The notes under the pieces: generated by a model
Told to the model about the DNA's origin: nothing
Database searches by the model: none
Seen by the model: the letters and a program-made list of their open reading frames with translations, nothing else
Assembly: GCA_018056685.1 (NCBI GenBank)
Contig: JAGPFC010000013.1
Span: 1 to 64,000 of the forward strand
From: Smithella sp.
GTDB lineage: Bacteria > Desulfobacterota > Syntrophia > Syntrophales > Smithellaceae
DNA: 64,000 nt
Direction of reading: 5' to 3'
Shown here: in pieces, positions 1 through 64,000 of the stretch
Numbering within the stretch: position 1 is the stretch's first letter
Layout: every line of letters starts with the position of its first letter
Made by a program: the position numbers and the translations under genes

Positions 1-127
1 CCATAAACGTCTGCATTCCTCGCTGGGATACAGACCGCCGGTAGAGTTTGAAGAACTGTTTTATAAAAACCAAAAACCCGTGCCGACTGCTCTAATCCCG
101 TCTGTCTAACCGCAGGGGTGCAGTCCA
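1..127 (+). mobile_element. Right end of an IS3-family insertion sequence
   Basis: The window opens inside an insertion sequence. The last codons of an IS3-type transposase stop at 107-109. The bases from about 103 to 127, beginning TGTCTAAC and ending GTGCAGTCCA, have the form of an IS3-family right terminal repeat: they overlap the transposase stop, carry a GGGG block in the middle and finish in CA. The left end lies outside the window, so intactness and the target duplication cannot be judged. Confidence 0.6.
2..109 (+). CDS. IS3-family transposase OrfB, C-terminal fragment (partial at window edge)
   Basis: The open frame from base 2 to the TAA at 107-109 encodes 35 residues, including HKRLHSSLGYRPPVEFE. 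This is the characteristic C-terminal end of IS3-family OrfB transposases (rve integrase core), just after the catalytic glutamate region, where the usual form is a YN-x-RLHSSLGY-x-P-x-E-FE segment. The protein would catalyse cut-and-paste or circle-forming transposition of the element. Only the tail is visible because the gene runs off the left edge. No frameshift or stop is seen in the visible part. Confidence 0.75.
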   Translation, partial: HKRLHSSLGYRPPVEFEELFYKNQKPVPTALIPSV

Positions 128-144
128 TCGATTATCAGTTCCGG

Positions 145-342
145 TTAAATCGTCTTTTTAATTCCCAGCATCGCATAGAGCGGGCAGTGTCCTGATAAAA
201 CGCTTGAAAGAAGCATGCCTGCAATGACTGCAAGGACGAGACCAACAATACCAGTTACCCAGCTCGTAACATTGCCGACGATGAAAAGAATTGCCACCAC
301 GAACCGACCGATCCTGTCAAGGGTACCCACATTTTGTTCCAT
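145..342 (-). CDS. YgaP-like (DUF2892) small inner-membrane protein
   Basis: A 65-residue protein beginning MEQNVGTLDRIGR. The opening NVG-x-x-DR-x-x-R pattern, the two hydrophobic helices (about residues 14-29 and 32-49) and the late Gly-His-Cys-Pro motif are typical of the YgaP-like transmembrane domain, often found alone or attached to rhodanese domains. Its function is not established; the family is often linked to sulfur trafficking. The start at 342 is chosen because a GGGAGG ribosome site lies seven bases upstream; the next upstream ATG would overlap that site. It stands alone next to the insertion-sequence end. Confidence 0.75.
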   Translation of the reverse strand: MEQNVGTLDRIGRFVVAILFIVGNVTSWVTGIVGLVLAVIAGMLLSSVLSGHCPLYAMLGIKKTI

Positions 343-603
343 ATGCATTCCTCCCTTTATTTCCTTCAAAATTAATATTGATAAGAATTTGCTGGCAGTA
401 ATAGTATACGAATAAGGATATTGTGTGTCAATCGATCTTGATTATGAATTGAAATAAAGCATTTTCTCCAAGGTTGCCAGTTTGTGGACTACAGGAAGAC
501 ATGTTGATGTTGCCAACTGCTAAGGTGCGGTCGTGTGATCAGTTTTCAGAATTAAGAATTACGGGTGGAAAGAGAGCAAAACATAGATTGGCTAAGGACC
601 GTT

Positions 604-1446
604 TCAGTTTTCATAAGTGGCATATTTGATATTATTCTTACTGCTTTTTTTTACTGAGTACATTAAATCATCCACTTTTTTTATTGCTTCATTTGCTGTT
701 GGCGGCGGATCAATGCATGTTAAGACACCGATGCTAAGTGTCACGGGCCAATTATTTTTTTGCATCCCGGCTAAAATATTGTGTTGAAGTTTAGAAAGAA
801 CAACTTGTGCCGATTGCTGATTTGTTTCTGGCATAAGCAACGCAAATGCGTCACCTCCAAGCCGTGCAACCACGTCTACTTTTCGCAGACGATTCTTGAT
901 TTGATTGACAACAAAACATAATACTTTGTCACCTGTAGCATACCCGAACTCGTCATTCACAGTTTTAAAATTATCCAGGTCAATATAAGCTATAGTAAAA
1001 GGATTTTTATATCTCAGAGCACGGTTAATTTCCATTTGAAGAACGTCATAAAAAAAGCGTGAATTTAGAGCGCCGGTCAAATAGTCTATATGGGCTATTT
1101 CTCTTTGATGTTCCAGTACGGTTAATAACCTTGACAATAAAAACGCTATGGTTAAGAAAAAGCCTAATCTGATGAGAGAATTCCATGCATAAATGGAAAG
1201 CAATGTTACATGTCCAGATAATACATCCGAAAAAAGCCAAACTAAGGCACTTATGAGAGAAAATGCTATCCCAGGACCAAGACCTGTGTGCCAAGTAACT
1301 ATGAGTAAAGGTATCACATAGAACAGAGAAAAATCTAATTCTTTACCGGTCAGGGTGTCAATAATACCTAATACACCGATGATTATATATCCTATTACAA
1401 TTATAAAAGATTTGTTTTGTTTCTCAATATTCTCTAAAAAGTTCAA
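604..1446 (-). CDS. Membrane GGDEF-family protein with altered GGDAF signature
   Basis: A 280-residue protein with four or five hydrophobic helices in residues 12-110, then a GGDEF domain (about 118-278). Recognisable parts are DYLTGALNSRFF, the DLDNFKTVND nucleotide-binding segment and the signature LGGDAF. Active diguanylate cyclases carry GG(D/E)EF, and the glutamate replaced here by alanine is a metal/catalytic residue, so cyclase activity is doubtful. The inhibitory-site pattern RxxD (R-K-V-D) is kept five residues before the signature, so the domain could still bind cyclic-di-GMP as a sensor. The start is TTG, with a GAGAG site upstream. It stands alone with no operon partner. Confidence 0.8.
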   Translation of the reverse strand: MNFLENIEKQNKSFIIVIGYIIIGVLGIIDTLTGKELDFSLFYVIPLLIVTWHTGLGPGIAFSLISALVWLFSDVLSGHVTLLSIYAWNSLIRLGFFLTIAFLLSRLLTVLEHQREIAHIDYLTGALNSRFFYDVLQMEINRALRYKNPFTIAYIDLDNFKTVNDEFGYATGDKVLCFVVNQIKNRLRKVDVVARLGGDAFALLMPETNQQSAQVVLSKLQHNILAGMQKNNWPVTLSIGVLTCIDPPPTANEAIKKVDDLMYSVKKSSKNNIKYATYEN

Positions 1447-1911
1447 AAATCATCTCTCTTTGTATTATTCATGGAGTTTGAAGGTGTCCCATATGCCAAG
1501 GAGGCTGCCAAAGGAGGCTGCCAATGGTACGTCCTTCCAATAAAGCGAAAAAAGAATCAGCACCGGGCAACCCAGACACATGCCCTCCGACCATCGCAAT
1601 CATTATAAAACTTTTTCCAGACATCGCATCTACGATAAGCGCTCTTCCTGATTAGTCAAGTATCATAATAACACTATCTATTATTTTTAAAAGAGATAAA
1701 TAGCTTTATTAATAACGGGTCGGAAGCTTGCTTTTTTGTCCAGGGTGAGAGCTTGTTTCTTTCAGGGAGCCATACGTACCAAATGCTGCTTTTCTTGTTT
1801 ATGTTAATCAGTTGAAAACTGTGCGCGTTTTAATACCTTGTTGAACGTTCAAATCAAAGATCATATCGACGACGCGGTCGACAAAGATAACGCTTTGAGT
1901 TGGACGTTGAA
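1447..1911. other. Intergenic stretch, no convincing gene
   Basis: A 465-base stretch between the GGDEF gene (reading away) and the 3' end of feoB. The only clear structure is a perfect tandem duplication of a 13-base unit, AAGGAGGCTGCCA, at 1498-1510 and 1511-1523. Each copy contains a strong Shine-Dalgarno core. The second copy sits six bases before an ATG at 1524 that opens a 43-codon frame ending at 1655, and an overlapping 45-codon frame runs 1471-1608. Neither looks like a known protein. No clear terminator follows feoB. Confidence 0.5.
1498..1523. repeat. Tandem 13-bp duplication containing Shine-Dalgarno cores
   Basis: Two exact adjacent copies of AAGGAGGCTGCCA. The repeat is short and probably arose by slippage. 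It happens to duplicate an AAGGAGG ribosome-binding core before the small frame at 1524-1655. Confidence 0.7.
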
Positions 1912-4149
1912 TCAGATTCCCAACCACCGGACAAGGTTATATGCCGCAATGCCGCCCAGATAGGAAACAATCAGCGTCATGACGATAGACGCGTAAAACC
2001 ATTTGTTGTTGTTCATTTCTTTTTTCAGAACGGCGATGGTCGCGGCGCAGGGAATAAAAAGCATCATGACGACCAGAAAAGCCGCGGCTGATTCGTGATT
2101 CATAATCGTCGGCAGCATATTGGACAGACCGTCTCTGCCCACCGCATAGAGCACACCGAGCGTGGCGACGACGTTTTCCTTGGCGATCAAACCGGTCAAG
2201 AGCGCGGTGATCATCTTCCAGTCCAGGCCGAGCGGCACGCCCAGCGGCTGAAGCCATTTGCCGAATTGTGCCAGAAAACTTTCTTCGACAACGCCGTCGG
2301 GGAAGTAAGACAAAAGCCAGATAATCATGGAAACCCCGAGAATGACAGTTCCCGCTTTACGGATGAATGATAAGGTTCTTGACCAGACGACCATGAGAAT
2401 CGTTTTCATATCCGGCGTGTGATAGATGGGCAATTCCATGATGAAGGGGGCATCCTGTTGTCCGAGCGTCTTGTTTACAAAAATTCCGGCGATACCGAGC
2501 ACGGCTATATTCAGAGCCACCATGCTCCACGAAACGTAAGCGGCGGACGATCCGAAGACGGCCGCGGAAACCAGTGTCAACACGGCGAGCCTGGCTGTAC
2601 AAGGGACAAAGGGAATTAATAGAAGAGTGATCAACCTGGCTTTTTGTGTCTCAATGATTCGAGCTCCCAGAACGGCGGGAACATTGCAGCCGAAGCCCAG
2701 AAACATGGGCATAAAACTTTTGCCGTGCAGACCGACAAGATGCATGATTCTATCCATGACAAATGCCGCGCGCGCCATATAGCCGATATCCTCCAGAATG
2801 GCCATGATGGTGAAAAAAATCAAAAGGACCGGTAAAAAGGTCAGTACGGAACCCGCCCCGCCGATAATGCCGTTGAGCAATAATCCGGAAATCCAGGCGG
2901 GCCACTTCGATGTGAAGGGTTCACAGAAATGGATAAAATTCTGAAGCTGATCGCTAAGCCAGCCCTGCAGAGGAACCCCCACGGCGTAAGTCAGAAAAAA
3001 GACCAGCGCCATGACGCCCAGCAGAACCGGAATGCCGAATATCGGGCGGGTCAGAATATGGTCGATTCTGTCGGTCAGCACAACTTCCCCCATCTTGAAT
3101 CTGGAAACGGCGGCTCTGGTGATTTTTTCGATCCAGTCATAACGGCCGTTCACGACGGCGTGCAGAGCGTCTTCGTGTTTGATCAGGAGTTGGTCTATGT
3201 TGTCGTGTGCCGTTTTTGGAGCGCCGGCTTCCACCATTTTTGTAACTTCCGGATCGCCTTCCATTAATTTCACGGCTACCCATTCGGGGGAATAGGGGCC
3301 CTGAATATGAGGCCGGATATGCCGGAGAATGTCCTGATAAATTTGCAGATGATCGGAGGAAACCTGCGGTAAATCCGGATTATGTTTATATTCACACGAG
3401 GCAATCGTGATGATCTGGTTCACCAGTTCACGAATGCCGCTGTTGCGCTTGGCCACCATGGGAATAACCGGTATTCGCAAAGAATCCTGCAAGGCTCTCG
3501 TGTCAATTTCGATCCCCTGATCGGAAGCGACATCAATCATATTGACGACCACAACAGTCGGTCTGTTCAAGAGCAGCACTTCCGACAGGAGATACAGACC
3601 TCTTTCCAGAGCGGCGGCATTCAAGACCAGGACGACCAGATCAGGTTTTTCCTGAATGATAAAATCACGGGTCACCCTTTCTTCCTCGGAGAATGCGGTG
3701 AGGCTGTAGGTTCCCGGCAGATCAACAATTCTGATTAAAACATTTTCGGCACGGTGCGTTCCTTCTTTTTTCTCCACTGTTTTTCCCGGCCAATTGCCGA
3801 CATGCTGGGATAATCCGGTGAGGATGTTGAAGACGGTTGATTTGCCGACGTTGGGCTGTCCGACGAGCGCGACGAAAACTTCCTTTTCGACAGGCGGCAG
3901 GCAGACTTCGACTTCCGCGGCGGTTCTATAAACCATTATTTTGGAAGCTTCACCCTGGCCGAGGGCGATGCGGGTGCTGCCCACCTGAATCACTATCAGG
4001 CCGCTGCTCATCTGGGAGACACGGAATTTCGCATTGACGACGATGCCCAGACCGGCCAACCGGCTGGTGATGGCAGTACCACCTTCAATCGAATGAATAA
4101 CTCCCTGATCGCCTTCGCGTAATGATGTTATGTTAACCGGTTCGTTCAT
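1912..4149 (-). CDS. feoB: FeoA-FeoB fusion ferrous iron transporter
   Basis: A 745-residue GTP-dependent Fe(II) transporter of the inner membrane. Residues 1-75 form an SH3-like FeoA domain, and the rest is FeoB. The G-protein motifs are GQPNVGKST (97-105), DLPG (143-146) and NMID (203-206), followed by a helical guanine-dissociation region. The membrane part (from about 360) contains GYMARAAFVMD, GFGCNVPA and PFVPCTARL, the conserved cysteine-containing gates. FeoA is usually a separate 75-90 residue protein, so the covalent fusion is a notable architecture. The start overlaps the upstream DUF2156 gene by 17 bases, so the two are probably co-transcribed. Iron supply fits the heme operon elsewhere in the window. 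Confidence 0.95.
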   Translation of the reverse strand: MNEPVNITSLREGDQGVIHSIEGGTAITSRLAGLGIVVNAKFRVSQMSSGLIVIQVGSTRIALGQGEASKIMVYRTAAEVEVCLPPVEKEVFVALVGQPNVGKSTVFNILTGLSQHVGNWPGKTVEKKEGTHRAENVLIRIVDLPGTYSLTAFSEEERVTRDFIIQEKPDLVVLVLNAAALERGLYLLSEVLLLNRPTVVVVNMIDVASDQGIEIDTRALQDSLRIPVIPMVAKRNSGIRELVNQIITIASCEYKHNPDLPQVSSDHLQIYQDILRHIRPHIQGPYSPEWVAVKLMEGDPEVTKMVEAGAPKTAHDNIDQLLIKHEDALHAVVNGRYDWIEKITRAAVSRFKMGEVVLTDRIDHILTRPIFGIPVLLGVMALVFFLTYAVGVPLQGWLSDQLQNFIHFCEPFTSKWPAWISGLLLNGIIGGAGSVLTFLPVLLIFFTIMAILEDIGYMARAAFVMDRIMHLVGLHGKSFMPMFLGFGCNVPAVLGARIIETQKARLITLLLIPFVPCTARLAVLTLVSAAVFGSSAAYVSWSMVALNIAVLGIAGIFVNKTLGQQDAPFIMELPIYHTPDMKTILMVVWSRTLSFIRKAGTVILGVSMIIWLLSYFPDGVVEESFLAQFGKWLQPLGVPLGLDWKMITALLTGLIAKENVVATLGVLYAVGRDGLSNMLPTIMNHESAAAFLVVMMLFIPCAATIAVLKKEMNNNKWFYASIVMTLIVSYLGGIAAYNLVRWLGI

Positions 4150-5023
4150 TAAACAAAATTCCTGCTTGTTTCAGGCCGACGCGATATTTCTTCAGAATGA
4201 ATTCCGGGCCGTATGATCTTTTTGTCCGCCGCAAATTTTTATTGCCCATATCCTCTTCCAGGTTAAGGTATTTATACCGGGATTGCAGTCTCTTCGCGGT
4301 ATCGTTGAACATATACTCGTAGATACCGCGATATTGCTTGGATGCCTTGGCAAAATGCAGACAGAACGTTTCGCTGTTCAACGCCTCACCGATAATGAAG
4401 CCGGCCTGATTGTTGTTAATGTAATATATTGTTCCCCATAGTGCAAGTTCGGAGAAATTCTGGAGAGCTTCACTGCACTGCTCAAAATCGGTTTTGTCGG
4501 CGGCCGTTCGGGAGTTGTTCTGCCATTCCTGCAGAATAATCATTCCATCATTAAAATTGTGAGCCGATAAAGGAATGCCCTCCGGTTTGTACAGAGATAA
4601 AAACTGATTTAAATGGTTTCGATGACGGACGTATTGTTTGCCCTTAAAACCTGCCATACGGTCGGTGAGATAAAGGTAATCGGATTCACTTTCGTCATAA
4701 GTGATGACAAATTGATCTTCCGGAAAATAATTTAGCCATCCTTCCGGAATGGGAAAGAAAAAATCGCGTTTTCCGAGTATTTCATGAAATGTTTGAATAT
4801 CGCATCCGACCGGATCGTTTAAAGGCATGACATAATTATGTTTCTGCCTGTTGCGGCCGGAAACGAATAAGCCGCATTCTCTGGTGACGAATTCATAGTG
4901 ACTAATGTTGCGAAATAAATAAACATTGGCGAAACTGTAATCGGATATCGGCAAGTTCATCCGGTGAAAGCGCTCAGTTAAACTTTGATGATGTTGCAGG
5001 CTGATAGTTTCTATTTTTTCCAT
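4133..5023 (-). CDS. DUF2156 (LPG synthase C-terminal-like) protein
   Basis: A 296-residue soluble protein. The ending YLNLEEDMGNKNLRRTKRSY is the hallmark of DUF2156, a double GNAT-like fold related to the catalytic domain of lysyl-phosphatidylglycerol synthases, here without the membrane flippase domain. The substrate is unknown; aminoacyl transfer from a charged tRNA is possible by homology but not shown. It begins 25 bases after the metallopeptidase gene and overlaps feoB by 17 bases, which makes a three-gene minus-strand unit. No strong ribosome site precedes ATG 5023. The GNAT relationship is family knowledge; the function in this cell is open. Confidence 0.75.
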   Translation of the reverse strand: MEKIETISLQHHQSLTERFHRMNLPISDYSFANVYLFRNISHYEFVTRECGLFVSGRNRQKHNYVMPLNDPVGCDIQTFHEILGKRDFFFPIPEGWLNYFPEDQFVITYDESESDYLYLTDRMAGFKGKQYVRHRNHLNQFLSLYKPEGIPLSAHNFNDGMIILQEWQNNSRTAADKTDFEQCSEALQNFSELALWGTIYYINNNQAGFIIGEALNSETFCLHFAKASKQYRGIYEYMFNDTAKRLQSRYKYLNLEEDMGNKNLRRTKRSYGPEFILKKYRVGLKQAGILFNERTG

Positions 5024-5048
5024 CTGAATATTTTTTCATACCTTCAGT

Positions 5049-5735
5049 TTAAATGTTAAATATTTGGTGGTTTTCTCTCAGCCAGCGCCTGTGCTGTTTA
5101 TATTCCGCAATCACCGACGCCACCACCTGCCAAAAGTTCGACGAATGATTTTTTTCTTTGATGTGCGCCAGTTCATGGACAATCACGTAATCAATGATGG
5201 CCGGTGGTGCCATGATCAACCGGAAGCTGAAAGCCAGATGATCGTCTTCGGAACAGGAACCCCAGCGGCTTTCCGCCGATGTGATTCTGATCTTTTCAGG
5301 GTGTAATTGAAGTATCCGGCTGTAAAAAATAATACGTTGATTAATATATTCGGCAGCTTTTTTCTTATACCATGAAACAAAGTAATACTTTTTTAATTCC
5401 TTGTTGTTCGGTGCATTGAGGTAAAACCGGTTATTCCAGAAAACAACCCCCGCATTTTCAAAAGGTTCAAAGAATACGTCCAACGGATATGATTGTCCCA
5501 GATAGAGAAAATGTTCTCCTGTTTGATATTCCCTGACTTTGTTTTTTAAAGCATCATCTTTTTGTTTCCGAATTATTTTATTAATCCATTGCTGTTTCTC
5601 TTCAACAAAACGGCTGATTTCCGCAGCCGAAGTGAAACAGGGTGCTGAAACAATGATCTCCGATTCACCGCGTACTTGCAGCGAAATGGTCTTTTTTCTT
5701 TTTTTGCTTCTGGTAATCCTGTAATTGATATCCAT
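5049..5735 (-). CDS. YgjP-type (DUF45) zinc metallopeptidase
   Basis: A 228-residue protein of the YgjP/WLM-like family. HELAH at residues 187-191 is the zinc-binding HExxH variant, followed by H197 in the KNHSSNFW segment as third ligand. RWGSCS at 158-163 is the other family signature. The N-terminal half is a basic beta-rich region. The family is predicted to be proteolytic, but its natural substrate is unknown. It is the first gene of a minus-strand run with the DUF2156 gene and feoAB. A palindrome at 5767-5786 lies in the divergent promoter region. Confidence 0.88.
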   Translation of the reverse strand: MDINYRITRSKKRKKTISLQVRGESEIIVSAPCFTSAAEISRFVEEKQQWINKIIRKQKDDALKNKVREYQTGEHFLYLGQSYPLDVFFEPFENAGVVFWNNRFYLNAPNNKELKKYYFVSWYKKKAAEYINQRIIFYSRILQLHPEKIRITSAESRWGSCSEDDHLAFSFRLIMAPPAIIDYVIVHELAHIKEKNHSSNFWQVVASVIAEYKQHRRWLRENHQIFNI

Positions 5736-5766
5736 GGTTGCCGGTTTTCATTTGTATAATTTCTTT

Positions 5767-5786
5767 GCTGATTATCATAAATCAGC
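5767..5786. promoter_or_regulatory. Palindrome (possible Fur-like operator) upstream of feoAB run
   Basis: GCTGATT-ATCATA-AATCAGC is an inverted repeat with perfect 7-base arms. It contains GATTATCAT, which resembles half of a Fur box (GATAATnATTATC) but is not a full match. It sits 32 bases upstream of the gene at 5735 in the divergent region. A variant, GCTGATTATCATCAAAAGC, occurs at about 41495. Identity as an iron operator is a guess from sequence and from the downstream feoB. Confidence 0.35.
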
Positions 5787-5865
5787 TTCTAAAGCGAGAC
5801 TCGAAAGCCCTTTTCATTAAATTTAAATTATGTTACGGAAAAAAACAAAATGTCAGGAAAAAAAT

Positions 5866-6210
5866 ATGAGGAAAATGAAAAGATGTCCCTGGGGCCGCTT
5901 TGAAGTATTGGCGGAAGCTCCCGGTCATAAAGTAAAAAGAATCACGGTTGAGCCGGGAGGGTCGCTGAGCCTGCAGCGACATCATCAACGTGCGGAGCAC
6001 TGGTTTGTTGTTGCCGGTAAAGGCAAGGTGACGGTCGGCAGTACAGAGAAATCATTGCGGGCAGGCAGTTCGATTGATATTCCGAAAAAGGCCAAACATC
6101 GCATCCGGAATTCCTCAACAGAAAACCTCGTTTTCATCGAAGTGCAGACCGGTGAATACTGCGGTGATGACGATATCGAACGTTTTGAAGATATCTACGG
6201 CAGGATCTGA
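5866..6210 (+). CDS. Mannose-6-phosphate isomerase type II-like cupin
   Basis: A 114-residue single cupin domain. PWGRFEVL near the start, GGSLSLQRHHQRAEHW (metal-binding His and Glu residues) and VEVQTG-type ending (here IEVQTGEYCGDDDIERFEDIYG) match the isomerase domain of type II phosphomannose isomerases, which is normally fused behind a GDP-mannose pyrophosphorylase. Here it stands alone at about one quarter of the bifunctional length. It probably interconverts fructose-6-P and mannose-6-P for surface sugars. The start at 5866 is preferred because AGGA lies seven bases before it; the earlier in-frame ATG at 5830 has no ribosome site. Confidence 0.85.
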   Translation: MRKMKRCPWGRFEVLAEAPGHKVKRITVEPGGSLSLQRHHQRAEHWFVVAGKGKVTVGSTEKSLRAGSSIDIPKKAKHRIRNSSTENLVFIEVQTGEYCGDDDIERFEDIYGRI

Positions 6211-6249
6211 TTAATTCTCTGAACATCAAATTACGATTTCCATTCAAGC

Positions 6250-7251
6250 ATGGGAAGTAAAATGCTGGACTATGTTTACCATGAATCTTTTGACTGGGCG
6301 GAAATGTTTCTTCCCGATCGGCTCAGAGGGTATGATCGACGAAAATCCGGGATCGCGGCCTGTCTTGCCCGGGACAGCTACTATAACGATGCGCGTTACG
6401 GTGCGACCCTGCTAGCGCTAGGCTTTAATGATATCCAGTTTTTTCATACCGGCAATCTGCAGGCCGTTATCGGATCCCGGGATATTAAAACTGCTGACGG
6501 AATCATGACTCTGATTACGATTGTTTTCCGTGGTTCGGATCAGATTCAGGATTGGCTGGATAATCTTGATTTTCGCATGACCCGCTTTCTGAATCAGGAA
6601 CATTTTCCCCATTTGAGCAGAATCAGAGTCCATAACGGCATTTTTGAAAATGTGCATGATTTCGAAGACCGGGCCGAACGCGTTACGTTCAAAAATAGCG
6701 TTGTAAAAGATAATCTTGCGCAAATCTTGAGGGATGAATCTAAAAGGAAACAGTGCTTGTTCTGGTCTATCGGCCATAGTCTTGGCGGTGCCATGGCCAC
6801 TTTGTTTGCGGCAAGGTTATGCGATTATTACGGGATATCTCCGGAAAGAATTCTAACGCATACCTTCGGAGCTCCACCGGTAGGCAACCGGTATTTTGCC
6901 GCGCGTTATGGACACCGATCCGTGCTCAGTATTCAAAAGAACAGAAAGAAAAGCGAATTGCTGACGCTGTTGCGGTTTGTGAATTCCGAGGATCCGATTC
7001 CGGCGCCGAGATTTTTAGATGAGGCTCACGCGGAAGCGGAAGGGGGTTCCATCACACCGCCTCCTTATAAAATACTGGGATTCAAACACGTGGGGTATGA
7101 AATACGCTTTTCCCCCCGTCTGCTTCGCGGATTCTATGATCAATACAAGAACTTCACCGGAAGAAGATATAACAGTTCCAGCTTTATGAAAGTTCATTTT
7201 ATGGAAGCGTATATGACCGGCGTGCAAGTTCTCCATGATGCAGAAATTTAG
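6250..7251 (+). CDS. Class 3 lipase-like alpha/beta hydrolase
   Basis: A 333-residue protein with the lipase class 3 layout. The oxyanion segment FRGSDQIQDWLDNLDF is at about 93-108 and the nucleophile elbow GHSLGG at 175-180 (Ser177). Asp248 in NSEDPIP and His280 in GFKHVGYE complete a plausible triad. THTFGAPPVGN is also typical. No signal peptide or membrane helix is seen, so it is probably cytoplasmic; the substrate (acylglycerol or other ester) is unknown. ATG at 6250 is used; 6262 is an alternative with GGGAAG just upstream. It follows the cupin by 39 bases and may share its transcript. Confidence 0.85.
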   Translation: MGSKMLDYVYHESFDWAEMFLPDRLRGYDRRKSGIAACLARDSYYNDARYGATLLALGFNDIQFFHTGNLQAVIGSRDIKTADGIMTLITIVFRGSDQIQDWLDNLDFRMTRFLNQEHFPHLSRIRVHNGIFENVHDFEDRAERVTFKNSVVKDNLAQILRDESKRKQCLFWSIGHSLGGAMATLFAARLCDYYGISPERILTHTFGAPPVGNRYFAARYGHRSVLSIQKNRKKSELLTLLRFVNSEDPIPAPRFLDEAHAEAEGGSITPPPYKILGFKHVGYEIRFSPRLLRGFYDQYKNFTGRRYNSSSFMKVHFMEAYMTGVQVLHDAEI

Positions 7252-7283
7252 CGCAACTCACCTCACAGTGACATCTCCGACAA

Positions 7284-7320
7284 ATAAAAAAAAGAGGCAG
7301 ACTCCATTGACGTCTGCCCC
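7284..7320 (-). terminator. Rho-independent terminator for the GuaA-like gene
   Basis: Read on the minus strand, GGGGCAGAC, a 9-base loop and GTCTGCCTC are followed by an unbroken T-tract (the A-run at 7284-7293). One mismatch lies in the 9-base stem. It is about 165 bases beyond the stop of the minus-strand gene at 7485. There is no T-run on the plus side, so it would not efficiently stop the lipase transcript. Confidence 0.7.
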
Positions 7321-7358
7321 TGCATAATTTTCCAATTTAATAAAGGGGAAAATTAACA

Positions 7359-7412
7359 ACCCCGCCACAAGCAGCGGGGTATCCAAAGGAAATTGCGCCC
7401 CAAGGGGCGGTG
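7359..7412. other. Pair of GC-rich hairpins downstream of the GuaA-like gene
   Basis: Two close hairpins: ACCCCGC paired with GCGGGGT at about 7359-7380, and CGCCCC directly against GGGGCG at about 7397-7411. No coding frame covers them. They sit between the terminator and the repeat copy at 7464 and may belong to a small mobile or REP-like element. Confidence 0.5.
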
Positions 7413-7463
7413 AATTAGCCCCACATTTATCCCACCCGGCCTATAGTGACCTTTAGGTTATTC

Positions 7464-7488
7464 GTTTCTGAAATTTGGGTCTCATTAA
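7464..7488. repeat. 25-bp interspersed repeat, copy A
   Basis: The 25-base sequence beginning GTTTCTGAA and ending GGGTCTCATTAA recurs at 57132-57156 with one mismatch. This copy overlaps the stop codon of the GuaA-like gene. Both copies lie beside hairpins. What the repeat is cannot be told from the window. Confidence 0.7.
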
Positions 7489-8453
7489 ATTGCTTCAATC
7501 GTTGATGTCGGTTTAGACGTAATGTTATACGTGACGCTGACGACTTCCGGTATTTCTTTCGTGATTTTTGCGGCGATGCCTTCCAGAATGTCAAACGGAA
7601 GCCTTGTCGGTCTTGCCGTTCGTGCGTCAATGCTGTCCCAGCAGCGGATTTCAATCTGATTGCCGTAAACACGTTTTTTATTGCGCATGCCGGTTACGCG
7701 GTCTTCATGCAGAATGGCCAGATACTGAAATGCTTTTACATCTTTTAGGGCCGCTTCGGTAATGGCGGTCGCTTTTCGCACCAGAGCGATTCTAGCAGGT
7801 GTGACTTCTCCGATGACACGAGCCGCCAGCGCCGGACCGGGGAAGGGGATTCGATCGAACATGCTTTCCGGCAGTCCCAGACCGCGACCGACTTTGCGCA
7901 CGCCGTCCTTGCGCAGTTCGATGAGCGGCTCCAGGATTTTATAACCGAAAGCTTTTTGCGGATCAATGCCCAGTTGTTCAAAAACATTATGCTGTCTTTT
8001 GATACCCGCCACGGTTTCATCCACATCCGTCAGAATGGTGCCCTGCAGAAGGTATTTGGCCTTGCTTTTAATCACCAGTTTTCCAAAAACATTTTTATAG
8101 AAAGTTTGGGTAATGGCTTCTCGTTTTTCTTCGGGATCGGTCAGCCCCTTAAGCGCCGAGAAGAACGCTTTGGAAGCGTCGAAAACTTCGACCTGAATTC
8201 CAAGCTTTTTAAAGGCGGCGGCCACCCTGGCCGGTTCGTTCTCCCGCATAATGCCGTTGTCGATGATATAGGTTTTCAGACGTTTGCCCAGCGCTTTGTG
8301 CCCGAGGGCGGTGACCACGGCCGAATCGACGCCGCCGGACAGAGCGTTGATGGCGAACCCATCACCCACGGCTTGCTGAATATTACACACCTTGTCATCG
8401 ATAAAATTTCTCACGTTCATGTTTTTCGCTTTTATTTCTTTCATTTTAATCAT
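7485..8453 (-). CDS. GuaA-like ATP pyrophosphatase without amidotransferase domain
   Basis: A 322-residue protein with the PP-loop SGGVDS (39-44), LTDPEEKR, QGTILTDVDET and PFPGPALAARVIGE. These place it with the ATP-pyrophosphatase and dimerisation part of GMP synthase, as in the archaeal two-subunit enzyme. The N-terminal glutamine amidotransferase is absent. The tail reads SKPTSTIEAI where true GMP synthases have SKPPGTIEWE, a region that contacts XMP, and IKRQHNV replaces the usual IKSHHNV. GMP synthase activity is therefore uncertain; a related adenylating or amidating reaction is possible. AAGGAG lies five bases before ATG 8453. It is monocistronic and divergent from the zinc-ribbon operon. 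Confidence 0.75.
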   Translation of the reverse strand: MIKMKEIKAKNMNVRNFIDDKVCNIQQAVGDGFAINALSGGVDSAVVTALGHKALGKRLKTYIIDNGIMRENEPARVAAAFKKLGIQVEVFDASKAFFSALKGLTDPEEKREAITQTFYKNVFGKLVIKSKAKYLLQGTILTDVDETVAGIKRQHNVFEQLGIDPQKAFGYKILEPLIELRKDGVRKVGRGLGLPESMFDRIPFPGPALAARVIGEVTPARIALVRKATAITEAALKDVKAFQYLAILHEDRVTGMRNKKRVYGNQIEIRCWDSIDARTARPTRLPFDILEGIAAKITKEIPEVVSVTYNITSKPTSTIEAI

Positions 8454-8632
8454 GGCGGCTCCTTTTGTCGTAAAATTTGACAGGAAATTGCTTAAACGAA
8501 ATTGTGCAGAGTTTCAAGCATTAAAGATGCAAATCGAAAAAATGAAGGTTAACATTGACTTGTTGCGCAGTCGTCAGTCATAAGCGAACCTGAATGGACA
8601 TGATGATGTTCCGAAAAAGTTCAATAAAAAAA

Positions 8633-8661
8633 TTGACACGTAAAATAGACTTTTCTATACT
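8633..8661 (+). promoter_or_regulatory. Sigma-70-type promoter of the zinc-ribbon operon
   Basis: TTGACA at 8633-8638, exactly 17 bases, then TATACT at 8656-8661. This is an almost perfect housekeeping promoter, about 72 bases upstream of the first gene of the 8734-14251 operon. Confidence 0.8.
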
Positions 8662-8733
8662 TTTCAATAAATATTGAATCAAAATGGCAAGACTGCCTCA
8701 ATCACCTGCTGAGGACAACAGGGAGGAATTGAT

Positions 8734-9984
8734 TTGAGTACCGGCGCAATGATTGGTTTGTTTGCCGCGATCGTGGCAGCGGGAACGGGAATATTTTTTG
8801 CGTTATATGCCCTGGGATTCTTTCAGTATCTTGGCGGTCAAAAGCAAAATCCCAATGCCGTAAGCAAGGCCATCCTTGTCCGGAAACTTACAAATTTAAA
8901 TGACCCGGCAAAACCGTACCGCATCATTCCGGGGGATTCCGCGGATACCGATCTTATCGCTGAATGGAAAATTGCAGATGCATCATGGTACGGTTTATTC
9001 AACAAGAGTGGCCTTAAAAAGATCTACAGGGCATTCCTGTTGCTTGATGAAGCACGGCACACGGTCAGATGTTTTGAAATACTTGGAACCGTGAGTTGGA
9101 GTGCAGGAACGGCCGGTTTGACTCCCCTGGTGCACTATAGCCGGAGCCGTTTCGGGGGAAGGATTCTTTTCCAGAAATCCTATGGCGCAGGTTACGGCAT
9201 CAAAGATTTAAAATCTATGGAAACCGGCAAGGTTTACGGATACAGGTTTGACATCGCTGAAATCAGAGATCCGATTGAAGCGACCGTTAAGGAAAATGGC
9301 TGGGAATGGGTGCCGGTTACAGCAAAAAGGCATGTGCTCCTGAAGGCATCTTCATCAGCGTCAGTTCAGGCAGAACGCAAGGACAGGACCTGTGTTCAGT
9401 GTGGTGCGCGATTGCGTCAACGCGCCAGGTTTTGCACCGTCTGCGGCGCGGCCGCGGCCCTGACGGAACGTTCATCTGGTGGTGATGAGGCTCGAAAGCG
9501 CAGTTTTGCACCTTGGGTGCTGGCCGGCATAGGACTGGTCTTTCTGACCGTTTTGTTTGCTTTGCTACCCGATGCCGATCAAAAGAAACATGCTGTTGTG
9601 ATCACTGATGCAGCGCAATTCAATCAACAAGGAATGGAAAAGGTCAAAGAAGGAAAAATCAAAGAGGCGGCATCGCTATTTGAAAAGGCGGTGAAGGCTG
9701 ATCCTGATAATTTTCATGCTTGGAATAATCTGGGACTGGCTTTACGCAAGACCGGCAAAAAAAAGGATGCGATCAAAGCATACGGGCATGCCATTGAAGT
9801 AAAACCGGATTTTGCTGTGGCTTACAAGAATCTGGGAATTCTTCTTGAGGAGATGAACAACAGCCAAGAAGCATCCCGGGCTTACCTGAAATATTATGAA
9901 CTCAATCCGACGGCGCCGGACGCGCAAACCGTGAAAGAAACGGCTGACAAACTCATGAGCACCCAACCAGGAGTGAAACGATGA
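8734..9984 (+). CDS. Membrane protein with zinc ribbon and TPR repeats, unknown function
   Basis: A 416-residue protein not recognised as a named family. An N-terminal membrane helix (about 7-31) leads into a beta-rich region (45-200). A zinc ribbon follows with CVQCG (C220, C223) and CTVCG (C234, C237), then a second membrane helix (about 256-279) and at least two TPR repeats (300-395; NLGLALRKTGKKKDAIKAYG and KNLGILLEEMNN). Residues 101-118 (FLLLDEARHTVRCFEILG) resemble residues 309-326 of the last protein of this operon. The start is TTG with GGGAGGAA just upstream. It is first in a tightly packed operon and overlaps the next gene by four bases. A scaffold or envelope role is a guess. Confidence 0.75.
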   Translation: MSTGAMIGLFAAIVAAGTGIFFALYALGFFQYLGGQKQNPNAVSKAILVRKLTNLNDPAKPYRIIPGDSADTDLIAEWKIADASWYGLFNKSGLKKIYRAFLLLDEARHTVRCFEILGTVSWSAGTAGLTPLVHYSRSRFGGRILFQKSYGAGYGIKDLKSMETGKVYGYRFDIAEIRDPIEATVKENGWEWVPVTAKRHVLLKASSSASVQAERKDRTCVQCGARLRQRARFCTVCGAAAALTERSSGGDEARKRSFAPWVLAGIGLVFLTVLFALLPDADQKKHAVVITDAAQFNQQGMEKVKEGKIKEAASLFEKAVKADPDNFHAWNNLGLALRKTGKKKDAIKAYGHAIEVKPDFAVAYKNLGILLEEMNNSQEASRAYLKYYELNPTAPDAQTVKETADKLMSTQPGVKR

Positions 9985-10379
9985 AATCCACGCATGCTTT
10001 GATTTATTTTTCGCTTTTGGCGTGCCTTTTTATGCATGCCGGCTGTGCATCACCGCAGAAAACGGTTGTGCCTCCCTACTATCCCAAGGGTTCAATTCTT
10101 GTCGTAAAGTCTGAGCGGATTAATCTTCGGGAATGCCCGTCTTTAAACTGTCAGGTTATTGCGGTTCTGAGACGCGGTGAGCACATGATAAAGGTTGAAC
10201 AACAAAATGAATGGATTAAAGTGGAAGCGAAGTCAATCAACCGAAAAGGCTGGGTGGCTTCGAGGCTGGTCGGAAAAAAGTCCGATAAGAAAAAAGCAGC
10301 GGAAGTGACGGAAGAATGGTCTCCACAGGAAAGAGATCAAAAAGGAGCTTCAAAAATCAGGGAAGAATTTTCTCCCTGA
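9981..10379 (+). CDS. SH3-domain lipoprotein
   Basis: A 132-residue protein with a lipoprotein signal: a hydrophobic stretch ending FMHAGC, so Cys22 would be acylated. A bacterial SH3 domain follows (about 38-92: INLRECPSLNCQVIAVLRRG, then WIKVEA and GWVASRLVG). The C-terminal tail is short, charged and probably disordered. Such domains often bind peptidoglycan or peptides in the periplasm. ATGA overlap with the preceding gene indicates translational coupling. It is probably anchored to the membrane beside the zinc-ribbon proteins. Confidence 0.8.
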   Translation: MKSTHALIYFSLLACLFMHAGCASPQKTVVPPYYPKGSILVVKSERINLRECPSLNCQVIAVLRRGEHMIKVEQQNEWIKVEAKSINRKGWVASRLVGKKSDKKKAAEVTEEWSPQERDQKGASKIREEFSP

Positions 10380-10431
10380 GCGGTTGGAATTAATATGATT
10401 ATGCTGCTATAATATTATCGAGAGGTATGTG

Positions 10432-11043
10432 ATGGAAACCTTTATCGGCATACTTTTAAAAGTCTTCAGCATGGTCATGATGTGTCTGTTTGTCCTATCC
10501 GTTGTCCTCCTTATCCTTACCGTACGCAAAGCAAGAAAGGTGTCCGTTCTGTCACTGATCATCACCCTGATCATCAGTCTGATCACGTTGGTTATTTTTT
10601 CGTCACTGATCAAATACGCGCCACCGCTGTGGCTCTGGTTGCTCCTGTTTGCCATCGGAGTGTCCATCGGCTGGTTCTGGGCGAGAGCGACTAAAGTCTT
10701 TGTACGGGATAACCAGATCATGAGCATCAACTCTGTCTGGTACCTGGTGGTCTGGGGGGCGATATTTGCCCTTAATCAACTCATCACAATCATGACCAAC
10801 CGTCCCCCTAATATTGCCATGTCCCTGCTTATTATCAGTACGGCAACCATCTGGGGAATCAACGGCAATGTGATAAAGCGTTATTTTAAAATGAAAGCCG
10901 AACATCAACTTGCTCAGGTTGTTCCCCAGCAACAGGCAACGCCCCATGCCCAGTTTCGTCGGGGTTACTGCGGACAATGTGGAGCCGCTATCAGTAACGG
11001 TAACGATGCTGTTTTCTGCGGCAAATGCGGGGTGAAATTATGA
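10432..11043 (+). CDS. Four-helix membrane protein with C-terminal zinc ribbon
   Basis: A 203-residue protein with about five hydrophobic segments in residues 1-150, including one containing PPLWLWLLLFAIG. A short linker follows, and a zinc ribbon closes the protein with CGQCG and CGKCG, so the metal site would be cytoplasmic or periplasmic at the tail. No family name can be given. The start at 10432 is chosen because GAGAGG lies six bases upstream; a GTG three bases earlier is too close to the site. Its stop overlaps the next start (ATGA), continuing the coupled operon. Confidence 0.7.
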   Translation: METFIGILLKVFSMVMMCLFVLSVVLLILTVRKARKVSVLSLIITLIISLITLVIFSSLIKYAPPLWLWLLLFAIGVSIGWFWARATKVFVRDNQIMSINSVWYLVVWGAIFALNQLITIMTNRPPNIAMSLLIISTATIWGINGNVIKRYFKMKAEHQLAQVVPQQQATPHAQFRRGYCGQCGAAISNGNDAVFCGKCGVKL

Positions 11044-13112
11044 TGAAAAAATTTATTAAACCAACCGGGTCTTTCATGTTCCAAAACCAGTTCATAAGCA
11101 TCATTCGAACGGGTGGAGAGAAGTTGTCAAAAATATTTCACTTTAAATATCCGGCTGGAATAATCTTGTATTTTATCGTCAGTTTTATAGGCGTTATTCT
11201 GCTCAACGAATTATGCTCTGATTACGTGCGGGCCGAGAAATACAGAAATGCCACCGGCGAGATTGTCGAAATGCCCAAGGGAATGAAACCGCCTCCCAAA
11301 CAGACATGGGACTCAACACCTTATCAATTACCGGCAAAACCCGGACAGAAAGCGACACCGGTAAAGCAACCGGCAAAGTCTCCTGCAACGGTCAACAAAA
11401 CTGCGGCGCCTCCGGTTGTTCGCAAACCGGTGGAAAACCGCCAGCCGCAAACGGTGAGGCAGCCGAGGCCAACACCGCAGGTTCCAAAGACATCCGAAAA
11501 TCGTCAAGTCCGGCCATCTCACGCCCCTGTTTCTAAACAAAACGTTCAGCGTCAGCATCCTTCTCCCTGGTTCAATCCCTGGCGTTCTCAGTCAGTCAGA
11601 AATTCGGAGTCTCGGCCTCATCCTGTTTCCCGAAAACCGGCATCCACGCAAATCTCTCGTTCCACCGCAAAAAAAAAGGAATCGGTTACTGATAAAAAAA
11701 CACCTTCAGTTACGGCTACAAAAGCCGGTGCCGCGGTGACGTCTGAAACAGTCAGGTCCACCCCTCTGGAAACTTCTGCATCCGGGAAAAGCTCATCCTC
11801 TGAAGCTGGCACAGTACCTGATTCAACGCTGCCTATTGCCGTTGGTGTGACGGCCGCCGCAGCCGCTCTAGGCGCTTTAGGTTCAGCCCTATCCCAGGGC
11901 ATACCATCCAGAGAAGTCATCAGCGAGTTTGTCGGTTTGCTCAAGGGGGAATTCGATTCAGCAGAGCCGCCGTTCGGTGACGAGGGTACAGATGTCAGAA
12001 ATAATCATGTGCCCCCTTCCGGGGAAGAAGCTTCTGAGACACACGAAGAGGGAGCATTCGAAGAAGAAAAGAGAAAAAAAGCATATGCGGATCTTATTCG
12101 AGAAAGAAGTCAGTGTGAATACACCAGCGCAGATCAATCTCAAAGCCTCATGGATCAAGCCAGAGACGAGGTTCAGCAACGATATGAATTGGAAAAAACC
12201 AGCACATGGAGTGCGCTCGACCAGGTCGCCATTGAAGATTTTATAGCCGGGCAGGCACCCAGCAAAGAGGCGGGGGAAGCCATGCTCAGGATTGTGGAGG
12301 CATATACAGGCGGAAATTTGGATGATGGCGCTGTGGTGGTTAACAGGAAAGCGTTGTTGAATGATCTTTCCAATTATTTGGCGGACGCAAACCGTTTGGA
12401 CAGGTCGCAGTTTACCGCGGATGAAATCGACAGTGCATTTCAGGATGCTCTGGATGATGTCAGAAAAATCGATCAGACCTTAAACCAAAGGGTTTCGGGT
12501 GTGAAGGATGTCAACGGAAGCATCAACGATAACATCGAGCTGCTGAAGAAGTTAAAAGATACGGACGCTTATACAAAAAATCCAAAGGCAAAGAAGGCAT
12601 TGGAATTTATCCTGAGCAAAACGGCGTATATCGACAAGCTGAATGATAAAGGGATGACCGTGGTTGGAGACGCTGCCAAGTGGAGTGGCCATGTCGTAGA
12701 ATTCGGGGAATATTACAAGGCCTATCAGCGCACGGGTTTGAGCAATGATCAGGCATTGGAGCGCGCTTTGGTGCGCAAGAGCATTGATATCGCAGTGGAT
12801 GAAGGCGTTGATGCTCTGGAGAATAAATGTCCCGTGTTGGAAGCGGCAAATTACTTCTATGATTATGGCGTCAAAGCCGTTACAGGGGAAGACTATGGGA
12901 TGAAAAAATCGTTAAATTGTCTCGGGCAAAGGGTAGCCAACTGGGCACATGGGGATTATCAGACCAATGTCCCTGAACTGCAATTGAAACCTGATGCAAT
13001 AAAAGAGGCAAACATTGAGCAGATGGAAAAACTGGCCAAGGTCAGCAGCGGAAGTCAGAAACAACAAATCGATGGTATGATAAAAAGGATGAGAGAATCG
13101 GTAAAATCATGA
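11040..13112 (+). CDS. Large proline-rich membrane-anchored protein, unknown function
   Basis: A 690-residue protein with no recognised family. One N-terminal membrane helix (about 38-58; PAGIILYFIVSFIGVILL) is followed by a long low-complexity Pro/Lys/Ser/Thr-rich region (75-240). A hydrophobic Ala/Gly stretch comes next (about 255-280; VGVTAAAAALGALGSAL), then a charged, largely helical C-terminal half (330-690). The last 150 residues contain AAKWSGHVVEFGEYYKAYQR and EAANYFYDYGVKAVTG. The layout suggests an anchored protein with an extracytoplasmic linker and a helical effector or assembly domain. The start at 11040 gives a 4-base ATGA overlap with the preceding gene and follows GGGGTG. It also overlaps the next gene by four bases. 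Confidence 0.7.
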   Translation: MMKKFIKPTGSFMFQNQFISIIRTGGEKLSKIFHFKYPAGIILYFIVSFIGVILLNELCSDYVRAEKYRNATGEIVEMPKGMKPPPKQTWDSTPYQLPAKPGQKATPVKQPAKSPATVNKTAAPPVVRKPVENRQPQTVRQPRPTPQVPKTSENRQVRPSHAPVSKQNVQRQHPSPWFNPWRSQSVRNSESRPHPVSRKPASTQISRSTAKKKESVTDKKTPSVTATKAGAAVTSETVRSTPLETSASGKSSSSEAGTVPDSTLPIAVGVTAAAAALGALGSALSQGIPSREVISEFVGLLKGEFDSAEPPFGDEGTDVRNNHVPPSGEEASETHEEGAFEEEKRKKAYADLIRERSQCEYTSADQSQSLMDQARDEVQQRYELEKTSTWSALDQVAIEDFIAGQAPSKEAGEAMLRIVEAYTGGNLDDGAVVVNRKALLNDLSNYLADANRLDRSQFTADEIDSAFQDALDDVRKIDQTLNQRVSGVKDVNGSINDNIELLKKLKDTDAYTKNPKAKKALEFILSKTAYIDKLNDKGMTVVGDAAKWSGHVVEFGEYYKAYQRTGLSNDQALERALVRKSIDIAVDEGVDALENKCPVLEAANYFYDYGVKAVTGEDYGMKKSLNCLGQRVANWAHGDYQTNVPELQLKPDAIKEANIEQMEKLAKVSSGSQKQQIDGMIKRMRESVKS

Positions 13113-14251
13113 ATTGTCCAGGATGCCATGCGGAATATTTAAGTCAGGACAATTTCTGCGCTAACTGCGGATTAAAACTCAAACATGACGGCAAGGCATG
13201 TCCTGCGTGCGGCAAGATGCTGCAATCCGATGACTTCTTTTGTATCTACTGCGGCGAAAAGATAAAAGATAATATACATGACGCCAGCCTTGAATCGGCA
13301 AAAACATCAATGCTAAAAGAAAAGAACAGTGAAGTAATACAGGGCGGAGATCAAAGAAAAACAGTTTCAGAGCCATCAATATCGTTTTCGCAATCAACTG
13401 AAGAAATCATTCTGGATCATGAATTGTTGCTGCTGCTGTCGAAAAAATACGAACATAATAAAATATCTCCTCTTGCGGCCCCTGCTTACGCGGCCCAGAA
13501 TCCGGTTGCGGAAAAAGAAATACCATTTGATCAAAAATGGCTGGAGGTCATTGCCAAGCCGGCCAAGGCTTTTTATCTGAATAACTTGTCAAAAAACGCG
13601 AAATTATATCAAAAAATCCTTCTGACATCAGGTGGCACATTGCTGAGATGGACGGATGAAGAAGGTAAGGTTTCAATCTCTCCGGAAGAGTCGGCCTGTA
13701 ATTTTATTGACGATGTTGAGGCAATATTAAATAGTTTTATGGGTGACGATCAGCCGTTTGTATCTGTTCTGGATGAAAAACAATTCAAAACATTGAATGC
13801 GATAAAAAATATTTGTGATTTGCAGACCGGCATGGGTATTGAGGCCGCCTTTGTCAGAGAAAGCGAATTGATGTCGTATCTAAATTCTGATCAGAAAATC
13901 AGGGTGGCGATACAGGCCCTGGCAGGTCAGGGGATGGTAAGATTATTTGATGATGAAGATCCCGTGGTTTTCATGGAACCATTCGGTCTTGAAATAATGC
14001 ATATTTTCGAGGATACACAGCAGTACTTTAATATTTTGATTCTCGATGACCACCATCAAACAGTCCGTTCCTTCAATCTGGTCGGCCGTGAAAACAAGCT
14101 TTACCTGATCACCCTGCCCGACAAGAAAAATCATTATGTGGTGCGCGCATTGGGTAAAGAGCAGTTAAGGTCACTTCTCAATGTTGCCTGGATGACAGAT
14201 CTAACCGGGGCAACGAAAAGAAGAGTTCAGCCAAAAAGAAAACTTGAATGA
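13109..14251 (+). CDS. Double zinc-ribbon protein, unknown function
   Basis: A 380-residue soluble protein. Two zinc ribbons open it: CPGC/CANC (C3, C6, C17, C20) and CPAC/CIYC (C31, C34, C45, C48), a DZANK-like arrangement. A linker (50-135) and an alpha/beta region (140-375) of unknown family follow. Residues 309-326 (ILILDDHHQTVRSFNLVG) match in pattern residues 101-118 of the first protein of the operon, hinting at a shared subdomain. ATGA overlap with the 690-residue gene shows coupling. It is the last gene of the tightly packed run and could be its cytoplasmic partner. Confidence 0.7.
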   Translation: MNCPGCHAEYLSQDNFCANCGLKLKHDGKACPACGKMLQSDDFFCIYCGEKIKDNIHDASLESAKTSMLKEKNSEVIQGGDQRKTVSEPSISFSQSTEEIILDHELLLLLSKKYEHNKISPLAAPAYAAQNPVAEKEIPFDQKWLEVIAKPAKAFYLNNLSKNAKLYQKILLTSGGTLLRWTDEEGKVSISPEESACNFIDDVEAILNSFMGDDQPFVSVLDEKQFKTLNAIKNICDLQTGMGIEAAFVRESELMSYLNSDQKIRVAIQALAGQGMVRLFDDEDPVVFMEPFGLEIMHIFEDTQQYFNILILDDHHQTVRSFNLVGRENKLYLITLPDKKNHYVVRALGKEQLRSLLNVAWMTDLTGATKRRVQPKRKLE

Positions 14252-14370
14252 ACATGTTTTTATGATTGCCCTTGCGGGTCATTGTCCAGTATTCAAGAAT
14301 ACTGCGTTGCAATTTCGTGACCATTAACATATGAAAATGATAACAATACACAGAAGGGGAGGAAGCCAAA

Positions 14371-14730
14371 ATGAATCAGACTGAAAATCATAGATTGCCG
14401 GCCTTTTTTTACGTATCGATCTTTCTGGTTATTTTTATCTTTGCCTGCGACATCGGTTCAACGAAGATCGGCGAGATTATTAAACACCCCAGAGAATATG
14501 CCGGGAAAGAAGTGACTGTTTCCGGGGAGGTCACAGAAACCTTTTCGTTGATTTTTGTTAAATATTTTGTTGTGCGTGATGATTCCGGTGAGATTTTTGT
14601 TGTGACCGAAAAGACCCTGCCTGCCAAGGGAGAAAAAATAAAAGTTACAGGAAACGTGCAAGAAGCCTTTTCTCTGGGTACAGAGACATCCCTTGTTTTG
14701 ATTGAGGCACCGGAAAAAGCCAAAAAGTAA
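14371..14730 (+). CDS. OB-fold lipoprotein (tRNA_anti-like / BOF-like)
   Basis: A 119-residue protein. A hydrophobic segment ending FIFAC gives a lipoprotein signal with Cys at about 27. The rest, IGEIIKHPREYAGKEVTVSG, KYFVVRDDSGEIFV and KVTGNV, is a small OB-fold of the kind found in exported proteins of unknown role. It has its own GGGAGG ribosome site and is separated by 119 bases from the zinc-ribbon operon. The gap holds a perfect inverted repeat (CAGTATTC-AA-GAATACTG, 14288-14305) without a T-tract, so read-through is possible. Confidence 0.7.
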   Translation: MNQTENHRLPAFFYVSIFLVIFIFACDIGSTKIGEIIKHPREYAGKEVTVSGEVTETFSLIFVKYFVVRDDSGEIFVVTEKTLPAKGEKIKVTGNVQEAFSLGTETSLVLIEAPEKAKK

Positions 14731-14880
14731 AAGGATAAAGTAAATCAACCGTGTCTTTTGCCGTGCTCCGGGATAACCGGAATTTGTCTAACCTTGCCCA
14801 TCCTGAGAAGGTGTAATAACCAAATTTAACGAAAAACTTATCAAAAAGACAAGATTACAGTTCATCGCACGCGAGATCTT

Positions 14881-16968
14881 TCATTTGAAAAAGACCCGGC
14901 TGTCCACGATGGAAACGCCGTTTCCTGTTTCATGGACAATGACGGGATTTAAATCTATTTCAGCAATTTCCGGTGTCTCGACCAGAAGTTGTGAGACGCG
15001 GCAGATAATGTCGATGAAAGCTTCAAGATCCGCAGCCTTTTTGCCTCGGGTACCCTGCAGTACAGGATAGGCACGTAAATGGGTCAGCATGTCCAGCGCT
15101 TCGCTTTTTGTTACAGGCGCGAGGCGGATGGCCGTGTCCTTGAATATTTCCAGAAAAATTCCGCCCAGACCGGCAATCACAATCGGTCCGAAGACCGGAT
15201 CCTGTCTTCCGCCGACAAAACATTCCACGCCATCATCCGCCATTTTCTGAATCAGGAAACCGTCAATGATCGGCGGGGGCGTTATTTTTTTGAATCGTTC
15301 ATCCATGTCTTGAATAGATTGAACCAGCTCTTGATGATTCTGAATATTTAATTTTACGCCGCCCACATCGGATTTATGCGAGGCATCGCGGGAAAGAAGC
15401 TTAACGGCAACCGGAAAATCAAGTGCTGCACGTTCTGCTTCTTTTGCCGAATGAACGGTAACACCGGCAACGCATTGGATTCCAGCAGCCGCGGCAATCC
15501 TCAGGGCTTCATCCGTCAGCGGAATACGCTTTTCGGAAGCACAGAGGTCTTTGATGGTTTCGATTTCCGATACATTTAAATCAACGTGCACAGGCTTGCC
15601 TCTGGCGTCACGCGCCGTCTTTTCTTCATAATAGGTGGCGGACATATTGAGTGCTTTAGCCGCCATCAACGGTGTTGTAAAGACAGGGTATTCCTGATTC
15701 CTGGAGATATTCACCAGCTCCTGGGCATCGGTGACCATCGTCATGGCCACAGGTTTTTGATATTCCTGCACCAGTTTACTGACATGGCTTAAAAAATCAC
15801 GCGACATTTCCGCTTCGTAACTGGCGATATAAAGATGATTGAACAGAACACCGTCCACATCCGGCAGTTTCAGCGCTTCTTCGAGAATTTTAGTGAAGAT
15901 GGTGTAGTCGAATATTTCTCCCAGATCCAGGGGATTCTGATGGGCGATGACGCGTGTATTGTAGATGGTTTTCAGATTTTCGATGAAAGCCGGCGGAAAA
16001 TCAATGAGTGAAAATCCGAATTTCGCGCAGGCATCGACCGTCATTACGGCATGTCCGCCGGAGCGGGAAAGAACGGCCACCCTTCTGCTTTTCATCAGAG
16101 GCAGCCGGATGATTTTTACCGCACTGATGAAATCGATATCGTCTTCCGCGCGGATGACCGCCGCCTGCCGGAAAGCGCCATCGACCACCGAGTCGTCGGC
16201 GGAAAGGGCGGTTGTATGGGACTGGGCGATTTTGGCGGTCAGATTGCTGCGGTTGGATTTATGAATGATAAGCGGTTTGGAAGAATGAACGGCCAGATCA
16301 AAAAAAGCCCGGCCGCGCTTGAACCCTTCCAGATACATGGTGATAACATCCGTCTTCTCGTCCCGGAGCAGATACTCGAGGACATCGACTTCATCGATCT
16401 GCAGTTTATTGCCGATGGCGGCAAACTTTCCGGGAATAATCGCGTTGTCACCGAATTCACCAAGATAGGAACTTCCTACGCCGCCGCTTTGAACAATCAT
16501 GGCGACGCGCCCGCCGGATGGTGTTTTCGGAAAAAAACCAAAAGGCATCATCATTTTGATATCGAAATTTACCGTACCGATGCAGTTGGGACCAATGAAA
16601 CGCATACCGTAACGGTCGGCAATTTCCAGCAACTTCTTCTCCAGTGTCTGCTGTCCCTCGGCGTATTCACTGAACCCGCCTGATTCGATGACAATCCGTT
16701 TGATGCCTTTTCTGCCGCAGGCCTCCATAAAATCAGGCACGGTATGGGCGGGTGAAATGATGATGGCAACATCGGGCACTTCGGGAAGTTTATCGACGCT
16801 GTCATAAACGGGAGCACCGGCGATATTTCCGTCTTCCCGGCCGACACCGTAAATATTTCCTTCATAACCTTTCTGGCGGTTGTTCAAAACGATGATGTGT
16901 CCCAGATTGAGTCTGGTTACGGAAACTCCGATAACCACCAGGCTGCGCGGATAGAAAAATTTTTCCAT
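14881..16968 (-). CDS. ADP-forming acyl-CoA synthetase (fused alpha-beta)
   Basis: A 695-residue enzyme that would interconvert acyl-CoA, ADP and phosphate with the acid, CoA and ATP. The order is a CoA-binding Rossmann domain (FYPRSLVVIGVS near the start), succinyl-CoA-ligase-like domains with the conserved histidine in QSHTTAL, and an ATP-grasp domain at the C-terminus (FPVAVKLLSRDASHKSDVGG, IDLNPV). The full alpha plus beta length matches single-chain acetyl-CoA/acyl-CoA synthetases of archaea and syntrophs. ATG 16968 is chosen because family members begin near there and AAGGAGG lies upstream at a rather long 14-base spacing; ATG 16992 is the alternative. It lies 42 bases behind a merR gene. 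Confidence 0.88.
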   Translation of the reverse strand: MEKFFYPRSLVVIGVSVTRLNLGHIIVLNNRQKGYEGNIYGVGREDGNIAGAPVYDSVDKLPEVPDVAIIISPAHTVPDFMEACGRKGIKRIVIESGGFSEYAEGQQTLEKKLLEIADRYGMRFIGPNCIGTVNFDIKMMMPFGFFPKTPSGGRVAMIVQSGGVGSSYLGEFGDNAIIPGKFAAIGNKLQIDEVDVLEYLLRDEKTDVITMYLEGFKRGRAFFDLAVHSSKPLIIHKSNRSNLTAKIAQSHTTALSADDSVVDGAFRQAAVIRAEDDIDFISAVKIIRLPLMKSRRVAVLSRSGGHAVMTVDACAKFGFSLIDFPPAFIENLKTIYNTRVIAHQNPLDLGEIFDYTIFTKILEEALKLPDVDGVLFNHLYIASYEAEMSRDFLSHVSKLVQEYQKPVAMTMVTDAQELVNISRNQEYPVFTTPLMAAKALNMSATYYEEKTARDARGKPVHVDLNVSEIETIKDLCASEKRIPLTDEALRIAAAAGIQCVAGVTVHSAKEAERAALDFPVAVKLLSRDASHKSDVGGVKLNIQNHQELVQSIQDMDERFKKITPPPIIDGFLIQKMADDGVECFVGGRQDPVFGPIVIAGLGGIFLEIFKDTAIRLAPVTKSEALDMLTHLRAYPVLQGTRGKKAADLEAFIDIICRVSQLLVETPEIAEIDLNPVIVHETGNGVSIVDSRVFFK

Positions 16969-17010
16969 TTTATTTTGTCCGTCCTCCTTCATGGTCTTAA
17001 GAGAAATTTT

Positions 17011-17403
17011 TTATTTACCGATTTTGGAAAGAATCCTGTTTTGATATTCCAGAATTTCATTGCGCAAAATGTTCAGATCAGCGATACGGTCATCAAGCCG
17101 GGTAAGCTGATTGTTTAAAATCTCCATGAGACGATTGAGAACCTTGTCATTAGACTTTTCAATCGTCCACATTGATTCGAGTTCCTGCATTTCCGAGAGA
17201 GTCATGCCCATAATTTTCAGACGCTTGATTAACTTCAGACGACGCAAATCCGCGTCCGTATAAATGCGTCGTCCGCCTTCAACGCGTTTGATAGAATTCA
17301 GCAGGCCTATTTCTTCGTAATAGCGGATCGTACGCTGGCTCATATCGAGTTTCTTCGCAATCTCACCGATGGACGTGAAAGTTTCTTCTTCTTTTGCTTT
17401 CAT
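17011..17403 (-). CDS. MerR-family transcriptional regulator
   Basis: A 130-residue regulator. The N-terminal winged helix (about 10-75; SIGEIAKKLDMSQRTIRYYE and GRRIYTDADLRRL) is diagnostic of MerR proteins, followed by a dimerisation coiled coil (85-125). There is no metal-binding cysteine set, so an organic effector is likelier, as for MerR-type regulators of fatty-acid or aromatic-acid catabolism. It lies 21 bases after the acyl-CoA synthetase at 17425 and 42 bases before the ADP-forming synthetase, and probably controls this acyl-CoA cluster. Confidence 0.88.
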   Translation of the reverse strand: MKAKEEETFTSIGEIAKKLDMSQRTIRYYEEIGLLNSIKRVEGGRRIYTDADLRRLKLIKRLKIMGMTLSEMQELESMWTIEKSNDKVLNRLMEILNNQLTRLDDRIADLNILRNEILEYQNRILSKIGK

Positions 17404-17424
17404 GATGAAGCGCTCCCGTTCAAA

Positions 17425-18975
17425 TTATAATTTATACTGTTCCTTGAGATCCCGTTTTAGAATTTTCCCCGAAGGATTTTTGGGAAGCTTATCGGCAATA
17501 AAAACTTTCTTGGGGCATTTAAACCCAGCCAGGTGCTGTTTACAGTAAGCAATGATATCTTTTTCGCTGAGGGAGGTATCCTTTTTCGGTACGGCCACAG
17601 CCGCCACGATCTCTATCCATTTGGGATCAGGCAGACCGATGACCGCCACTTCTTCGATACCGGGATACTGGTAAAGCACTTCCTCTACTTCACGGGACGC
17701 CACGTTTTCCCCGCCTGTTTTAATCATATCTTTTTTACGATCAACAACGTAGAGATAACCGTCTTCGTCAAAGCGTCCCAAATCGCCGCTGTGGAACCAG
17801 CCGTACTCGAAAGCGTCTGAGGTCTTTTCCGGATCGTTCAGATAACCGGTCATGACGTGTCCCGATCGATGGACAATTTCGCCCACTTCTCCCACGGGGA
17901 CGAATTTCCCGTCATCATCCATAAGCCTTGTTTCCACATTCAGAACCGGTTTCCCCGCTGAACCCGGTTTCAAAAGCTGATCTTCCGGTTTCAGAATAGT
18001 CGCGACCGGCCCCATTTCAGTCTGGCCATAATAATTCCAGAGCTTCAAACCGTGAAACGTGACCGACAACTGTTTGATGATTTCCACCGGCATAATGCTG
18101 GCACCGTACGCGGCCTTCTTCAGGCTGGCGTGATTATAGTTTTTGAATCGCGGGTGATTCAAAATGCCGATCCAGACGGTGGGTGGCGCGAACATGTGCG
18201 TGATCTGATACTTTTCAATCAGCCTGATCATCTCCGCGGGATCAGCCTTGTGCATGATCACATTGGTCGCGCCGATATATAAATAGGGCATAAGAAAACA
18301 ATGGAGCTGTGCACAGTGGAAGAGGGGCAGGGCGTGCAGGCTGACATCGTCGGTGGCATATTGACCGTCGAAAATACAGCTGTGATATTGCGACATCAGC
18401 GCCCGATGCGAAAGCATCGCTCCTTTAGGCTTTGATTCCGTACCACTGGTGTAGGGAATCTGGACAATATCTTCCGCGCTGACTTCCACCTGCGGTTCAT
18501 CGTAGGGCATTTTGGCTGTTTCTGTAATCACGTTAAAGAAGCCTTCCGGGAGGTCATGATTTTCCAATGGAATAAATCCCCATTTTTCTACTGTGGAGAA
18601 ATTTGCTCTGTGTCCGGAAATCACCGGATACAGAGAGTCCTCCACGATGAAGATCCGGGAGCCGGAGTGATTGATGATGTAGGATATCTCTTCCGCGTTG
18701 AGCATGTAGTTGATGGGCACCTGAATGGCGCCGATTTTGGCCAGTCCCAGCATGCTGATCGGATAATAATGCGAATTGTAGGCATAGACCGCCACCCGGT
18801 CGCCTTTTTTGATGCCGTAGCTTGTCATCAGGTTGGCAAAGCGTCGCGCTTCGCGTTCCAAATCGTAAAACGAAAGTTTCACGTCGCGGAAAATGATGGC
18901 GGTCTTGTCGCCGTATTTTGTGGCTGCCCGGCGAGCCATGTCGCCGATGGTATCGCGATTGATAATGTTGCTCAT
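17425..18975 (-). CDS. AMP-forming acyl-CoA synthetase
   Basis: A 516-residue member of the ANL superfamily. The phosphate-binding loop reads YTSGTESKPKG, the hinge region GWFHSGDLGRFDEDGYLY with DRKKDMI, and the C-terminal catalytic lysine lies in NPSGKILKRDL. It activates a carboxylic acid to an acyl-AMP and then an acyl-CoA; chain length cannot be read off. GAGG precedes ATG 18975. Its neighbours are a second AMP-forming synthetase upstream, and a merR and an ADP-forming synthetase downstream. The pairing suggests both activation of acids and recovery of ATP from CoA esters. Confidence 0.9.
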   Translation of the reverse strand: MSNIINRDTIGDMARRAATKYGDKTAIIFRDVKLSFYDLEREARRFANLMTSYGIKKGDRVAVYAYNSHYYPISMLGLAKIGAIQVPINYMLNAEEISYIINHSGSRIFIVEDSLYPVISGHRANFSTVEKWGFIPLENHDLPEGFFNVITETAKMPYDEPQVEVSAEDIVQIPYTSGTESKPKGAMLSHRALMSQYHSCIFDGQYATDDVSLHALPLFHCAQLHCFLMPYLYIGATNVIMHKADPAEMIRLIEKYQITHMFAPPTVWIGILNHPRFKNYNHASLKKAAYGASIMPVEIIKQLSVTFHGLKLWNYYGQTEMGPVATILKPEDQLLKPGSAGKPVLNVETRLMDDDGKFVPVGEVGEIVHRSGHVMTGYLNDPEKTSDAFEYGWFHSGDLGRFDEDGYLYVVDRKKDMIKTGGENVASREVEEVLYQYPGIEEVAVIGLPDPKWIEIVAAVAVPKKDTSLSEKDIIAYCKQHLAGFKCPKKVFIADKLPKNPSGKILKRDLKEQYKL

Positions 18976-19063
18976 AATTATTTTACCTCGTTTATTTTTT
19001 ATCGTCGTCTGGAATAAAATTTCTCACGTGTGTTCGGAAAGACCGCTGCACTATTTTTTTCGA

Positions 19064-20704
19064 TTACCCAGGATATTTCTTTTCAAATGCTTCTTTCATC
19101 TTGAATTTCTGAATCTTGCCGCTGGCCGTCATCGGATAGCCGTCAACAAATTCCCAGTACTTCGGGATTTTATGACGGGCGATTTTCCCTTTGCAATAGT
19201 CCGCAAATTCTTCGGGCGTGGCGGTTTGTCCGGCTTTTAATTGGATGGCGGCCAGAACCTGCTCGCCGTATTTTTTATCCGGCAGTCCGATCACCTGAAC
19301 GTTCGCGACTTTGGGATGGGTGAAAAGAAATTCCTCCAGTTCGCGCGGATAAATATTTTCTCCGCCGCGGATAATCATATCTTTGATGCGGCCGGTGACC
19401 TTGAAATAACCGTTTTTATCCACTTCTCCGAGATCACCGGTATGCAGCCATTTATCGTTGTCAATCGCCGCAGCCGTTGCCTCCGGCATTTTGTAGTAAC
19501 CCTTCATGACGCACTCGCTTCTTGTGACGATTTCTCCCTGTGTATCAGGCGGCAAATCGATGCCGGTATCCGGATCAATGATTTTGCCCTCAATATCCGG
19601 CAGCAGCCGGCCCACGGTGGAAACACGCAGTTCCACGGGATCGTCGCGTCTGGTCATGGTCATGACCGGAGCCGATTCGGTCTGTCCGAACGCGATGACG
19701 ATTTCCGGACAATGCATTTTTGTGCGGACCTGGTTCATGGTTTCGACAGGGCAGGGCGCTCCGGCCATGATGCCCGTACGCAAAGATGTCAGATCGTATT
19801 TGTCGAAATCGGGATGATTCAGAATCGCGATGAACATCGTCGGCACGCCGTTGACGGCCGTGCATTTCTCCGCCGCGATATATTGAAGCGCTTTGAGGGG
19901 ATCGAAAAACTCCACAATCACCATGGTGGAGCCGTGATAGACGCAATTGAGCGTGCTCATCACACAGCCGAAGCAGTGAAAGAGCGGCACCTGAATCAGC
20001 AGACTGTCTTTTTCGGTCATGCCCATGACATCGCCGACCATGCGGGCGTTGTTGACGATGTTGTGATGCGTGAGCATGACGCCCTTGGGAAATCCCGTGG
20101 TGCCTGAGGTGTACTGCATATTGATGACGTCGCTATCATCGAGACTGTTCAGCCTGTCGTCCAGTTGTTTATCCGTAATTCCCTCTCCCATCTTGACCAT
20201 ATCGTCGAAGTGCAGCATGCCAGGCGTGCTTTCTCTTTTACCGATATAAACAATGTTTTTTAAAGCGGGGAGATCTTGTGAAACTAGCTGTCCCGGCATT
20301 TGATGATCAATGTCGGGCAGTATGTTGCGGACGTTATCGTAGAAATTAACATCACGGTATGATTCCATCAGAAACAGCGTTGTCGAATCGGACTGCTTGA
20401 GAATGTATTTCAGTTCATGTGTCTGATAATTGGTGTTGACGGTTACCAAGACACCGCCCGTCATGCCCAGCGCAAACGCCAGATGCGCCCATTCGGGAAT
20501 ATTGGTTGTCCAGACCGCGACATTATCACCACGCTGAATGCCGAGAGCCATCAGCCCTTTGGCGACCTGACGGCAGGTCTGATAAAATTCAGCATAAGTC
20601 TGGCGAATGCTGAAATCAGGACAAACCAAAGCCGTGTTCTGCGGATAGCGCTCAGCTGTCTCCTTGACTAATTGACCGATTGTCTTTTTGACGAAAGCGG
20701 ACAT
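19064..20704 (-). CDS. AMP-forming fatty acyl-CoA synthetase
   Basis: A 546-residue ANL enzyme of the medium/long-chain acyl-CoA synthetase type. Motifs are MQYTSGTTGFPKGVMLTH (P-loop), KWLHTGDLGEVDKNGYF and GRIKDMIIRGGENIYPRE (hinge), and TASGKIQKFKMKE with the catalytic lysine. The family activates fatty acids for beta-oxidation. GGAGGGG is placed four bases before ATG 20704. An 88-base gap separates it from the second synthetase on the same strand. The 278 bases upstream (20705-20982) hold no gene and are where its promoter should lie. Confidence 0.9.
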   Translation of the reverse strand: MSAFVKKTIGQLVKETAERYPQNTALVCPDFSIRQTYAEFYQTCRQVAKGLMALGIQRGDNVAVWTTNIPEWAHLAFALGMTGGVLVTVNTNYQTHELKYILKQSDSTTLFLMESYRDVNFYDNVRNILPDIDHQMPGQLVSQDLPALKNIVYIGKRESTPGMLHFDDMVKMGEGITDKQLDDRLNSLDDSDVINMQYTSGTTGFPKGVMLTHHNIVNNARMVGDVMGMTEKDSLLIQVPLFHCFGCVMSTLNCVYHGSTMVIVEFFDPLKALQYIAAEKCTAVNGVPTMFIAILNHPDFDKYDLTSLRTGIMAGAPCPVETMNQVRTKMHCPEIVIAFGQTESAPVMTMTRRDDPVELRVSTVGRLLPDIEGKIIDPDTGIDLPPDTQGEIVTRSECVMKGYYKMPEATAAAIDNDKWLHTGDLGEVDKNGYFKVTGRIKDMIIRGGENIYPRELEEFLFTHPKVANVQVIGLPDKKYGEQVLAAIQLKAGQTATPEEFADYCKGKIARHKIPKYWEFVDGYPMTASGKIQKFKMKEAFEKKYPG

Positions 20705-20982
20705 CTTACCCCTCCAATTTTTTAATTTATTTTTTTAGATCAAAGCATTATGGCCATTTCTGTACAAATATCAGATAAGGGAATGCTTTAATATGTCGAT
20801 GGTATTTCAAACTAAAACCACCTTACGTTAACTGGGCTAATACATCCGCAAAACATTTCTGTCAAGTCATTTTAATACAATTTCACATCAGGGCGGTGAG
20901 GCTTAATCGCTGAATCGCATGATAGCATTTTAAGTATTTTTACTGATTGAATTTATGGATGATAGCAATCCGGACAGCAGGA

Positions 20983-23664
20983 TCACTGGTGGGCTTCGTC
21001 CCAGTTCCTGCCTGACGCGATTTCAACTTTCAGCGGGACTTTTAATTCGATGACTTCTTCCATTTCTTTTTTGACCAGTTGTATAACGTCTTCTTTTTCC
21101 CCGGCCGGTGCTTCGACGACCAGTTCATCGTGGACCTGCATAATCAGGCGGGAGGCCATTTTTTTCTTTAAAAATAAATTTGCGATATTGACCATGGCCA
21201 CTTTAATCAGATCGGCCGCCGTCCCCTGAATGGGCGTGTTAACCGCCATGCGTTCGGCAAACTGACGTACGGAAGGAATCTTGCTTTTTAGCTCCGGCAG
21301 GTAGCGGCGGCGGTTGAGTAGCGTGCAGACATAACCATTGCGGTGAGCGCCTTCCAATATTCCATCCAGATAGATACGCACTTTTTTAAAACGATTAAAA
21401 TATCCATCAATATATTCCTGAGCTGTTTTCATGGAAACGCCCAGTTCTTTGGCCAGACCGAATGCGCTCATGCCATAGAGAATGCCGAAATTGATCACTT
21501 TGGCCTGGCGGCGCATGTCGGCGTTAACCATTTGCGGAAATACGCCAAACACATCTGAAGCGGTTCTGCTGTGAATATCTTCATCGGAAGCGAAGGCGTC
21601 AATCAGCGCTTCATCCTCCGACAAATGCGCTAGAACGCGCAGCTCGATTTGTGAATAGTCAGCGGATATCAAAAAACAATCCGGATCGGCAATGAAGGCC
21701 TGGCGGATTCTTTTGCCTTCCAGCGTCCGGATGGGAATGTTCTGCAGATTGGGATTGGAACTGGAAAGTCTGCCCGTTGCCGTAACGGTCTGGTTGTATG
21801 ATGTATGAATCCTTCCTGTTTGCGGATTGATAAGAGCTGGCAGCGCATCAACATAGGTTGACTTTAGTTTGGCGAGGCTGCGGTAGGCCAGAATCTCCGC
21901 GGGCAGTTCATGGCCTTTGGCCAGCTCGGTCAGCACGTCCACATCGGTGGAATAGCCTTCCTTGGTCTTCTTGCCGGCGGGAAGCTTGAGTTTCTCAAAT
22001 AAAATGTTCTGCAGCTGTTTGGGTGAATTAATGTTGAATTTTTCGCCGGCCAGGCGATAAATCTTTTCCTCAGACAAGGACAATAATTGTCCCAGATCCG
22101 TTGACATTTGTTTAAGTAAAACCGTATCAATCAGCACGCCTTTCTTTTCCATATCGGCCAGAACGTTCAGGAGCGGCATTTCCACTTTGCGGTATAGATT
22201 TGTAGTTCCGGTGTTCTTCAACTGGTCCGTGATCACCGGCGCGAGATTGTAAATGGCTTCAGCACGCTGGCCTGCATAAGCGGTCATTTGATCGGAAGGC
22301 ACCATGGCCAACGGATAACTTTTTCCTTTCCCCCCGGCAACATCGTTGGGCGCCGGAATGCGTTCGTGGAGATATTCCCAGACGACTTCTTCGAGGTTAT
22401 AGGAGTTCTTTGCCGGATTAAGAAGGTACGCGGCTAATTGCAAATCTTCACCCGATTGTATGGCCATGCTTTCTAGGGCAACAAGCGTTGTCTTCAGATC
22501 ATAAAGGTATTTTTTGATTTCCGGATTTTTTAAAACAGGCGCCAGTGCTTGAAAGATTTCTTTCGCCGTCATGCGATCTGAAAGATGGGTATGACCAACG
22601 GGAATATAAGAAGCATCCTGACCGTCGCTCAACCCGATTCCGATTACATCTGTTGAGGAATTTTTTTCGAAAATGATTTCCAGCGAAATCACGCTGATTC
22701 CTTGAAGACGGGTCACAAGCTCATCAAGCGCCTTCAATGACAGGATTTGATTGTATTCTTTGACCGGTTTTACCTTGTCCGGCCTGATTTCCTGTAAAAG
22801 CGATGAGAATTCAAACTCGCTGAAAAGTCTGGTCAGGGTTTCCTCGTCCGGGGCTTTAACGGCCGCCGTCTGCAAATCGAAATCAAGGTCAATATCTTTT
22901 CGGATGTTGGCCAGTTGTCGGCTGAGTCTCGCCTGTTCAGCGTACTGATGAACACTGTCGCGCAGTTTAACGTTTTTCAGATTTCCGGCATTTTTGATCA
23001 CCTCTTCCACCGAACCGTATTCTTCAATCAGCCGCTGGGCGGTTTTGGGTCCGATACCGGGCACGCCGGGAATGTTGTCGGATGTATCTCCCATCAGGCC
23101 GAGAATTTCCGCGACCTTGTCCGGTGCGACACCGATTTTCTCTTTTACCGCGGCGACATCGTAAGTTTTGTCTTTCATCGTGTCGATCATTGCCACATGG
23201 TCGTCCACCAGTTGCATCAAATCCTTATCGCCCGAGATAATGGCCGTACGCCAGCCTCGTTGACTTGCCCGGACCGTAAGTGTCCCGATAATGTCATCGG
23301 CTTCGATACCCTGTTTTTCCAGAATGCAGATGGAAAATCCACGAACGATTTCCTTGATAAAAGGGATTTGAGGAATCAGATCATCCGGCATGGGCTTGCG
23401 CGTCGCCTTGTAATTTTCAAATTCCTCGTGACGCGTTGTCGGTCCTTTGAGATCAAACGTTACCACGATGAAATCCGGCTTCAGCTCGCGCCTGAGCTTC
23501 AAAAGCATAGTGGTAAAACCGTAAATCGCATTCGTGGGGAAACCTTTGGAATTGGTAAGCGGGGGCAAACCGTAAAAGGCGCGATAAATGTAATTGCTGC
23601 CATCTACAAGCGCCAAGAGCGGTTTTTGTTTTTTTTCTGTCATGAATTCTTGATTCCCCTTCAT
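20983..23664 (-). CDS. polA: DNA polymerase I
   Basis: About 893 residues. The N-terminal 5'-3' nuclease domain contains DGSNYIYRAFYG and the acidic cluster around GDKDLMQL and GDTSDNIPGVPGIG. The polymerase domain has motif A SADYSQIELRVLAH, the O-helix region RRQAKVINFGILYG and motif C VHDEL. The middle 3'-5' exonuclease domain looks dead: the ExoI DxE segment reads SLEIIF, and the ExoIII acidic residue falls in YAGQRAEA, where E. coli has YAAEDAD. Such polymerases fill gaps and process Okazaki fragments without proofreading. The start is unsure: ATG 23664 has AGG nine bases upstream; ATG 23643 is closer to the usual family start. Confidence 0.93.
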   Translation of the reverse strand: MKGNQEFMTEKKQKPLLALVDGSNYIYRAFYGLPPLTNSKGFPTNAIYGFTTMLLKLRRELKPDFIVVTFDLKGPTTRHEEFENYKATRKPMPDDLIPQIPFIKEIVRGFSICILEKQGIEADDIIGTLTVRASQRGWRTAIISGDKDLMQLVDDHVAMIDTMKDKTYDVAAVKEKIGVAPDKVAEILGLMGDTSDNIPGVPGIGPKTAQRLIEEYGSVEEVIKNAGNLKNVKLRDSVHQYAEQARLSRQLANIRKDIDLDFDLQTAAVKAPDEETLTRLFSEFEFSSLLQEIRPDKVKPVKEYNQILSLKALDELVTRLQGISVISLEIIFEKNSSTDVIGIGLSDGQDASYIPVGHTHLSDRMTAKEIFQALAPVLKNPEIKKYLYDLKTTLVALESMAIQSGEDLQLAAYLLNPAKNSYNLEEVVWEYLHERIPAPNDVAGGKGKSYPLAMVPSDQMTAYAGQRAEAIYNLAPVITDQLKNTGTTNLYRKVEMPLLNVLADMEKKGVLIDTVLLKQMSTDLGQLLSLSEEKIYRLAGEKFNINSPKQLQNILFEKLKLPAGKKTKEGYSTDVDVLTELAKGHELPAEILAYRSLAKLKSTYVDALPALINPQTGRIHTSYNQTVTATGRLSSSNPNLQNIPIRTLEGKRIRQAFIADPDCFLISADYSQIELRVLAHLSEDEALIDAFASDEDIHSRTASDVFGVFPQMVNADMRRQAKVINFGILYGMSAFGLAKELGVSMKTAQEYIDGYFNRFKKVRIYLDGILEGAHRNGYVCTLLNRRRYLPELKSKIPSVRQFAERMAVNTPIQGTAADLIKVAMVNIANLFLKKKMASRLIMQVHDELVVEAPAGEKEDVIQLVKKEMEEVIELKVPLKVEIASGRNWDEAHQ

Positions 23665-23725
23665 TGTGATCAACCTATATTTTGGTCAACGATAACAGGC
23701 GGACCTTTATGCATACAAAAAATTA

Positions 23726-24466
23726 TTATCTGTTTCTTTCGGATTGTCTTTTTACTTCTTCAGCCTGACGACGGAATTGTTCGGCCATCTTTTCAGCCTG
23801 CTCGCGCATCTCGTCGGCAGATTTTTGCATGTCTTTTGTCTTGTCCTGATATTCTTTGCGCATTGCTTCTCCTGTATGGAGCCACTTTTCCATTTCTGAC
23901 GACATGTGCCTTGCCTTGTATTCTCCGGAAACACCTAATATCGCAAAGATTGCACCGATAATCCCAAATACCAACCATGACTTTTGCGACGGCAGGTTAT
24001 GGACGTGAACACTTGCAATCACGAGATAAAGCACATAAATAGCCATACTGATAATGCCGCCCAGGTAAGGCACTGCTCCGATAATAGAGGTGATGGGAGC
24101 CAGTGCGGACAAGTAAGCGCCGCAGCGGTAGGCTGTTTCGTAGTCTTCCCGCGAGCCCATGAGTTTCCAAATAACGAAAAGAATGGCTCCGCCGATGAAA
24201 CTACCAATGGCGATAAAGATTGGCATAAAAATAATCACGCCAAATCCGGTCATCATTGACCCGCCGTAACCTGCGGCCGGTCCGAATCCGATTACGTTTA
24301 ATAAGGCCTGAATGATGCCGCCGATAAAACCCATGATGATGGCAAACACAAGTGGTTCCAGGAATCCCCCTGTTTTCGGCATACCCTGAAAAAATTCTGT
24401 TGGTTTTGTGACGACGTTAACCGCTGTTTGCGGCATGGCTGCAAAGTTAATCTCCTTCGGGTCCAT
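23726..24466 (-). CDS. Yip1-family membrane protein with charged C-terminal coiled coil
   Basis: A 246-residue protein. Five hydrophobic helices (about 40-180) with the Yip1-type layout are preceded by a short cytoplasmic segment containing PTEFFQGMP. The C-terminal 55 residues, from about 190, are highly charged and helical (EKWLHTGEAMRKEY onward) and probably form a coiled coil, an extension not usual for bacterial Yip1 proteins. The function of this family in bacteria is unknown. A ribosome site (AAGGAGG) precedes ATG 24466. It sits 88 bases downstream of ahbA on the same strand and may be read from the heme operon. Confidence 0.75.
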   Translation of the reverse strand: MDPKEINFAAMPQTAVNVVTKPTEFFQGMPKTGGFLEPLVFAIIMGFIGGIIQALLNVIGFGPAAGYGGSMMTGFGVIIFMPIFIAIGSFIGGAILFVIWKLMGSREDYETAYRCGAYLSALAPITSIIGAVPYLGGIISMAIYVLYLVIASVHVHNLPSQKSWLVFGIIGAIFAILGVSGEYKARHMSSEMEKWLHTGEAMRKEYQDKTKDMQKSADEMREQAEKMAEQFRRQAEEVKRQSERNR

Positions 24467-24554
24467 CTTTCCATCCTCCTTGTTGACTGTTTCAAAAACA
24501 AAAAGTCTGTCTAAAAAACTACGCCACCATACTTTATTATTTTTTTACTAGTTC

Positions 24555-25001
24555 TTATAAATCGAAAGATGCGTTAATCTTAAAAGTTCTGACTGCGCGC
24601 ATATCGAGAATATCCGTTATGCCGGTTTGCTCCCTGACATCTTTTAGAAATTTTTCCAGATCTTTCTCGTTTTCGCCGCTGACGGTAAACCAAATATTGT
24701 ATTCATGATTGCGCAGATAATTGTGTGTAACATTTTTATTGGCGTTTACAAGTTGCACAAAGCTGTCTATTTTATCTTCCGGCACACGCGCTGCGCAGAG
24801 CATGCTGACCCGCCCCAGTTTTTTACCATCAAACACGGCCCCGATGCGACGGATAATGCCTTCATCTTTCATTTTTTGAACACGGCGAATGGTTTCTTCC
24901 TCGCTGATGCCGCACCGCTCGCCGACAATTAAATACGGCTGCTGCTCCAGCGGAAATTCCTTCTGCAGAATATTTAATATTTTTTTATCAATTTCGTCCA
25001 T
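24555..25001 (-). CDS. ahbA: Siroheme decarboxylase subunit, AhbA-like
   Basis: A 148-residue Lrp/AsnC-like protein that catalyses, or helps to catalyse, decarboxylation of siroheme to 12,18-didecarboxysiroheme. The N-terminal HTH (DEIDKKILNILQKEFPLEQQ) is followed by a ligand-binding half with HNYLRNHEYNIWFT, where H93 and H99 fall in the conserved active-site stretch. The ending RAVRTFKINASFDL fits AhbA rather than AhbB. In characterised sulfate reducers AhbA works with a second subunit AhbB; no second copy is in this operon. It starts three bases after ahbD. Confidence 0.85.
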   Translation of the reverse strand: MDEIDKKILNILQKEFPLEQQPYLIVGERCGISEEETIRRVQKMKDEGIIRRIGAVFDGKKLGRVSMLCAARVPEDKIDSFVQLVNANKNVTHNYLRNHEYNIWFTVSGENEKDLEKFLKDVREQTGITDILDMRAVRTFKINASFDL

Positions 25002-25004
25002 ATT

Positions 25005-26063
25005 CTATTTTGTTTTAGGCTTATACAGGCACAGCGGTTCCTCAGCCAGATAATCCCCTGTTGCTTCGTAAGCCCGCGCACGGCAACCGCCGCAAACCTT
25101 GATGAACTCACAGCGGCCGCACTTGCCTTGATATTTACTGTAATCCCGCAGGTTGCGGAATATTTCCGAATTTTCCCATATGCTCGCAAAGTTTTTTTTC
25201 TTCACGTTTCCGCAATCTAATTCCAGATAGCCGCAGGGTTGCACCTGGCCGGTGTGCGAAATAAAGCAAAACGTGATTCCGCCCAGACATCCCCTGGTCG
25301 ATTCATGAAAATGACCGCCCGGTTTCTTTACCGGCTTTTCTCCTTTGGGCCTCTTCTGATGCATGATGCGGAAATAATGCGGTGCGCAGGTGGCCTTGAG
25401 TTGGATTTCACAGGTCACACTTTCCCGATGAAACCACATCAGTGTTTCTTCATAATCGGCGGCTGTGATGGCCTGCGCGGCAAGGTCCTTCCCTCGGCCT
25501 GTCGGTACCAAAAGAAAAATATGATGCGCTGCCGCGCCGATACCTTTGGCCAATTTTAAAATGTCTTTCATCTGATGGAGGTTATTGGTGGTGATGGTTG
25601 TGTTGATCTGAAATTCCATTCCGGCATTTTTGAGTGCTTCGATGCCTTGCATCGCGCCGTCAAACGCGCCTTTCTGTTGACGAAACGCATCGTGGCTGTG
25701 CGCGTCCTTACCGTCAAGGCTGATGCTGACTCTCTGAACGCCGCTTTCACTCATCTTTTTGGCAACGGCCGGGGTCACCAGCGTGCCGTTGGTTGCCATC
25801 ACCATGCGCAACCCCTTGTTTGTTCCGTAGGCGGCTATTTCAAAAATATCCGGCCGCAAAAGCGGTTCGCCGCCGGTCAGAATAATTACCGGCGAAGATG
25901 CCGCCGCAATTTCATCAATCAGTTTGAGGCACTTTTCGGTAGAGAGCTCCCCCGAATAAGGACCCAGGCTCGAAGCCGCGCGGCAATGCACGCAGTTTAA
26001 ATTACAACTGCGCGTCACTTCCCACGCGATCATACGGACTTTATTATCAAGGACAATCGACAT
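25005..26063 (-). CDS. ahbD: Heme synthase AhbD (radical SAM iron-coproporphyrin decarboxylase)
   Basis: A 352-residue radical SAM enzyme. The cluster motif is CNLNCVHC (C20, C24, C27), followed by GGEPLLRPD. A C-terminal SPASM-type region carries CGYLELDCGN and the final CGRCEFIKVCGGC...LC cysteines for auxiliary Fe-S clusters. AhbD performs the last step of the siroheme-dependent pathway, oxidative decarboxylation of two propionates of Fe-coproporphyrin III to the vinyls of heme b. Placement between hemB and ahbA in a heme operon supports AhbD over the related NirJ or peptide-modifying enzymes. Confidence 0.88.
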   Translation of the reverse strand: MSIVLDNKVRMIAWEVTRSCNLNCVHCRAASSLGPYSGELSTEKCLKLIDEIAAASSPVIILTGGEPLLRPDIFEIAAYGTNKGLRMVMATNGTLVTPAVAKKMSESGVQRVSISLDGKDAHSHDAFRQQKGAFDGAMQGIEALKNAGMEFQINTTITTNNLHQMKDILKLAKGIGAAAHHIFLLVPTGRGKDLAAQAITAADYEETLMWFHRESVTCEIQLKATCAPHYFRIMHQKRPKGEKPVKKPGGHFHESTRGCLGGITFCFISHTGQVQPCGYLELDCGNVKKKNFASIWENSEIFRNLRDYSKYQGKCGRCEFIKVCGGCRARAYEATGDYLAEEPLCLYKPKTK

Positions 26064-26074
26064 AATATTACATT

Positions 26075-27049
26075 TTATTTGTTCAGCAGTTTCGCCATAT
26101 GCGGAGCGAAGTAGGTGATGATGATATCCGCGCCGGCGCGTTTGATGGCGGTCAGTGATTCCACCATCGCTCGTTCTTCATCAAGCCAACCCAGTTGCGC
26201 CGCTGCCTTGATCATCGAATATTCTCCGCTGACATTGTATGCCGCTATCGGCAAATCGAATTCCTGCTTGGCGCGGCAGATAATATCCAGATAAGCCAGT
26301 GCCGGTTTCACCATAATGATGTCCGCGCCTTCATTCACATCCAGAGAAATTTCCCTGATCGCTTCATCGGCGTTAGCCGGGTCCATCTGATAAGTTTTCC
26401 GGTCACCGAACTGCGGCGCGCTTTCCGCAGCCTCACGGAAAGGCCCGTAAAACGATGACGCGTATTTTGCCGCGTAGGCCATAATCGGCACATCCTCAAA
26501 AGCGTTTTCATCCAGCGCTTCGCGTATCGCCGCCACCTGTCCGTCCATCATCGCCGAGGGCGCCACCATATCGGCGCCGGCTCGCGCGTGCGAAAGAGCG
26601 GTTTCCGCGAGCACCTCCAGCGTCTCATCATTTTGAACGCTATCTTTTTCCAGCATACCACAGTGGCCGTGGCTGGTGTATTCGCACAGGCAGACATCCG
26701 TAATGACCAGAATGTCGGGCACGTCATTTTTAATGCACTTTACCGCCTGCTGAACAATGCCGTCCCTGGCAAACGCGCCGGTGGCCATTTCATCTTTTTT
26801 AGCGGGAATTCCAAAGAGCAGAACCGCCGGGATTCCCAGTTCCTGCGCCTTCTTTGCTTCCTGGGAGATATGATCAACGGACAGTTGAAACTGACCGGGC
26901 ATTGACGAAATAGGTTTTTTGAAATTTTTGCCGGGTACGGCAAACAACGGATAGACCAGATCGTCAACACTGAGTTTGGTCTCGCGGATCAGACGCCGAA
27001 AGTTTTCATTTTTTCTCAGCCTGCGGGCACGATATTCCGGAAATTGCAT
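26075..27049 (-). CDS. hemB: Porphobilinogen synthase (delta-aminolevulinate dehydratase)
   Basis: A 324-residue enzyme that condenses two 5-aminolevulinate molecules to porphobilinogen. The zinc-site motif [14 protein letters not shown] carries C120, C122 and C130, so this is the zinc-dependent type. The Schiff-base lysines are K195 ([12 protein letters not shown]) and K248 ([12 protein letters not shown]). The length is normal for the family. It lies five bases after ahbC and 11 bases before ahbD within the heme operon. Confidence 0.97.
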
Positions 27050-27054
27050 TTTCT

Positions 27055-28239
27055 TTAGTCCTCCCTTTTAATTTCTTCATCCGTCAGATAACAGGCGGGA
27101 TCAGGTCCCCAGATATCTCCTTCCGATTCCGCCCGGGCGCGGAAATTGCCGCCGCAGACATTCAGCCACACGCATCCCGCGCAGCGGCCATGCACATGTT
27201 TCTTTTTGTCTTTCATTTTCATCAAGAATTCATTTTTTTCATCCGTCCAGATCGCGCTGAAAGGCTTCTGGCGAATATTGCCCAGCGGCTGATTGCGCCA
27301 GAACTGATCGGGATAAACCTCGCCATCCCAGCTGATACAGCCGATGCCGACACCGGAAGAGTTGCCCTCGTTCATTTCCAGCAGTTCAAGAATTTCTTTG
27401 GCGCGATCCGGATTTTCTTTTTTCATCTTCAGATACAGATACGGACCATCCGCGTGATTATCCACCGTCAATATTTCGGGAGACAATCCGTCGTCAAACA
27501 TCTTTTTTGTTTCGGCGGCAATTAAATCAATGAGCTTGCGGGTTTCTTCATGATTCAAATCTTCCTCGCGCAGTTTGGAGCCGCGGCCGGTGTACACCAG
27601 ATGATAGAAACAGAGCCTTTCAATCTTTTCTTTTCTGAGCAAATCAAACATGTCTTTTACATCGGCCAGATTATGCTTATTGACGGTGAAGCGGATGCCG
27701 ACCTTGATTCCCGCCTCGCGGCAGTTGCGGATTCCCTCGATAGCCGCGGCAAACGCTCCCTTCTTGCCGCGGAACCGGTCGTGCGTTTTTTCAAGACCGT
27801 CGAGGCTGACGCCGACATAGGAGAGGCCGACCTTCTGAAGTTTGGCCGCAATGTCTTTGGTGATCAGCGTGCCGTTGGTGGAAATCACCGCGCGCATTCC
27901 CTTATCCCTGGCATACTGGGCCAGTTCGAGTAAATCTTTCCGGATTAACGGCTCACCGCCGGAGAAAAGAATCACCGGAGAGCCAAAGGCTGCCAGATCG
28001 TCAATCAGTTTTTTCCCTTCTTCGGTAGTCAACTCGTCGGGATAATCGATGTCGGCGGAATTGGAATAGCAGTGAATGCATTTCAAATTGCAGCGGCGGG
28101 TCATGTTCCAGACAACTACCGGTTTTTTATCCGCGGAAAACTGCAAGAGATGAGATGGCAGATCACCCGATTTGCGGTTGTAGCGCAGAACATCGGATGG
28201 TTCCACCGCCCCGCAATATAATTTGGAAATTCCTATCAT
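27055..28239 (-). CDS. ahbC: 12,18-didecarboxysiroheme deacetylase AhbC (radical SAM)
   Basis: A 394-residue radical SAM/SPASM enzyme. It begins [10 protein letters not shown] and EPSDVLRY, typical of AhbC. The SAM cluster motif is CNLKCIHC (C50, C54, C57), with [11 protein letters not shown] after it. The C-terminal auxiliary-cluster region has [16 protein letters not shown] and [18 protein letters not shown]. AhbC removes two acetate groups from 12,18-didecarboxysiroheme to give Fe-coproporphyrin III, the substrate of AhbD. The start overlaps the cobA-hemD stop by four bases (ATGA), indicating coupling. Confidence 0.9.
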
Positions 28240-29789
28240 TTGTTTTTGCCTCTTTTGCCTGCCATCGCCTTTTTCCCGAAATATTTCTTCAGAGCATCCA
28301 CAAGTCCCTCCATTGTATATTCTTCCTGATGAATATCAACCGCAAATCCCGCCTTTTTTGCCGCCGCGGCCGTCACCGGCCCGATGCAGGCGATTTTAAC
28401 TCCTTCGGGCAGCCGAAAATCTCTTCCCATTATTTTCCTAAAGTTATTCACTGTTGATGAGCTTGTAAAGGTGATCACATCCACCTGCTTTTCTTTGAAC
28501 AGTTCTTCCAGTTCGCTTTTCTTTTTTCTCGAGTTTACCGTTACGTAGGCGGTCGCGACATCAACACTCGCGCCGAGTTTCTTCAAGCCTTCGGGGAGAA
28601 TGTCACGCGCCTCGGCCGCCCGGGCGAGAAGTATTTTCTGCCCTTCCAGATTCTTGCCGGAGAAGGATTCCAGAATTCCCTCGGAGATGAATTTTTGAGG
28701 AACAAGATCAACTCTGATGCCTTTATCTTCCACCTGCTTTGCCGTTGCCGGACCGATGCAGCAAATCTTGATACCCTTCAAATCACGAACGTCTTTCTTT
28801 TTAGTCAATAGCCTTTCAAAGAAGAAGGCAACACCGTTGGCGCTGGTGAAAATCAGCCAGTCGTAATCCTCAACATTTTTTATCGCTGCATCCAGCTCGC
28901 GCCAGGAAGACGGAGGAACAATCTTGATTGTCGGGAAATGAATAGGATTGGCGCCTTCCTTGATGAGAAGTTTTGCCAGGTCATCCGCCTGCTTTTCCGG
29001 GCGCGTGATGACCACACCTTTGCTGAAAAGCGGTTTGGAGTCAAACCACTGCAGCGTATCGCGCAGAGCAACCACCCCGCCGACAACAAGAATCGCCGGC
29101 GGCGCAAATTTTCGTTCTTTTGCAAGTTTGACGATATTGGAAAGATTGCCCTCAAGAATTTCCTGCTTGGGCGTCGTGCCCCAGCGGATCAGCGCGGCGG
29201 GCGTTTTTGGCGAACGGCCGTTATCTTTTAATTCCCGGACAATTTTTTCGATATTCTTCACACCCATCAGAAATACCAATGTGCCGATTTTGGCGAGCGC
29301 ACTCCAGTCGATATCGCTTTTTTCTTTGGTCGGGTCTTCATGACCGGTGACAAAGGCCACGGTGGAGGTCAAACCGCGGTGCGTGAGCGGTATTCCGGCA
29401 TAAGCCGGAACGGCAATCGCGGAGGTCACGCCGGGAACAATTTCAAAAGGAATTTTATGGGCGGCGAGCTTTTCCGCTTCTTCCCCGCCACGTCCGAAAA
29501 TAAATGGATCACCACCCTTGAGACGGGCAACAATATTTCCCTCTTTGCCTTCCTTGACCAGAAGATCATTGATCTGCCACTGCGACAGGGTATGAGCGCC
29601 GCCTTGCTTTCCCGCGTAGATAAAACGCGTATCGGCTTTGGCGTATTTCAATAAGTCCTTGCTGACCAGATAATCGTACACGACGACGTCCGCTTCTTTG
29701 AGGCAATCAATTGCCTTGATCGTGATCAGTCCCGCATCGCCCGGCCCTGCACCAATGATATAAACTTTTCCTTTTTTATTCTTTTTCAT
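28236..29789 (-). CDS. cobA-hemD: Fused uroporphyrinogen III methyltransferase / uroporphyrinogen III synthase
   Basis: A 517-residue bifunctional protein. The N-terminal half (about 1-245) is a [50 protein letters not shown]. It makes precorrin-2 with two SAM. The C-terminal half (about 255-500) is HemD, which closes hydroxymethylbilane to uroporphyrinogen [23 protein letters not shown] and [11 protein letters not shown] are typical. Fusions of this kind are common in anaerobes that send all tetrapyrrole flux through precorrin-2. The start is set at 29789 because family homology begins there, five bases after the hemC stop; the longer open frame is unlike the family. Confidence 0.95.
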
Positions 29790-29794
29790 AATTA

Positions 29795-30709
29795 TTAGCG
29801 CATCAAATCCATCAGCCTTCGGCCGCCTTTGTCCAGAATGATTTCGGCCAGTTTCTTGCCCATTGCTTCGGCATCTTTTATGGTGCCGCTCATTTTCTCT
29901 CGAATCATTGTAGTGCCGTTGGGTGCGGCCAGCATTCCTTCCAGCGTCAGCATCTGACCGTCGAGTTTGCCTAGCGCCGCGATCGGCAGGCGGCATCCGC
30001 CGCCCAGCGCCCGCATAAAGGCTCGTTCGGCCGTAACTTCCGCCGCGGTGGTCACATCATTCAATTCGGCGCAGGCCTTTGCCAGTTCAGCATCGTCCTT
30101 GCGTATCTGCACACCCAGGGCGCCCTGACCGACTGCCGGAAGCATTGTTTCTACCGGCAGGAATTGTGTAATTCTTTCGGCTAAGCCCATGCGCTTCATT
30201 CCCGCCGCCGCCAGAATCACGCCGGTGAGATTTTCCGTTTCAATCTTCTTCAGCCGCGTGTCCAGATTGCCGCGCAGAGGCACAATATTTACATCCGGCA
30301 TCACCGCTTTGATTTGTGCGCCGCGCCGCTGCGATCCGGTGCCGACTTTCGCCCCTTTGGGCAGGAATTCCATTTTGATGTTGTTGCGCGAAACCAGCAC
30401 ATCGCGCACATCCTCGCGCGGCAGAATCGCAGCAAATGTCAGGCCTTCCGGAATGTCTCCCGGGACATCCTTCATGCTGTGCACGGCCAGATCAATCTTA
30501 TCGGAAAGAAGCGCTTCTTCAAGTTCCTTCACAAAAACACCCTGTCCGCCGATTGTCAGCAGTGAAACGTCCTGCATGATGTCGCCGCTGGTCTTGATGA
30601 CACAGATTTCAATATCCGCATCTGGTATTGCTTTCTTCAATTTATCGGCAACAAAGTTTGTTTGCGTCAATGCCAGCTTGCTGCCGCGAGTTCCAATTTT
30701 CAAATTCAT
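29795..30709 (-). CDS. hemC: Hydroxymethylbilane synthase (porphobilinogen deaminase)
   Basis: A 304-residue enzyme that polymerises four porphobilinogens. IGTRGSKLALTQTNFV opens the protein, VHSMKDVPGDIPEGL carries the catalytic aspartate (D81), and C239 in LGGGCRLPIA holds the dipyrromethane cofactor. GSQRRGAQI and the arginines around LRGNLDTRL bind the growing chain. AAAGGA precedes ATG 30709. It lies 17 bases after hemA and five bases before cobA-hemD. Confidence 0.97.
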   Translation of the reverse strand: MNLKIGTRGSKLALTQTNFVADKLKKAIPDADIEICVIKTSGDIMQDVSLLTIGGQGVFVKELEEALLSDKIDLAVHSMKDVPGDIPEGLTFAAILPREDVRDVLVSRNNIKMEFLPKGAKVGTGSQRRGAQIKAVMPDVNIVPLRGNLDTRLKKIETENLTGVILAAAGMKRMGLAERITQFLPVETMLPAVGQGALGVQIRKDDAELAKACAELNDVTTAAEVTAERAFMRALGGGCRLPIAALGKLDGQMLTLEGMLAAPNGTTMIREKMSGTIKDAEAMGKKLAEIILDKGGRRLMDLMR

Positions 30710-30726
30710 AAAAATCCTTTCAGCTC

Positions 30727-31986
30727 TTAATCCAACCGGAAAAGCCTGCGCACAGCTGCCACGATGTCACGGGAGCTGATATCGGCGCTTTCTTCTTTTA
30801 AAACAGTTACCGGAGCATGCAGCACCTTGTTCACGATGGAATTTACCAGAATTTCAATATTTTCCCGATCCTCTTTTTTTAAATCATGCATCCAGCCGGA
30901 CGCTTTTTCCATTTCCGCCCGTACTATTTCTCCGGCCTTGTTGCGTAAGGACACGATCGTCGGTACGGATTCGAGCTCCTTCTGCCAGTTGACAAATCTT
31001 GCCACTTCCTCATCAACAATCTTTTCGGCCTTGATCGCCTCTTTTTTGCGAACATTTATGTTTTCATCAACAATGTCCTGAAGGTTGTCAATGTTGTACA
31101 GGTAAACATTTTCCAGTTCACTTGCCGCCGGTTCGATGTCACGGGGAACGGCGATATCAATCAAAAACAGCAGGCGGTTTTTGCGCTGATGATGGATTTT
31201 TCGAATCATGTCAGCGGTAATGATGAAGTCGTGAGAACCGGTGGAACTGATGACGATGTCCGCCTCAATGAGTTTTTTATCCAGCGCATCCAACGGCGCC
31301 GCTTCGCCGTGGAATCTTTCCGCCAGCAATTCCGCCTGCGCGAAAGACCGGTTGGCGATGATAATGGACTGCGCTCCCTTTTCAATCAGTTGCTGTCCTG
31401 TCAGTTCAGCCATTTCTCCCGCGCCGATAAGCAGAATTTTCTTTCCATCCAGCGTTCCGAAGATTTTCTTGGCCAGTTCCACCGCGGCGTGGCTTACCGA
31501 TACCGGATTGACGGCAATGCCCGTTTCCGAGCGGACACGTTTGGCCGCACGGAAAGAGCAGTGCATCAGCCGATTCAGGGTAACGCCAGTGGCGTATTTT
31601 TCCAGCGCCTCGCGATAGGCATCCTTGACCTGTCCGAGAATCTGTGCCTCGCCCATGACCATCGAATCCAGACTCGATGCCACACGGAAGATATGGCGCA
31701 CGGCTTCCTCGCCGCGATATTCGTAAAAGCATCCTTTTGATTCAGCCTCCGTCAGGCGGCCGTTTCGTGCCAGGAAAGCGCTGAGGTCTTTAAGCGCTTT
31801 ACCGTCTTCCGCAACGCTGGCGATAACCTCAATGCGGTTGCAGGTCGAAAGATACAGCACTTCCTCCACACCGTTAATGGCCATCAGCATCGGCAGCAAA
31901 TCACTCTTTTCCTGACAGCCGGCGAATATTTTTTCCCGGACAGCCAGGGGGGCTGTTTTATGATTTAGTCCAGATAATACAATCAT
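30727..31986 (-). CDS. hemA: Glutamyl-tRNA reductase
   Basis: A 419-residue enzyme that reduces glutamyl-tRNA(Glu) to glutamate-1-semialdehyde with NADPH, the first step of C5-pathway tetrapyrrole synthesis. The catalytic cysteine is C49 in YLSTCNRIEV. SSLDSMVMGEAQILGQVKDA and the Rossmann segment ILLIGAGEMAELTG follow, and a C-terminal helical dimerisation domain closes the protein. hemL, the next enzyme, is not in this window. It starts two bases after the ccsA/hemX-like gene. Confidence 0.97.
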   Translation of the reverse strand: MIVLSGLNHKTAPLAVREKIFAGCQEKSDLLPMLMAINGVEEVLYLSTCNRIEVIASVAEDGKALKDLSAFLARNGRLTEAESKGCFYEYRGEEAVRHIFRVASSLDSMVMGEAQILGQVKDAYREALEKYATGVTLNRLMHCSFRAAKRVRSETGIAVNPVSVSHAAVELAKKIFGTLDGKKILLIGAGEMAELTGQQLIEKGAQSIIIANRSFAQAELLAERFHGEAAPLDALDKKLIEADIVISSTGSHDFIITADMIRKIHHQRKNRLLFLIDIAVPRDIEPAASELENVYLYNIDNLQDIVDENINVRKKEAIKAEKIVDEEVARFVNWQKELESVPTIVSLRNKAGEIVRAEMEKASGWMHDLKKEDRENIEILVNSIVNKVLHAPVTVLKEESADISSRDIVAAVRRLFRLD

Positions 31987-31988
31987 TT

Positions 31989-32819
31989 TTAAATAAAGTT
32001 ATGCAATGTTGAAAAACAAATTCTTACGCTTCCGTAGGACAGTAAAAGAAGAATAAACGTGATACCGGAAATCAGAGCCATGCGGTAACCCTTCCAGCCG
32101 ATGGCCAATCGCTGATGCAGAAGGAATCCGTAAATAATCCAGCCGGCAACCGTCCAGAGGATTTTCGGATCGGTCAGCCAACCTGTTTTCCAGTTCAGTT
32201 CAGCGAAAATCGCTCCGGCAATAATGCCCAGACTTAAAATCGGGAATCCCCACAAAAGGCAGAGATGATTGATTCTGTCCAGATCATTTAACGATGGCAG
32301 CAATCTGATCATACCGCTCAACTTCTTGCTCTTTAAAAGGCGGTTCTGCATGATGAACATCAGTCCTGCGCAGGAGGCGATCACAAACAGCGCCTCTCCG
32401 AAAATGGTCAGAAACAAATGCACGCCGGCCAACCAGCTTTGCAGATTCTGCGGCAACAGCGATTTGTCCGAAGTTTCTCCGGCAGCAGCAATGATAAACA
32501 ACAGGATAAAGGGAGAAATAAAAGCGCCGAGCACTCTGGTTTTGGTTTTGAGTTGCAAGGCGAGATAAACCGCGCACACCGACCAGGCACAAAGAGCAAG
32601 AAAATCCCGGGAACCTGGATTAATCAGCACGGAGGAATTAATGAAGGCAAAAAGCAGGTTAATCGTCAAAAATCCGAAAGCCGTTACCAGAATCCATGTG
32701 GAAATTTTGGCCAGTTTTACTTTTTTAACCAGCAAAGAAGCCAGATATCCTAATGTGCTCAAGGCGCTGAGAACAGAAGCAATATGCAATGAAATCATTC
32801 CAATGTTGTTAAAATTCAA
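31989..32819 (-). CDS. CcsA/HemX-like cytochrome c assembly membrane protein
   Basis: A 276-residue protein with about eight membrane helices and conserved histidines in GVHLFLTIFGEALF and RINHLCLLWGFP. NWKTGWLTDPK sits where CcsA/CcmC proteins carry the haem-handling tryptophan-rich loop. Proteins of this kind next to hemA are often called HemX and may affect HemA levels or heme export for cytochrome c maturation; which applies here is not clear. It is placed between the sirC-like gene (11-base overlap) and hemA. Confidence 0.85.
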   Translation of the reverse strand: MNFNNIGMISLHIASVLSALSTLGYLASLLVKKVKLAKISTWILVTAFGFLTINLLFAFINSSVLINPGSRDFLALCAWSVCAVYLALQLKTKTRVLGAFISPFILLFIIAAAGETSDKSLLPQNLQSWLAGVHLFLTIFGEALFVIASCAGLMFIMQNRLLKSKKLSGMIRLLPSLNDLDRINHLCLLWGFPILSLGIIAGAIFAELNWKTGWLTDPKILWTVAGWIIYGFLLHQRLAIGWKGYRMALISGITFILLLLSYGSVRICFSTLHNFI

Positions 32820-33447
32820 CCTTGACCTCCTCGCCGGTAATGTTCTTCACGATCTCCTTAACTTTTTTTATGTCTCTGGCTTTGATGGAATCAAGAATGC
32901 CTGCCACCATCAGGGCATCGAACCAATCTTTGCCGACGCCGGCATTCTTTTCCATCCTGGTGCGCAGGATTCCTAAAATATTCAAAAATATTTCATATTC
33001 CTTGCCGTATTGCTTTTCCAGTTCTTTTCTTAAATGACGAGCGAGAGCCGGGCTTTTGCCGCCGGTGCCAATGGTAATAGCCAGATCGCCCCGCTGCACA
33101 ATCGAAGGAAGAATAAAATCGCATTTTTGCGGATCATCAACAATATTGACGGGAATACCTTTGCCACGGGCGTCTTCCGATATTCGGGCATTCGTTTTTT
33201 CGTCATCAGTCGCCCCGATAACCAGCACGGCTTGATCAATTAAATCTCCGGAATATTCAGCGTCAATATGATAAATTAGGCCTTTATCCTTGAGCGCCGC
33301 AAGTTCCGGCACCAGCTTCGGGCTGATAACGGATATCTTTGCACCGCAATCGAGAAGCCTTTCGGCTTTTCTCAAAGCCACTTCGCCACCGCCAACGATG
33401 ACGCAAATTTTATCCCTGATGTCCAGAAAAACCGGGTAATATCGCAA
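32809..33447 (-). CDS. Precorrin-2 dehydrogenase / sirohydrochlorin ferrochelatase-type protein
   Basis: A 212-residue NAD-dependent protein like SirC, Met8 or the N-terminal half of CysG. It opens with YYPVFLDIRDKICVIVGGGEVALRKA (Rossmann loop GGGEVA). The segment VIGATDDEKTNARISEDA and the FILPSIVQRGDLAITIGTGGKSPALARHLR block, with the catalytic aspartate (QRGD), are family hallmarks. It oxidises precorrin-2 to sirohydrochlorin and may also insert iron. It is the first gene of the heme operon and feeds siroheme to AhbA/AhbC/AhbD. Confidence 0.92.
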   Translation of the reverse strand: MRYYPVFLDIRDKICVIVGGGEVALRKAERLLDCGAKISVISPKLVPELAALKDKGLIYHIDAEYSGDLIDQAVLVIGATDDEKTNARISEDARGKGIPVNIVDDPQKCDFILPSIVQRGDLAITIGTGGKSPALARHLRKELEKQYGKEYEIFLNILGILRTRMEKNAGVGKDWFDALMVAGILDSIKARDIKKVKEIVKNITGEEVKVEF

Positions 33448-33496
33448 GATTTTTTTCCTTCAACTGCGCGATCAGCATTCTTAAAAATTGTTTTGA

Positions 33497-33525
33497 AAGC
33501 TATCACGAAGATGGGCTTTTTTCAA
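33497..33525 (-). promoter_or_regulatory. Possible sigma-70 promoter of the heme operon
   Basis: Read on the minus strand: TTGAAA (33520-33525), 17 bases, TAGCTT (33497-33502). The -10 box is poor. It lies about 50 bases upstream of the first heme gene in the only promoter-sized gap on that side. Confidence 0.35.
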
Positions 33526-33589
33526 GAAAGGTTATTGGAAAATACCGCTTTCGGATTGATTGAATTCATTTATGAAAACGCATCTCGAA

Positions 33590-34771
33590 TCATTCGGAAA
33601 CCTCCACGCGGTTGCGTCCATTCTTTTTCGCTTTGTAAACGGCTTCGTCGGCGCGTGCAATAGTCCGGTAGATGCCTTCATTCTTTAAATGTTCAGCCAA
33701 ACCGATGGAAACCGTTACGTGAGTCTTTTGCCCCCCTCCTGCATCAAAAATCAGGCATTCTTCAACACAGGCACGAATACGTTCGGCAAAAACCTTTGCT
33801 TCTGTCAGACGGGTTTGTGTCAGAACGATCAGGAATTCTTCGCCTCCATAACGGCCGCAGAAATCCGTTTTACGCAAAACATTACGGATGATGTTGGCAA
33901 ATGTCATTAACACGGCATCTCCGGCCTGATGCCCCAAAGTGTCATTGACGTTTTTAAATTTATCAAGATCCATCATGGCCACCGAAAAAGTCGCCCCTGT
34001 ACGCGCAGCTCGGCTGTGTTCGTTTTCAATAAGCTCCATCAGATGACGGCGATTATAAAAGCCGGTCAGATCATCCTGTATGGCCATTTCCTGGATTTTT
34101 GCAAGAGAAGCCTGGAGCTGTTTCCGGCTGCTGCTCAACTCACGGCGCAGGGCGCTGATGTTGCCACCGATAAAAGAAACGGAAATCAGAATAATGGACA
34201 TGGCCATCCATTGAAAAAATTCAGCTTGAATATTGATCTCCTGTGGATGAAAATGTTTCAGCAGAAAAATATCGATTCCGTACGTTATCAGAATAAATGC
34301 GCTGACATGCAAAAACTGCCGGGTATTCAGGCGAAAAATGCCGAACAGGAGGATGAGGATATACACGGAAAGAAGAATGCCTTTTGCCTGATAGATAAAA
34401 AATATGCTGTACATGACTACGAGGCTGGCGATGCAAATCTGGACAGAAGTCAGACTGGGGTCCTTCATCCTCTTGTTCCAGCCGGTGCGAAAAACGATAT
34501 ATAAAATAATATTTGCCGTCAAAATCAAAATCCAGTTGCCGTAAAGCGCCTTTAATTCCATGACACCTACATAGTAGGCCAAGTAAGTAAGGGAAAGATT
34601 AAGAATATAAATGCCCAGTGATATAAAAAAACGACCAAGACGCAGAGCCTGTTTGGGATCGTTTTTAGGGATGATGGAAAAATCCTGGGCCAGCAGAGAA
34701 ATATTATTGCCCAGTCTGAATAACTTTCTGGTTATGCCGTTAATATTTAAAGATATGCTTTTATGTGTCAT
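33590..34771 (-). CDS. Membrane diguanylate cyclase
   Basis: A 393-residue protein. Six hydrophobic helices (about 48-215) are followed by a coiled linker and a GGDEF domain (about 230-390) with DDLTGFYNRRHL, DLDKFKNVND and an intact GRYGGEEF signature. The inhibitory RxxD site (R-K-T-D) lies five residues before GGEEF, so product feedback is expected. It should make cyclic-di-GMP from two GTP. The input is unknown; no named sensory domain is seen. Monocistronic. This contrasts with the degenerate GGDAF protein at 604-1446. Confidence 0.92.
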   Translation of the reverse strand: MTHKSISLNINGITRKLFRLGNNISLLAQDFSIIPKNDPKQALRLGRFFISLGIYILNLSLTYLAYYVGVMELKALYGNWILILTANIILYIVFRTGWNKRMKDPSLTSVQICIASLVVMYSIFFIYQAKGILLSVYILILLFGIFRLNTRQFLHVSAFILITYGIDIFLLKHFHPQEINIQAEFFQWMAMSIILISVSFIGGNISALRRELSSSRKQLQASLAKIQEMAIQDDLTGFYNRRHLMELIENEHSRAARTGATFSVAMMDLDKFKNVNDTLGHQAGDAVLMTFANIIRNVLRKTDFCGRYGGEEFLIVLTQTRLTEAKVFAERIRACVEECLIFDAGGGQKTHVTVSIGLAEHLKNEGIYRTIARADEAVYKAKKNGRNRVEVSE

Positions 34772-34917
34772 ATAAAAAACATTAAAAGTTTACCATCCCC
34801 GGTAAAACCCTGCTGATTTTCCTTAAACATAAAAGAAACAGGAAAGCTATGGAAACTTGAGCTTCCCGCCTTAATAAAACGACATTGCTTGTATGAAAAA
34901 TTCGATACTCAATATTC

Positions 34918-36021
34918 CTAGAAGATGGTTCTTCTGCCGTTGTATCTGTCGATATCGTAATATTTATCGAGATCAACAAGTTTTAATTTATTAATGATCC
35001 CCTGCAGAGGGGCTGTGGTAATTTCGCCTCTGTCGAGGCTGACCATCCGGCCGAAATCGCCATTAACAATCATATCGACGGCGGCGATGCCGAACCACCG
35101 GGCCATCAGGCGATCGTGAGCGGATGGTGTTCCCCCGCGTTGAAGATGACTGAGGGTGATATGGCGCGCTTCCAGACCGGTTTTCTTTTCAATTTCCGTT
35201 GCGACATAACTGCCGATTCCTCCCACGGAAACATGCCCGAAATCATCAACATGGCTGTCTTTCAGAAATTCCTGGTGTCCTTTCAGTTTCGCGCCTTCGG
35301 CAACCACAATAATAGAATAATTGATTTCCCGGCCTTTTCTTTCCCGTAAAAGTTCGCAGACCTTTTCCATATCGAAGGGGCATTCAGGTATCAGAATAAT
35401 ATAGGCTCCGCTGCATTCTCCCCCGCGCAAAGCGAGCCATCCGGCATGACGTCCCATCGTTTCGACCACAAAAATTCTTCCGTGAGAACCGGCGGTTGTC
35501 CGGAGACGGTCAATTTCTTCCATGATAATATTGACCGCCGTGTCAAATCCGAGTGAATATTCCGTTCCCGTGAGATCCATATCGATTGTTTTGGGAATTC
35601 CCACCGTTTTAATCCCCATTTTATAGAGCTTGTAGGCCACGCCCAGCGTGTCTTCCCCGCCTATGGCGACGATGGCGTCAATGCCCAGTTTTTTGATGTT
35701 TTCAAGAACTTTTTCAGAACGATCATTTTTCGGATTAAAGGGATTGGTCCGGGAAGTTCCCAGGTTGGTGCCACCGTAACGATCCCATGCTCTGACGATT
35801 TCTTCATCCAGCGGCTTCATCCAGCGCGCGCAGCTTTTGGGATCATCCGGATCGACTTCGACGATTCCCTTCCACCCCTCGACAATGCCGACAATCTCAA
35901 ATGATACAGAACGGTTTGCGGCTATACGGAGATCGAGCGCGCTTTTGGTTACCCATTTAATCGCTCCGTTTAATCCGGGACAATCCCCTCCGCCTGTCAA
36001 TACGGCAATCTTCATTTTCAT
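34918..36021 (-). CDS. Pyrophosphate-type 6-phosphofructokinase
   Basis: A 367-residue enzyme of the PfkA superfamily. TGGGDCPGLNGAI opens it, GGEDTLGVA forms the phosphate-donor site, and PKTIDMDL is the catalytic loop. ATP enzymes have Gly at both selector positions (GGDGS and PGTIDND). Here Asp and Lys are present, the combination seen in PPi-dependent and actinobacterial-type clade III enzymes, so reversible use of pyrophosphate is likely. GRHAGWLAL and LQRGGTPSAHDR are also conserved. The start at 36021 follows GGAG by nine bases; the longer reading frame upstream is hydrophobic and unlike the family. Syntrophs often use PPi to save ATP. Confidence 0.9.
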   Translation of the reverse strand: MKMKIAVLTGGGDCPGLNGAIKWVTKSALDLRIAANRSVSFEIVGIVEGWKGIVEVDPDDPKSCARWMKPLDEEIVRAWDRYGGTNLGTSRTNPFNPKNDRSEKVLENIKKLGIDAIVAIGGEDTLGVAYKLYKMGIKTVGIPKTIDMDLTGTEYSLGFDTAVNIIMEEIDRLRTTAGSHGRIFVVETMGRHAGWLALRGGECSGAYIILIPECPFDMEKVCELLRERKGREINYSIIVVAEGAKLKGHQEFLKDSHVDDFGHVSVGGIGSYVATEIEKKTGLEARHITLSHLQRGGTPSAHDRLMARWFGIAAVDMIVNGDFGRMVSLDRGEITTAPLQGIINKLKLVDLDKYYDIDRYNGRRTIF

Positions 36022-36123
36022 ATTTTTTTTCTCCAAAAGATTGAAAATTAAAATAAATAAAATCTGGAAATTTATAGAAAGATACGATGTTTGTTTTATA
36101 AGAAAAACTTGTTCGTAAGTCAA

Positions 36124-36151
36124 CAACATAAATAACACAACATAAATAACG
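36124..36151. repeat. Tandem 14-bp repeat in pfk-prmA divergent region
   Basis: Two adjacent copies of CAACATAAATAACA with one difference at the last base. They lie between the divergent phosphofructokinase and prmA genes. Too short to interpret. Confidence 0.6.
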
Positions 36152-36191
36152 TCAGAAAGATAATCTTTTTATTGTTGAATGCTCAGGATGC

Positions 36192-36220
36192 TTGAAATAT
36201 TGACGAAAAGAATATATAAG
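36192..36220 (+). promoter_or_regulatory. Sigma-70-type promoter of prmA operon
   Basis: TTGAAA at 36192-36197, a 17-base spacer, and TATAAG at 36215-36220. Initiation near 36227 would leave a leader of about 20 bases before prmA. Confidence 0.6.
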
Positions 36221-36248
36221 TAAAACAAACACTGCCACAGGATTTTTC

Positions 36249-37184
36249 ATGACAGAAAAAGAAACGGTAAAATGGCTGAAAGTTGAAATACTGGCTCATC
36301 CGGAGCTTATGGATGCGCTTGGAAATTTTCTGACCGAATCCGGCGCACAGGGCGTTTTTCAGGAATCTCTGGCACCGCAGCAAACCGAGGGAGATTTTCC
36401 GGAACCGACCGACGAAGATATTTTGAAAGCCTATTTTCCACATGACAACCGTAATGAAAAAAGACTGGCCGCTCTGCAGAAATATATCAACAGTCTTGCT
36501 GAAATTTTTCCGAACTTCGCAAAGCCTTCGTTTACCACGGAAACCATCTGTGATCCCGACTGGGGAGAACAATGGAAGAAATATTTCATGCCCGTCCGGG
36601 TCAGCAACAATATTGTTATCAAGCCGACGTGGGAACGATACACGCCCGCCAGCCGCGATATTGTGATTGAAATTGATCCCGGTATGGCTTTTGGAACGGG
36701 TCAGCATCCTTCGACACGCATGTGTATTGAAGCCATTGAAGATATCATTATGAATGACCGTTCCATCAAAGAATGGAAGGTGATGGATGTCGGTTGCGGC
36801 ACGGGAATCTTGGGCATCACCGCGGCTAAGATGGGGGCACAGGATGTCATTTGCATTGACACCGACAGGAAAGCCGTGGAAATCGCCGGTGAAAACGCCA
36901 CCATCAATAATGTGAGGACCTCTCTGCGCATTATGAATAAAAACGCGACGGCGATCGATAAACCGCGCAATCTGATTATTGCCAATCTGACCGCCAATCT
37001 CCTGATCACGCTCCGCCCGCATTTGGAAGACTTGCTTTTGCCGGAGGGATACCTGATTATTTCGGGTATCATAGAGCAGGATGCTAAAAGAATCGAAAAG
37101 GAATTTATTGCCGATCCCCTTTCTCTTCATCGAATGATCACCGAGAAAGAATGGGTCTGTTACGTGCTGCGCAGAAATCCGTAA
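36249..37184 (+). CDS. prmA: Ribosomal protein L11 methyltransferase
   Basis: A 311-residue SAM-dependent enzyme that methylates ribosomal protein L11. The N-terminal substrate-recognition region carries the DPDWGEQWKKYFMPVRV motif. The catalytic domain has IDPGMAFGTGQHPST, the SAM loop VMDVGCGTGILGI, and NLTANLL with GYLIISGI. It is first in a three-gene plus-strand unit with rsmE and an RDD protein, a common pairing of rRNA/r-protein modification genes. A longer antisense frame covers this gene but is a shadow. Confidence 0.95.
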   Translation: MTEKETVKWLKVEILAHPELMDALGNFLTESGAQGVFQESLAPQQTEGDFPEPTDEDILKAYFPHDNRNEKRLAALQKYINSLAEIFPNFAKPSFTTETICDPDWGEQWKKYFMPVRVSNNIVIKPTWERYTPASRDIVIEIDPGMAFGTGQHPSTRMCIEAIEDIIMNDRSIKEWKVMDVGCGTGILGITAAKMGAQDVICIDTDRKAVEIAGENATINNVRTSLRIMNKNATAIDKPRNLIIANLTANLLITLRPHLEDLLLPEGYLIISGIIEQDAKRIEKEFIADPLSLHRMITEKEWVCYVLRRNP

Positions 37185-37230
37185 ACAATCCGTTTTCATC
37201 TGCTTTGGGCAAACATAAGGATGAACCGTC

Positions 37231-38004
37231 TTGACCATTCCCCGCATATACAGTCCGCAATCTCTGGAAAACAAAACAACCTGTGAACTGGGCGAGGATA
37301 CTTTAAAATATCTCAGACAGGTTATGCGCCTGAAGCAGGGCGACAGGATCAATATCTTTGACGGCTTCGGTCACGAGTTTGAGGCGCTCATTCAGAATTA
37401 TTCCTTAAAGACGGTCATCATTGAACTGGGTAAACCGGTTCCGTCCGAGGCCAGAGAAATCAAAATCATACTGGCCCAGGCCCTGCCGAAGGCCAGGAAA
37501 ATGGACACGATCATCAAAAGTGCCGCGGAGCTGGGTACGGACAGGATTATCCCTTTTCACGCCGCAAGGTCGGTCAGTCAGATTGGTGATGAAAAAAGTG
37601 AATTGAAGCTGAGCCGCTGGCGGAAGATCGCGCAGGAAGCTGCTCGTTCCAGCCACAGTGCTTACATCACTCATGTATCAAAAATCTCCTCTTTCAGCGA
37701 GATGCTTTCATTATCATCCCAAAGCGCCTGGAAATTTATTTTCTGGGAAGAAGAATCTCAGAAAACCATCAAAGATGTTTTAACGGATGCATCCCTGATG
37801 GATGCAAAAGATTTTTTCATCGTGGTTGGACCGGAAGGCGGTTTTTCCAGAGACGAAATTACCCGGGCAAAGGATGCCGGATTTATTTCCCTGAGTCTGG
37901 GAAAACAGATTCTGAAAGTGGAAACGGCGGGAGCGGCCATTCTATCCATCATCCAGTACGAAAAAGGGATCTTCAGCAGGAAAACACAGGAGGTGACAAA
38001 ATGA
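37231..38004 (+). CDS. rsmE: 16S rRNA m3U1498 methyltransferase
   Basis: A 257-residue SPOUT-class enzyme that methylates U1498 of 16S rRNA. YLRQVMRLKQGDRINIFDG is the N-terminal PUA-like part. KARKMDTIIKSAAELGTDRI, RSSHSAYIT, VVGPEGGFSRDEI and LGKQILKVETAGAAI form the knotted SAM-binding region. The start is TTG at 37231 with AAGGA nine bases upstream; the ATG at 37221 is out of frame. The stop overlaps the next start by four bases. Confidence 0.95.
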   Translation: MTIPRIYSPQSLENKTTCELGEDTLKYLRQVMRLKQGDRINIFDGFGHEFEALIQNYSLKTVIIELGKPVPSEAREIKIILAQALPKARKMDTIIKSAAELGTDRIIPFHAARSVSQIGDEKSELKLSRWRKIAQEAARSSHSAYITHVSKISSFSEMLSLSSQSAWKFIFWEEESQKTIKDVLTDASLMDAKDFFIVVGPEGGFSRDEITRAKDAGFISLSLGKQILKVETAGAAILSIIQYEKGIFSRKTQEVTK

Positions 38005-38558
38005 CTTTTTATAAATATGCCGGATTCTGGCGGCGGCTGATCGCTTTCACGATTGACGGCACAATCATCTTTTTTATTTTTCTGATTTTGTTTTTCATCG
38101 CTTCGATGGCATTTTTTTCAGGCGCTATTTCGGTTAACGGTGACAGAATCCTTGCCGATTTAAATCGGCCCACACAATTTTCTCCGGTGATATTTTATTT
38201 GTGGGCGTTTTATTTTGTCCTCAATATTACCTATTTCACCTATTTTCACGGTGCGACTGGACGAACGCCGGGAAAAATGATTCTCGGGCTGCAGGTGGTG
38301 ACCGAAGAGGGTAAGCCGATTTCCTTTGGTACGGCGTTTTTAAGATCGGTCGGTTATTTTGTTTCGAATATCCTTTATCTCGGTTTTATCTGGGCTGCTT
38401 TTGATCGTAGAAAACAGGGCTGGCACGACAAAATTGCCGGAACGGTCGTTATTGTCAAAGAAAAAACTGATCAAAGCGCCGGCTTGTCCATTCCGGATGA
38501 CGCGCCTTCTTCAATGCCGGTACAACCGGTAAAACCACCGGAAGCTGATAATCCTTAG
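38001..38558 (+). CDS. RDD-family membrane protein
   Basis: A 185-residue protein with three hydrophobic helices. YAGFWRRLIAFTIDGTIIFF holds the conserved Arg and Asp residues that name the family, and GRTPGKMILGLQVV with a final WHDKIAGTVVI are typical. The tail (from about 155) is proline-rich and polar. RDD proteins are thought to be transporters or chaperones of envelope processes, but the role here is unknown. ATGA overlap couples it to rsmE. Confidence 0.88.
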   Translation: MTFYKYAGFWRRLIAFTIDGTIIFFIFLILFFIASMAFFSGAISVNGDRILADLNRPTQFSPVIFYLWAFYFVLNITYFTYFHGATGRTPGKMILGLQVVTEEGKPISFGTAFLRSVGYFVSNILYLGFIWAAFDRRKQGWHDKIAGTVVIVKEKTDQSAGLSIPDDAPSSMPVQPVKPPEADNP

Positions 38559-38603
38559 ATACGCAATATCTATGCATGAGCAATCCGGAGGCAGAAAAAG
38601 ACC

Positions 38604-38630
38604 TTGACAAAAGAAATCTTATTCTATAGA
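38604..38630 (+). promoter_or_regulatory. Probable tRNA-Phe promoter
   Basis: TTGACA at 38604-38609 and TATAGA at 38625-38630 with a short 15-base spacer, followed by a GC-rich discriminator (CGGTTGC). It lies 36 bases upstream of tRNA-Phe. Confidence 0.45.
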
Positions 38631-38665
38631 CGGTTGCATAATTTTCGGGGATTCATGAATCCAAC

Positions 38666-38741
38666 GGGTCGGTAGCTCAGTCGGTAGAGCATCGGACTGA
38701 AAATCCGAGTGTCGACAGTTCAATTCTGTCCTGACCCACCA
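38666..38741 (+). tRNA. tRNA-Phe(GAA)
   Basis: A 76-base cloverleaf. The acceptor GGGTCGG pairs with CTGACCC (one G-T), and the D-arm is GCTC/GAGC. The anticodon stem TCGGA/TCCGA encloses CTGAAAA (anticodon GAA), and the T-stem GACAG/CTGTC encloses TTCAATT. The 3' CCA is encoded (38739-38741). Confidence 0.97.
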
Positions 38742-38750
38742 TTAATATCA

Positions 38751-38792
38751 AGGGGTTGCAAGTTTTAACGGAGCTTGCGCCCCTTCTTTTTT
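38751..38792 (+). terminator. Rho-independent terminator of tRNA-Phe
   Basis: AGGGG (38751) pairs with CCCCT (38780-38784) and GCAAG with CTTGC, followed by CTTTTTT (38786-38792). Its position nine bases after the tRNA is as expected. Confidence 0.8.
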
Positions 38793-38850
38793 GGGGCACT
38801 GTGATAAAATCGTGATAAACGCCCGTCTTCGAATCTTGAGTTTACTCTCC

Positions 38851-41439
38851 TCACGCGAAAAAGCAAATCATCTTCTGCGTGACGATATCCGAAAGCAGGC
38901 GCAAATCCTTGGCCCGCACATCATAGACATGAACCACTTTGGCAAAGCGCGCGTCATTCGGCATCAAATCCGTCAAAATATTGGGTTGTTTCTTCATCAA
39001 GGCCGTATTGAAAATGACCTCTTTCTTTTCCGGGTAAATGGCCATGTAAAAAATGTCCATTTCCACCATGTCCTGGAAAAAATGTGTGCCGAAAGACAAA
39101 TCGGGAATCAGAGAACCGTCGTGATAAGCGATTTCACCGATGGCGGTGATGTTGTTGATTTCCGAAAAAGTGACCGGAACACCCATCGCCGGTGTCGTGG
39201 TTCCCCATCTTCCGGGTCCCAGCAGAATCGTGGGCATGACATCTCTTTTACCGATTTGTTTATTCAGCTTACCGACCAGTCTGGCGACGTCGTGTTTTTC
39301 AGACAGACCTAGTGCCGCATATCCTTTGGGATCAATATAAATAATTCTCGATATGGCCTGATAAACGCTGCCGCCCATAAAATTGGCTTCCTGTTGGAGC
39401 AGAATTTTTGATTTGTTGATTTTTTCCGGCAGTTCCACCCGGCTGTAATGTCCCTTGGTCTGAAAAGGGCGGCATTGCAGAAGATTGATCTTCGGTTTGC
39501 CCTCGGCATTGAAGTTGGCCGTAAATTCGATATCAACCGGATAGCGGTAAACCTGCTCCAGTTTTCGAAGCATGTTAGACATCGTTTTAGGAAAGGGGGT
39601 GCTCTGGAGCAATTCGTCGAAGGTCAGAATCCAGGTGTCTTTTGCCACTCTGCCCAGGGACCGTAGATATTCCGCCGCGGCCATGTCTCGCGTGGCGATC
39701 ATGTCCAGATGTGATTCGATGGATTCATCAAGCAAGTCGGACGCAGGAAGGGATTGAAAATAATTCTCCTTCAGATTCAGCAGATCCACTTCATTTTGCG
39801 AAAATCGTCTGATGTCTTCCTGTTTGGAATAAGGTTTAATCAGCGGGGCATCCAGCGCGACGATGCGCGGGTAATCGTTTTCCACGCGATTGACCGCCCG
39901 GGTGCCCAGACCAAAAACAATACGCAGCATGCCGGCTTTCGGGTCCATGCCTTTCTGCCAGACAAAAGTGTTGTAGGAAAGGCCGACGCCGGCGAGATCC
40001 GGGAAGAAATACATGTTGCGATGAGAACCGGACACCCGCTGGACAAGAAGCGCCATCTGCTCGTCCTGCTGGGCCATCCCGCGCTGCAGACGGTACGTCA
40101 GGGCGTCTTCGTTCATCGCCGAAGCGAAAATTTTCTTTACCGCATCTTCAAAATTTTTATACCGGGTTTCCGGCGTGCCCTGATTGGGACAAAAATAGCT
40201 TTCATATTTGCCGGCAAAGGCGTTACCGAATGCGTCTTCCAAAAGTGAACTGGAACGAACAATAATGGGCGACTGACCGAAATATTCCAGCATGAAGAGA
40301 AACTGTTCCTTGACTTCATCCGGGAAAACGCCATGCAGCATTTTCTCCTTCAGTTCTTTGGCCACTTTAAAATATCCTTCATCGGTTTTCTGCTCCATCA
40401 GCAGTTTCCACCAGCCGTTTTGCACCATGTAGGAGTAAAAAATATCCGATCCAATGTAAAAGGAATCGTGAAGTTCCAGCTCGGCATCCCAGTCAAACGT
40501 CGGATCTTTGCGCAGAATATTGCGCGCCAGCAGCATGCCCACGGACTTGCCGCCGATAAATCCCGTACCGATCAGCCGTTTTTTGATCTCCACAAGATCT
40601 TCCAGTGTGAAATATTCTTTGACCAGCGAAAGCATTCTTTTTTCCCGTCCGATCATCACGCGGGAAAGCGTTTCCACCATCTCCTGTTTTTCCTGAACTG
40701 CACCCGGATCTTCCAGAAGATTATTGGCTTTCAGAAAAATGCGGTCCCAGTAATCGAGATTGCGCTCGCTGCTGGTGGCATTCTTGTCCGTCAGATAGGA
40801 CAGGATGCTGGCGGCATCGGCGCTGTTCAGTATCGGAACAAATTTGTCGCCTTCCATGATGTGCGGCAGAAACATGGTTGGGGTGTAGCGTTTCCAGGCT
40901 TTGAGTGGATGGATGCATATTTTACCTTTATTGTTATAAACATCAAGCAGGACCTGCGTGGTTTCACGAATCCGGGCAATCGTTTTGAAAGAATGGCGGC
41001 TGCGCAGAATGGCGAAATAAGCCACGGTGTTTAATTCGAACAGATAAGGACAGGTGATGACGAAGAAATTGCCGATCATTAAATCCGTTGCCCAGGCCAT
41101 CAGCAGATCGGAGAGGCAATCGAAAACATAAAACACATCCAATCCCTCATCACGGACAATGTTATGCACCTGTGTGGAAAACGATTCAAAACCCTTGTTG
41201 GCATTGAGTTTATAAACTTTAATTTTTTTATTGGGTTCCAGAATAGGTGGGTGATTGGCAAATCGCATATAAACCAGTCGACGATTCTGAGCAAGGGCTG
41301 TTTTGACGTAAGGATTGACAAATTTTTTGTAATCCTCAATATCGTCAACCTGCAGAACGACATTGTCACCCATTTGTAAATAATTCAGAATTTCATCCAG
41401 ACCGTTTATTCCTGTGCTGACCCGTGTGTATGGTGCCAT
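38851..41439 (-). CDS. PPDK_N (PEP/pyruvate-binding ATP-grasp) protein with RecA/KaiC-like N-terminus
   Basis: An 862-residue protein. Residues 1-230 begin VSTGINGLDEILNYLQMGDN, the opening of a KaiC/RecA-like ATPase, but the Walker A loop GxxxxGK(T/S) is missing. A helical linker follows. From about 285 comes a pyruvate phosphate dikinase N-terminal ATP-grasp: GTGFIGGKSVGMLLARNIL, SPIIVRSSSLLEDAFGNAFAGKYES, LALLVQRVSGS-type and FGLGTRAVNR. NLLQCRPFQ ends the PPDK_N fold, followed by a C-terminal region with LLGPGRWGTT. The phosphohistidine swivel and PEP/pyruvate TIM-barrel domains are absent, so it is not a complete PEP synthase. It may transfer phosphate to another target. Monocistronic, with palindrome GTACAAAATTGTAC 32 bases upstream. 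Confidence 0.8.
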   Translation of the reverse strand: MAPYTRVSTGINGLDEILNYLQMGDNVVLQVDDIEDYKKFVNPYVKTALAQNRRLVYMRFANHPPILEPNKKIKVYKLNANKGFESFSTQVHNIVRDEGLDVFYVFDCLSDLLMAWATDLMIGNFFVITCPYLFELNTVAYFAILRSRHSFKTIARIRETTQVLLDVYNNKGKICIHPLKAWKRYTPTMFLPHIMEGDKFVPILNSADAASILSYLTDKNATSSERNLDYWDRIFLKANNLLEDPGAVQEKQEMVETLSRVMIGREKRMLSLVKEYFTLEDLVEIKKRLIGTGFIGGKSVGMLLARNILRKDPTFDWDAELELHDSFYIGSDIFYSYMVQNGWWKLLMEQKTDEGYFKVAKELKEKMLHGVFPDEVKEQFLFMLEYFGQSPIIVRSSSLLEDAFGNAFAGKYESYFCPNQGTPETRYKNFEDAVKKIFASAMNEDALTYRLQRGMAQQDEQMALLVQRVSGSHRNMYFFPDLAGVGLSYNTFVWQKGMDPKAGMLRIVFGLGTRAVNRVENDYPRIVALDAPLIKPYSKQEDIRRFSQNEVDLLNLKENYFQSLPASDLLDESIESHLDMIATRDMAAAEYLRSLGRVAKDTWILTFDELLQSTPFPKTMSNMLRKLEQVYRYPVDIEFTANFNAEGKPKINLLQCRPFQTKGHYSRVELPEKINKSKILLQQEANFMGGSVYQAISRIIYIDPKGYAALGLSEKHDVARLVGKLNKQIGKRDVMPTILLGPGRWGTTTPAMGVPVTFSEINNITAIGEIAYHDGSLIPDLSFGTHFFQDMVEMDIFYMAIYPEKKEVIFNTALMKKQPNILTDLMPNDARFAKVVHVYDVRAKDLRLLSDIVTQKMICFFA

Positions 41440-41470
41440 AATAATTTATCCTCATCTTAATTTTGTTAAG

Positions 41471-41484
41471 GTACAAAATTGTAC
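41471..41484. promoter_or_regulatory. Palindrome GTACAAAATTGTAC (candidate activator site)
   Basis: A perfect 14-base dyad. The same pattern, GnACAAATTTGTnC, recurs at 41718-41731, 49642-49655, 49746-49759, 51769-51782 and 51798-51811, always near sigma-54 promoters of this island. This copy is also 32 bases upstream of the PPDK_N-type gene, so it could serve either direction. Confidence 0.5.
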
Positions 41485-41647
41485 TTCATAAATCGGCTGA
41501 TTATCATCAAAAGCCATTGCGCAAAAAAATCCCATCTTCAAAATAACAAACTTTATCAATACATTACAGCAGAAAAGCATTATCTGGCAATATCTGTCTT
41601 TGATTTTATCCAAAATCAAAAAAGCTTTTCTGTAATTGGTTAATCAA

Positions 41648-41696
41648 TTTTTGTGCCATAAAGATTCAAAAGACTATTTTTGTGCCATCAAGGTTC
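41648..41696. repeat. 20-bp direct repeat upstream of amtB1
   Basis: TTTTTGTGCCATAAAGATTC at 41648-41667 and TTTTTGTGCCATCAAGGTTC at 41677-41696 (18 of 20 identical) are offset by 29 bases, close to three helical turns. TTGTGC matches half of the island palindrome. They are placed about 215-245 bases upstream of the sigma-54 element, where enhancer-binding proteins commonly sit. Confidence 0.6.
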
Positions 41697-41717
41697 TCTT
41701 TTGTATCTCACTCATCT

Positions 41718-41731
41718 CAACAAATTTGTAC
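41718..41731. promoter_or_regulatory. Candidate enhancer site upstream of amtB1
   Basis: CAACAAATTTGTAC matches the island palindrome GnACAAATTTGTnC except at one outer base. It lies about 165 bases upstream of the amtB1 sigma-54 -24 box. Confidence 0.45.
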
Positions 41732-41895
41732 TTTTTTAGGAGTGAAAGCCAGATGAATCATGTTTCTTCAGCCGGGCTGTTAAAGCACATAATTCAGATC
41801 TAATTTTTAAAATGATACAATAATGTCCGCTTTTTATAAACATGATTTTAATATATTTATTAGTAATTACAATAGTTTGTAAATATTATCCCTGT

Positions 41896-41912
41896 TTGGC
41901 ATAATCATTGCC
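41896..41912 (+). promoter_or_regulatory. Sigma-54 promoter of amtB1-glnK1 operon
   Basis: TTGGCATAATCATTGCC has GG (41898-41899) and GC (41910-41911) ten bases apart, as required for -24/-12 elements. Transcription would start near 41923, about 31 bases before amtB1. Confidence 0.8.
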
Positions 41913-41953
41913 CTTAGTAAAAGGGAAACAATTTTTATGAGGAGGTGTTGATT

Positions 41954-43189
41954 ATGATGAATTCGGGAGATACAGCATGGGTCTTAACCGCCAGCGCGCT
42001 GGTCTTATTAATGACCATTCCGGGACTGGCCTTTTTCTATGGAGGATTGGTTCGCCGCAAGAACGTCCTCTCCATTTTGATGCAATGTTTTGTTATTGTC
42101 TGTGTCGTCAGTCTACAGTGGATGCTGTTCGGCTATTCGCTGGCTTTTGGTCCTGACTTTCATGGCATCATCGGCAAACTGGACTGGATGGGTCTGGCAG
42201 GTGTCGGCTCTTTACCGAATCCGGATTATTCCAAGGGCATTCCGCATTACGCCTTTATGATTTTCCAGGCCATGTTCGCCATTATTACACCGGCGTTGAT
42301 TATCGGGGCTTATGCAGAGCGGGTCAAGTTTTCCGCCTTCCTGGTTTTTACCCTCCTTTGGACGACGTTCGTTTATGATCCGCTGGCGCACTGGGTCTGG
42401 GGTGTTGGAGGGTGGATGCGCAATCTGGGTGCGCTGGATTTCGCCGGCGGAATAGTCGTGCATGTCAGCTCCGGAATTTCGGCCCTGGTTCTTGCTTTAC
42501 TGCTGGGGAAGAGAATCGGTTACAATCATCAACCCATTCGTCCGCACAATCTTCCTTTTACGGTTCTGGGGGCGGCGCTCTTGTGGTTCGGCTGGTTCGG
42601 CTTCAATGCGGGCAGTGCGCTCGCCGCGGACGGTCTGGCCGCCAATGCTTTTGTGACCACACATATCGCCACGGCCGCCGCCGGTCTGACCTGGGCCCTG
42701 GTGGAATGGTGGCACAACGGTACACCAACCATTCTGGGTGCCGCGACCGGTGCCGTGGCCGGACTGGTTGCGGTGACTCCCGCCTGCGGTTTTGTCAATC
42801 CGATGAATGCCATGTTTATCGGTATGATCGTCGCCGTCGTCTGCTATATCGCGGTTGCAATCATTAAGGGAAAACTCGGCTATGACGACTCTCTGGACGC
42901 TTTCGGTGTACACGGCGTGGGAGGAACTGTCGGAACAATCGCTACCGGATTGTTTGCGGAAAAAGTTGTCAATGCCGCCGGAGCCGACGGTCTGCTTTTC
43001 GGGAATGCGCATCAGCTTTATGTTCAGTCTCTATCGCTGATCGTGACCGTCGCCTTTGCCGCGATCATGACCTTCATCCTCTTCAAGATCGTGGATGCGA
43101 TGATGGGTATGCGCGTGGAAGAACATAATGAAATCGTCGGCTTGGATTTGACGCAACAAAGCGAAGCCGCTTATACCGTGATTGAATAG
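41954..43189 (+). CDS. amtB: Ammonium transporter (first copy)
   Basis: A 411-residue Amt/Rh-type channel for ammonium with about 11 membrane helices. AFFYGGLVRRKNVLS lies in the first helices. The twin pore histidines are in GGIVVHVSSG and FGVHGVGGT, and the QxxFA-type gate reads MIFQAMFAIITPALI. ATG 41954 follows GGAGG by eight bases. Sigma-54 control and co-transcription with glnK1 12 bases downstream are the classic arrangement for nitrogen-limited ammonium uptake, with the PII protein plugging the channel when nitrogen is ample. Confidence 0.96.
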   Translation: MMNSGDTAWVLTASALVLLMTIPGLAFFYGGLVRRKNVLSILMQCFVIVCVVSLQWMLFGYSLAFGPDFHGIIGKLDWMGLAGVGSLPNPDYSKGIPHYAFMIFQAMFAIITPALIIGAYAERVKFSAFLVFTLLWTTFVYDPLAHWVWGVGGWMRNLGALDFAGGIVVHVSSGISALVLALLLGKRIGYNHQPIRPHNLPFTVLGAALLWFGWFGFNAGSALAADGLAANAFVTTHIATAAAGLTWALVEWWHNGTPTILGAATGAVAGLVAVTPACGFVNPMNAMFIGMIVAVVCYIAVAIIKGKLGYDDSLDAFGVHGVGGTVGTIATGLFAEKVVNAAGADGLLFGNAHQLYVQSLSLIVTVAFAAIMTFILFKIVDAMMGMRVEEHNEIVGLDLTQQSEAAYTVIE

Positions 43190-43201
43190 GAGGAATGAAT
43201 C

Positions 43202-43543
43202 ATGAAACTCGTTATCGCCATCATTCAACCGCACAAACTGGAAGCGGTGAAAAAAGAACTGGAGGCCGTGGACGTCAATCTGATGACCGTCACCAATGTT
43301 CTGGGACAGGGCAGGCAAAAGGGCGTCACCGAAATATACCGCGGCGCGAAGGAAGCAGGTGGTTTGCTCAATAAAGTCAGACTGGATATCGCCGTGAATG
43401 AGGACTTTGTGGAACCGACGATTAAAGCGATTACCAAAGGAGCCCATACGGGATCCGTCGGCGATGGAAAAATATTTGTCGTGGAACTGGCTGAGTGCAT
43501 CCGCATCAGCAGCGGCGAGCGCGGTGGTATAGCCATCGGTTAA
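43202..43543 (+). CDS. glnK: PII signalling protein GlnK (first copy)
   Basis: A 113-residue PII trimer subunit. It opens MKLVIAIIQPHKLEAVKKEL; the T-loop reads GRQKGVTEIYRGAKEAGG, and TGSVGDGKIFV is the B-loop. Counting along the T-loop, the residue that is uridylylated in enteric PII (Tyr51, RGAEY) is glutamate here (RGAKE), so GlnD-type uridylylation at that site is not possible, although Tyr46 is kept. It should sense ATP/ADP and 2-oxoglutarate and gate the neighbouring AmtB. It lies 12 bases after amtB1. Confidence 0.95.
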   Translation: MKLVIAIIQPHKLEAVKKELEAVDVNLMTVTNVLGQGRQKGVTEIYRGAKEAGGLLNKVRLDIAVNEDFVEPTIKAITKGAHTGSVGDGKIFVVELAECIRISSGERGGIAIG

Positions 43544-43553
43544 GGTGATCATC

Positions 43554-43757
43554 ATGAGTATCCACATACCTGATACCAGGATAAATGCTTTGCAGCGTTG
43601 CGTTTCCGAATGCGAAAAAGCAGTCATCGAGCATGTTTTGTTAAAAACGAAAGGGAACCAATCAGAGGCCGCTGCACTTTTAGGAATCAACGAAAGGGCC
43701 CTGGCGGATAAAATGCATCAATATGAAATTGATTGTGCCCGATTCGAATTAAAATAA
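43554..43757 (+). CDS. Free-standing Fis-type helix-turn-helix protein
   Basis: A 67-residue protein consisting of little more than the DNA-binding end of an NtrC/Fis-type activator. ALQRCVSECEKAVIEHVLLK precedes NQSEAAALLGINERALADKM, the recognition helix pair. No receiver, GAF or AAA+ domain is present, so it cannot activate sigma-54 by itself. It is the third gene behind amtB1 and glnK1 (gap of 10 bases) and ends 21 bases before the porin-like gene. AAGG lies eight bases before ATG 43554. It could compete with, or help, the NifA-like activator at 50155 on shared sites. Confidence 0.75.
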   Translation: MSIHIPDTRINALQRCVSECEKAVIEHVLLKTKGNQSEAAALLGINERALADKMHQYEIDCARFELK

Positions 43758-43778
43758 TTGAAAAGGAGAAATCAAACG

Positions 43779-44651
43779 ATGAACAACAATTTAAATACAA
43801 GGATTATAATGACTTTAATGACACTGATATTGATCTCGTTCCCCTTGATGACCTGGGCAGCGGAGGAATCGAAACCGGCCGAACAAATACCGGCAGAAGA
43901 TAAGGTCACCGGCGAGGTGGCGGCCAGTGTTTTAAGCGCCTATATCTGGCGCGGCCAGGAACTGACGCGTCACAGTATTGTGATTCAGCCTTCTATGACA
44001 GTCGGCTATAAAGGTTTTACCGCCAACGCTTGGGGCAATCTGGATACCAATCCCTACTCAGCTGCGGACGGAGAATATGCGTCCAACTTTACAGAAACGG
44101 ATGTGACCTTATCGTACACCCGTAAGTTCGGCATCGTTTCCACCGGTGTCGGCTATATTTATTATGGTTTGTCGGCGGCAACTCCCGGCGGGCCGGACCT
44201 GACGGATTCCCAGGAAGTATTTGTAACCATGGGGCTGGATACGATTCTTGCGCCGACTCTGACCGTCTATAAGGAAATCGATCATTACCATCAATGGTAT
44301 GCGACGCTGGGGATTGCTCACACCTTTGCGTTACATGAAAGAGTAGGTTTGAAGCTGGCGGCTCAGGCCAGCTACCTGAAGAGCGAGGATGAAACAACCT
44401 ATCCCGAATTTGACGGTGATGCGCAGGCAACTGACAATAAGTTCAGCAATTTCCATGATGGAATGATTTCCATTTCTGTGCCCGTTGCCGTTACCGGTCA
44501 TCTGACACTGACCCCGACAGCAACATGTGTTTTCCCGCTGTCCGGTGACGCCAAGGATGAAATAAAGGGGCGTGGCCTGCAGGGCACGATCCCCTCTGAC
44601 AGGGATGACTCATATCTTTATGGAGGAATCGTTCTGAGTTTTACTTTCTAA
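43779..44651 (+). CDS. Outer-membrane beta-barrel (TorF-like porin) protein
   Basis: A 290-residue exported protein. The signal peptide (about 1-27, ending MTWAAEE) is followed by alternating beta strands (VAASVLSAYIWRGQELTR, QPSMTVGYKGFTANAWG) and a terminal phenylalanine (GGIVLSFTF), as expected for outer-membrane barrels. The early SAYIWRG pattern resembles TorF/Gcw_chp-type putative porins. It may pass nitrogenous solutes, given its place behind amtB1-glnK1. ATG 43779 follows AAGGAG by ten bases. A strong terminator follows at 44680. Confidence 0.75.
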   Translation: MNNNLNTRIIMTLMTLILISFPLMTWAAEESKPAEQIPAEDKVTGEVAASVLSAYIWRGQELTRHSIVIQPSMTVGYKGFTANAWGNLDTNPYSAADGEYASNFTETDVTLSYTRKFGIVSTGVGYIYYGLSAATPGGPDLTDSQEVFVTMGLDTILAPTLTVYKEIDHYHQWYATLGIAHTFALHERVGLKLAAQASYLKSEDETTYPEFDGDAQATDNKFSNFHDGMISISVPVAVTGHLTLTPTATCVFPLSGDAKDEIKGRGLQGTIPSDRDDSYLYGGIVLSFTF

Positions 44652-44679
44652 TAAAAGTGAACGAAATTTAATCAATCGC

Positions 44680-44718
44680 CGCTGCAATTGCATTGTCACA
44701 AATTGCAGCGGCTTTTCG
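44680..44718 (+). terminator. Rho-independent terminator of amtB1 operon
   Basis: GCCGCTGCAATT (44680-44691) pairs perfectly with AATTGCAGCGGC (44703-44714), followed by TTTT. The 12-base stem is strong, so the downstream glnN1 needs its own promoter or read-through. Confidence 0.85.
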
Positions 44719-44769
44719 AAGATCAGAAGAACAGGAGTTTAAGAATATTAAATATTGCAAGGAGGATTT

Positions 44770-46938
44770 ATGAAAAAAACAAATTCAAACATCGCATCAG
44801 AACGGAATTATCAAATTGCCAAGGAAAAATGTGTCCCGGTTTCGGTCTATTACGGCGAGGATACCTTCAGTTACAAGGTGATGAAGGAAAAGCTGCCGAA
44901 AGACACCTATAAAAAACTGATGGACATTATGAATGAAGAAAAAACACTCGATCTTGAAACGGCCAACATCGTTGCCCATGCCATGAAAGAATGGGCCATT
45001 GCCAAAGGGGCAACGCATTTTGCTCACTGGTTTCAGCCGATGACCGGCATGACGGCGGAAAAGCATGATGCTTTTGCCGATCCCGTGGGGGTGGGCGAAG
45101 TTGTGGAAAAGTTTTCCGGCAAACAACTCGTGCAGGGCGAACCGGACGCGTCCAGTTTTCCCAGCGGCGGAATCCGGGCGACATTCGAAGCGCGGGGCTA
45201 CACCGCCTGGGATATTTCGTCCCCCGCTTTTATTCGCCGAAGCGGTATTTCGACAACCCTTTGCATCCCGACGGCTTTCATTTCCTACACAGGGGAAGCA
45301 CTGGATAAAAAGACGCCGCTGCTCAGATCGAACAAAGCCGTCAGCAAAAGCGCCGTCAATATGCTGAAACTGCTGGGCAGCAAAAAAGTTAAAAAGGTTT
45401 TTTCCACCCTGGGGCCGGAGCAGGAATATTTTTTGATTGACATGGATTATTTTTACAAACGACAGGACCTTCTGCTGGGCGGCAGAACGGTTGTCGGTGC
45501 GCCGCCCGCCAAAGGTCAGGAGCTGGAAGATCAGTATTTCGGCAGCATCAAGGAAAGAATATCCTCTTATATGCATGATTTGGAAGAAGAGCTTTTTAAA
45601 CTGGGCATTCCGGCCAAAACCAGACACAATGAAGTTGCGCCCAGTCAGTTTGAAATCGCTCCCGTTTTCGAGGAGGCAAATCTGGCGGTCGATCATAATC
45701 AGTTGGTCATGGATACGATCAAGTCCGTTGCCAAAAAACATTGTCTGGCGGGCCTGCTTCATGAAAAGCCGTTTGCCCGGATTAACGGTTCCGGCAAGCA
45801 CCTGAACTGGTCATTGTCCGACGACAGCGGCAATAATTTGCTCACGCCCGGTGACAAGCCGCATGATAATATTCAATTCCTGGTTTTTCTCGTGGCCATC
45901 ATCAGCGCAGTTTATAAACATGCCGATATTCTTCGGGCATCGGTTGCTTCGTACGCCAACGACCACCGGCTGGGCGCCAATGAAGCACCGCCCGCGATTA
46001 TTTCGGTTTTCCTCGGCGATCAGCTCACAAAAGTTCTGGCCGACATCGAAGCGGGCGTGGTGACCAAAGCAACGGACGAAGAAATCATCGATCTGGGGGT
46101 TGCCGCCATTCCCGTTGTCAGCAAGGATAATACCGATCGCAACCGGACGTCGCCTTTCGCGTTTACCGGCAACAAATTTGAATTCCGTGCCGTCGGGTCA
46201 TCACAGTCCATTTCCTTTCCCGCCGCGGTTATCAATACCATCGTTGCCGAAAGTCTGGACGAATTGGCGGAGAAAATCAAAGCCAGGGGCGGCAACACCA
46301 ATCAGGCTGTTTTTGACGTATTAAAAGCGGAAATCAAAAAGATCAAACCGGTTCTTTTCAACGGGGATAATTACACCAAAGAATGGGAAACGGAAGCAGC
46401 CAAGAGGAAATTGCCCAATGCCAAAACAACTCCGGCTGCACTCAAAGCGTTGATCACGGATAAAGCTTTAACGCTGTTTGAAAAATATGAAGTCCTTTCC
46501 AGGGTGGAATTGAACTCACGCTATTTGATTTATGTCGAAAAATACATCAAGGATCTGGAAATAGAAGTGAAATGCCTGAAAAATATCTGCCTGAGTCAGA
46601 TCATTCCGGCGGCTACGGCATATCAGAAGGATTTAACCAAGACCATGAACGGCATCAAGGACGTCCTCGGCGGCAAAACGGCGTGCACAGCTCAGCAGGA
46701 TATCTTAAAAAATTCGTTGGATCTGGTGAATAAAATCTATGCGGCCACGAAAGAGATTTTGGCGCAAGTGGATTCCATCTCCACCATCCATGATGAAGCC
46801 CAAAAAGCTGAAATGCTGTGCTCCAAGGTAAAAACCAGGATGGATGAATTACGTGAATATGCCGACGCCTTGGAAGAAATCGTTGACGACGAATTATGGC
46901 CTTTGCCGAAGTTCTGGGAGATGCTGTTTATCAGTTAG
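44770..46938 (+). CDS. glnN: Type III glutamine synthetase (first copy)
   Basis: A 722-residue enzyme that makes glutamine from glutamate, ammonium and ATP. The length is far above type I (about 470), and motifs are those of GlnN: FAHWFQPMTG, DASSFPSGGIRATFEARGY, LGPEQEYFLID, KTRHNEVAPSQFEIAP, NGSGKHLNWS, and DNTDRNRTSPFAFTG near the ATP/glutamate site. GGAGG precedes ATG 44770. It is highly similar to the second copy at 57182. No sigma-54 element is seen in its own upstream gap, so it may be expressed differently from the amt genes. Confidence 0.96.
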   Translation: MKKTNSNIASERNYQIAKEKCVPVSVYYGEDTFSYKVMKEKLPKDTYKKLMDIMNEEKTLDLETANIVAHAMKEWAIAKGATHFAHWFQPMTGMTAEKHDAFADPVGVGEVVEKFSGKQLVQGEPDASSFPSGGIRATFEARGYTAWDISSPAFIRRSGISTTLCIPTAFISYTGEALDKKTPLLRSNKAVSKSAVNMLKLLGSKKVKKVFSTLGPEQEYFLIDMDYFYKRQDLLLGGRTVVGAPPAKGQELEDQYFGSIKERISSYMHDLEEELFKLGIPAKTRHNEVAPSQFEIAPVFEEANLAVDHNQLVMDTIKSVAKKHCLAGLLHEKPFARINGSGKHLNWSLSDDSGNNLLTPGDKPHDNIQFLVFLVAIISAVYKHADILRASVASYANDHRLGANEAPPAIISVFLGDQLTKVLADIEAGVVTKATDEEIIDLGVAAIPVVSKDNTDRNRTSPFAFTGNKFEFRAVGSSQSISFPAAVINTIVAESLDELAEKIKARGGNTNQAVFDVLKAEIKKIKPVLFNGDNYTKEWETEAAKRKLPNAKTTPAALKALITDKALTLFEKYEVLSRVELNSRYLIYVEKYIKDLEIEVKCLKNICLSQIIPAATAYQKDLTKTMNGIKDVLGGKTACTAQQDILKNSLDLVNKIYAATKEILAQVDSISTIHDEAQKAEMLCSKVKTRMDELREYADALEEIVDDELWPLPKFWEMLFIS

Positions 46939-46958
46939 TCCACGTTGCAGAAGTGAAA

Positions 46959-46974
46959 TGGCATGGCATTTGCT
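46959..46974 (+). promoter_or_regulatory. Sigma-54 promoter-like element upstream of tRNA-Gln
   Basis: TGGCATGGCATTTGCT matches the -24/-12 consensus TGGCAyG-N4-TTGCw at every fixed position, with GG (46960-46961) and GC (46972-46973) ten bases apart. Transcription would begin near 46985, ahead of a hairpin, tRNA-Gln and an amidotransferase gene. A weak TATTAA at 46991 could be an alternative sigma-70 -10 box. Confidence 0.6.
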
Positions 46975-47002
46975 CTGAATTCGCAGGTGGTATTAAAAAC
47001 GC

Positions 47003-47040
47003 GGCAGGATGTAACGATTATGTATCGGGAACATCCTGCC
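47003..47040 (+). other. Leader hairpin before tRNA-Gln
   Basis: GGCAGGATGT (47003-47012) pairs perfectly with ACATCCTGCC (47031-47040) around an 18-base loop. No T-tract follows, so it does not look like a terminator. It may be a processing signal or a structured leader. Confidence 0.6.
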
Positions 47041-47057
47041 GGTTGTAAGTGACGCAC

Positions 47058-47131
47058 TGATGGGTCGTCTAATGGTAGGACAACAGGTTCTGGCCCTGTG
47101 AATCGAGGTTCGAGTCCTTGCCCATCAGCCA
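47058..47131 (+). tRNA. tRNA-Gln(CTG)
   Basis: A 74-base cloverleaf. The acceptor TGATGGG pairs with CCCATCA without mismatch, and the D-arm is GTC/GAC. The anticodon stem ACAGG/CCTGT encloses TTCTGGC (anticodon CTG), and the T-stem CGAGG/CCTTG encloses TTCGAGT. Discriminator G and encoded CCA end at 47131. It sits 19 bases before a glutamine amidotransferase-family gene inside the nitrogen island. Confidence 0.95.
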
Positions 47132-47150
47132 TTTATAAAAAGGAAACAAT

Positions 47151-47849
47151 ATGCGCGCACATTATTTACAACACGTTCCCTTTGAAGGTTTGGGCAGCAT
47201 AGAGTCCTGGCTTAAAAAATCCGGATACGAAATTACCAGCACAAAATTGTTCGATGGTCCTGACTTCCCGGATCTCAGGAAGATAGACTTTCTCATCGTC
47301 ATGGGCGGTCCGATGAGCGTCAATGATGAGGATAAGTTGCCGTGGCTGGCTGCAGAAAAAAAATTCATTTGGGATACCATCGCCAAAAATAAACCGGTGC
47401 TGGGAATCTGCCTGGGCGCGCAGCTGATCGCGAATGTGCTGGGCGCCAGCGTGTATCCCAATAAGGCAAAAGAAATCGGCTGGTTTTCGATCCATGGAAT
47501 CGTAACGAACGACAAATCCATTTTTGAAATGCCGGCGTCGCTCAAAGTATTCCAGTGGCACGGAGAGACATTTGATTTGCCCGCGGGCGCAGTCCGTCTT
47601 GCGAAAAGCGACGTATGCGAAAATCAGGCATTTCAGATAGGCACGTCGGTTATCGGCCTTCAATTTCATCTGGAGACCACGCCTGAAGCCGCACGAGCGC
47701 TTGTTTCCAACTGCGGTGATGACCTGGTTGAAGCGCCCTACATCCAGACCGATCAAGAAATCATGTCTGCCGGGACGGAGACATTCCAATCGATTAATCA
47801 CCTGATGGACGAGGTGCTTTCTTTCCTGGGCAACAATAAATCGCTGTAG
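47151..47849 (+). CDS. Class I glutamine amidotransferase (GMP synthase GATase-like)
   Basis: A 232-residue protein. MGGPMSVNDEDKLPWL, the nucleophile elbow LGICLGAQLIANVLG (Cys) and QFHLETTPE (His-Glu) give the full class I triad. It resembles stand-alone GATase proteins annotated as GMP synthase-like or gamma-glutamyl hydrolases; the true acceptor is unknown. It starts 19 bases after tRNA-Gln, with AAAGGAA just upstream, and may share the sigma-54-driven transcript. It could in principle serve the amidotransferase-less GuaA-like protein at 7485, but nothing in the sequence ties them together. Confidence 0.9.
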   Translation: MRAHYLQHVPFEGLGSIESWLKKSGYEITSTKLFDGPDFPDLRKIDFLIVMGGPMSVNDEDKLPWLAAEKKFIWDTIAKNKPVLGICLGAQLIANVLGASVYPNKAKEIGWFSIHGIVTNDKSIFEMPASLKVFQWHGETFDLPAGAVRLAKSDVCENQAFQIGTSVIGLQFHLETTPEAARALVSNCGDDLVEAPYIQTDQEIMSAGTETFQSINHLMDEVLSFLGNNKSL

Positions 47850-47891
47850 ATAAATATCGTTAGATCAAGATGCTTAAAATTTTATCTCAGG

Positions 47892-48269
47892 TTATTTCTT
47901 TCTTTTTTCATCAATATCGCCCGGATACATCATGGCGTCCGGTCCCCGTTCACGGGTACGAACCCGAATGACGTCTTCAACGGGTGTAACAAAGATGATA
48001 CCATCTCCCGTTTCTCCCGTGTAAGCCGACGTGAGAATCGCCTCCAGCGCGGCTTCGAGATTGCGATCATTCAAAACGATATTGATTTGTATTTTCGGAA
48101 GCATGTTGACCTGATAGGTTCCGGCGCGTCCAACCAGCTGGACACCTCCCTGACGGCCGTGACCCCGGACCTCAAACATGTTCATGCCCACAATGCCTAT
48201 CTCCTTAAGAGCGCACATCACATCGTTCACTTTATCTTCGCGAATAATGGCTTCTATTTTCTTCAACAT
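47892..48269 (-). CDS. glnB: PII signalling protein GlnK (second copy)
   Basis: A 125-residue PII protein. MLKKIEAIIREDKVNDVMCAL opens it. The T-loop GRQGGVQLVGRAGTYQVNMLPK is unlike that of the first copy, but aligned residue by residue it keeps a tyrosine at the position of enteric Tyr51. The B-loop reads TGETGDGIIFV, and a charged C-terminal tail extends about 12 residues beyond the usual end. It is downstream of amt2 (37-base gap), so it probably gates that transporter. ATG 48269 lies eight bases after GGAG; a GTG at 48272 is the alternative. Confidence 0.93.
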   Translation of the reverse strand: MLKKIEAIIREDKVNDVMCALKEIGIVGMNMFEVRGHGRQGGVQLVGRAGTYQVNMLPKIQINIVLNDRNLEAALEAILTSAYTGETGDGIIFVTPVEDVIRVRTRERGPDAMMYPGDIDEKRKK

Positions 48270-48308
48270 CACGATATCTCCAATGAAAAAATATTTTCAA
48301 ACAGGATC

Positions 48309-49535
48309 CTATGAATACGATCGTTCGCCGTGGGAACTGATATCCAGACCCACTTCTTCTTCCATGGGGCTTACCCGCAGGCCGATGCTCATATCCAATA
48401 CCTTGGCCAGCACGTAGGTCATCCCGAAGGCAAAGGCTATGGTGACAATCACGGCAATCATCTGAATGCCGAACTGATTGGGATTACCGAAAAACAAGCC
48501 GTTGGCTCCACCGGTGTTAACGGTCACGGTGGCAAATAATCCCGTGGCCAGTGTGCCCCATAGGCTGGACATACCGTGACAGGCCCATACATCAAGCGAT
48601 TCATCCAGCTTGCGCCGGTCACGGAAGCGGATGGCATAATAACAAATCGGTGCCGCTACCGCGCCGATGGCCATAGCCGCAAGAGTTGTTACATAACCGG
48701 AAGCCGGAGTCACTGCAGCGAGTCCCACCACCATTCCGGTGGCAATTCCCAGGGTGCTGGGTCTGCCGTCCAGCCAGGAAAGCATCATCCAGACCAGGCC
48801 GGCCGCCGCCGCCGAAGTGTTGGTTGTAACCAGAGCGTTTACCGCCACGCCGTTTGCCCCGAGGGCGCTGCCCGCGTTAAAGCCGAACCAGCCAACCCAC
48901 AGCAGGCCTGTTCCCAAAACGGTAAGGGGAATATTGTTCGGTTCTATCGGCACCTTTCCGTATCCTTTGCGCGGTCCGATAACCAGAGCAAACGCCAAAG
49001 CCGAAAAGCCCGCGGCGATATGCACAACCGTTCCGCCCGCAAAATCAAGAACGCCCATTTCCTTGAGCCATCCGCCCTGACCCCAGACCCAGTGGCAAAG
49101 AGGATCGTAAACCAGCGTAGCCCAGAGAAGACTGAAAAGCAGGAAGCTCTTGAATTTGACCCGTTCAACAAAAGCGCCGGTGATTAAAGCCGGGGTGATA
49201 ACGGCAAACATCATCTGAAACGCGGCAAAAAGTTGGTGAGGAATGGTAGCGGAGTATGCGGTATGAGGCTCGGCACCGACACCTTTAAAACCCGCAAAAT
49301 TCAATCCGCCGATCCATCCGCCAATATCCGGGCCGAAAGAAAGAGAATATCCAAAAAGAATCCACTGAACACCGATCAACGACAAAAAAATATAACTTAA
49401 GGTTAGCGTGGAAAGAACATTTTTTCTTCTCACCATCCCGCCATAAAAAAACGCCAGAGCCGGCGTCATTAAAAGAACAAGCGAACAGCACACCAAGATC
49501 CAAGCGGTATCGCCCGCACTGATTTGAGCATCCAT
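48309..49535 (-). CDS. amt: Ammonium transporter (second copy)
   Basis: A 408-residue Amt protein with about 11 membrane helices: PALAFFYGGMVRRKNVLSTL, pore histidines in GGTVVHIAAG and ACHGMSSLWGT. The second histidine segment differs from the first copy (HGVGGTVGT), as in Amt subfamilies often partnered by NifI/GlnK2-type PII proteins. GGAGG sits six bases before ATG 49535. A sigma-54 element at 49572-49587 drives it, with glnK2 as second gene. Having two Amt-PII pairs suggests different affinity ranges. Confidence 0.95.
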   Translation of the reverse strand: MDAQISAGDTAWILVCCSLVLLMTPALAFFYGGMVRRKNVLSTLTLSYIFLSLIGVQWILFGYSLSFGPDIGGWIGGLNFAGFKGVGAEPHTAYSATIPHQLFAAFQMMFAVITPALITGAFVERVKFKSFLLFSLLWATLVYDPLCHWVWGQGGWLKEMGVLDFAGGTVVHIAAGFSALAFALVIGPRKGYGKVPIEPNNIPLTVLGTGLLWVGWFGFNAGSALGANGVAVNALVTTNTSAAAAGLVWMMLSWLDGRPSTLGIATGMVVGLAAVTPASGYVTTLAAMAIGAVAAPICYYAIRFRDRRKLDESLDVWACHGMSSLWGTLATGLFATVTVNTGGANGLFFGNPNQFGIQMIAVIVTIAFAFGMTYVLAKVLDMSIGLRVSPMEEEVGLDISSHGERSYS

Positions 49536-49571
49536 TTCATTCCTCCCGTTAAAATATCTTGATCAAGGATT

Positions 49572-49587
49572 AGCAATAATCTTGCCA
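49572..49587 (-). promoter_or_regulatory. Sigma-54 promoter of amt2-glnK2
   Basis: Read on the minus strand, TGGCAAGATTATTGCT has GG and GC exactly ten bases apart. Transcription would start near 49562, leaving a 27-base leader. Confidence 0.8.
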
Positions 49588-49641
49588 TGATATTTATATA
49601 TTAAATACAGTTGCTTATGTAATAATGAGTAGAATTGACTT

Positions 49642-49655
49642 GTACGGATTTGTGC
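49642..49655. promoter_or_regulatory. Candidate enhancer site upstream of amt2
   Basis: GTACGGATTTGTGC fits GnACnnATTTGTnC. It is about 55 bases upstream of the amt2 -24 box. A related CACAAATGTGCC follows at 49675-49686. Confidence 0.4.
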
Positions 49656-49745
49656 GTTCAGGGATGAAATAAAACACAAATGTGCCGATTTTAATAATTC
49701 GATGCCGACGCTGTATAAAAAATTTAAGTTTGGTAGTGAAATAAT

Positions 49746-49759
49746 TTCAAATTTGTAAC
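49746..49759. promoter_or_regulatory. Candidate enhancer site between amt2 and activator
   Basis: TTCAAATTTGTAAC carries the AAATTTGT core of the island palindrome. It lies about 160 bases upstream of the amt2 promoter and 300 bases upstream of the activator promoter. Confidence 0.35.
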
Positions 49760-50058
49760 TTTTAATAATGACAAAGATATATCTTTTCTCTGTGAACGCC
49801 ATCCTGCTTTTTTTCATTTTCGTGAAATATCTATCCGGCGCAAGCAAAATTCAAATCGTCAAAGAGTTCAAACGGAAAAAGACCTGCCCCGATAAAACAG
49901 AAATACGAATCGCGCCTGTGACTACATCATTCAATCCCCAGAATGAGTTCTTATAATTTTCTATATATATTTAACCTTAGATTGATTTAATATTATCTGT
50001 AATCAATTCCCTCAACAATTTTGAATTTTTTTGTATTTTTTACAAAGTTGTCTTCATT

Positions 50059-50074
50059 TGGTACGCACTTTGCG
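50059..50074 (+). promoter_or_regulatory. Sigma-54 promoter of the NifA-like activator gene
   Basis: TGGTACGCACTTTGCG is a near-consensus -24/-12 element (TGGyACG-N4-TTGC) with GG-N10-GC spacing. It implies that the activator is itself sigma-54 dependent, probably autoregulated. The predicted start is near 50085, 70 bases before the gene. Confidence 0.8.
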
Positions 50075-50154
50075 AACCAAAGATCATGTTAATGATAAAT
50101 TGTTTGCATTTAGAACAATTATGTAACAAAATACTTTTCGTGAGTTGATCCGTT

Positions 50155-51735
50155 ATGAGCAACACCACAAAAAAATCTTTAAGTGAGAGAGAAGGAAAAT
50201 TGAGCATTCATACTTACGAAGAATTGGCCGCCTTGCATGCGGTAGCCAAAATTATCGCCCAGCCGCTGGATTTACGAGAGCAACTGGAGCAGGTCCTGCA
50301 GGAAATGAGTTCACGTTTGGGAATGCAGCGTGGCATGATATCTCTGGTGGACCGCGAAAAGAAGGAAGTCTGGCTGGATGTAGCTCATGACGTAAATATT
50401 GAAGGGTTGGAAGTAACGTATAAGCCGGGTGAAGGCATTACCGGTAAAGTTGCGGAAACAGGCCGTCCGATGGCAGTGGCCAATCTTGGTCAGGAAACCC
50501 ATTTCCTGGATCGTACTGGTGCGCGCCGTAATTTGAACCGTACAGAACTTTCTTTTTTGTGCGTGCCGATTATCTATGATTCCAGTGTCGTCGGAGTCTT
50601 ATCAGCCGATAAAGTCGCTCTGGATGTGGAAAAACTGGATAAGGAACTGGCCCTGCTGTCTTCGGTTGCAGAACTGATGGCCAAAGCCGTGCACATCCGC
50701 GGCCTCGAAGAAGAAAACAGACGCCTGCGCAAAATTGTCGGTCAGAACCGTGCGCCGTCCATGGATATTATCGGTCATTCCAAAGCCATGCAGGAAGTTT
50801 TCGGACTGGTCGCACAGGTGGCTGATTCCAACACAACAGTTCTGATTACCGGAGAGACAGGTACCGGCAAGGAGTTAATTGCCCGTGCCATTCACAATAA
50901 TTCCCCACGCAAGGGCGGGCCGCTGGTGCAGGTCAACTGCGCGGCGATTCCCGATACGTTGATAGAAAGCGAATTGTTCGGCCATGAGAAAGGCGCGTTT
51001 ACCGGAGCCTTGACGCAACGCCGTGGACGCTTTGAGGAAGCCAACGGCGGCACCATTTTTCTGGATGAAGTCGGCGAACTTTCCGCCGCTGCCCAAGTGA
51101 AGCTTTTACGGATTCTGCAAGAGAAACGCTTTCAGCCATTGGGTTCTTCGCGGGTGGTCAATGTCAATGTCCGGATTATCGCCGCCACCAACCGTAATCT
51201 GGAGCAGGATATTCTCTCTGATCGTTTTCGCGCTGATTTATTCTACCGACTGAACGTATTCCCGATTTACCTGCCGCCGCTTCGCGAGCGCGGCAGCGAT
51301 GTAATCCTGCTCGCTGATCACTTTATTCTTAAATACAGCGGTGAGATGGGCAAGCACGTGAAAAGAATTTCCACCGCCGCCATCGAAGTTTTCCTGAATC
51401 ATAAATGGCCGGGAAATGTTCGCGAACTGGAAAACTGTATCGAGCGCGCTGTCTTGTTATCCAAGACCGATACGATAGATTGTCAGCATCTTCCGCCATC
51501 GTTGCAGATCAAGGAAAAAGAAGTTGAAAGGAAGGATAAGAGCAAACTTTCCACTGTTGTGGAAGCCCAGGAAAGGGCTTTGATTATTGAAGCGCTGGAA
51601 GAAACCGGCGGCAATCAGACCAAGGCTGCCCGGAAACTGGGTACAACCAAACGCATTATCCAGTATAAGATATCGAAAATGGGCATCAATTCCAAATTAT
51701 TCAAAAAGAAGGCAGGCGAATCCCATCAACGGTAA
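50155..51735 (+). CDS. NifA-like sigma-54-dependent activator (GAF-AAA+-Fis)
   Basis: A 526-residue enhancer-binding protein. An N-terminal GAF domain (about 22-185) is followed by an AAA+ domain with Walker A GETGTGKE (233-240), the sigma-54-contacting GAFTGA (280-285), Walker B GTIFLDEV and the arginine-finger region [14 protein letters not shown] Fis-type HTH ends it (about 480-512; [20 protein letters not shown]). The architecture matches NifA, but there are no nif genes here and the interdomain cysteines of oxygen-sensitive NifA are absent. The surrounding amt, PII, glutamine synthetase and glutamate synthase genes point to control of ammonium assimilation. GAF might bind 2-oxoglutarate or contact PII. 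Confidence 0.93.
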
Positions 51736-51768
51736 TTCATTCGTTTTTTATAAAAATGGATTAAAAAA

Positions 51769-51782
51769 GCACAAATTTGGTT
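51769..51782. promoter_or_regulatory. Candidate enhancer site upstream of glutamate synthase (distal)
   Basis: GCACAAATTTGGTT fits the island palindrome in its left half and centre. It is about 115 bases upstream of the sigma-54 -24 box. Confidence 0.45.
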
Positions 51783-51797
51783 CAAAATTTATGAATA

Positions 51798-51811
51798 GAA
51801 CAAATTCGTGC
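51798..51811. promoter_or_regulatory. Candidate enhancer site upstream of glutamate synthase (proximal)
   Basis: GAACAAATTCGTGC fits GnACAAATTnGTnC. It starts 29 bases after the distal site, the same offset as the direct repeat before amtB1. Confidence 0.5.
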
Positions 51812-51896
51812 CGTTTAAAAACAAAAGTAAGTTTTATCGAGAGTGCAAAGACGCAAAAATGAAGGAAATACAAAAATGTAATTTATTTTTTGAATC

Positions 51897-51912
51897 TGGC
51901 ACGGCTTTGGCA
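51897..51912 (+). promoter_or_regulatory. Sigma-54 promoter of the glutamate synthase operon
   Basis: TGGCACGGCTTTGGCA has a perfect -24 box and GG-N10-GC spacing. The -12 box is TGGC instead of TTGC, so it may be weaker. Transcription would begin near 51923, about 48 bases before the first gene. Confidence 0.65.
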
Positions 51913-51970
51913 GTTATCATTGTGCGTTTTGATATTAAGACCGAAGAGAGTTTGGGAGGTTATAATTAAT

Positions 51971-53101
51971 ATGTGTCGCCTGTTTTCCATAACGAGTAAC
52001 GATCCTCTTTCGCCGATGGTGGCCATTCGCGCCATTGATGTGATGAAAGAAGGACACGACGGATCGGGTGTAGGCCTTTTTCTGACCGACCTCGGCGGCG
52101 AATTTCAGAATTTTAAAGACGAGCCGATTCTTTCCGGGATATTTTCAAATGAAGGATTGAAAAACCTTGACCGTTTTATGATTGATCAGGATTTCATGGT
52201 CAAATACAAACTTTCCATCAAACCGGCCAAGACACCTCCGGTGGGCACGCCGAAAAGAGATAATTATGTCATCCGGGTTTATGAATATCCGGCTGAATGG
52301 GAAAGCTTAAGCAAGGAAGAAATCCAGTTTCGTCTCATGATGGTGCAATTGCAACTGCGTCGCATGGGAGAGCAGGACGACTCCATGCTGATTTTCAGTT
52401 TCTGGCCCGATGTGATTATGATTAAAGAAGTGGGAGATCCACTGGCTGTTGCCGAATATCTGGGGTTGGACCGCAAGGAACTCACGGCGCGGGTCATCTT
52501 AAGCCAGGGGCGCCAGAACACGAATTACGCGATCAATATTTACGCCTGCCATCCGTTCTTTATCCAGGGAATGGCTTCGGCGACCAACGGAGAAAACACA
52601 GCCTTTGTGCCCATCCGCGAGTTTCTGAGTTCGCGCAACTTCCCGGGCTATACCGGTTATAACTCCGATTCGGAAGTTTTCACGCACATCTTGCATTACA
52701 TGCAGAATCAACTGGGCATGGGAATGGAAATGTACAAGCACATCATCACGCCGCTGAAAGATACGGAACTGGACCGGCATGCCAACGGAGACTGGCTGAG
52801 AAAGTTAAAGCAGGCCTGCCGGCCTTTGATTATTGACGGACCGAATTGCGTGATCGGCTGTCTGCCGGATAAATCCATGTTCATGGTGCAGGATTCGAAG
52901 AAACTTCGTCCCGGTGTTGTCGGTGGACGTCCCGGTTTGTTCGCCTTTTCCTCGGAAATGTGCGGCCTGGATGCGGCCATTCCGGACCGATATATCAACC
53001 TCGATTATCAACCGATGAAATATGAAACGGTTCTGGTGAATCGTGAACGTCAGGAGATAAAGAAATGGAATCAATTGGAACCATTAACCCATCCGCATTA
53101 A
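51971..53101 (+). CDS. Glutamate synthase, amidotransferase (class II) subunit
   Basis: A 376-residue protein starting Met-Cys-Arg-Leu-Phe. Removal of Met exposes the catalytic N-terminal cysteine of class II glutamine amidotransferases, so the start is fixed at 51971, with GGGAGG upstream. GHDGSGVG, ACHPFFIQGMASATNGEN and SDSEVFTHILHYM are the glutamine-binding segments. It hydrolyses glutamine and passes ammonia to the FMN subunit. A separate amidotransferase chain is the archaeal-type arrangement, in contrast to the single large alpha subunit of most bacteria. It overlaps the next gene by 37 bases. Confidence 0.9.
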   Translation: MCRLFSITSNDPLSPMVAIRAIDVMKEGHDGSGVGLFLTDLGGEFQNFKDEPILSGIFSNEGLKNLDRFMIDQDFMVKYKLSIKPAKTPPVGTPKRDNYVIRVYEYPAEWESLSKEEIQFRLMMVQLQLRRMGEQDDSMLIFSFWPDVIMIKEVGDPLAVAEYLGLDRKELTARVILSQGRQNTNYAINIYACHPFFIQGMASATNGENTAFVPIREFLSSRNFPGYTGYNSDSEVFTHILHYMQNQLGMGMEMYKHIITPLKDTELDRHANGDWLRKLKQACRPLIIDGPNCVIGCLPDKSMFMVQDSKKLRPGVVGGRPGLFAFSSEMCGLDAAIPDRYINLDYQPMKYETVLVNRERQEIKKWNQLEPLTHPH

Positions 53102-54699
53102 GCGTCAAAGACCTGCCCTGGCAGATCCTGTGGAACAAGGATAAGTGCACGCTTTGCGGCCAGTGCACCACGGTTTGTCCGGTCCGTGCCATAGAGCTGG
53201 GCGTGCATCGCAAACGCGCTCTGCAAGTTCCCATCGGTCTGGAAGAAAAACCGGGCAATCTGCTGACTGTTTATTTCGGTATTGATCAGCGCACCGATGC
53301 GGCTCACGCGTGTGTCGGCTGCGGCATGTGCAATATGGTTTGTCCCAACAACGCGATTATGCCCCTGCGTGGCGACGAAATCGATAAGCTGCGTTTTCAT
53401 GTCAATCAGGGCGGCGAACCGCGACGTCGTGGTGGCCGGCGCAACTCACCCGACAGTGTGCTGGATAAAATTAAATTCGTCCGTATCTCCATGCTGACCG
53501 ACCCGGCACTGGATGCGGGACGTCATGAATTTGAATTGAGAACCCTGCTCGGCAGAATTCTGCCGCCGGAAGAAATGTTGAGAGTCAGCCGGGAAAACGG
53601 CTGGATGCCGCCGGTGCGTGAAATTTATCCGCTGATCATCGGCAGCATGTCCTTTGGAGCGCTGTCACCGAATATGTGGGAAGGTCTGCAAATGGGCGTT
53701 GCCTATCTGAATGAAGAACTGGGCATGCCCGTGCGCATGTGCACCGGTGAAGGGGGCTGTCCGCCGCGACTGCTCAGATCCCGGTTTCTGAAATATGTCA
53801 TTTTGCAGATTGCCAGCGGTTACTTTGGTTGGGATGAAATTATCCATAATCTGCCGCACATGAAGGAAGACCCCTGCGCGATTGAAATCAAATACGGTCA
53901 GGGCGCCAAGCCCGGTGACGGCGGGTTGCTGATGTGGTACAAGGTCAACAAATTGATAGCCGCCATTCGCGGTGTGCCGCAGGGGGTGAGTCTGCCCAGC
54001 CCGCCGACGCATCAGACCAAATATTCGATTGAAGAGGCCGTGGCCAAGATGATTCAGTCCATGTATATGGCCTGGGGCTTCCGCGTGCCGGTTTATCCTA
54101 AGATATCCGCCACGAGTACATCGCTGGCCGTGCTGAATAATCTGACCCGGAATCCTTATGCGGCCGGTCTGGCCATTGATGGCGAGGATGGCGGCACGGG
54201 CGCCGCCTATAATGTTTCGATGAATCACATGGGACATCCGATTGCCAGCAACCTCCGTGATGCTTATCTGAACCTGGTCAAACTGGGCAAGCAAAATGAG
54301 ATCCCTCTTTTTGCCGGCGGCGGCATCGGGAAAAACGGAAACCTGGCGGCAAACGCTGCCGCGTTGATCATGCTGGGCGCGAGCGGTGTGCAGACCGGCA
54401 AATATATCATGCAGGCTGCCGCGGGCTGTCTGGGATCGGAGGGCGACCGCTGCAATGTATGCAACATCGGTGTTTGCCCCAAGGGCATTACATCACAGGA
54501 TTCGCGTCTGGATCGCCGGTTGGATCCGGAAAAAGTCGCCGAGCGTATTGTGGACGTTTTCCTGAGCTTTGACACGGAATTGAAAAAAATCGTCGCGCCG
54601 CTGGGACGTTCGACCTCACTGCCCATCGGCATGTCCGACGCGCTCGGCATCGCCGACGCGGATGCGGCCGGGAGATTGAATATTAAATACGTTTTATAG
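53065..54699 (+). CDS. gltB: Glutamate synthase, FMN-binding central subunit with ferredoxin domain
   Basis: A 544-residue protein. Two [4Fe-4S] motifs lie at the N-terminus (C28, C31, C34, C38 and C83, C86, C89, C93). The FMN/3Fe-4S synthase core follows: PLIIGSMSFGALSPNMWEGL, GEGGCPPRLLRS, KYGQGAKPGDGGLL, VSLPSPPTHQTKYSIEE, IDGEDGGTGAA and CNVCNIGVCPKGI, the cysteine cluster of the 3Fe-4S site. It combines 2-oxoglutarate and ammonia to glutamate with electrons from the partner. AGGAG precedes ATG 53065. It is the second gene of the operon. Confidence 0.94.
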   Translation: MESIGTINPSALSVKDLPWQILWNKDKCTLCGQCTTVCPVRAIELGVHRKRALQVPIGLEEKPGNLLTVYFGIDQRTDAAHACVGCGMCNMVCPNNAIMPLRGDEIDKLRFHVNQGGEPRRRGGRRNSPDSVLDKIKFVRISMLTDPALDAGRHEFELRTLLGRILPPEEMLRVSRENGWMPPVREIYPLIIGSMSFGALSPNMWEGLQMGVAYLNEELGMPVRMCTGEGGCPPRLLRSRFLKYVILQIASGYFGWDEIIHNLPHMKEDPCAIEIKYGQGAKPGDGGLLMWYKVNKLIAAIRGVPQGVSLPSPPTHQTKYSIEEAVAKMIQSMYMAWGFRVPVYPKISATSTSLAVLNNLTRNPYAAGLAIDGEDGGTGAAYNVSMNHMGHPIASNLRDAYLNLVKLGKQNEIPLFAGGGIGKNGNLAANAAALIMLGASGVQTGKYIMQAAAGCLGSEGDRCNVCNIGVCPKGITSQDSRLDRRLDPEKVAERIVDVFLSFDTELKKIVAPLGRSTSLPIGMSDALGIADADAAGRLNIKYVL

Positions 54700-54718
54700 G
54701 ACAGGATTCATAAAAGAT

Positions 54719-57055
54719 ATGACCAGAAAAGAATCGAAAAAAATCGCCGGACAGGAAAACGGAATCCGTGTTGAATCGCGCGTTCTGGAAGAGCAGATTC
54801 AGCGGGCTGTTGCGGACGGTTATCATCATATTGAAATAACCGCTTACGGACAGCACGGTCTGGGTGGTCGTCTCTGGAGGGCCGGAGATAAACAGATTAA
54901 AGTTGATGTCACCGGCACATCCGGTCAGCGTCTGGGATCGATGGGCTTTGCCAATACGGTGGTTGAAGTTTTCGGTCCGGCTTCCGACGATGTCGGCTGG
55001 CTCAACGCCGGAGCTCATATTATCGTGCATGGCAACGCGACCAACGGTGTCGGCAACGCCATGGCTCAGGGCAAAATTTACATTGACGGCGATATCGGCG
55101 CCCGCGGGATGACCATGACCAAACACAACCCGCGTTTCGAGCCTCCGGAACTCTGGGTTTTCGGCAGGGCGGGTGATTCATTTGCAGAATTCATGGCCGG
55201 CGGGATTGCCGTGATCTGTGGTGTCGGGGCGGAGAGCAAACAGGATGTTCTGGGTTATCGCCCCTGTGTGGGCATGGTGGGAGGAAAGATTTTCTTCCGC
55301 GGACGGCAGAGTTCCTACAGTTCGTCCGATGCCCGGCTCGTTACCGATCTTCCTGACGATGAGTGGCAGTGGCTGAAAAATAATCTGAAAAAATTCCTGC
55401 AAGCGATTGGCAAACAGTACTTGTGTGAAGAGCTGACAGCAAAACGCAGTGACTGGCAGCTGCTGATCGCCTTGAAACCTCACGAGAAGAAAGGTCGTGC
55501 CCTGCGACCGATGAATGTTTTTCATCAGGAATCATGGGATAAAGAACTGGGCAGGGGAGGCCTGATTGGCGATCTGACCAGCGCGGACCGTTCGCCCATC
55601 GGTCTGATTACCACCGGCGAATTACGCCGTTTTATTCCAGTATGGGCCAATGAGAAATATCTGCCGCCCTGTCAGGCGCATTGCCCCACGGGCATTCCCG
55701 TTCAGAAAAGATGGGAACTGATCCGGAAAGGAAAAATGCAGGAGGCGGTGGATCTCGCGCTGGAATATACACCTTTTCCGGCGACGGTTTGCGGTTATCT
55801 TTGTCCGAATCTTTGCATGCAGAATTGTTCCCGAAAAACGGTCAACCTGCCGTCTGTGGATGTAACCGTGCTGGGAAAATCATCGCTGGAAGCGAAAGAA
55901 CCCAAGCCCCTTGCCGCCACCGGCAAAAAGGTAGCCGTCATTGGCGGTGGCGCGGCGGGGCTCTCCGTGGCGTGGCAGTTGTGGATGAAGGGCCACGACG
56001 CGGTCATTTTTGAAGGCAGGAAACAACTGGGCGGCAAGATTACGGAAACCATTCCGCAGAGCCGCATTCCCGATGAAGTGGTGGATCATGAAATCAACCG
56101 GTTTGCAAAAAGTGTGCGTCACATTCATTTGAACGCTTCCCTGACCAGGGAAAAATTCAAAAAACTGAAAAATGAATATGACTTTATCGTCATTGCCGCC
56201 GGCGCCGCTCAACCGCGGAAAATAAATGTTCCCGGAATGGACAGGGCTATTCCCGCGCTTGACTTTCTGAAACAAAGCAAATTAAATTGCGTCAAGGTCG
56301 GTAAAAAGGTCGTGATTATAGGTGCCGGCAATGTCGGCTGTGACGCCGCGACGGAAGCGTTCCGTCTTGGCGCCAAAAGTGTTACGCTGATCGACGTTCA
56401 GCAACCCGCGTCTTTCGGCGTGGAAAGACGTCATGCGGAAGCGGCCGGGGCGAAATTTCTGTGGCCCCGTTTTACCAAAGCCATTACGGCCAAAGGTGTG
56501 GAGCTGACTGACGGAGAAATTCTACCCGCGGATACAGTGATTGTGGCTGTCGGTGATGTGCCGGATCTATCTTTCCTGCCGGAAGAGGTTGCCACTAAAA
56601 ACGGCTTTATCGTTGTCGATGAGCAATACCGGACGAGCGACGAACAGACCTTCGCCATCGGCGATGCCGTCAGACCGGGACTGCTCACCGAAGCAATCGG
56701 CGCGGGACGGATTGCGGCGCGAACAATCGATAATCTGTTAAAAGGCGTTGGCGAAACATATGACCAGCTTCCGCCGATTGATTTTCACCGGGTGAAAACG
56801 GAATATTTCGATGCGCGCATCAAGAGTTTTTCCGATCCGGTTTCCTGCGCGGCGAATTGCGCTTCCTGCGCTTCCTGCCGTGACTGCGGCATGTGTGAAA
56901 CCATCTGTCCGCAAAACGCGATTTCGCGCAAGGCGCTGAACGGAGATAATTACGAGTATGAGGTGAACGAAGAACTTTGCATTGGTTGCGGTTTCTGTGC
57001 CGGCGTCTGTCCGACCGGCGTCTGGGAAATCGTCGAAAATAAACCTTTAGACTAG
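54719..57055 (+). CDS. gltD: Glutamate synthase GXGXG domain fused to GltD-type NAD(P)H oxidoreductase and ferredoxin
   Basis: A 778-residue fusion. Residues 1-245 are the GXGXG beta-helix domain normally at the C-terminus of the large subunit (TGTSGQRLGSMGF, HGNATNGVGNAMAQG, IDGDIGARGMTM). Residues 310-690 are a GltD-like flavoprotein: PPCQAHCPTGIPVQKRWELI, CGYLCPNLCMQNC, the FAD loop AVIGGGAAGLSVAWQL and the NAD(P) loop VIIGAGNVGCDAATEA. A 2[4Fe-4S] ferredoxin tail ends it (CASCRDCGMCETICP; CIGCGFCAGVCP). It supplies electrons to the FMN subunit. The three-way fusion is an unusual packaging. It lies 19 bases after gltB. Confidence 0.92.
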   Translation: MTRKESKKIAGQENGIRVESRVLEEQIQRAVADGYHHIEITAYGQHGLGGRLWRAGDKQIKVDVTGTSGQRLGSMGFANTVVEVFGPASDDVGWLNAGAHIIVHGNATNGVGNAMAQGKIYIDGDIGARGMTMTKHNPRFEPPELWVFGRAGDSFAEFMAGGIAVICGVGAESKQDVLGYRPCVGMVGGKIFFRGRQSSYSSSDARLVTDLPDDEWQWLKNNLKKFLQAIGKQYLCEELTAKRSDWQLLIALKPHEKKGRALRPMNVFHQESWDKELGRGGLIGDLTSADRSPIGLITTGELRRFIPVWANEKYLPPCQAHCPTGIPVQKRWELIRKGKMQEAVDLALEYTPFPATVCGYLCPNLCMQNCSRKTVNLPSVDVTVLGKSSLEAKEPKPLAATGKKVAVIGGGAAGLSVAWQLWMKGHDAVIFEGRKQLGGKITETIPQSRIPDEVVDHEINRFAKSVRHIHLNASLTREKFKKLKNEYDFIVIAAGAAQPRKINVPGMDRAIPALDFLKQSKLNCVKVGKKVVIIGAGNVGCDAATEAFRLGAKSVTLIDVQQPASFGVERRHAEAAGAKFLWPRFTKAITAKGVELTDGEILPADTVIVAVGDVPDLSFLPEEVATKNGFIVVDEQYRTSDEQTFAIGDAVRPGLLTEAIGAGRIAARTIDNLLKGVGETYDQLPPIDFHRVKTEYFDARIKSFSDPVSCAANCASCASCRDCGMCETICPQNAISRKALNGDNYEYEVNEELCIGCGFCAGVCPTGVWEIVENKPLD

Positions 57056-57061
57056 AATCAC

Positions 57062-57087
57062 GGGAATAATTCCAGAGAATTATTCCC
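57062..57087. other. Perfect hairpin between gltD and glnN2
   Basis: GGGAATAATTC (57062-57072) pairs with GAATTATTCCC (57077-57087) around CAGA. No T-tract follows. It could attenuate transcription or stabilise the operon 3' end. Confidence 0.6.
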
Positions 57088-57114
57088 TCCGCTATGCGGG
57101 ATAATTCGACCAAC

Positions 57115-57144
57115 AAACTTCAGAGTACTGTGTTTCTGAAGTTT
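57115..57144. repeat. Inverted repeat before glnN2
   Basis: AAACTTCAGA (57115-57124) pairs perfectly with TCTGAAGTTT (57135-57144). The right arm lies inside repeat copy B. Confidence 0.65.
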
Positions 57145-57156
57145 GGGTCTCATTAA
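57132..57156. repeat. 25-bp interspersed repeat, copy B
   Basis: Same 25-base sequence as 7464-7488 with one mismatch (GTTTCTGAAG here, GTTTCTGAAA there). It lies directly before the glnN2 ribosome site. Confidence 0.7.
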
Positions 57157-57181
57157 CATGAAAGAGTGAGGAAATAAAATC

Positions 57182-59353
57182 ATGAAAAAGACAAAACAAA
57201 CCACCGCAGCAGAAAGACAATACCTGATCGAAAAGGAAAAATTTGTCCCGGTCTCGCAGTACTTCGGTGAGGATACTTTTAACCGCAAGGCGATGAAGGA
57301 AAAGCTGCCGAAAGAGACCTTCAAAAAATTGATGGACGCCATCGATAAGGGTAAAACCATTGACGCGAAAACCGCCGATGTCGTGGCCGAGGCCATGAAA
57401 AAATGGGCGCTGGAAAAAGGCGCGACGCATTTTGCTCACTGGTTCCAGCCGATGACAGGAATCACCGCCGAAAAGCATGACGCGTTCGTTGATCCCTGCG
57501 GCGACGGACAGGTGATGGAAAAGTTTTCCGGCAAGCAGCTTGTTCAGGGCGAGCCTGATGCTTCCAGTTTTCCTTCCGGCGGCATCCGTGCCACCTTTGA
57601 AGCCCGCGGTTATACGGCCTGGGATATGTCCTCACCGGCTTTCATCAAACGGAACGGTATTTCCACCACGCTTTGCATTCCGACCGTCTTTATTTCCTAT
57701 AACGGACAGGCGCTGGACAAAAAGACACCGCTGTTGCGTTCCATCCGCGCCTTGAGCAACAGCGCCGTCAATATGCTGAAGGTGCTGGGGGTTAAGAATG
57801 TCAAAAAAGTATATTCCAATCTCGGCCCCGAACAGGAATACTTTTTAATCGATATGGATTATTTCTTCAAACGTCAGGATCTGGTGCTCGGCGGCAGAAC
57901 CGTTGTCGGCGCTCCTCCCGCCAAGGGACAGGAACTGGAAGATCAGTATTTCGGCAGCATTAAAGAAAGAATATCTTCCTATATGCACGATGTCGAAGAA
58001 GAACTTTTCAAGCTGGGCGTGCCGGCCAAGACAAGACACAACGAAGTGGCGCCCAGCCAGTTTGAAATCGCGCCGGTTTATGAAGAAGCCAACCTGGCTG
58101 TCGATCACAATCAACTGGTGATGGACACGCTCAAATCCGTCGCTAAAAAGCACCGGCTGGCCGCTCTGATGCACGAAAAACCCTTTGCCGGTATCAACGG
58201 TTCCGGCAAACACGTCAACTGGTCGATATCCGATAATAACGGGAATAACCTGCTCAATCCCGGCAAGACACCGCATGACAACATTCAATTCCTTGTGTTT
58301 CTAATTGCCACCATCCGCGCCGTTTACAAGCACGCGGATATTCTGCGTGCTTCCGTCGCCTCTTACGGTAATGATCACCGGCTGGGCGCCAACGAAGCGC
58401 CGCCCGCGATTATTTCAGTCTTTTTAGGCGATCAATTGACGCAGATTCTGGAAAACATTCAACGGGGAACCGTGACCAAAGCAACCAACGCGGAAATTAT
58501 TGATTTAGGAATTTCCTCTCTGCCTACGCTGAGCAAGGACAATACCGACCGTAACCGGACATCACCTTTCGCCTTTACCGGCAACAAATTTGAATTCCGC
58601 GCCGTGGGGTCATCGCAGAACATCGCCTCTCCGGCGCTGGTCATCAATACAATCGTCGCGGAGAGCATTGACGAACTGGCGGAAAAAATAAAAGCCAAAG
58701 ACACTAAAAATATCAATCAGGCGGTTCTGGAGGTGCTCAAAGAGGAAATCACTTACATTAAACCCGTTCTGTTTAACGGCGACAACTACAGCAAGGAATG
58801 GGAAGCGGAAGCAGCAAGAAGAGGTCTGCCGAATGAGAAAACCACCCCCACAGCCTTAAAAGCCATGATTACAAAAAAGGGGTTGGATCTTTTCGAAAAA
58901 TATCAGGTTCTCTCCAATTTGGAAGTCAAAGCGCGACAACTGATTCACATTGAACGCTATATCAAGGATCTGGAAATTGAAGTCAAATGCCTCAACACCA
59001 TCTGCCTCAGTCAGATTATCCCGGCAGCGGTATTTTATCAGAAGAAGCTGGCCGACGCGATTAACAGCACCAGGGCAGCGTTGGGCAATGCGGCGGTTGT
59101 TTCGGCGGAAGTTGATCTGCTCAAGAAAATTACCGATTTAATGAATGATATCCACGCGACCAACAAAGATATTCAACTGAAGGTGGAAGCCGCCAACGCT
59201 CTGCACGATGAACAGAAAAAGGCGGAAATGTTAAGTGCCAAAGTGAAACCGAAAATGGAAGAACTGCGTGCCTACGTGGATGCTCTGGAAAGTCTTGTGG
59301 ATGATGATGTATGGCCTCTGCCGAAGTTCTGGGAAATGTTGTTCATTAATTAA
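57182..59353 (+). CDS. glnN: Type III glutamine synthetase (second copy)
   Basis: A 723-residue GlnN paralogue with the same motifs as the first copy: FAHWFQPMTG, DASSFPSGGIRATFEARGY, LGPEQEYFLID, NEVAPSQFEIAP, NGSGKHVNWS and SPFAFTGNKFEFRAVGSS. Most differences cluster in surface loops and the C-terminal helical region. GAGG precedes ATG 57182. It follows the glutamate synthase genes by 126 bases containing two hairpins and copy B of the repeat, so co-transcription with glutamate synthase (a full GS-GOGAT unit) is likely but may be attenuated. A terminator follows. Confidence 0.96.
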   Translation: MKKTKQTTAAERQYLIEKEKFVPVSQYFGEDTFNRKAMKEKLPKETFKKLMDAIDKGKTIDAKTADVVAEAMKKWALEKGATHFAHWFQPMTGITAEKHDAFVDPCGDGQVMEKFSGKQLVQGEPDASSFPSGGIRATFEARGYTAWDMSSPAFIKRNGISTTLCIPTVFISYNGQALDKKTPLLRSIRALSNSAVNMLKVLGVKNVKKVYSNLGPEQEYFLIDMDYFFKRQDLVLGGRTVVGAPPAKGQELEDQYFGSIKERISSYMHDVEEELFKLGVPAKTRHNEVAPSQFEIAPVYEEANLAVDHNQLVMDTLKSVAKKHRLAALMHEKPFAGINGSGKHVNWSISDNNGNNLLNPGKTPHDNIQFLVFLIATIRAVYKHADILRASVASYGNDHRLGANEAPPAIISVFLGDQLTQILENIQRGTVTKATNAEIIDLGISSLPTLSKDNTDRNRTSPFAFTGNKFEFRAVGSSQNIASPALVINTIVAESIDELAEKIKAKDTKNINQAVLEVLKEEITYIKPVLFNGDNYSKEWEAEAARRGLPNEKTTPTALKAMITKKGLDLFEKYQVLSNLEVKARQLIHIERYIKDLEIEVKCLNTICLSQIIPAAVFYQKKLADAINSTRAALGNAAVVSAEVDLLKKITDLMNDIHATNKDIQLKVEAANALHDEQKKAEMLSAKVKPKMEELRAYVDALESLVDDDVWPLPKFWEMLFIN

Positions 59354-59366
59354 AAAAATCGCCGGG

Positions 59367-59400
59367 CGGGGAATGGACAAAAACCATTCCCCGTTTCGTT
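59367..59400 (+). terminator. Rho-independent terminator of glnN2
   Basis: CGGGGAATGG (59367-59376) pairs perfectly with CCATTCCCCG (59384-59393), followed by TTTCGTT. It ends the nitrogen island on the plus strand before carA. Confidence 0.8.
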
Positions 59401-59447
59401 ATCATTTTTTCTCATTATTTTTCTTCTGATTATTTTTTTGCCGGGAG

Positions 59448-60590
59448 ATGAAAATTCAAATGCCTCTTTTGAAGCAAAAGAAAAAGGCCTTGCTGATTCT
59501 GGAAGACGGCAGTGTCTTTGAAGGATATGTCTTCGCGGGAAGTGGTGAAACGATGGGCGAGGTCGTTTTCAACACAGGCATGACCGGCTATCAGGAAGTC
59601 ATTACCGACCCGTCTTACAAGGGACAAATCGTTACCATGACATATCCTCTGATCGGCAACTACGGCATCAACGATGAAGACATGGAATCCGCCGGCATTC
59701 ATCTGGAGGGTTTTATTGTCAAAGAATATCAACCTCATCCCAGTAACTGGCGGATGACACGAAGCCTGAAATCCTTTCTGGAAGATCACGGCAAAATAGG
59801 TATCGAGGGAATTGATACCCGAGCCCTGACACGCCGTTTGAGAATTTCCGGCGCGATGAAGGGAATCATTTCCACGAACAGTAAAAACATCAAGTCCCTG
59901 TTGGCCAAGGTCCAGGAATACCCAGGTCTGGTCGGCCGTGATCTGGTCAAAGAAGTAAGCTGTAAGACACCGTATCTCTGGAAAAACGGAACAGTTAATC
60001 ATGATGAGTTCCCGTCAAGGAAGACCAATAACAAATTACGTGTGGCTGTCCTGGATTGCGGAGTTAAATATAATATTCTGCGGCTTCTGGAAAAAAACGG
60101 CTGCGAAATCATGGTCCTTCCCGCCACGTCCACCGGCGCCGAAATTCTGGCCGTGAAGCCGGACGGCGTTTTGCTTTCCAACGGTCCCGGTGATCCGGCA
60201 GCCCTTCCTTATATCGTGGATGCCGCCCGCGCCGTCATCGGCAAGGTACCGGTCTTCGGTATTTGCCTGGGGCATCAGATCATCGGGCAGGCCATCGGCG
60301 GGTACACGGAAAAATTAAAATTCGGCCATCACGGTATCAATCAACCGGTGAAAAATGTTGAAACGGGACGGGTGGAAATCACCTCTCAAAACCACGGTTT
60401 TGTCGTCGTTCCGGACTCGGTGAAAGATAAGGCTCAAAAAACGTATCACAATTTGAATGACAACACCTCGGAAGGCATGCGGATGCCGGAGGCTTTCAGC
60501 GTCCAGTATCATCCGGAAGCGGCCCCGGGTCCCAGGGATACGGAATATTTATTCGAACAGTTTGTCGCAATGATGAAAAGAGTGAAATAA
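59448..60590 (+). CDS. carA: Carbamoyl phosphate synthase, small (glutaminase) subunit
   Basis: A 380-residue subunit that hydrolyses glutamine and channels ammonia to CarB. The N-terminal domain has VVFNTGMTGYQEVITDPSY and GIDTRALTRRLR. The class I triad is C273 in GICLGHQ and H355/E357 in QYHPEAAPG. The start is uncertain: ATG 59448 has a GGGAG only one base upstream, while ATG 59460 is 13 bases after it. It abuts carB directly. Confidence 0.96.
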   Translation: MKIQMPLLKQKKKALLILEDGSVFEGYVFAGSGETMGEVVFNTGMTGYQEVITDPSYKGQIVTMTYPLIGNYGINDEDMESAGIHLEGFIVKEYQPHPSNWRMTRSLKSFLEDHGKIGIEGIDTRALTRRLRISGAMKGIISTNSKNIKSLLAKVQEYPGLVGRDLVKEVSCKTPYLWKNGTVNHDEFPSRKTNNKLRVAVLDCGVKYNILRLLEKNGCEIMVLPATSTGAEILAVKPDGVLLSNGPGDPAALPYIVDAARAVIGKVPVFGICLGHQIIGQAIGGYTEKLKFGHHGINQPVKNVETGRVEITSQNHGFVVVPDSVKDKAQKTYHNLNDNTSEGMRMPEAFSVQYHPEAAPGPRDTEYLFEQFVAMMKRVK

Positions 60591-63500
60591 GTGCCTAAAC
60601 GAAACGACATAAAAAAAATATTACTCATCGGGTCGGGTCCCATTATCATCAGTCAGGCCTGTGAATTTGATTATTCCGGAACGCAGGCCTGCAAGGCCCT
60701 GCGGGAAGAGGGCTATGAAGTTGTTTTAATCAACAGCAATCCCGCCACCATCATGACCGATCCGGAAATGGCCGACCGCACTTACGTCGAACCCATCACA
60801 CCCGAAGCCGTGGAAAAAATCATTGCCCGCGAGCGGCCGGATGCTCTGCTGCCGACGCTGGGCGGACAGACAGGACTCAACACGGCCGTGGCTTTGGCGG
60901 AAAACGGTGTATTGAAGAAATACAATGTGGAAATGATCGGGGCATCACTTGAGGTCATTCACAAAGCGGAGGATAGGGAAAAATTCCGTCATGCCATAGA
61001 AAAAATCGGTTTGCGCATGCCCAAAAGCGGCTTTGCCCGCTCCATGACTGAAGTCTTGAAAATCGCCGAAGACATCGGGTTTCCCATTATTGTCCGGGCA
61101 TCATTTACACTGGGCGGTACCGGAAGCGGTGTAGCCTATAACCGGGAAGAACTGGTAGCCATTGCTAAAGCGGGACTTGATGCCAGCATGATTTCGGAAG
61201 TCATGATCGAGGAATCGGTGCTGGGCTGGAAGGAATACGAATTGGAGGTCATGCGCGACAAGGCTGATAATGTCGTCGTCATTTGTTCCATTGAAAATTT
61301 TGACGCGATGGGTGTGCACACCGGCGAATCCATTACGGTAGCGCCGGCTCAGACGTTGACGGATAAAGAATATCAGGTCATGCGGGATGCCGCCATCGCC
61401 ATCATGCGCGAAATCGGCGTGGAGACGGGCGGTTCCAATGTGCAGTTTGCCGTTCATCCGCAAACCGGCGAACTGATTGTCGTCGAGATGAATCCCCGCG
61501 TTTCGCGTTCCTCGGCGCTGGCTTCCAAAGCGACGGGATTTCCCATTGCCAAGATTGCGGCGAAACTGGCCGTCGGCTACACGCTGGATGAGATTCCCAA
61601 TGACATTACGCGCGAAACGATGGCGTCATTCGAGCCGACGATAGATTACTGCGTGGTGAAAATTCCCCGCTGGACGTTTGAAAAATTTCCGCAGGCGGAG
61701 GATTTCCTGACCACGTCCATGAAATCCGTCGGTGAGACGATGGCCATTGGCCGCACTTTCAAGGAATCTCTTCAAAAGGCAATCCGTTCTCTGGAGATCG
61801 GACGGTTCTCTCTCGAACAGGTTCTGCCGGAAAATATTCCGGATAAAAAAGAATTTCTGAAAGGTAAATTAATCAAACCCAATTCGCTCAGGCTTTTCTA
61901 TGTTGCCGCCGCCATGCAAAACAAAATGGAGATTGAGGAACTGTATCAATTAACGAAAATCGATCCGTGGTTTCTGCATCAAATCAGGGAAATCGTCAAC
62001 GCCGAAAATGAACTGAAAGAATCCGTGCCGTCCGCGGCTTTGCTGCGCGAAGCCAAGAAAATGGGATTCTCCGACAAAGCGCTGGCCTCTTTCTGGAAAA
62101 TGACGGAGACGGAGATCCGGCAATGGCGGGAAAAGGAAAAAATCGTTCCGGTTTATAAACTGGTCGATACCTGTGCGGCGGAGTTTGAAGCCTATACCCC
62201 TTATTATTACTCGACATACGAAACGGAAAACGAAACCCGGCCGTCGGAAAAACGCAAAGTAGCCATCATCGGCGGTGGTCCCAATCGCATCGGTCAGGGC
62301 ATTGAATTCGATTACTGCTGCGTGCACGCTTCTTTTGCCCTGCGCGAAGAAGGCGTGGAAAGCATCATGATCAATTCCAATCCGGAAACCGTCAGTACCG
62401 ATTATGACACTTCTGATAAATTATTTTTTGAACCGGTAACGTTGGAAGATGTTCTGCATATTCTGCAGACGGAAAAACCTGAAGGCGTCATCGCGCAATT
62501 CGGCGGCCAGACACCGCTGAATCTGGCCAAGGGACTGGAAGCCGCCGGAATCAAAATACTGGGAACCTCTCCCGATGCCATTGACCGGGCCGAAAACCGC
62601 GACCGTTTTCAAGAGATCGTCACCAAACTCAATCTTAATCAACCCGACAATGATACGGCCAGGGACACACAAAAAGCGCTGAAGGCCGCTGCGCGCATCG
62701 GCTATCCGGTTCTGGTGCGGCCTTCCTACGTGCTGGGCGGCCGTTCCATGGAAATCGTGTATGATGAAGAAACGCTGATGTCCTTCATGGAAAAAGCGCT
62801 GCTGGTTTCCCCGGATCATCCTATCCTGATTGATAAATTTCTGGAAGACGCTGTTGAAATTGATGTGGATGCCATCAGTGACGGCGAAACCACGGTTGTG
62901 GCCGGTATCATGGAACATATTGAAGAGGCCGGAATCCATTCCGGCGATAGCGCCTGCATTCTGCCGCCGATGACGATTTCCTCAGATGTTCTGGAACTGA
63001 TTAAGAAGCAAACAAGGATGCTGGCAAAGGAATTAAATGTGGTCGGCCTCATGAACATTCAGTACGCCGTCAAGGACAGTAAACTTTATGTGCTGGAAGT
63101 CAATCCCCGTGCGTCGCGAACAGTACCCTTTGTCAGCAAATCCATCGGTGTGCCGCTGGCAAAACTGGCCACCAAGGTCATGCTCGGCAAATCTTTAAAT
63201 GAACTGGGATTCACTCAAGCACCCGTACCGCAACATATTTCCGTCAAGGAAGCCGTTTTCCCGTTCAACCGCTTTCCCGACGTAGATATCCTGCTGGGAC
63301 CGGAAATGAAATCCACCGGCGAAGTGATGGGGATCGATCAGTCCTTCGGCCTGGCCTTTGCAAAATCGCAGATGGCAGTAGGGTTCAAGATGCCGACTCA
63401 AGGAACCGTTTTCATCAGCGTCAATGATCATCACAAGGACAAGATCGTTCCGGTTGCCAAAACGTTTCAGCAGATGGGTTTCAAGATCCTGGCAACAAAA

Positions 63501-63797
63501 GGAACCGCCCTGTACCTGCTGGAACACGGCATCGGAGCCGGTGTTGTTCTGAAGTTAAGCGAGGGTCGTCCCAATATCGTGGACTACATCAAAAACGGCG
63601 ATATTCAGATCGTCATTAACACCAGCATCGGCAGAAAATCTTCAAGGGATGCCTGTCATATCAGGCGCGGCGCGCTTGTTTATAACATTCTCTACACCAC
63701 GACCATTGCCGGGGCGCGCGCTCTGGCAGAAGCGACAGCCGCAATGAAAGAAAGGGACTGGCAGGTTTGCTCATTGCAGGAGTATCAAAAAACATAA
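60591..63797 (+). CDS. carB: Carbamoyl phosphate synthase, large subunit
   Basis: A 1068-residue enzyme that makes carbamoyl phosphate for pyrimidines and arginine. There are two ATP-grasp halves: [20 protein letters not shown] and [12 protein letters not shown] in the first, [20 protein letters not shown] and [13 protein letters not shown] in the second. A C-terminal MGS-like allosteric domain (from about 935) contains [10 protein letters not shown] and [15 protein letters not shown]. The start is GTG, immediately after the carA stop, indicating translational coupling. The length equals the family norm. Confidence 0.97.
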
Positions 63798-63872
63798 CGT
63801 AGATAATTCCTTTCCCTAATAGCAAGAGGGTAAGGTTTGAGTTCTAATCTTCCCCTCCCGTCAAGTGAGGAG

Positions 63873-63895
63873 TTTCTACTCGATTAGTAGAAAGG
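63873..63895 (+). promoter_or_regulatory. Hairpin adjoining the purF ribosome-binding site
   Basis: TTTCTACT (63873-63880) pairs with AGTAGAAA (63886-63893). The 3' arm shares its last A residues with AAAGG (63891-63895), the ribosome site of purF, so folding could reduce access. No known riboswitch consensus is recognised. Confidence 0.45.
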
Positions 63896-63900
63896 TTTAT

Positions 63901-64000
63901 ATGGATAAAAGTAAAAATTTTGTCGATTTCGATCATCCCCGTGAGGAATGCGGTATTTTCGCCATTTACGATCATGAAGATGCTTCCCGTGTGGCTTTTT
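63901..64000 (+). CDS. purF: Amidophosphoribosyltransferase, N-terminal fragment (partial at window edge)
   Basis: The first 33 codons read MDKSKNFVDFDHPREECGIF and then AIYDHEDASRVAF. EECGIF-x-I-Y is the start of mature PurF, where processing before the cysteine exposes the catalytic nucleophile; the 16 residues before it would be the propeptide. PurF transfers glutamine nitrogen to PRPP in the first step of purine synthesis. AAAGG lies five bases before ATG. The gene continues past the window. It follows carB by 103 bases, another glutamine consumer. Confidence 0.9.
   Translation, partial: MDKSKNFVDFDHPREECGIFAIYDHEDASRVAF

Follow-up and report, generated by a model that had tools for sequence, protein, structure and literature searches.

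Bacterial tRNA genes are regarded as sigma-70 genes whose expression is set by growth rate, and the known sigma-54 nitrogen regulons comprise protein genes together with some small RNAs such as NrsZ. Here we analyse a 64-kb stretch of Smithella sp. DNA (hereafter the window) that carries an accessory tRNA-Gln gene behind a candidate sigma-54 promoter, and compare it with related genomes. The closest described systems are the NtrC/NifA-type sigma-54 nitrogen regulons (glnA, glnK-amtB; the Geobacter RpoN regulon, PMC2725144), in which ammonium-assimilation genes likewise carry -24/-12 boxes with a pair of upstream enhancers, alongside a NifA-like activator; the Geobacter RpoN regulon study does not mention tRNA (PMC2725144). 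The rsr-yrlBA-rtcBA operon, controlled by RtcR and sigma-54 (PMC7790460), is likewise driven by an enhancer-binding protein and yields an RNA product with a tRNA-like domain, YrlA; however, YrlA is a Y RNA and not a decoding tRNA, and damaged tRNA rather than nitrogen sets the operon off. Anabaena sp. PCC 7120 likewise has accessory tRNA genes that a dedicated transcription factor, TrcR, holds silent until they are needed (PMC10272220). Its operon differs in comprising 26 genes on a megaplasmid under a repressor, and is not described as involving sigma-54 or a nitrogen-specific single isoacceptor. In E. coli, coupling of NtrC to relA (PMC4066584) likewise lets a nitrogen regulator reach a system that monitors translation, but through the ppGpp synthetase gene and not through a tRNA gene. 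A full-text search confined to the open literature found no earlier sigma-54 nitrogen-regulated tRNA gene.

A second tRNA-Gln gene in a nitrogen island

An intact tRNA-Gln(CUG) gene with encoded CCA lies at 47058-47131 on the forward strand (ARAGORN; Rfam RF00005, 56.8 bits), where the initial annotation had placed one behind a leader. It is a second copy beside the housekeeping CTG gene: the same genome, in which we count 42 tRNA matches, has two more tRNA-Gln genes, the housekeeping one (CTG) on contig C11 and another, with anticodon TTG, on C28. The accessory form, termed type 2, has the sequence signature TGAGGGGTCGTCTAA...TTCTGGC.... Type-2 copies are on average 89% identical to one another, against 72% for the housekeeping copy and 79% for the tRNA-Gln of the phylum's other classes, so that the type-2 tRNA looks like an ordinary phylum-type tRNA-Gln retained as an extra. 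The 22 distinct intact copies retain the CCA end, the anticodon and the cloverleaf: 98.4% of cloverleaf pairs are preserved, and 4 pairs show two-sided changes. The elements read by E. coli GlnRS, U1-A72, G2-C71, G73 and U35-G36, are all present in the window tRNA; its A3-U70 and G37 are unlike the E. coli set, yet common in tRNA-Gln of the phylum, and a GlnRS gene was found in the same genome.

Several other ideas about this tRNA were rejected. A special charging route through an absent GlnRS fails because GlnRS is present, plus two GatB copies. A strong CAG codon adaptation of the island was discarded with a CAG share of just 71% there versus 61% elsewhere (p 0.02). An integration site for a tRNA-borne mobile island, which would show the end of the tRNA directly repeated at the far end of the island, was dismissed because the window holds no second copy of the 25-base tRNA 3′ end with 3 mismatches allowed. 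As separate observations, the two GatB genes (G000:C41 and G000:C3; such labels are our own for genomes, contigs and loci) coexist with GlnRS, the second of them perhaps for tRNA-Asn or another amidation, and the housekeeping tRNA-Gln(CTG) adjoins glnS in many relatives (for example G009:C9:16422-18307).

The genes around the tRNA form a nitrogen island. On the forward strand, the ammonium transporter gene amt1 (41945-43189; PF00909) and the PII gene glnK1 (43202-43543; PF00543) precede a type III glutamine synthetase gene (44755-46938; PF12437, PF00120, PF18318), whose stop is 20 bp above the candidate promoter. Beyond the tRNA comes a forward-strand open reading frame for a class I glutamine amidotransferase-like protein (47151-47849; PRK07053-like; PF00117, E 6e-21), probably the second gene of the tRNA unit in the window. 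The PII gene glnK2 (47892-48272; PF00543) and amt2 (48309-49535; PF00909) follow on the reverse strand. The amidotransferase gene after 19 bases and the flanking glutamine synthetase and Amt-PII pair are thus as first annotated. Sigma-54-like sites precede amt1 (TGGCATAATCATTGCC, 41897-41912, forward strand, with the enhancer-like ACAATAATGT at 41817-41826, forward strand, 80 bp above it), amt2 (TGGCAAGATTATTGCT, 49572-49587, reverse strand) and the gene for a NifA-like enhancer-binding protein (TGGTACGCACTTTGCG, 50059-50074, forward strand).

The NifA-like protein, encoded at 50155-51735 on the forward strand, combines GAF, AAA+ and Fis-type HTH domains (PF01590, PF00158, PF02954) and scores 503.7 bits against TIGR01817, below the cut-off of 528.85. 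Its orthologue occurs in 19 of 20 genomes tested, both carriers and non-carriers of the tRNA, and the HTH stretch GNQ(T/S)xAAxxLG(T/A)TKRI(I/V)QY is nearly constant in the genomes compared. It is the likely activator of the tRNA promoter, since it is encoded next to it and putative enhancers stand at its own and the neighbouring genes.

Other features of the island were noted. Within 41440-52000, putative ACA-N4-TGT enhancers and sigma-54-like sites stand before amt1, the NifA-like gene and a glutamate synthase unit, with a degenerate enhancer form before amt2. Divergent from amt1 is a gene for a putative PEP-synthase-like protein of 862 aa (38851-41439) that recurs by nitrogen genes in many relatives, and a Gcw_chp-like outer-membrane-type protein is encoded between glnK1 and glutamine synthetase (43758-44651) and conserved in the amt1 operons of relatives. 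Two orthologues of the NifA-like gene (G053:C13:67625-69166 and G086:C301:345-1877) contain one TAG within the matched stretch.

A candidate sigma-54 promoter and leader

The sequence TGGCATGGCATTTGCT at 46959-46974 on the forward strand has GG at -24, GC at -12 and the GG-N10-GC spacing, so the coordinates and spacing annotated for this element hold. As a -24/-12 box it is almost perfect, lying close to TGGCACGN4TTGCW. With promoter consensus patterns of our own (strict form TGGCAYRN4TTGCW), it is the lone exact match in the window: on both strands of the 64 kb, exact TGGCAYRNNNNTTGCW matches number 1, with 0.09 expected, and 8 of 100 shuffled windows had at least one. When one mismatch was tolerated, the window yielded 5 sites versus 2.7 expected. 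Being near chance at this tolerance, the element is only suggestive from the window alone and cannot decide the matter; as a putative promoter it becomes convincing through the relatives described below. A pattern search of 46850-47950 did not find a sigma-70-type promoter (1.5 expected), and the genome encodes RpoN (TIGR02395, 442.9 bits, contig C35).

If transcription starts 12 nt past the -12 box, as sigma-54 geometry predicts, the leader would span 46985-47057 on the forward strand, which agrees with the 73 bases given before, and given normal tRNA processing RNase P is predicted to cut it off. Within it lies a hairpin (47002-47041, forward strand) whose stem, described initially as a perfect 10 bp, is indeed perfect but measures 11 bp (arms 47002-47012 and 47031-47041). 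The hairpin loop holds ACGATTATGT (47013-47022), one base off the regulon enhancer ACAATTATGT and 54 bp past the start of the -24/-12 box.

Distribution and gene neighbourhoods in the class

A class-wide search gave matches in 37 of 155 genomes. We counted 32 of them as type 2 and excluded five as housekeeping-like, four by sequence and G093 by low identity only, which leaves the type-2 tRNA missing from 123 of the 155. Carriers include Smithella sp. Go_SlDig_bin_11, Syntrophaceae bacterium bog_1110, HGW-Deltaproteobacteria-12 and -19, and a metagenome bin labelled Syntrophus aciditrophicus. Core nitrogen genes, defined as amt, glnK, glutamine synthetase, glutamate synthase (GOGAT) and the amidotransferase, lay within 1.5 kb of the tRNA in 24/32 cases versus 1/70 control tRNA loci (Fisher p 2e-15, a value that overstates the case, as do such p-values generally here, the genomes, most of them metagenome-assembled, being related and not independent).

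The neighbourhoods themselves differ. The tRNA stands after glutamine synthetase in the window and G002, after a Gcw_chp gene in G005 and G081, after the activator gene in G010, 101-229 bp past amt2-glnK2 in seven relatives (G023, G030, G057, G123, G150, G151 and G154) and between divergent amt2 and activator genes in G070, G072, G073 and G077. The orthologue of glnK2 is directly upstream of the type-2 tRNA in seven relatives. An amidotransferase gene follows the tRNA in G000, G002, G004, G005, G009 and G010, with gaps of 19 bases in the window and 73 in G002; elsewhere the tRNA occurs without it. What follows the tRNA varies between genomes and may be a gene for the amidotransferase, PII, the activator, DNA polymerase IV or a malate/lactate dehydrogenase, and in G086 no same-strand open reading frame of at least 80 aa follows for about 700 bases.

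Two wider patterns were sought and rejected. A conserved protein downstream of relocated tRNAs did not emerge, the 625- and 628-aa open reading frames of G024 and G042 being unrelated. Occurrence outside the class was also rejected: similar tRNA-Gln genes there resemble ordinary copies, often beside tRNA-Glu, and just one of them has a nitrogen-gene match, a weak one, within 1.5 kb.

Broken copies were observed in four genomes. Directly after glutamine synthetase, L070:9368-9441 (G004) and L072:9123-9196 (G009) are degenerate type-2 tRNAs: the anticodon has changed to CTT, the stems of the D and T arms are broken and ARAGORN makes no call. The adjacent amt1 yields short fragments only. In L189:896-969 (G074) and L192:1060-1133 (G071), the first 8 tRNA bases are replaced, so that the acceptor stem cannot form, and amt2 enhancers lie just upstream of the truncated tRNA. 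An own promoter was not found for any of these four copies. The type-2 tRNA gene is useful but, being broken in G004, G009, G071 and G074, dispensable.

Promoter and enhancer in the relatives

A -24/-12 element lies within 200 bp upstream of the type-2 tRNA in 7 of the 32 carriers by the strict pattern and in 12 by the relaxed one, the twelve sites being 47-148 bp above the tRNA. Neither pattern matched upstream of control tRNAs (0/89), and 16,000 random upstreams gave 0% for the strict and 0.46% for the relaxed form. Since the relaxed pattern and the enhancer motif were drawn up with some of these upstreams already in view, the fair yardstick is the random and control-tRNA rates rather than the p-values. 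The same element as TGGCATGGCATTTGCT precedes the type-2 tRNA in G002, G024, G020, G033, G076 and G081. The copy in G002, TGGCACGGCATTTGCT, matches in 15 of 16 bases at the same position, as the conservation check in close relatives proposed at the outset would have it. Recurrence of the element in 12 of 32 carriers likewise supports the original suggestion that a sigma-54 promoter may place tRNA-Gln under nitrogen control.

Of the 12 promoters, 9 have the motif ACAATWNTGT within 150 bp of the box on its upstream side (0.28% expected per region), at 75-79 or 105-107 bp, and in five of the nine another ACA-N4-TGT lies 27-29 bp below the first. The amt2 promoters have the same site type, at 106 and 77 bp in G057, 79 bp in G030 and 77 bp in G150. 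An activator site with amt2-like spacing, as a mark of regulon membership, is therefore found in the relatives and not in the window copy. G072 and G073 have such a promoter in front of a short PII-like gene that is followed by the tRNA; in G024, G042, G053 and G086, promoter and enhancer are kept with no core nitrogen gene nearby. A search of 395 phylum genomes for the strict element followed 110-140 bases on by a tRNA T-arm gave 3 cases (the window, G020 and G024), all of them type-2 tRNAs, and a reversed-pattern control in the same genomes gave zero matches.

The picture is not uniform. G005, G010, G004 and G009 have no own promoter, and seven further carriers have the tRNA behind the amt2-glnK2 operon; 11 of the 32 carriers (for example G010, G043, G085 and G125, and also the four with broken copies) have neither an own promoter nor a unit with a visible sigma-54 or enhancer site. 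As the genomes are related, the 12 promoters do not count as separate events; they fall into three families and several arrangements.

Possible activation of the window copy

Enhancers of sigma-54 promoters usually lie 70-150 bp upstream. At this distance, ACAATWNTGT was not found in the window, G002 or G081, and the initial annotation was right that the island palindrome is absent upstream of the element; the expected position falls within the glutamine synthetase gene. Between the window and G002, where the promoters are so alike, the leader is much less similar, a shorter hairpin is kept at the same place and the enhancer is missing in both. Because the usual enhancer is absent there, activation in the window must use another site (for example ACGATTATGT in the leader), draw on activator from solution or be weak. 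Other enhancer-binding proteins, FleQ for example, are known to have activator sites downstream of a promoter; ACGATTATGT as a substitute site is only a suggestion. Read-through from the glutamine synthetase gene is proposed as a second source of the tRNA in the window.

Proposed role and alternative readings

What we observe directly is an intact second tRNA that recurs in 32 genomes, in association with nitrogen genes and with a common promoter and enhancer layout. Judged from these sequence features, the accessory tRNA-Gln(CUG) gene very probably belongs to a NifA-like/sigma-54 nitrogen-limitation regulon. We suggest that when nitrogen is short, the NifA-like protein would bind ACAATWNTGT at about 76 and 105 bp above the -24/-12 promoter and switch on sigma-54 polymerase, and that the tRNA would be transcribed by itself, together with a neighbour gene or as the last part of the amt2-glnK2 operon. 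Trimming of the transcript would then yield a normal tRNA, which GlnRS would charge and which would read CAG codons. Both transcription from the -24/-12 promoter and its induction at low nitrogen are what we infer from this layout. A larger supply of tRNA-Gln under glutamine scarcity would be the benefit, since it would keep CAG decoding going; the CAG enrichment of the island (71% versus 61%) is slight backing for this.

A different benefit, under the same regulation, would be a starvation alarm, in which surplus uncharged tRNA-Gln stimulates a RelA-type enzyme and raises ppGpp. This is reasonable because the E. coli nitrogen response drives relA via NtrC, a coupling by another route (PMC4066584), and GlnRS would leave the tRNA uncharged at low glutamine; we consider it unlikely as the main benefit.

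That the -24/-12 element is a chance match, with the tRNA transcribed instead from a sigma-70 promoter that escaped recognition or through read-through of the glutamine synthetase gene, is improbable. The near-chance count of one-mismatch sites and the absent enhancer in the window speak for it, as do relatives that lack the element and have the tRNA directly behind another gene. However, promoter and phased enhancer together recur far above random or control rates, no sigma-70-like site was found in 46850-47950, and read-through would itself put the tRNA under a nitrogen gene.

The RNA could also now be mainly a regulatory or processing element, such as a tRNA-like RNA, an mRNA end or a cleavage mark, rather than a translational one. 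In seven relatives the tRNA forms the 3′ end of amt2-glnK2 units, and in G004 and G009 the cloverleaf partly survives with a changed anticodon. Against this stand the 22 distinct intact copies, which keep anticodon, CCA and cloverleaf with compensatory changes, and the resemblance of the type-2 copy to ordinary tRNA-Gln of the phylum's other classes, which make such a role very improbable.

Hardly credible is a promoter that serves the downstream protein gene (in the window, the amidotransferase) with the tRNA a bystander in its leader: the amidotransferase does follow at 19 and 73 bases in the window and G002, with no terminator-like site found between the two genes in the window, but the downstream gene changes between genomes, G086 has none on the same strand for about 700 bases, and it is the tRNA that stays constant, while the amidotransferase also occurs in many relatives that lack the tRNA. 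Most simply, then, the tRNA is the intended product of the promoter, in the window along with the amidotransferase, because it is the sole constant feature.

Placing the tRNA gene in the nitrogen-limitation regulon, we think it likely that an order of anaerobes has brought a second tRNA-Gln under its sigma-54 nitrogen regulon, with ammonium status setting the decoding capacity for glutamine codons and perhaps an alarm raised by uncharged tRNA. If this is true, nutrient sensing would be linked directly to codon decoding, through the tRNA for the very amino acid that reports nitrogen status, and a tRNA gene would serve as a metabolic effector. The long-discussed idea that the supply of an isoacceptor is adjusted to scarcity of its own amino acid would thereby be made testable.
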